From Tannerella sp. (GTDB lineage: Bacteria; Bacteroidota; Bacteroidia; Bacteroidales; Tannerellaceae): DNA of 16,648 bases. The notes under the pieces were generated by a model. It made no database searches, was not told the origin of the DNA, and worked only from the letters and a program-made list of their open reading frames with translations. A program made the translations under genes and the position numbers. Positions 1 to 16,648 of the stretch are shown one piece after another. Location of the stretch: assembly GCA_031268395.1 (NCBI GenBank), contig JAIRXI010000389.1, positions 1 to 16,648 on the forward strand, given 5' to 3'. Position 1 is the first letter of the stretch. The number at the start of each line of letters is the position of its first letter.

Positions 1-47
1 TTCTCCCATATAGTAGCCTTTTTGTGTCAACTAACTACTATCGTGTG

Positions 48-81
48 AAAGGTGGAATCGAAAAATTCCACCTTTTTTTTT
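48..81 (+). terminator. Rho-independent terminator of an upstream gene outside the window
   Basis: A perfect 11-bp stem (AAAGGTGGAAT at 48-58 pairing with ATTCCACCTTT at 65-75) with a six-base loop is followed by an unbroken T run to position 81. This is a textbook intrinsic terminator for transcription entering from the left. It separates whatever lies upstream from ilvC, which has its own promoter about 90 bp further on. No coding end can be recognised in bases 1-47. Confidence 0.85.
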
Positions 82-167
82 GTTTCCGGTGGATATCCCT
101 GTTTTCGCCGCCGCTTTTGAAAATCAAAATAAATCCGGGCCGTCTTTTTTTATGTAAATATTTCATC

Positions 168-175
168 TAACTTTG
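168..175 (+). promoter_or_regulatory. Bacteroidota-type -7 promoter element for ilvC
   Basis: TAACTTTG matches the TAnnTTTG -7 consensus of the Bacteroidota primary sigma factor. It lies 26 bp before the ilvC start codon, leaving a short leader. The T-rich stretch at 144-150 sits where the -33 element would be, but no clean TTTG is present there. The position directly after an upstream terminator supports it. Confidence 0.6.
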
Positions 176-201
176 TCGCGTTAAAAACAAGCAGAAAAAA
201 C

Positions 202-1248
202 ATGGCAGTAATGAATTTTGGCGGAGTGGACGAAAACGTAGTCACCCGCGACGAGTTTCCTTTGGAAAAAGCAAGGGAAGTGTTGAAAAATGAAACGGTA
301 GCCGTAATCGGCTATGGAGTACAAGGCCCGGGCCAGAGCATGAATTTGCGTGACAATGGCTTCCGCGTGATTGTCGGTCAGCGGAAAGGCGGCAAGACAT
401 GGGAGAAAGCCGTTACCGACGGCTGGGTGCCGGGCGAGACGCTGTTCGAAATCGAAGAGGCTTGTCAACGGGCCACCGTTATCCAGTATCTGTTGTCGGA
501 TGCCGCCCAGATCGAAGTCTGGCCGCGTATCAAACCGCATCTGACAGCAGGCAAGGCACTCTATTTCTCACACGGTTTTGGAATCACGTACAAGGAACGT
601 ACCGGCATTGTTCCGCCGGACGGTATCGACGTGATTCTGGTAGCGCCGAAAGGTTCGGGCACGTCGTTGCGCCGGATGTTTCTGCAGGGCCGCGGTTTAA
701 ATTCGTCCTACGCCATCTTCCAGGATGCAACGGGACATGCGAAAGAACGCGTGATTGCGCTGGGGATCGGCGTCGGTTCGGGATATTTGTTTGAGACGAC
801 GTTCAGGAAAGAAGTATATTCCGACTTGACCGGCGAACGCGGGACATTGATGGGCGCCATCCAGGGACTGCTGCTGGCGCAGTACGAAGTGTTGCGCGAA
901 AACGGGCACAGTCCCTCGGAAGCGTTCAACGAAACGGTGGAAGAATTGACGCAATCGCTGATGCCGCTGTTTGCCGAGAACGGAATGGACTGGATGTACG
1001 CCAATTGCTCCACGACAGCGCAACGCGGTGCACTGGACTGGATGGGGCCATTCCATGACACGACGAAACCCGTCTTTGAAAAGCTGTACCGGGAGGTGGC
1101 TTGCGGCAACGAGGCGCAACGTTCCATCGACACCAATGGCAAACCCGACTATCGCGAAGGCCTGGAAAAAGAACTGAAAGCACTCCGGGAAAGCGAGATG
1201 TGGCGTGCAGGCGCGGTCGTTCGACGGCTGAGGCCGGAGAATTATTGA
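202..1248 (+). CDS. ilvC: Ketol-acid reductoisomerase (NADP-dependent), class I
   Basis: Second common enzyme of valine, leucine and isoleucine synthesis: Mg-dependent isomerisation and NADPH reduction of 2-acetolactate or 2-aceto-2-hydroxybutyrate in the cytoplasm. The 348-residue product matches Bacteroidota IlvC end to end. Visible are the Rossmann loop GYGVQG (37-42), the cofactor-phosphate loop GQRKGGK (59-65), VAPKGSG (147-153) with the active-site lysine, and SDLTGERG (207-214), whose Asp208 and Glu212 are the expected metal ligands. The C-terminal helical domain contains ETVEELTQSLMP (244-255). ATG 202 gives the usual family N-terminus. It has its own promoter, an upstream terminator and a long gene-free downstream region, so it appears monocistronic; no other ilv or leu gene is in the window. 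Family assignment is very secure. Confidence 0.98.
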   Translation: MAVMNFGGVDENVVTRDEFPLEKAREVLKNETVAVIGYGVQGPGQSMNLRDNGFRVIVGQRKGGKTWEKAVTDGWVPGETLFEIEEACQRATVIQYLLSDAAQIEVWPRIKPHLTAGKALYFSHGFGITYKERTGIVPPDGIDVILVAPKGSGTSLRRMFLQGRGLNSSYAIFQDATGHAKERVIALGIGVGSGYLFETTFRKEVYSDLTGERGTLMGAIQGLLLAQYEVLRENGHSPSEAFNETVEELTQSLMPLFAENGMDWMYANCSTTAQRGALDWMGPFHDTTKPVFEKLYREVACGNEAQRSIDTNGKPDYREGLEKELKALRESEMWRAGAVVRRLRPENY

Positions 1249-1284
1249 GCGAGCGTCGAAATCCCGGCTGAGACTGGGGACTAA

Positions 1285-1440
1285 GGAGCTGTCTGAAAAT
1301 AAACGTCACATTTACCGTTCTGTTTTTTACCGTACTTCAGCCCGAAAATGCTTACATACCCCGGTATGCGCACATTTTTCGGGCTTCGTCCCGCAAAAAC
1401 ATCTCCGATAAATGTGTGACGTTTATTTCCAGACAGCTCC
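1285..1440. mobile_element. MITE-like element with ~30-bp terminal inverted repeats and TAA duplication
   Basis: The left arm 1285-1314 begins GGAGCTGTCTGAAAATAAAC. The right arm 1409-1440 is its near-perfect reverse complement, differing by one substitution and a 2-bp insertion. TAA lies immediately outside both ends (1282-1284 and 1441-1443), consistent with a 3-bp target-site duplication. Inside is a second imperfect palindrome, 1340-1384, with outer arms GCCCGAAAATG and CATTTTTCGGGC. There is no ORF, so it would be a non-autonomous element. Ends of this style with TNA duplications occur in IS5-family elements, but the parent is inferred, not identified. In RNA it would fold into a long double hairpin and could end ilvC transcripts. 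Confidence 0.7.
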
Positions 1441-1511
1441 TAAGCAGGACAGGAACAGTGGCGACAGTCCGGAAACCGGTTGTGCCTGCAGCGAGTAAGC
1501 GCACATGAACT

Positions 1512-1576
1512 GTGCCATTTTGTCCTTATTTTTGACTAAACAGTATTTTTAGCCGGTTTTATAGTGCCAATTTGTC
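1512..1576 (+). promoter_or_regulatory. Two 13-bp direct repeats 52 bp apart, candidate activator sites
   Basis: GTGCCATTTTGTC (1512-1524) and GTGCCAATTTGTC (1564-1576) differ at one base. Their start-to-start distance is 52 bp, close to five helical turns, so a bound protein would face the same side of the DNA. They lie upstream of the candidate sigma-54 promoter at 1601-1615, where enhancer-binding activators normally sit. The repeat is seen directly; the function is inferred. Confidence 0.4.
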
Positions 1577-1600
1577 TTGAAATAATCCGGAATGGGTGTT

Positions 1601-1615
1601 TGGCCTCCTTTTTGC
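1601..1615 (+). promoter_or_regulatory. Candidate sigma-54 (-24/-12) promoter for hsp20
   Basis: TGGCCTCCTTTTTGC has the invariant GG (1602-1603) and GC (1614-1615) separated by exactly 10 bases, plus TGGC and TTTGC halves as in sigma-54 promoters. The intervening CCTCC departs from the consensus. Transcription would begin near 1627, about 70 bases before the start codon. No TAnnTTTG element is evident just upstream of hsp20, which makes an alternative sigma factor plausible. Confidence 0.4.
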
Positions 1616-1681
1616 GGTGTGTACAGATGAACCGGGAAATAGTTTCCGGGGAACAGTAAAACAAATATGATTAACAAAAAT

Positions 1682-1687
1682 AGGAGG
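1682..1687 (+). promoter_or_regulatory. Strong Shine-Dalgarno of hsp20
   Basis: AGGAGG lies 8 bases before ATG 1696 and fixes that start over the next ATG at 1699. A perfect Shine-Dalgarno is uncommon in Bacteroidota, whose genes mostly lack one, and none of the other genes in this window shows an equivalent. Confidence 0.75.
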
Positions 1688-1695
1688 ATAAAACA

Positions 1696-2121
1696 ATGAT
1701 GCCAACAAAAAGAACGAACTGGTTACCGGGTATTTTCAACGATTTCTTCGGTAATGAGTGGGTAGAGCGGCCGAGCGTAGCATCTCCCTCGGTCAACATT
1801 ATTGAGAACGAAAAGGAGTATAAAGTCGAAATCGCCGCACCCGGGCTGACGAAAAAAGATTTTCGTATCGACGTGCACGACGACAACCGCCTGATTGTCT
1901 CAGTGGAAAAGAAGTCGGAGACCCGAGATGAGGACAAGGGAAACAAATACCTTCGTCGGGAATTTACATTCAGCAGTTTCCGCCAGAGCATGATTCTGCC
2001 CGATAACGTGGACAAGGATCAAATCAGGGCAAAAGTGGAAGACGGCGTATTGCATATCGAAATCCCTAAAATCCTGAAAGAAGAAAAAGCTCAGGCTGTA
2101 AAGCAGATAGAGATACAGTAA
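1696..2121 (+). CDS. Small heat-shock protein, Hsp20/alpha-crystallin family
   Basis: ATP-independent cytoplasmic holdase that binds unfolding proteins as an oligomer. The product has 141 residues, usual for bacterial Hsp20. It has a short N-terminal arm with aromatic residues (WLPGIFNDFFGN, 9-20), an alpha-crystallin domain from about 31 to 125, and the family signature AKVEDGVLHIEIPK (112-125) containing the A-x-x-x-x-G-V-L motif. A short charged tail follows; the I-x-I-type end is represented by QIEIQ. The start is chosen from the AGGAGG at 1682. It stands alone, with a terminator after it and a possible sigma-54 promoter before it, which fits stress-inducible expression (inference). Confidence 0.96.
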   Translation: MMPTKRTNWLPGIFNDFFGNEWVERPSVASPSVNIIENEKEYKVEIAAPGLTKKDFRIDVHDDNRLIVSVEKKSETRDEDKGNKYLRREFTFSSFRQSMILPDNVDKDQIRAKVEDGVLHIEIPKILKEEKAQAVKQIEIQ

Positions 2122-2156
2122 TTTTTCAGCATCTCATCCGGGATTGTATGTGACAG

Positions 2157-2199
2157 GCCCGCAGCAAGCATAAAGCTCCGCTGCGGGCTTGTTGTTTGT
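2157..2199 (+). terminator. Rho-independent terminator of hsp20
   Basis: GCCCGCAGC (2157-2165) pairs perfectly with GCTGCGGGC (2180-2188) over a 14-base loop, followed by a T-rich TTGTTGTTTG. It begins 35 bases after the hsp20 stop codon. Confidence 0.75.
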
Positions 2200-2541
2200 C
2201 CGGGATGCCTCCGCCGGATGCGGAAGAAGCCCAACATGTCCATATAACAGCCGGAGCGCCGATAAAACCATGTGTTCATGGAACGAAGCGCTTTATGACA
2301 GCCATACGGCAAACTTTCGTTTCAGACAGACCACCTCATTTCCACCTCCTTTTGATAACAAAACAACCTCAGTAGCAGATGAGATATACGGGCGGACCTT
2401 ATTACCTCCTTATCCCCGGTTACGGTGAAAGGCAAGTACCTGTTGGCGAAAGGTAAACCTGTTTTTTCAAAAAGAACAGCCGTACCGGATAGATACTGAG
2501 CATGGTATAAAAGAGCTGGAAACTTGCATGATTGACGGTTC
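2200..2541. other. Gene-free region between hsp20 and the minus-strand operon
   Basis: No convincing gene on either strand: the open frames here have no recognisable composition or start. On the minus strand there are two perfect AGGAGGT motifs, one within 2341-2352 and one within 2404-2413. The first precedes an ATG that opens only a five-codon frame. Read on the plus strand, the same places resemble the 3' end of 16S rRNA (ACCTCCTT). No clear terminator for the minus-strand operon ending at 2542 was found. Possibly a decayed gene or an untranslated tail. Confidence 0.4.
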
Positions 2542-3369
2542 TCAATCCGTATGGCAGGTGCGGTAGATCCGGTCGCAGGTTCCGTTTTCGCGGAGCACGC
2601 GAAACCAGTGGTTGAGGCTGTCGAGCAGGACGGGGGAAGTTTTGCGCACCGCCCACGACTGGAACTGTGTGAAACCGATATCGGTGAGGATATCAATTTC
2701 GGGAAACTGCTTCTGTGCCGCACGGGCTTGCTGACGGTCGCAGACGGCGTAGTCAATATCGCCTTTGGCTACCATGATGATCAACTGTTCGGCTGCATAA
2801 AGCGGATCTTCGACGATGCGGATCGTGTCGCCGATTTCGTGCTGCAGGTTGCGCAGGCGCAACAGCACCGGCGAGTTTTCAGGCACATGAAGAGTCTTCC
2901 CGGCCAGCGCCAGCTGGTTGCGCACGGGTTCGACGCCGTTGTTTGCGGCGGCATTCCGCTGGACGAGCACCTGCCTGTCGAGCACAATCGGATCGGTGAA
3001 CAGGCAGGATTCTTTCAACTCGCCGGTCGTGGGAATGTTTTGGGCAATAATGTCGTAATCCTGGCCGAACAGGCCTTCAAAACTCTTTTCAAGGCTCATC
3101 TCAGGATACAGTCGCACTTCTATCCCGGCAAGCTGTGCAATGGCCCGGCACAGTTCATACTGAAAGCCCCCGGTCGAGTCTCCCGCAAGATAAAGGCCCG
3201 ACGGACCGTATGCCGTCACGATGCGCAGCACTCCTTCGCGGCGGATGTCGTCGCAGTCGCGTGGCGGGAGCGGGTGCGACACGACGTAAAACAGCACGCC
3301 CATTGTCCCGGCGGCCAGTGCAAGAAGGGTCAGGTAGAGGACAAACAGTTTTCTTGAAAGCATGGCCAT
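2542..3369 (-). CDS. Membrane-anchored family 3 extracellular solute-binding protein (SBP_bac_3-like)
   Basis: Periplasmic-facing binding protein of the amino-acid/MltF N-terminal type; ligand unknown. From the ATG at 3369 it has 275 residues. A hydrophobic segment at about 8-30 looks like an uncleaved signal anchor; there is no lipobox. The two-lobed domain follows: VLRIVTAYG (47-55), GGFQYELCRAIAQLAG (67-82), YDIIAQNIPTT (105-115), AGKTLHVPENSP (156-167) and IDYAVCDRQQA (205-215). No lytic transglycosylase domain follows, so it is not a full MltF, and no ABC permease or ATPase gene is nearby. It is the last gene of the slyD-aroC-porin operon, starting 9 bases after the porin stop. A TTG two codons upstream (3375) and an ATG at 3363 are alternative starts. 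Confidence 0.85.
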   Translation of the reverse strand: MAMLSRKLFVLYLTLLALAAGTMGVLFYVVSHPLPPRDCDDIRREGVLRIVTAYGPSGLYLAGDSTGGFQYELCRAIAQLAGIEVRLYPEMSLEKSFEGLFGQDYDIIAQNIPTTGELKESCLFTDPIVLDRQVLVQRNAAANNGVEPVRNQLALAGKTLHVPENSPVLLRLRNLQHEIGDTIRIVEDPLYAAEQLIIMVAKGDIDYAVCDRQQARAAQKQFPEIDILTDIGFTQFQSWAVRKTSPVLLDSLNHWFRVLRENGTCDRIYRTCHTD

Positions 3370-3378
3370 TCGCAACAG

Positions 3379-5529
3379 TTAATTGTTGAACGTGACGGCC
3401 AGCCCGATCTTGACAACCATCGGATTCAACGGGTAATGCGGCATGGAGAAATACTGCGGATGATTGATCACCAGGCTCCCCAGATTATAGCCCGTGACGA
3501 AGAAACAGGTCTGCTTGAGGTGGAAATTGGCGTAAGCGTTAAGCAGGGGATAGCCGCCCATTACCATCTGATCCTGGAGCTGAAACTGCTGGGTGGCCGG
3601 TTCGTAGCGGGGGACGTGGTAGGAGGTGTAGTAATGCACGTCTGCCCCGAGCTGCACGCTCAATACCTTGACCAGCCGGAAGGCCACATACATGTTGGAC
3701 CAGGCGCTCAACTGCGGCAGGGGCAACACCCGGTCGTTGCTGCTCAGCTGGTATGCCAGTTCGTTTTCCCATCCGAATCCCCTGTAACGGAAATCCTGAT
3801 TCAGGCGTCCGGTGACGACCTGCAGGTTGGCGCCATACTGTTCCGGCACGCCGTCCGTATTGAAAAACACGTGGTTCTGGATGCTCTCCACCCCGACAGA
3901 AAGCCGGGTATGCGTCTGTTGCCAGGCCACCTGGCCTTCGGCATATACGCGCTGGATATTATTCAGGTCCGCGTCCCACCGGAAATAACGGCCGTGGTAA
4001 TGACGCCAGTAGAAAGCCGGCCGCAGGTTTTTGACATATCCCCGGACCTGAACGGAGGCTTCTTTTCCGAACAGGCGGAAGCGCGTCCCGGCGTCGCCTT
4101 CGATGCGAAATTCGCCCAGATCGTCTCCCAGCACGCACAGTTCGCCCCGCGCCCGGTATGTCAGAAGGCTTCCCCGGCGTTTGGACAGTTCGGCGCCGAC
4201 AAAGGTGGCAAACTCTTCGTACTTCATTTTTCCAAGCAGCGAATCGCCGGGCAGAAAAAACTTTCGCTGTTCAAAAGAGGCAAAAGCCGTCAGTCCGAAC
4301 TTCGCCCAGTCCTGGAAACCCTCGCGAAGGGCAAGCGCCACGGTATTGTTCAGCCGCCACATCGACGTATAGTCGTTCAGCAGCGAATCCGCCTTTCCGA
4401 AGCGGTTGGCGTAACACGTGTCGACGATGTGGCCGCGGTCGGTCGAGACAAACCGCCGGCTGTGATTTTCGTATTCAATGGTATGAATCACGCTCGAAAC
4501 GGGCACAAAGACTTCATTGGCATGGAGGTCTTCCTGATTCTCCTCCACATCGGCCGGAGGAGGCGGCGGCGCGATGTCCGGGTTGCCGGCATTTTCCTTT
4601 TCAGCTTCCTTCGCAGCCCGGGCCTCCTGTTCTTCTTTTTCCTGTTCCTTCCGCCGCTTCTTTTCCTGTTCCCTTTCGGTCAGTTCGCGATAGAAGCCGA
4701 GGTTGTAGCGGTGCGAGAGGAAAAAACTCTGCCCCCGTATCCGGTTCCACACACTGGAGAAACGGGTGGGGAATGACTGGGTATCCACCTTCCGGCGTCC
4801 ATTCGCAAATTCGTCGGGATGTGTAATGTAGCGGTCGTTCGTCAGACCGCCGTTTTCGCTGTTGACCATATTGAAGTTGCGGACATGGGCGCTGGCTTCG
4901 TAACGGTCGGAACGGTAGCTTCCGAAAAAGCGGTAATTGATCATCTTGTTGCCGTTCGACTGGTAATGTCCGCGGCTGTACACATAGTCAAAATCGCCTC
5001 CTGCATTGATTTTCCTGCCGAAGTTGCTCGTCAGGAATATCTTCAGCTGTTCTTCGCGGTAGGTCGACCCTCCGGCACGTGTATACAGGACATTGCTGTA
5101 GGGCACTTTCGTGTCATAAAAACAGCCGTTCCGGGGCGTGATAACATAGCGGTCGTAGTTATCGGCAAAGATAAAATCGCGTTCTCCTTCGTTCCGTTCG
5201 GCGAAGATGCGGCTTTGCGACGGTGCGGCGATATTGCCCGTATGCGCCACGGCAATACCCTGTCCATCCGGAAGCGTACGATTGGCCATGTTCAGGTAGG
5301 ACGTATCCATGGGCGTCACATAGGGGTCGCCCAGTCCGGTCAGGCGATAGGCCGTAATCCGTTGCGTTGCCGTCGAATCGCCGGTCTCGGCCAGCGAATC
5401 GGGCAGCTGTGCAGCCGCATTCCTGGCGCTCAGCGAAAAACTGCCGCGTCCGCCCGCAGGACGGTTTTGCGCCGCAGGCCCCACGGAACAGACGACGATT
5501 GCATACAACACGATGTAGAAGCGCTTCAC
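3379..5529 (-). CDS. Putative porin, outer-membrane beta-barrel (Porin_10-like)
   Basis: Outer-membrane protein of the Bacteroidota putative porin family; transported solute unknown. The 716-residue product starts at GTG 5529, which places a signal peptide (about 1-20, ending VGPAA) at the N-terminus. Most of the protein is alternating aromatic and polar beta-strand sequence, for example FFGSYRSDRYEASAHVRNFN (201-220), as in a large barrel. A low-complexity insert at about 284-335 is rich in Glu, Lys and Arg (EREQEKKRRKEQEKEEQEAR), then has five prolines in a row and an acidic stretch; it is probably a loop or periplasmic turn. It lies 15 bp after aroC and 9 bp before the binding-protein gene, so it is cotranscribed. 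Family call is good; specificity cannot be read from sequence. Confidence 0.88.
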   Translation of the reverse strand: MKRFYIVLYAIVVCSVGPAAQNRPAGGRGSFSLSARNAAAQLPDSLAETGDSTATQRITAYRLTGLGDPYVTPMDTSYLNMANRTLPDGQGIAVAHTGNIAAPSQSRIFAERNEGERDFIFADNYDRYVITPRNGCFYDTKVPYSNVLYTRAGGSTYREEQLKIFLTSNFGRKINAGGDFDYVYSRGHYQSNGNKMINYRFFGSYRSDRYEASAHVRNFNMVNSENGGLTNDRYITHPDEFANGRRKVDTQSFPTRFSSVWNRIRGQSFFLSHRYNLGFYRELTEREQEKKRRKEQEKEEQEARAAKEAEKENAGNPDIAPPPPPADVEENQEDLHANEVFVPVSSVIHTIEYENHSRRFVSTDRGHIVDTCYANRFGKADSLLNDYTSMWRLNNTVALALREGFQDWAKFGLTAFASFEQRKFFLPGDSLLGKMKYEEFATFVGAELSKRRGSLLTYRARGELCVLGDDLGEFRIEGDAGTRFRLFGKEASVQVRGYVKNLRPAFYWRHYHGRYFRWDADLNNIQRVYAEGQVAWQQTHTRLSVGVESIQNHVFFNTDGVPEQYGANLQVVTGRLNQDFRYRGFGWENELAYQLSSNDRVLPLPQLSAWSNMYVAFRLVKVLSVQLGADVHYYTSYHVPRYEPATQQFQLQDQMVMGGYPLLNAYANFHLKQTCFFVTGYNLGSLVINHPQYFSMPHYPLNPMVVKIGLAVTFNN

Positions 5530-5544
5530 GAAAATGGGTAATAA

Positions 5545-6630
5545 TTAATGATTTTGCGTCCATTGCTGTCTGCCGGCCAGCAACAGGTAATCGAGCAGCG
5601 TCATGGCAGTCATAGCCTCGACGACAGGAACGGCGCGTGGCAAGACGCATGGGTCATGACGGCCGCGGGCTTTCAGAATGGCGTTGTGGCCGTCCCTGTC
5701 CACCGTTTCCTGTTCCATCAGCAGTGTCGGGACAGCCTTGAAGGCGACGCGGAAATAGATGTCTTCCCCGTTGGAAATACCACCCTGGATACCGCCGGAA
5801 AAGTTGGTGCGCGTGCGGATGGCTTTCCCGTCGTTGAAGAAACGGTCATTTTGTTCGGATCCCCGGTAGAGGGGAGCCTCGAATCCGATGCCGTAATCGA
5901 AGCCCTTGACGGCATGAATGCTCAGCATGGCGGCTCCCAGGGCCGCATGCAACTTGCCGAACACCGGTTCGCCCAGTCCGGCCGGCACGCCCTGCACAAC
6001 GCACGAGACGATGCCGCCCACCGTGTCGCCCGTCGCTCCGATTTCGCCGATCAGGGCTTCCATCTCTGCCGCTCTGATCGGATCGGGACAGCGCACCGCA
6101 TTCGTTTCCGTCAAGTCCAGGTCATAATCGCCGTAGCTTCCTTCCAGCCGGATATGAGCCACTTGTGAGGTGTATGCCCGGACGGTGATCCCGTGCTGAC
6201 GCAGGAGCAGTTTGGCGATGGCGCCGCCCACGCACCGGACAGCCGTCTCCCGGGCCGACGCGCGTCCGCCGCCGCGCGGGTCGCGGATGCCGTATTTGAA
6301 CTGATAGGTGTAATCGGCATGTGACGGACGGAAAAAATCTTTCATTGCATCATAGTCCTGCGGGCGGCTGTTTTCGTTGCGGATGAAAAATCCCATGGGT
6401 GCGCCTGTCGTGCGGCCTTCGTAGATGCCGGAGAGAAATTCCACCTCGTCCGGTTCCCTGCGCGGCGTCGTAATGGGGGATTGCCCGGGACGGCGACGGG
6501 CCAGTTCCTGCCGGACAAACGCCATGTCCACAATCAGTCCTGACGGGCAACCGTCGATCACGCCACCGATCCCTGTGCCGTGCGACTCGCCGAACGAAGT
6601 CAGTCGATAAATGTTTCCGAATGTATTCAC
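5545..6630 (-). CDS. aroC: Chorismate synthase
   Basis: Last step of the shikimate pathway: anti-1,4-elimination of phosphate from 5-enolpyruvylshikimate-3-phosphate to chorismate, needing reduced FMN, in the cytoplasm. The 361 residues match the family length. Signatures are [19 protein letters not shown] (13-31), the RRRPGQS loop (45-51), [17 protein letters not shown] (101-117) and [20 protein letters not shown] (121-140). The start is GTG at 6630, which gives the standard [18 protein letters not shown] beginning. It sits second in a minus-strand operon, 34 bp after slyD and 15 bp before the porin gene. No other aro gene is in the window. Confidence 0.98.
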
Positions 6631-6664
6631 GGGTTAGGCAGATTATGTTTCCGGAAAGCGCCGT

Positions 6665-7249
6665 TCAGCAGCCACAGCCACACTTTTGCTCGCTGCCGCA
6701 GCAACTGTCGTCGTTGCAGCAGTTGTCGTCGCAGTTGCAGTGACATCCGCATCCACCGTGCACAGAGGTCGACAGTTCGGCAATTTCCCCGGCCGTTGCT
6801 TCATGCACATCCAGCACTTTTCCGTCGAAATGAAGCGTTTCGCCAGCCAGCGGATGGTTGAAATCCATCAGTACCGTATCTCCTCTTACTTCCAGGACGG
6901 AACCGTTCAGTTGCTGTCCGTCGGCAGTCATCATCGGCACGGTATTCCCTTCGCTGATGAATGCGTCGTCGAACCGGCCGTCCACTTCAAAGACGTTCTT
7001 CGGCAGTTCGAGCAGGTTTCCTTCCTCGTATTCGCCATAGGCATTTTCGGGGGAAAGGGAGAACCGGAAGGTCTCACCCTTCGCCAGACCGCTCAACCGG
7101 CTTTCAAAGGCGGGCAACATGGCACCCAGTCCGTAAATAAACTTCAGGGGACGTTCCGCTGTCGCCTGTTCCATCAACTCGCGATCCTCGCCTTCCCCCA
7201 CGTTCAGGTCGTAAGAGACCGATACAAATTTGTTGGCTGTAATATTCAT
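6665..7249 (-). CDS. slyD: FKBP-type peptidyl-prolyl isomerase, SlyD-like, with Cys-rich tail
   Basis: Cytoplasmic prolyl isomerase and chaperone; in better-known members the tail binds nickel and other metals. From ATG 7249 the product has 194 residues. The FKBP core begins VSVSYDLNV and contains FIYGLGAMLPAFESRLSGL and the SPENAYGEY motif; the inserted chaperone flap domain follows, then the return strand with MDFNHPLAGETLHF. The tail (about 164-194) holds 11 cysteines but only two histidines, in CGCHC, NCC, SCC and CGCGC clusters, unlike the His-rich E. coli tail. A TTG four codons upstream (7261) is possible but ATG is preferred. First gene of the slyD-aroC-porin-binding-protein operon with a promoter at 7281-7288. 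Confidence 0.92.
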   Translation of the reverse strand: MNITANKFVSVSYDLNVGEGEDRELMEQATAERPLKFIYGLGAMLPAFESRLSGLAKGETFRFSLSPENAYGEYEEGNLLELPKNVFEVDGRFDDAFISEGNTVPMMTADGQQLNGSVLEVRGDTVLMDFNHPLAGETLHFDGKVLDVHEATAGEIAELSTSVHGGCGCHCNCDDNCCNDDSCCGSEQKCGCGC

Positions 7250-7280
7250 CCGATTCTGCAATATAATAATGATTCGTGTA

Positions 7281-7288
7281 CAAAGGTA
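7281..7288 (-). promoter_or_regulatory. -7 promoter element for the slyD operon
   Basis: On the minus strand this reads TACCTTTG, matching TAnnTTTG. It lies 31 bp before the slyD ATG at 7249. It should drive slyD, aroC, the porin and the binding protein, as intergenic gaps in that series are 9-34 bp and hold no terminator. No strict -33 element was found. Confidence 0.6.
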
Positions 7289-7450
7289 CGATAAAAAATT
7301 GTCATTCCCGTATTTTCGGGGTGCATTCCAAATGGTCGCATTGGGAGGTTCACAGTCTTTCGCTAAAAAAGTTGACTCACAAAAGAGTTAAACAGACAAA
7401 GAAACAACAGTTGTATTTTGAAGCTGTAATTAGTTTACATTTATGAGCAT

Positions 7451-7494
7451 GGATATGGCAAAAATCGCATATCCAAATACATCATCATGTATTT
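7451..7494. repeat. Two adjacent inverted repeats upstream of glaB
   Basis: GGATATG (7451-7457) is inverted as CATATCC (7468-7474). Immediately after it, AAATACAT (7475-7482) is inverted as ATGTATTT (7487-7494) around a four-base loop. They lie between the divergent slyD and glaB promoters, about 55-100 bp upstream of the glaB -7 element. They could be operators for glaB or stem-loops in a transcript; the sequence does not decide. Confidence 0.45.
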
Positions 7495-7547
7495 ATTTTG
7501 CATCCCTTATAACACTTCTCTGTGTCGTGAATGTTGAAACAAAACCG

Positions 7548-7555
7548 TATCTTTG
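7548..7555 (+). promoter_or_regulatory. -7 promoter element for glaB
   Basis: TATCTTTG matches TAnnTTTG and lies 41 bp before the glaB ATG. No good -33 TTTG at the usual distance, so expression may need an activator (inference). Confidence 0.6.
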
Positions 7556-7596
7556 CTTCCGGATAAGCAAATGTATCATCATCAAAATTATATTAT

Positions 7597-9459
7597 ATGA
7601 AGAAAACAGCTCTTTACCTGACCCTGTGTCTCTGCTGCTTCGGGTGGCCGGCGGCGGCGCAGACCATCAAAGTATCTGTGGCCGACTTCGGTCTGAAGCC
7701 CGGCACGCGCGAAAATGCCGTCCCCTATGTCAAGAAGGCGCTTGAGGCCTGCCGCGCCTCCAGAAATGCGCTGATAGTCTTCCCGCGCGGGCGTTACGAC
7801 TTCTGGCCCCAACACTGCACCGAGCGAGCCTACTTCGAGTCGAACACGACCGACGTCAATCCCAAACGGCTGGCCGTCCTGGTGGACCGGGCCGAGGGCC
7901 TGATCATCGACGGCGAGGGTTCGGATTTCGTGTTCCACGACCGGATGCAGCCCTTTACCGTGGACCGGAGCCGCCACATCACGCTCCGCAACTTCACTGT
8001 CGACTGGGACATCCCGCTCACGGCACAGGCTCTCGTCACGCAGTCCGCCGACAGTTGCATCGACCTGCAGATCAACATCCTTGAATCGCCCTACCTCATC
8101 GAAGACGGCAAGCTGCTCTTCGTTGGCGAAGGCTGGAAAAGCCCCTGGGAGGGCACAATGGAGTTTGACGGGGAAACGCGCGCCGTCGTCCCGCAGACGG
8201 GCGATGCGGGCTGCCTCCGGTCCCGGGGCGAATATCAGGCGGAAGAACTGGCCCCTGGACAGGTGCGCCTCCACAATCCATGGCGGCGCAGGCCGGCCGT
8301 GGGCAACTGGCTCGTCCTGCGCCACAGTCAGCGCGACCATGCGGGGATATTCATCGTGGACAGCCGCGATGTGTCCGTCGAGAACGTCGACATCTATCAC
8401 ACGGCCGGGTTGGGCATCCTGTCGCAATATTCCGAAAACCTGACCTTCACCGGTGTGAACTGCGTCCCGAACGAACGCAAGGGGCGCATCCTGGCCGGAC
8501 ACGACGACGGCTTCCACTATTCGAACTGTCGGGGCGATGTGGTTGTGAAAAACTGCACCTTTCACGCCCTGATGGACGACCCTGTCAACGTCCACGGCAC
8601 AGCCGTGCGTATCCTCGAACGGCTGGACGACTATACGCTCCGTTGCGGGTTCATGCACCACCAGAGTGTCGGCATGACCTGGGCGCGGATGGACGAAATG
8701 ACCGGATTCATCGACAACGAAACGATGCAGACCGTCGGCGTCGGGATCGTGGACCACTACCGCCGGATCGACGACGAGACATTCGAAATAGCCTTCCGGC
8801 AGGCCATGCCGAAAAGCGTGGCGGCGGGCCATGCACTGGAAAACTTGACGTGGACGTGCAGCGTGTCCATCACCGATTCGCATTTCAAGAGTTGCCGTGC
8901 ACGGGGCGTACTGATTTCCACACCCGGCAGGGTGGTGATTGAGAACAACATTTTCGAATCGAGCGGTTCGGCCATCCTGATCGCGGGCGACGCCAACTAC
9001 TGGTACGAAACGGGCGCCGTCAAGGATGTGCGAATCGCGAAAAACGTCTTCCGGGCGCCCTGTCTGACCTCCATGTACCAGTTTTGCGAGGGCGTAATCA
9101 GCATTTTCCCTGAAATCCCGCAGAAAACCGCCGCAACGCCACCTTTCCACCAAAACATTACCATCACGGAAAACGAGTTCCACCTCTTCGACGCGCCGAT
9201 TCTCTACGCCCTGTCGGTAGACGGACTGGAATTTTCAAACAACAGGCTGATACGCAGCTATCAGTTCGAGCCATTCCATCATCGGAAACACGGCCTGACG
9301 TTTGAGGCCTGTCACCACGTGACGGTGAAGGGCAACACGGTCGAGGGCGACCTGCTGGGGAAAACCGTACAACTGATCCGGACGCCACGGAGGGAATGCA
9401 AACTCGACAGAGATTCGCCGTTCAAAATCGCAGCCGCAACGCCGGCAAAAGGCAACTGA
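7597..9459 (+). CDS. glaB: Secreted alpha-1,3-galactosidase, glycoside hydrolase family 110 (GlaB type)
   Basis: Exo-enzyme removing terminal alpha-1,3-linked galactose, as on blood group B and linear alpha-Gal epitopes of host glycans. The 620 residues start with a signal peptide (1-21, cut near PAAAQ). A right-handed parallel beta-helix follows. Family marks are DFGLKPGTREN (30-40), IDGEGSDFVF (105-114), HDDGFHYSNCRG (302-313), MDDPVNVHGT (326-335), ENLTWTCSV and VISIFPEIPQ. Asp304, Asp327 and Asp328 correspond to the carboxylates conserved in GH110. It resembles Bacteroides GlaB, which acts on linear and branched substrates, but subfamily from memory is less certain than family. It stands alone, with no SusC/SusD, sulfatase or other hydrolase beside it, and faces a convergent phosphoesterase gene. 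Confidence 0.92.
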   Translation: MKKTALYLTLCLCCFGWPAAAQTIKVSVADFGLKPGTRENAVPYVKKALEACRASRNALIVFPRGRYDFWPQHCTERAYFESNTTDVNPKRLAVLVDRAEGLIIDGEGSDFVFHDRMQPFTVDRSRHITLRNFTVDWDIPLTAQALVTQSADSCIDLQINILESPYLIEDGKLLFVGEGWKSPWEGTMEFDGETRAVVPQTGDAGCLRSRGEYQAEELAPGQVRLHNPWRRRPAVGNWLVLRHSQRDHAGIFIVDSRDVSVENVDIYHTAGLGILSQYSENLTFTGVNCVPNERKGRILAGHDDGFHYSNCRGDVVVKNCTFHALMDDPVNVHGTAVRILERLDDYTLRCGFMHHQSVGMTWARMDEMTGFIDNETMQTVGVGIVDHYRRIDDETFEIAFRQAMPKSVAAGHALENLTWTCSVSITDSHFKSCRARGVLISTPGRVVIENNIFESSGSAILIAGDANYWYETGAVKDVRIAKNVFRAPCLTSMYQFCEGVISIFPEIPQKTAATPPFHQNITITENEFHLFDAPILYALSVDGLEFSNNRLIRSYQFEPFHHRKHGLTFEACHHVTVKGNTVEGDLLGKTVQLIRTPRRECKLDRDSPFKIAAATPAKGN

Positions 9460-9500
9460 CGCGGGAAGGATCACCGGCAAAACTCTGTGTTTAAACATGA

Positions 9501-9566
9501 CCCGTCCCGGCCGGGATGGAATGTTGGCAGAAAACGCAACATAACCACCCGTCCGGGACGGAATGT
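9501..9566. repeat. Pair of GC-rich palindromic repeats between convergent genes
   Basis: CCCGTCCCGGCCGGGATGG (9501-9519, continuing AATGT to 9524) and CCCGTCCGGGACGGAATGT (9548-9566) share CCCGTCC and GGGA(C/T)GGAATGT flanks and each can fold as a hairpin. They lie 47 bp apart in the 134-bp gap between the ends of glaB and the convergent phosphoesterase gene. No T tract follows, so they are not ordinary intrinsic terminators; they look like extragenic palindromic elements. Confidence 0.5.
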
Positions 9567-9593
9567 GAAAGGCGCGACAGCTTGTTTCCGGGT

Positions 9594-11486
9594 TTACTTC
9601 TTTGGCAGCCACCCGAAATCTACATACTCCCAGTCAAATTCGCCGACGCTGTCGGCGCTCACCAGCAGGAAACCCTCTTCCGTTCCGTGGAACGGGCCGT
9701 TCCACCAGTTGGCGCAGACAGCGCCGGCAGTGATGTACTGCACATCCTGCATCCATATTTCCTCGTGTATGTGCTGGTGCCCCTGCAGGACAAGTTTCAG
9801 GTTGTGTTCGCGGAAGATCTCCAGTTCCTCCCTGAAATTGCAGACCACGTCCGTGGGAGTGAATTTTGTTTCCACCGCAGGATAGTACAGCGAGTAGACC
9901 GGCACATGCTGCGCCAGGACAATGGGTGTGGCCAGCGGCACGTGCAGCAGTTCGCGCCTCAGCCATTCCATCTGTTCCGCGCCGATGCACAGGTCGCCGG
10001 CGTCGGTACGCTGCACGGAGTTGAGGACGAAGAAACGCACGCCCCGCTGCTCGAATGTGTAGTAGGAACGGCCGCCGAGGTGCGAGTTGAAGACCTCGTC
10101 GCCGTCGGGACAGCCCTTTTCGGCGTCGAAATAGCGGTCGTGATTGCCGATAGTCGAATAGTATGGCAGTCCCGTCTCCTCTGCCGCCTGTCTGAACGCC
10201 GTGTACATGCTGTCGGCCTCCTCCCGCGAGAGCTGGCTTCCCATGTTGATGTCCACCAGGTCGCCGCCGAAGATGAGAAACTCGGCATCCGTTTCTTTTG
10301 CCCGTTTGAGGGCCTGCCTGAGGCCGTCATAACGGTGGCGGCTGTTGGCCCTGTTCAGGTGCACGTCCGTGAGGAAGGCAAACGTTAGCGGCTTTTCTGT
10401 CCGGGCCGGAGCGGCGACGGCCGGCGCCGGGGCTATGTGGAAGGTGGCCAGGTTGCCCCTGTGGTCGCTCGGCCAGATGGCGTCAGGCGTCAGGACGGGA
10501 TCGGCAGAGCGGTCCGGCGCGATTTCCCCGTGGTCGACGGAGGCTGCCGGGCCGACCAGGCAGACGTTGTACAGCGTGACGCCCGGCTGCGGACAGTAGT
10601 AAATGAAATCAATCCGGTCGCGTTCGTCGGCTTCCGGCGCGGAAAACAGGTCTTTCAGCCGGGCGGCCCCGTTGCCTGCCGGCCAGGTGAATCCCGGATG
10701 CGTCACGGCGTCGGGGTAGCGCTGCCGCCAGGCGTCCCGGTAGCCGGCCTGTTCGAGCATCTGCGAAACGTCCCACGCGACGACAGCCCCGCGGTGGTCG
10801 CGCATGTCTTTCGTATCCGCCTGCCAGTCCCGGTGCGAAGGCTCGTTGAAATCGCCTCCCAGGATGACGGAATGTCCCCTGGCGGTTTCCGAGCGGGCGT
10901 CGCGGAGGAAGCCCCGTATGGTCTCGTCGCGCCAGGAAACGCGGCCGGCGGCAAGGATGGAGTCCGGGTCTGCTACGGGCGCGTCCATCCGGCCCCACGA
11001 CGCCGAACAGTATCCGCGTGACAGGTAAGGCGCGTAGTTGCGATGATCCAGGTGAGTGGAATAGACTGTCACCGTCTGCCCGTTGACCGCAAGGCGCGCT
11101 TTCACCACCGGCCGGTAACAGGCCTCTTCCGGTGTCGGGAGGAAGGCCGACACAGCTTCCGGTTTGTATTTCGACAGGATCCCGACCGGGAGGTTACGCC
11201 CGTCGCCGTAATACGTTTTACCGCGTTTGCCGAGTTCGTCAATCACCTGCTGTGCCAGCGACGTCCCGCCGTCTGCCACACTCGCCAGCTCGCACAGCAG
11301 CACGACGTCGGGATCTGTCCGGTCGATCAGGTCGATCAGCCCCTGCGTGCCGCCTTCTACGCGCGAGGCATTTACCCATACGTTCAACTGTAATACTTTC
11401 ATGTCCACGCTCTTTTCGCTTGAACAGGATACTGCCAGGCACCATAGCGCCAGGCATACATAAAAAAAACTGCACTTTGTCTTCAT
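9594..11486 (-). CDS. Probable lipoprotein: endonuclease/exonuclease/phosphatase domain fused to calcineurin-like phosphoesterase
   Basis: The 630-residue product has two complete metal-dependent phosphoesterase domains; substrate unknown. The signal sequence ends LAVSC, so Cys21 is the likely lipidation site, followed by SSEK. The first domain (about 29-351) shows the EEP motifs LQLNVW (Asn35), LLCE (Glu66), STHLDH (143-148), GGDFNEPSH (210-218), RIDFIYY (291-297) and SDHRG (340-344). An Ala/Pro linker (352-365) leads to the second domain (367-627) with TDVHLN (373-378), FGGDLVD (406-412), GNHD (447-450), QHVP (526-529) and GHQH (569-572), the full metallophosphoesterase set. Both therefore look active. 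It could cleave a phosphodiester and then the resulting monoester (inference). Single gene, convergent with glaB; ATG start at 11486. Confidence 0.9.
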   Translation of the reverse strand: MKTKCSFFYVCLALWCLAVSCSSEKSVDMKVLQLNVWVNASRVEGGTQGLIDLIDRTDPDVVLLCELASVADGGTSLAQQVIDELGKRGKTYYGDGRNLPVGILSKYKPEAVSAFLPTPEEACYRPVVKARLAVNGQTVTVYSTHLDHRNYAPYLSRGYCSASWGRMDAPVADPDSILAAGRVSWRDETIRGFLRDARSETARGHSVILGGDFNEPSHRDWQADTKDMRDHRGAVVAWDVSQMLEQAGYRDAWRQRYPDAVTHPGFTWPAGNGAARLKDLFSAPEADERDRIDFIYYCPQPGVTLYNVCLVGPAASVDHGEIAPDRSADPVLTPDAIWPSDHRGNLATFHIAPAPAVAAPARTEKPLTFAFLTDVHLNRANSRHRYDGLRQALKRAKETDAEFLIFGGDLVDINMGSQLSREEADSMYTAFRQAAEETGLPYYSTIGNHDRYFDAEKGCPDGDEVFNSHLGGRSYYTFEQRGVRFFVLNSVQRTDAGDLCIGAEQMEWLRRELLHVPLATPIVLAQHVPVYSLYYPAVETKFTPTDVVCNFREELEIFREHNLKLVLQGHQHIHEEIWMQDVQYITAGAVCANWWNGPFHGTEEGFLLVSADSVGEFDWEYVDFGWLPKK

Positions 11487-11538
11487 TCTGTAATAATTTT
11501 TTGAAACATAAAATCCATATTTTCGGTATATTCGGCAC

Positions 11539-11546
11539 CAAAGGTA
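11539..11546 (-). promoter_or_regulatory. -7 promoter element for the EEP-phosphoesterase gene
   Basis: On the minus strand this reads TACCTTTG, a match to TAnnTTTG, 52 bp before the ATG at 11486. It is identical to the slyD -7 element. No clear -33 element. Confidence 0.55.
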
Positions 11547-11969
11547 TGGATATTTCTCCGACTGGCCATAGGGTTTTCGGAAATCTGCATCCGCTGGTTC
11601 CTCTCTTTTTGCGTGTCATGTCCGGGTTTGGTCATACCCGTTTCGCCCTGCAGTGCAATCTTTTTTTGCCGGCAATCTCCTTCCTGCGAGGCAAAAGTGA
11701 TTAACCCGCCGGCGAAAATCCTGCTGCCTGTTTTGATTCTTTAATTTTCCGGTTGCAAAAGGATCACTTTTTTTTGATTTCGAATAGAAAGAGGGTGCGT
11801 CAAAAGCACGTAGATGACGCAGATCGGACGGATTTGCGCGGATTTTTTATAAATCTTATTTTGCACTTGCGACAAACTGTGTCCCGGCAGGTCGACGGTT
11901 ATATAGTGCACGTTATCTGCTCTTATTGGATGACAGGTATACATGAACATCTGTGATTCCTTTCAGTAA
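11547..11969. other. Gene-free region with degenerate GAT-started short repeats
   Basis: No supported gene: small frames on both strands have no family features. At 11813-11848 four consecutive units begin with GAT: GATGACGCA, GATCGGACG, GATTTGCGCG and GATTTTTT, resembling degenerate intergenic repeats. An inverted repeat GTGATT/AATCAC spans about 11953-11972, overlapping the stop of the methyltransferase gene, and lacks a T tract. Long T runs occur at 11661-11667 and 11768-11775. Nothing else was recognised. Confidence 0.4.
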
Positions 11970-12716
11970 TCACGCGATGAAGCTTTTGTAAGTACGCCGG
12001 TGGAGCTTGGGCCGGAAAAATAGCAGCCCCCAAGTGTACAGGTCGACGGTAGCGGTCACTTTCGGATGGAGGCAGAGTTGTTGCCACAGCCTGTATTTTG
12101 CGGAAGAAGCGCGGATGCCTTCCATGACACATACGGTTTCGTCATGTATGCGGGGAAGGCTCTGGCGGAAAAATTTCGCCAGCGAGGTTGCGTCCGGTTC
12201 CCGGTTCCAAAAAAGACAGTCTATCTGCGGAAGCGTTTCCAGCGCTTCCGGAAGCAGTTTGTCGAAGTTTCCCGCCCGGATTTCGATGCGGGAATGCGAC
12301 TTTTGCGGAAGCAGCGCGTGCGTCATGGTCGCCATGGCGGGTTCGCTTTCCAGCACAATGCAGTGCAGGCCGGACGCATAACCGGTCAGGCTCAGCGGGA
12401 TCAGCCCCGCGGCAGAACCGAGCGTCAGTATGAACCGGGGTTTGCAGAAGTTCGCCAGGCGGAACAGCAATTCACTTTCCTGCTGCGTGAGGCCTTGCCT
12501 GCGGAAGAGGTCCCGGACAAAGACCTGCCGGCCCTGCCGGAGGATGGTCCGGTCGGAGTGAAGCAGTTGTTGCCGTGCCGCGGCAAGTTCATGATAAAAA
12601 TAGTACGGGCACCGTTCTTCAATCACACGGGTAATCAGGTTGAATGCAAAAGGTGAGTGTATCCCGTATCCCCCGCGGCAGAAAAGCCTTCGGCAGATTG
12701 ACGCCTTCATATTCAT
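11970..12716 (-). CDS. SAM-dependent methyltransferase-like protein
   Basis: Likely cytoplasmic class I methyltransferase fold, substrate unknown. The 248-residue product has a conserved-looking N-terminal segment GGYGIHSPFAFNLITRVIEE (15-34), seen in a Bacteroidota group annotated as methyltransferases. The cofactor-binding region is ILTLGSAAGLIPLSL (96-110), a glycine-rich motif I after a beta strand, with acidic Glu123 in CIVLESEPA (119-127) where the SAM ribose ligand is expected. The end, DLYTWGLLFFRPKLHRR (225-241), fits the last strands of the fold. It starts at ATG 12716, 9 bp after the DUF2461 gene, so the two form an operon. Fold assignment is fair; activity is inferred only. Confidence 0.72.
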   Translation of the reverse strand: MNMKASICRRLFCRGGYGIHSPFAFNLITRVIEERCPYYFYHELAAARQQLLHSDRTILRQGRQVFVRDLFRRQGLTQQESELLFRLANFCKPRFILTLGSAAGLIPLSLTGYASGLHCIVLESEPAMATMTHALLPQKSHSRIEIRAGNFDKLLPEALETLPQIDCLFWNREPDATSLAKFFRQSLPRIHDETVCVMEGIRASSAKYRLWQQLCLHPKVTATVDLYTWGLLFFRPKLHRRTYKSFIA

Positions 12717-12725
12717 CCGCCGGAC

Positions 12726-13400
12726 TTACGCCTTACCGTATAATTCGCCTGCCGAGTAATTCAGGAACCGGTTGAACGGCTGCAAGATCCTGAAAACCTC
12801 CGCCGCCTGCTCAATCCAGTCGCCCGTGCAGAAAAAAGCGTCCGGCCTGGCCGACGAGACTACGAAATCCTTATGTTTGAGGATATGATCATGGGCGTAA
12901 TCGGTCGGGAAGCCGGCAGGCATCCGTTTAAGCATCCCGCCTTCGAGCGCCGGATAGACGGCCTTGAAGTGTTTGTTTTCGATAATCTCCAGGAACTCGT
13001 CCATATTGTCGTAAATATCCTGCCGCAGTTTTTTCAGCAGGGGCGGCGGCGGACACCATATACCGCCGGAAAGAAAAGCTTCGTCCGGTTCCAGATGGAC
13101 ATAATAACCCGCATAGTTGCTGGCCTTTCCGCCATACACGGCAATATAGGCGCCGAGATGAGTCTTGTATGGCGTCTTGTCGGGAGAAAAACGGATATCG
13201 CGGTAGATGCGGAAAATGCAATTTTTCGCATTCAGTCCGGCAATTTCGGGATCGAACGCTGCGATACGGTCAATCAGTTGCTGCAATTGGCCGGAATACT
13301 CCCCAAGCAGTGCATCGTACCGTTTCTTGTTGGCCTGAAACCATTCCCGTTGATTATTTTCCCGGAGTTCACGTAAAAATTGAAAAAGCGCCGTATTCAT
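12726..13400 (-). CDS. DUF2461 family protein
   Basis: Conserved protein family of unknown function. The 224 residues match the usual length, with the family N-terminus FQFLRELRENNQREWFQANK (6-25), the central FRIYRDIRFSPDKTPYKTHL (63-82), AGYYVHLEP (97-105) and GGIWCPPPPLL (112-122). No signal peptide or membrane segment is visible, so it is probably cytoplasmic. The ATG at 13400 is the natural start. It leads a two-gene minus-strand operon with the methyltransferase-like gene, and a TAnnTTTG element lies 22 bp upstream. Confidence 0.9.
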   Translation of the reverse strand: MNTALFQFLRELRENNQREWFQANKKRYDALLGEYSGQLQQLIDRIAAFDPEIAGLNAKNCIFRIYRDIRFSPDKTPYKTHLGAYIAVYGGKASNYAGYYVHLEPDEAFLSGGIWCPPPPLLKKLRQDIYDNMDEFLEIIENKHFKAVYPALEGGMLKRMPAGFPTDYAHDHILKHKDFVVSSARPDAFFCTGDWIEQAAEVFRILQPFNRFLNYSAGELYGKA

Positions 13401-13422
13401 ACCATTTAATAATTGATCGTGG

Positions 13423-13430
13423 CAAAGATA
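13423..13430 (-). promoter_or_regulatory. -7 promoter element for the DUF2461 operon
   Basis: Minus-strand TATCTTTG matches TAnnTTTG, 22 bp before the ATG at 13400. About 50 bp further upstream (13468-13488) is a sequence very similar to one at the same kind of position upstream of slyD. Confidence 0.6.
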
Positions 13431-13741
13431 CGATAAATTGCCGGAAAACCTGTTTCTCTGTCAGGGCAGGGTGCGGTTCAAATGGTCGTTTTTCATATTT
13501 ATGCCGGCGGCAGTTATCGGGGAGAACTGGCAGACGCTTTGATGCTCAATAAATTTATTCGCAATGACATTTAAACAGTTCTTTAACCCGCAGGAAAAAA
13601 GACACCTGTTTCCGGCAAAAAACAGCCTGTTTCGTGCATAAACCCACCGGAGTCCCGAAACACGGAAACATGGCATTCCACAGTATCTCCGCTTTCCGGT
13701 TAATATATTTAAAAAACCGGACAGCTCTTGTTTTTTAATTG
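13431..13741. other. Divergent intergenic region without a gene
   Basis: No supported gene on either strand. Three copies of CCTGTTTC occur, at 13449, 13605 and 13626, the last two 21 bp apart. An inverted repeat TCCGGTT/AACCGGA (13695-13701 and 13715-13721) lies just upstream of the promoter for the outer-membrane receptor and may be an operator. Otherwise nothing was recognised. Confidence 0.4.
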
Positions 13742-13749
13742 TACATTTG
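13742..13749 (+). promoter_or_regulatory. -7 promoter element for the outer-membrane receptor gene
   Basis: TACATTTG matches TAnnTTTG and lies 89 bp before the ATG at 13839, leaving a leader of roughly 80 bases. The leader contains a GC-rich self-complementary stretch around 13758-13786 (GGCCGGGGCCGG and GGTCCGG). No exact -33 element. Confidence 0.5.
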
Positions 13750-13838
13750 GCCCTTCAAAGGCCGGGGCCGGATGCAGGTCCGGAAGTGATTTTGAATTTG
13801 CAATAAACCGGCTTCAATATTGAACAACAAAAGACTGG

Positions 13839-16277
13839 ATGAGGAAAAAGACTGGATTGACGCTATTTATGTGTAGCGTGGCAGCGATAGTTCTGGCGGG
13901 GCCTGCCATACGGGTGAAAGGTACCGTTGTGGAGGCAGGGACCCTGACCCCGATTGATTTTGGCGATGTACTGCTCTATGTAAAGGGCGAAACGCAACCC
14001 GTATCGAACACGATGCCAGACATGGAAGGCCATTTTGCTTTTACAAACGTGAAAGACGGTGAATATTCGCTGATGATTCGCGCCCTGGGTTTCGACATTT
14101 ATACAAAAGCAGAGATTGTGCTTGCGGACACATCCGAACTGGACCTGGGAACCATCGAACTGACCATGCTGGAACATGGCCTGGCGGAGGTGGAAGTCGT
14201 TGCGCAGAAGAGACAGGTCGTCTACCGGCTGGACAGGCGGATTGTCGAAGCATCGGGCAGTTTGCTGGCCGACGGAGGTACGGCGGTGGACATTCTGGAA
14301 AATACGCCATCCATCCGCGTGGATGCGGACGGTGAAGTCACCTTCCGTGGGAGTTCCGGTTTTCTGGTTTACGTAGACGGCAAGCCAAGCGTTTTCAGTG
14401 GCAGCCAGGCGCTGGAACAAATCCCGTCCGGACAGATCGAAAATATCGAAATCATCACCACCCCTTCCGCCCGTCATGATACGGACGGTGACGTGGGCAT
14501 CATCAACATCATCACCAGAAAGCATTTCAAAAGCGGCCTGAGCGGCATGGTCAATGCCAGCGCAAGTACGGTGCTGTCGCGGAATGTGGATTTCCTGCTC
14601 ACGCAACAGAACGCGGCTTCCAGCTGGCATGCCGGCGGTGCCTGGACAGAACGGCTGCGCAGGAGCCACTTCGACCAGGACAAGACCACGCTTGTCGACA
14701 ATATGACCACCGTCTCCCACTCCAGCGGCCCCCGCGAAAGCAACAATTTCAATTATTCGCTCAAGGCCGGCTATGCCCGCTCGCTCGCTTCCACTTCCTT
14801 CAATATTGATGCGGAAGCCGGCTACGGCGGGCGCATGCGCGTGGGCGACCTTGACTACAGGGAAACGCAGACCGTGACTGTCGGGCACGAAGGCCTGTTG
14901 ACCCAGGAAACAGTCGAAGGCGATTATTTCAGCCGCGACTACTACCATATTGACGAAACCTATTTCCAGGGGACGGCCGGTTTTGACCATTCGTTTGCCG
15001 GGAAAGGCCACAAGCTGAGTGGCAGTTTCTACCTGAAATACGGAGGCGATGCGCTGGAATATTTCGAGAGCGACCTGTATGACAAGGCCAACGTGCGTCA
15101 GCAGGGACACCGCGCCTGGGAAGACGAACATCGCTGGACGGTGCGCTCCAGCCTCGACTACGTCTGTCCCTACAGTCAGACCGGCCGGGTGGAAGCAGGA
15201 CATCAATACTACTCCTATCTGGAAGACGGCGACTACAGCATGCAGTTCTGGCATCCGGAAAGGAAGGAATTTTACTGGCGCAACGACATCTACAATACCT
15301 TCTATTTCCAGCGGGGCATCCATTCGCTGTATGCCCTGCTGGCAGACAGTTACAGGGCCTTCGACTGGCAGGCCGGCGTACGCGCCGAGCACACGCACCG
15401 CGTGCTGAAGAGTTCAAGGGAATGGGCCAACCGCACGGTAAACCGCATGGAACTCTTTCCCTCCGTGCATCTGGGATATACATTCCCGCACGAGCACCGC
15501 CTGATGGCCTCGTTCTCCTACCGCACCACCCGCCCGGCGCTGTTCTACATGGAACCCTACATCACGTATCGCGACTATTATTCCGCCGAAATCGGGAATC
15601 CGGACATCCGTCCCGAATATATTTACGTATACGAGTTGACTTATCACAAGAACATTGGCGAACATTCCATCTCGGCAACGCTGTTCCACCGCAACCGGCG
15701 CGACAAAATCGAACGGCTGCGCGTCCCCTATGAAGCCGGCGTGACGCTCGACTCCATGGCCAATGTGGGCAATGACTATTCGACCGGACTGGAACTGAGT
15801 TCCCGACTGCAGCCGGCGCGCTGGTGGAACATCACGCTGAACGGCAGCTACTTTCATTACAGGGTGGAAAACAAACTGGCCTCGGCCGGTGGACGGAACG
15901 AAACGAGCCAAAACTACGAACTCATGCTGAACAACGGCCTGTCCGCCGGCAGGAATACGCGGATACAGCTGGACGGCAACTTCGTGGGACCGTCAGTCAC
16001 CACGCAGGGACGAACCTCCGCATTCTGGTACGTTAACCTGTCGGTGCGTCAGCAGATGCTGAACCGTAAACTGACCGGTACGCTTGCCTTCCGCGACATG
16101 TTTAACTCCGCGCGTTATGACAGCCATATTGAGACCTCGAATCTGGAATCTTCGACGCGAATTCGCCCCTTCTACCCGTTAGTCACGCTGACGCTGGCCT
16201 ATACGTTCAATAATTTCAAGCAGAAGAGCGCCGGAGGCGGGGAAGATCACGACCTGTTTGAAGGCACTAACCATTGA
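13839..16277 (+). CDS. Outer-membrane beta-barrel protein, TonB-dependent receptor-like, with carboxypeptidase-regulatory domain
   Basis: Large outer-membrane protein of the OMP_b-brl_3 type; ligand unknown. The 812-residue product has a signal peptide (about 1-22). A CarboxypepD-reg-like beta-sandwich follows (about 25-110, with IRVKGTVVEAGTLTPIDF and DGEYSLMIRALGF), then a plug domain (about 115-230) with VDILENTPSIRVDADGEV, VYVDGKPS and IENIEIITTPSARHDTDGDV. The remainder is barrel sequence, including FPSVHLGYTF and NPDIRPEYIYVYELTYHKN. The last barrel strand is TLTLAYTFNNF, followed by a short hydrophilic tail of about 20 residues. No SusD-like partner is adjacent, so it is not a classic SusC. 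It appears monocistronic, with its own promoter. Family call is strong; substrate is not readable. Confidence 0.92.
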   Translation: MRKKTGLTLFMCSVAAIVLAGPAIRVKGTVVEAGTLTPIDFGDVLLYVKGETQPVSNTMPDMEGHFAFTNVKDGEYSLMIRALGFDIYTKAEIVLADTSELDLGTIELTMLEHGLAEVEVVAQKRQVVYRLDRRIVEASGSLLADGGTAVDILENTPSIRVDADGEVTFRGSSGFLVYVDGKPSVFSGSQALEQIPSGQIENIEIITTPSARHDTDGDVGIINIITRKHFKSGLSGMVNASASTVLSRNVDFLLTQQNAASSWHAGGAWTERLRRSHFDQDKTTLVDNMTTVSHSSGPRESNNFNYSLKAGYARSLASTSFNIDAEAGYGGRMRVGDLDYRETQTVTVGHEGLLTQETVEGDYFSRDYYHIDETYFQGTAGFDHSFAGKGHKLSGSFYLKYGGDALEYFESDLYDKANVRQQGHRAWEDEHRWTVRSSLDYVCPYSQTGRVEAGHQYYSYLEDGDYSMQFWHPERKEFYWRNDIYNTFYFQRGIHSLYALLADSYRAFDWQAGVRAEHTHRVLKSSREWANRTVNRMELFPSVHLGYTFPHEHRLMASFSYRTTRPALFYMEPYITYRDYYSAEIGNPDIRPEYIYVYELTYHKNIGEHSISATLFHRNRRDKIERLRVPYEAGVTLDSMANVGNDYSTGLELSSRLQPARWWNITLNGSYFHYRVENKLASAGGRNETSQNYELMLNNGLSAGRNTRIQLDGNFVGPSVTTQGRTSAFWYVNLSVRQQMLNRKLTGTLAFRDMFNSARYDSHIETSNLESSTRIRPFYPLVTLTLAYTFNNFKQKSAGGGEDHDLFEGTNH

Positions 16278-16393
16278 ACAGTCTGAGGTGTATTTTGCAA
16301 AACCGACCAAATCAGAGCACAGCCAGTGCCATTTATATTTGTATTATCGTTGAAATCATAATCATCATACGGAGCTCCATAATTCCCCTCATC

Positions 16394-16648
16394 CTAAAGG
16401 ATTAATATTATAGGTTTTTCGCTGTTCATGCGTATTTTCAAAACCGGCGCACGGGAGATGATTTCCATTTCACGGGAGATGATTCTTATATCACGTGATA
16501 TTGCTTCTGTTTCACGTGAAGATGGTTTTATATCACGTGAAGATGATTTAACTTCACGTGACATGATTTCATTTTCACGTGAAAACGGTTTCATCTCACG
16601 TGAAGTCAGTTTCATTTCACGTGATATAAAAACTGTCTCTCGTGAAAC
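16394..16648 (-). CDS. Possible C-terminal part of a heptad-repeat protein (partial, minus strand)
   Basis: Open without a stop from the window edge to a TAG at 16394-16396: 84 codons. The frame reads nine consecutive heptads beginning SRE or SRD (SRETVFI, SREMKLT, SREMKPF, SRENEIM, SREVKSS, SRDIKPS, SRETEAI, SRDIRII, SREMEII), then SRAPVLK and a short unrelated tail. Hydrophobic residues favour heptad positions 4 and 7, a 3/4 spacing compatible with a coiled coil. It would end 116 bp from the convergent receptor gene. The plus strand is equally open across the same repeats, so this may be an artefact of the palindromic DNA unit. Confidence 0.3.
   Translation of the reverse strand, partial: VSRETVFISREMKLTSREMKPFSRENEIMSREVKSSSRDIKPSSRETEAISRDIRIISREMEIISRAPVLKIRMNSEKPIILIL
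16428..16648 (+). CDS. Possible N-terminal part of a heptad-repeat protein (partial, plus strand)
   Basis: An ATG at 16428 opens a frame that stays open to the window edge, 73 codons. After MRIFKTG it reads heptads AREMISI, SREMILI, SRDIASV, SREDGFI, SREDDLT, SRDMISF, SRENGFI, SREVSFI, SRDIKTV and SRE. Position 7 is almost always I, V or F. A start codon only seven codons before the first repeat favours this strand, as does TATATTTG at 16334-16341, a match to TAnnTTTG, although that lies almost 90 bp upstream. The opposite strand is equally open, so coding status is unproven. Confidence 0.35.
   Translation, partial: MRIFKTGAREMISISREMILISRDIASVSREDGFISREDDLTSRDMISFSRENGFISREVSFISRDIKTVSRE
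16449..16648. repeat. Tandem array of 21-bp palindrome-centred repeats, continuing past the window
   Basis: Ten units are visible, with the core hexamer starting at 16450, 16471, 16492, 16513, 16534, 16555, 16576, 16597, 16618 and 16639: exactly 21 bp each time. Seven units (the third to ninth) carry the perfect palindrome TCACGTGA. The first two have CACGGGA and the last TCTCGTGA. The other 13 bp are loosely kept around AGATGATTTCATT. 21 bp is both seven codons and two turns of B-DNA. Both strands are open in the frame that reads TCA CGT GAA as Ser-Arg-Glu. Confidence 0.97.

Follow-up and report, generated by a model that had tools for sequence, protein, structure and literature searches.

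Tandem palindromic arrays immediately upstream of three gene families in Bacteroidales

The window analysed here, a 16,648 bp stretch of Tannerella sp. DNA, ends in an array of short palindromic cores. It resembles a kind of array that normally precedes a multi-copy gene, but appears here to be detached and has no such gene beside it. The finding is the array-plus-gene architecture itself, which involves three gene families, B, C and DUF6261, the last across the order Bacteroidales, and of which the window copy is a fragment. The arrays are linked to their genes on one side only. Their period is near two or four helical turns, and repeat spacing beside the gene is near whole turns. Their palindromy is partly maintained unit by unit without strand bias, and their cores vary from copy to copy. 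We conclude that DNA geometry is the constraint common to the arrays. Our preferred reading, to which we give a probability of roughly 0.4, is that they are cis-acting, helix-phased DNA elements that would control the gene behind them, the mechanism of this control being something that we infer.

The window array

The window takes up contig C228, one of 425 in the assembly, from end to end. This contig stops at position 16648, inside the array. Direct reading of the array (16449..16648, with no strand assigned and truncated by the contig end) bore out an earlier note that had described ten cores at exactly 21 bp spacing, seven of them perfect TCACGTGA. The 8 bp cores start at 16449, 16470, 16491, 16512, 16533, 16554, 16575, 16596, 16617 and 16638. 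The seven perfect cores are those starting at 16491 to 16617, and the remaining three are GCACGGGA, TCACGGGA and TCTCGTGA. Tandem Repeats Finder returned periods of 21, 42 and 63 for the array. When a two-core pattern was used to query the whole assembly with up to two mismatches, 30 matches were obtained per strand, mostly in C228, C187 and C153 with the remainder in other arrays, and the reversed pattern, used as a chance control, gave none.

Both strands are open through all units, as had also been noted. On the minus strand, a frame encoding Ser-Arg-Glu heptads (16394..16648) runs in the direction that would be expected of gene B, is open at the contig end and is a possible leader frame. 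On the plus strand, a frame that starts with ATG (16428..16646) is likewise open at the contig end. In the two Ser-Arg-Glu frames, third codon positions do lie opposite one another.

Two further copies of the array were found in the same genome, a complete one in C187 (93% identity over 254 bp) and a partial one in C153 (91% over 222 bp). The C187 array has eleven cores and directly precedes a gene for a 329 aa protein, here named B, and an open frame that traverses the array terminates at -14 relative to the ATG of B. A flank present in all three copies (16395..16448, no strand assigned) separates the array from gene B in C187. The similarity between the window and C187 reaches only to 16395, and gene B is absent from the window copy. 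In C153, several bases matching the beginning of the gene have been retained.

The window and C187 differ at 16 positions in the stretch compared. Five of these are within the spacer at 16541..16553 (no strand assigned); the corresponding spacer in C187 has exactly the reverse-complement sequence. A recombinase-driven invertible DNA switch was considered; the one exact spacer inversion seen is between paralogous copies. Nine of the other 11 differences are at third positions of the Ser-Arg-Glu frame, as would be expected if the array were a coding repeat. The C153 copy, which differs more and in part through replaced units, argues against this, as only 13 of its 28 differences from C187 and 10 of its 21 differences from the window are at third positions.

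Gene B and its arrays

Gene B has eight matches in its own genome, some of them partial. It was found in 16 of the 100 relatives searched, all of one genus, and in none of the 294 other genomes of an order-wide draw. Its named relatives comprise four MAGs recorded as Tannerella sp. and a fifth recorded as Bacteroidales bacterium, and we take these MAGs to be of termite origin. No family near cut-off was returned for B from Pfam, NCBIfam or PHROG, and of 49 stretches in IMG/VR that matched the search pattern none was confirmed. The AlphaFold2 model of B (mean pLDDT 75.6, pTM 0.41) places an FN3-like sandwich between a helical part and a helix at the C terminus.

The best repeat lag upstream of B is 21, 42 or 63 in 22 of the 23 copies scored. 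With the stricter score that was used for controls, arrays were found upstream of 19/23 copies and downstream of 3/22, two of the latter being a 69 bp repeat. This 69 bp-period tandem repeat lies downstream of gene B at loci L017 (C187) and L062 (C284). The cores vary by copy and include TCACGTGA, CCACACGTGTGG, CCCGTACGGG, TCTCGCGCGAGA, TTTCCCGGGAAA and others. In G007C86 and G023C23, the upstream flanks are 79% identical over 1,099 bp, yet the array units differ.

The palindrome centres stand in a single register to the ATG in 15 of the 23 B copies, where about one would be expected by chance, though the copies are related. Together with a 21 bp period common to unrelated arrays, this favours the earlier proposal that register is under selection, with shared ancestry accounting for some part of the agreement among B copies.

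Whether the product of B might bind its own array was approached through similarity correlations among 15 copies. Protein similarity was weakly correlated with core similarity over the whole protein (r 0.12, P 0.16) and somewhat better over the first 60 columns (r 0.23, P 0.02), and the spacer correlated better with protein similarity than the core did (r 0.37, P 0.004). These correlations are not decisive for a self-binding product.

Several B loci have features of their own. The B copy at L034 (G001 C178) has no array, and the sequence just upstream of it resembles the last part of a transposase gene, as if an insertion had replaced the array. A common region about 400-900 bp upstream of B at L063 (C308), L019 (C292), L060 (C321) and L056 (G031 C76) is possibly phase-variable. 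It contains a short open frame, hairpins rich in GC and a promoter-like sequence, TATCTTTG or TATCTTGC, and at three of these loci also a run of 9-12 G. These four loci suggested that an array might form the final part of a phase-variable gene with a poly-G tract, an idea that was rejected as a general rule because most B copies are without the region. Downstream of the B copy at L056, positions 2515-2582 match the Rfam family RF03081 (DUF805 RNA) at 71 bits, above cut-off.

Family C and DUF6261

A blind sample of 20 contigs from the same genome (approximately 158 kb) contained further arrays, some with period 21 and some with period 23. One of the 21 bp arrays precedes a gene for a 221 aa protein of a second family, C, that is present in 25 of 61 genomes. 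The model of the family C protein (pLDDT 90) has helices followed by an FN3-like sandwich, the order of elements being as in B. No match to a replication initiator was found for C in Pfam. Arrays with a period of 21 bp or multiples of it were found upstream of 21/22 scored copies of C and downstream of 0/21. Their palindrome centres have no single register to the start codon. A promoter-like motif, TANNTTTG, which we take to be the Bacteroides -7 element, lies close to the outer end of the array at 8 of 17 C loci, and on the reverse strand at 2 of 17.

As DUF6261 is also a multi-copy Bacteroidales family, it was tested next. It was found in 17 of 31 relatives, and in or near the genus an array lies upstream at 8 of 12 loci and, among further loci of which two repeat loci of the order-wide set, at 15 of 20. 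In the order-wide set, DUF6261 is present in 25/247 genomes and 19/174 genera, and four of these genomes have at least 14 scored copies each. Arrays were found upstream at 22 of 28 of these loci and downstream at none of 28, where two of the loci are copies from the same genome with the same result and one is from the genome of the window. The period is 41 bp at 15 loci, 42 bp at six and 43 bp at one. For comparison, 7 of 109 windows before ORFs of at least 250 codons in 19 sampled contigs of the window's genome contained an array, and not all of these ORFs are genuine genes.

Profile comparison of B and C gave an E-value of 0.062 and was colinear over 161 columns, which is not significant; the values for C and DUF6261 and for B and DUF6261 were 0.30 and 0.31, respectively. 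A PADLOC query with a single representative of each of the three families gave 0 hits at E≤0.1. No described function for DUF6261 was found.

Arrays away from these genes

Some arrays in the genomes are not in front of such genes. Arrays of 21 bp units in C20 (L065 16003-16290) and C260 (L077 8629-8917) share the same flanks but have different units. What look like terminal inverted repeats close off these flanks, an arrangement that would suit a small mobile element without coding sequence. Tandem arrays that are palindromic but have period 23 are found at L064 1-231, L065 4597-4756, L074 6893-7116 and L079 7226-7441. Two of these have matching flanks, and in the stretches seen they are not tied to B, C or DUF6261. 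At L020 3230-3430 (C305) and L021 1-260 (C385), 21 bp arrays with a GGAGCTCCAGGAAATTTTCCC-like unit are not before gene B.

The main rival to control by DNA arrays is a self-propagating satellite of quasi-palindromic tandem units that expands by slippage and hairpin-assisted template switching, and that travels with gene cassettes while having no function for them. Such a process would also perfect palindromes and could flip spacers. We consider it less probable than the preferred reading. In its favour are the gene-less window copy, the spacer exactly inverted between the window and C187, the arrays before B at L059 (C327) and L060 (C321), in which unit orientation reverses between the first and second part, and the similar arrays inside elements with inverted ends or with period 23. 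The earlier note would have taken the array for neutral satellite DNA if the frames were broken immediately beyond the window, by frameshifts or stops, and relatives showed no conservation, and this was not what we found. A satellite also does not readily account for placement almost only upstream, adjoining the start codon, in three families, for a period that stays at 21 or 41-43 despite turnover of the sequence, or for the fixed register in 15 of the 23 B copies. Placement on one side only speaks against a satellite without settling the matter.

Palindromy in DNA or RNA

In a permutation test in which the centre was chosen for symmetry and end units were included, the B arrays had 76 compensated double changes against 55.0 after permuting the right halves, and the C arrays 66 against 36.4; in both families 0 of 500 permutations was as high. 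A few arrays, among them C78 and G031C184, run opposite and have fewer pairs than permuted arrays. Palindromy exceeds that of shuffled units at p<0.05 in 26 of 69 arrays, so it is common but not universal.

The arrays are also predicted to fold far better than shuffled sequence, with mean z of -8.1 for 22 B arrays, -4.8 for 21 C arrays and -4.2 for 10 DUF6261 arrays. This, together with the promoter-like motif at the outer end of the 8 C arrays, is what would be expected if a transcribed array formed a row of hairpins in the leader that controlled mRNA stability or translation. However, the gene strand is the better-folding of the two in only 25 of 53 arrays, and G-T mismatches do not outnumber A-C ones (164 vs 194 in B and 173 vs 190 in C), where selection on a transcript should have favoured G-U pairs. 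Because there is neither a strand bias in folding nor a G-U excess, palindromy appears to act on DNA rather than RNA, and an RNA element is a very improbable explanation. When eight loci were compared with Rfam, the arrays matched only microRNA-type families, far below the cut-offs, and these matches were taken as chance hits to palindromic repeats. The compensated changes and the absence of strand bias would also be expected from the mutational process of a satellite.

Reading frames through the arrays

The earlier note had offered a heptad coiled coil as the alternative to DNA sites on one helix face. In its extended form, the array would encode the heptad coiled coil of a small leader-frame protein before B, and palindromy would follow from readability in both orientations. 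Some observations on the B subfamily fit this. In the 15 in-register B arrays, the Ser-Arg-Glu frame contains 6 stops against 27.0 expected and its counterpart on the other strand 3 against 18.4, and 0 of 1000 simulations was as low. Frames +2 and -1 are not depleted (18 vs 13.8 and 13 vs 12.3 expected), and frames +0 and -2 are in between (17 vs 26.4 and 6 vs 17.3). In addition, a gene-direction frame through or into the array ends exactly at -14 in 13 of the 23 B copies.

The depletion depends on the null: the six stops seen compare with 29.3 under random placement of changes and with 9.4 when column make-up is fully preserved, the two nulls bracketing the expectation, and with the latter the depletion is marginal (P 0.047). 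That frames +0 and -2 are also low weakens it further. In-frame stops are present in C292 (three), G001C176 (two) and G031C312 (one), the 5' part of the leader frame before B is not conserved, and within arrays third positions vary only a little more than the other two (266 vs 220 and 228, of 1050 each). In family C, there is no frame-specific depletion, all six frames being mildly low. A search of a protein collection with the heptad protein gave three hits at E≤1e-4, and a search of plasmids and phages, limited by a low-complexity filter, gave no match.

As 41 bp units cannot keep a reading frame, coding is not the general cause of the arrays. For the same reason, and because family C lacks a frame-specific shortage of stops, DNA sites on a helix face fit the whole data set better than heptad coding does. 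We therefore regard a coding repeat as an unlikely explanation overall, though these frame statistics make a translated leader possible in the B arrays.

Proposed control by helix-phased arrays

In its intact form, the element would consist of tandem 21 bp or 41-42 bp units with quasi-palindromic cores, immediately before the start codon of B, C or DUF6261. Under the reading that we prefer, the symmetric sites, lying on one helix face, would act as duplex DNA. Most simply, the array would be a landing platform to which a putative dimeric DNA-binding protein binds cooperatively, or else a supercoiling-sensitive element, and in either form might control expression of the gene behind it. Because arrays are homogenised within and divergent between copies, the element controlling any one gene copy would be almost private to it. 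The arrays of the B subfamily may additionally be translated, as part of a leader frame that stops 11 nt short of the gene.

Several observations do not sit easily with a DNA platform. The predicted folds of B and C, helices plus an FN3-like sandwich, match no known DNA-binding fold. Palindromy reaches significance in a minority of arrays and falls below permuted arrays in C78 and G031C184. The TANNTTTG motif is near only 1 of 18 B arrays and 2 of 8 DUF6261 arrays. Some arrays in the genome do not precede such genes and some have period 23, and the coding signature of the B arrays is something that this reading does not need.

A more far-reaching proposal is that Bacteroidales have chromosome-wide sets of addressed gene modules, in which each DUF6261, B or C gene has a private array of symmetric DNA sites spaced at two or four helical turns. 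Homogenisation and spacer inversion would rewrite the sites, and paralogues would be controlled independently, possibly by their own or a partner product. We regard this as a speculation that is unlikely to hold in full. Whichever reading applies, a constant partner array that changes in sequence but hardly in period is a direct handle on the function of these gene families, and the arrays are a natural case for separating selection on DNA geometry from palindromes that perfect themselves.

Comparison with known systems

The earlier note recognised no described system of this form, and this held in our literature searches, which covered open-licence papers and found no description of such arrays. 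The closest comparisons are with five known kinds of repeat or site array. REP/BIME elements, with their RAYT transposases, are also short palindromic repeats that are present many times per genome and often clustered (cf. PMC3733652). The arrays here differ in being tandem at a fixed period, with units that differ between loci. No match to the RAYT Y1 transposase family (PF01797) was found in the assembly containing the window, which is 81.89% complete, whereas 5 of 14 control genomes had one.

CRISPR arrays are likewise made up of regular palindromic units, but the spacers here are variants of one sequence within an array. Coding minisatellites for coiled coils share the 21 bp units that read as heptads, and the B arrays are poor in stops; however, 41 bp versions and non-coding 21 bp versions of the array exist here.

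Plasmid iterons are tandem repeats of approximately two helical turns directly upstream of rep genes, and the arrays share with them the tandem layout, a unit of about two turns and a place directly in front of a gene. They differ from iterons in that a single genome has tens of arrays whose units are not the same, and in that the genes that follow matched no replication-initiator family in the scans made.

Helically phased operator arrays consist of symmetric sites on one helix face before a gene. In the arrays described here the site sequence varies at each paralogue and no candidate regulator was found, but they share with these operators the symmetric, same-face sites in front of a gene, and it is like them that they most likely work.
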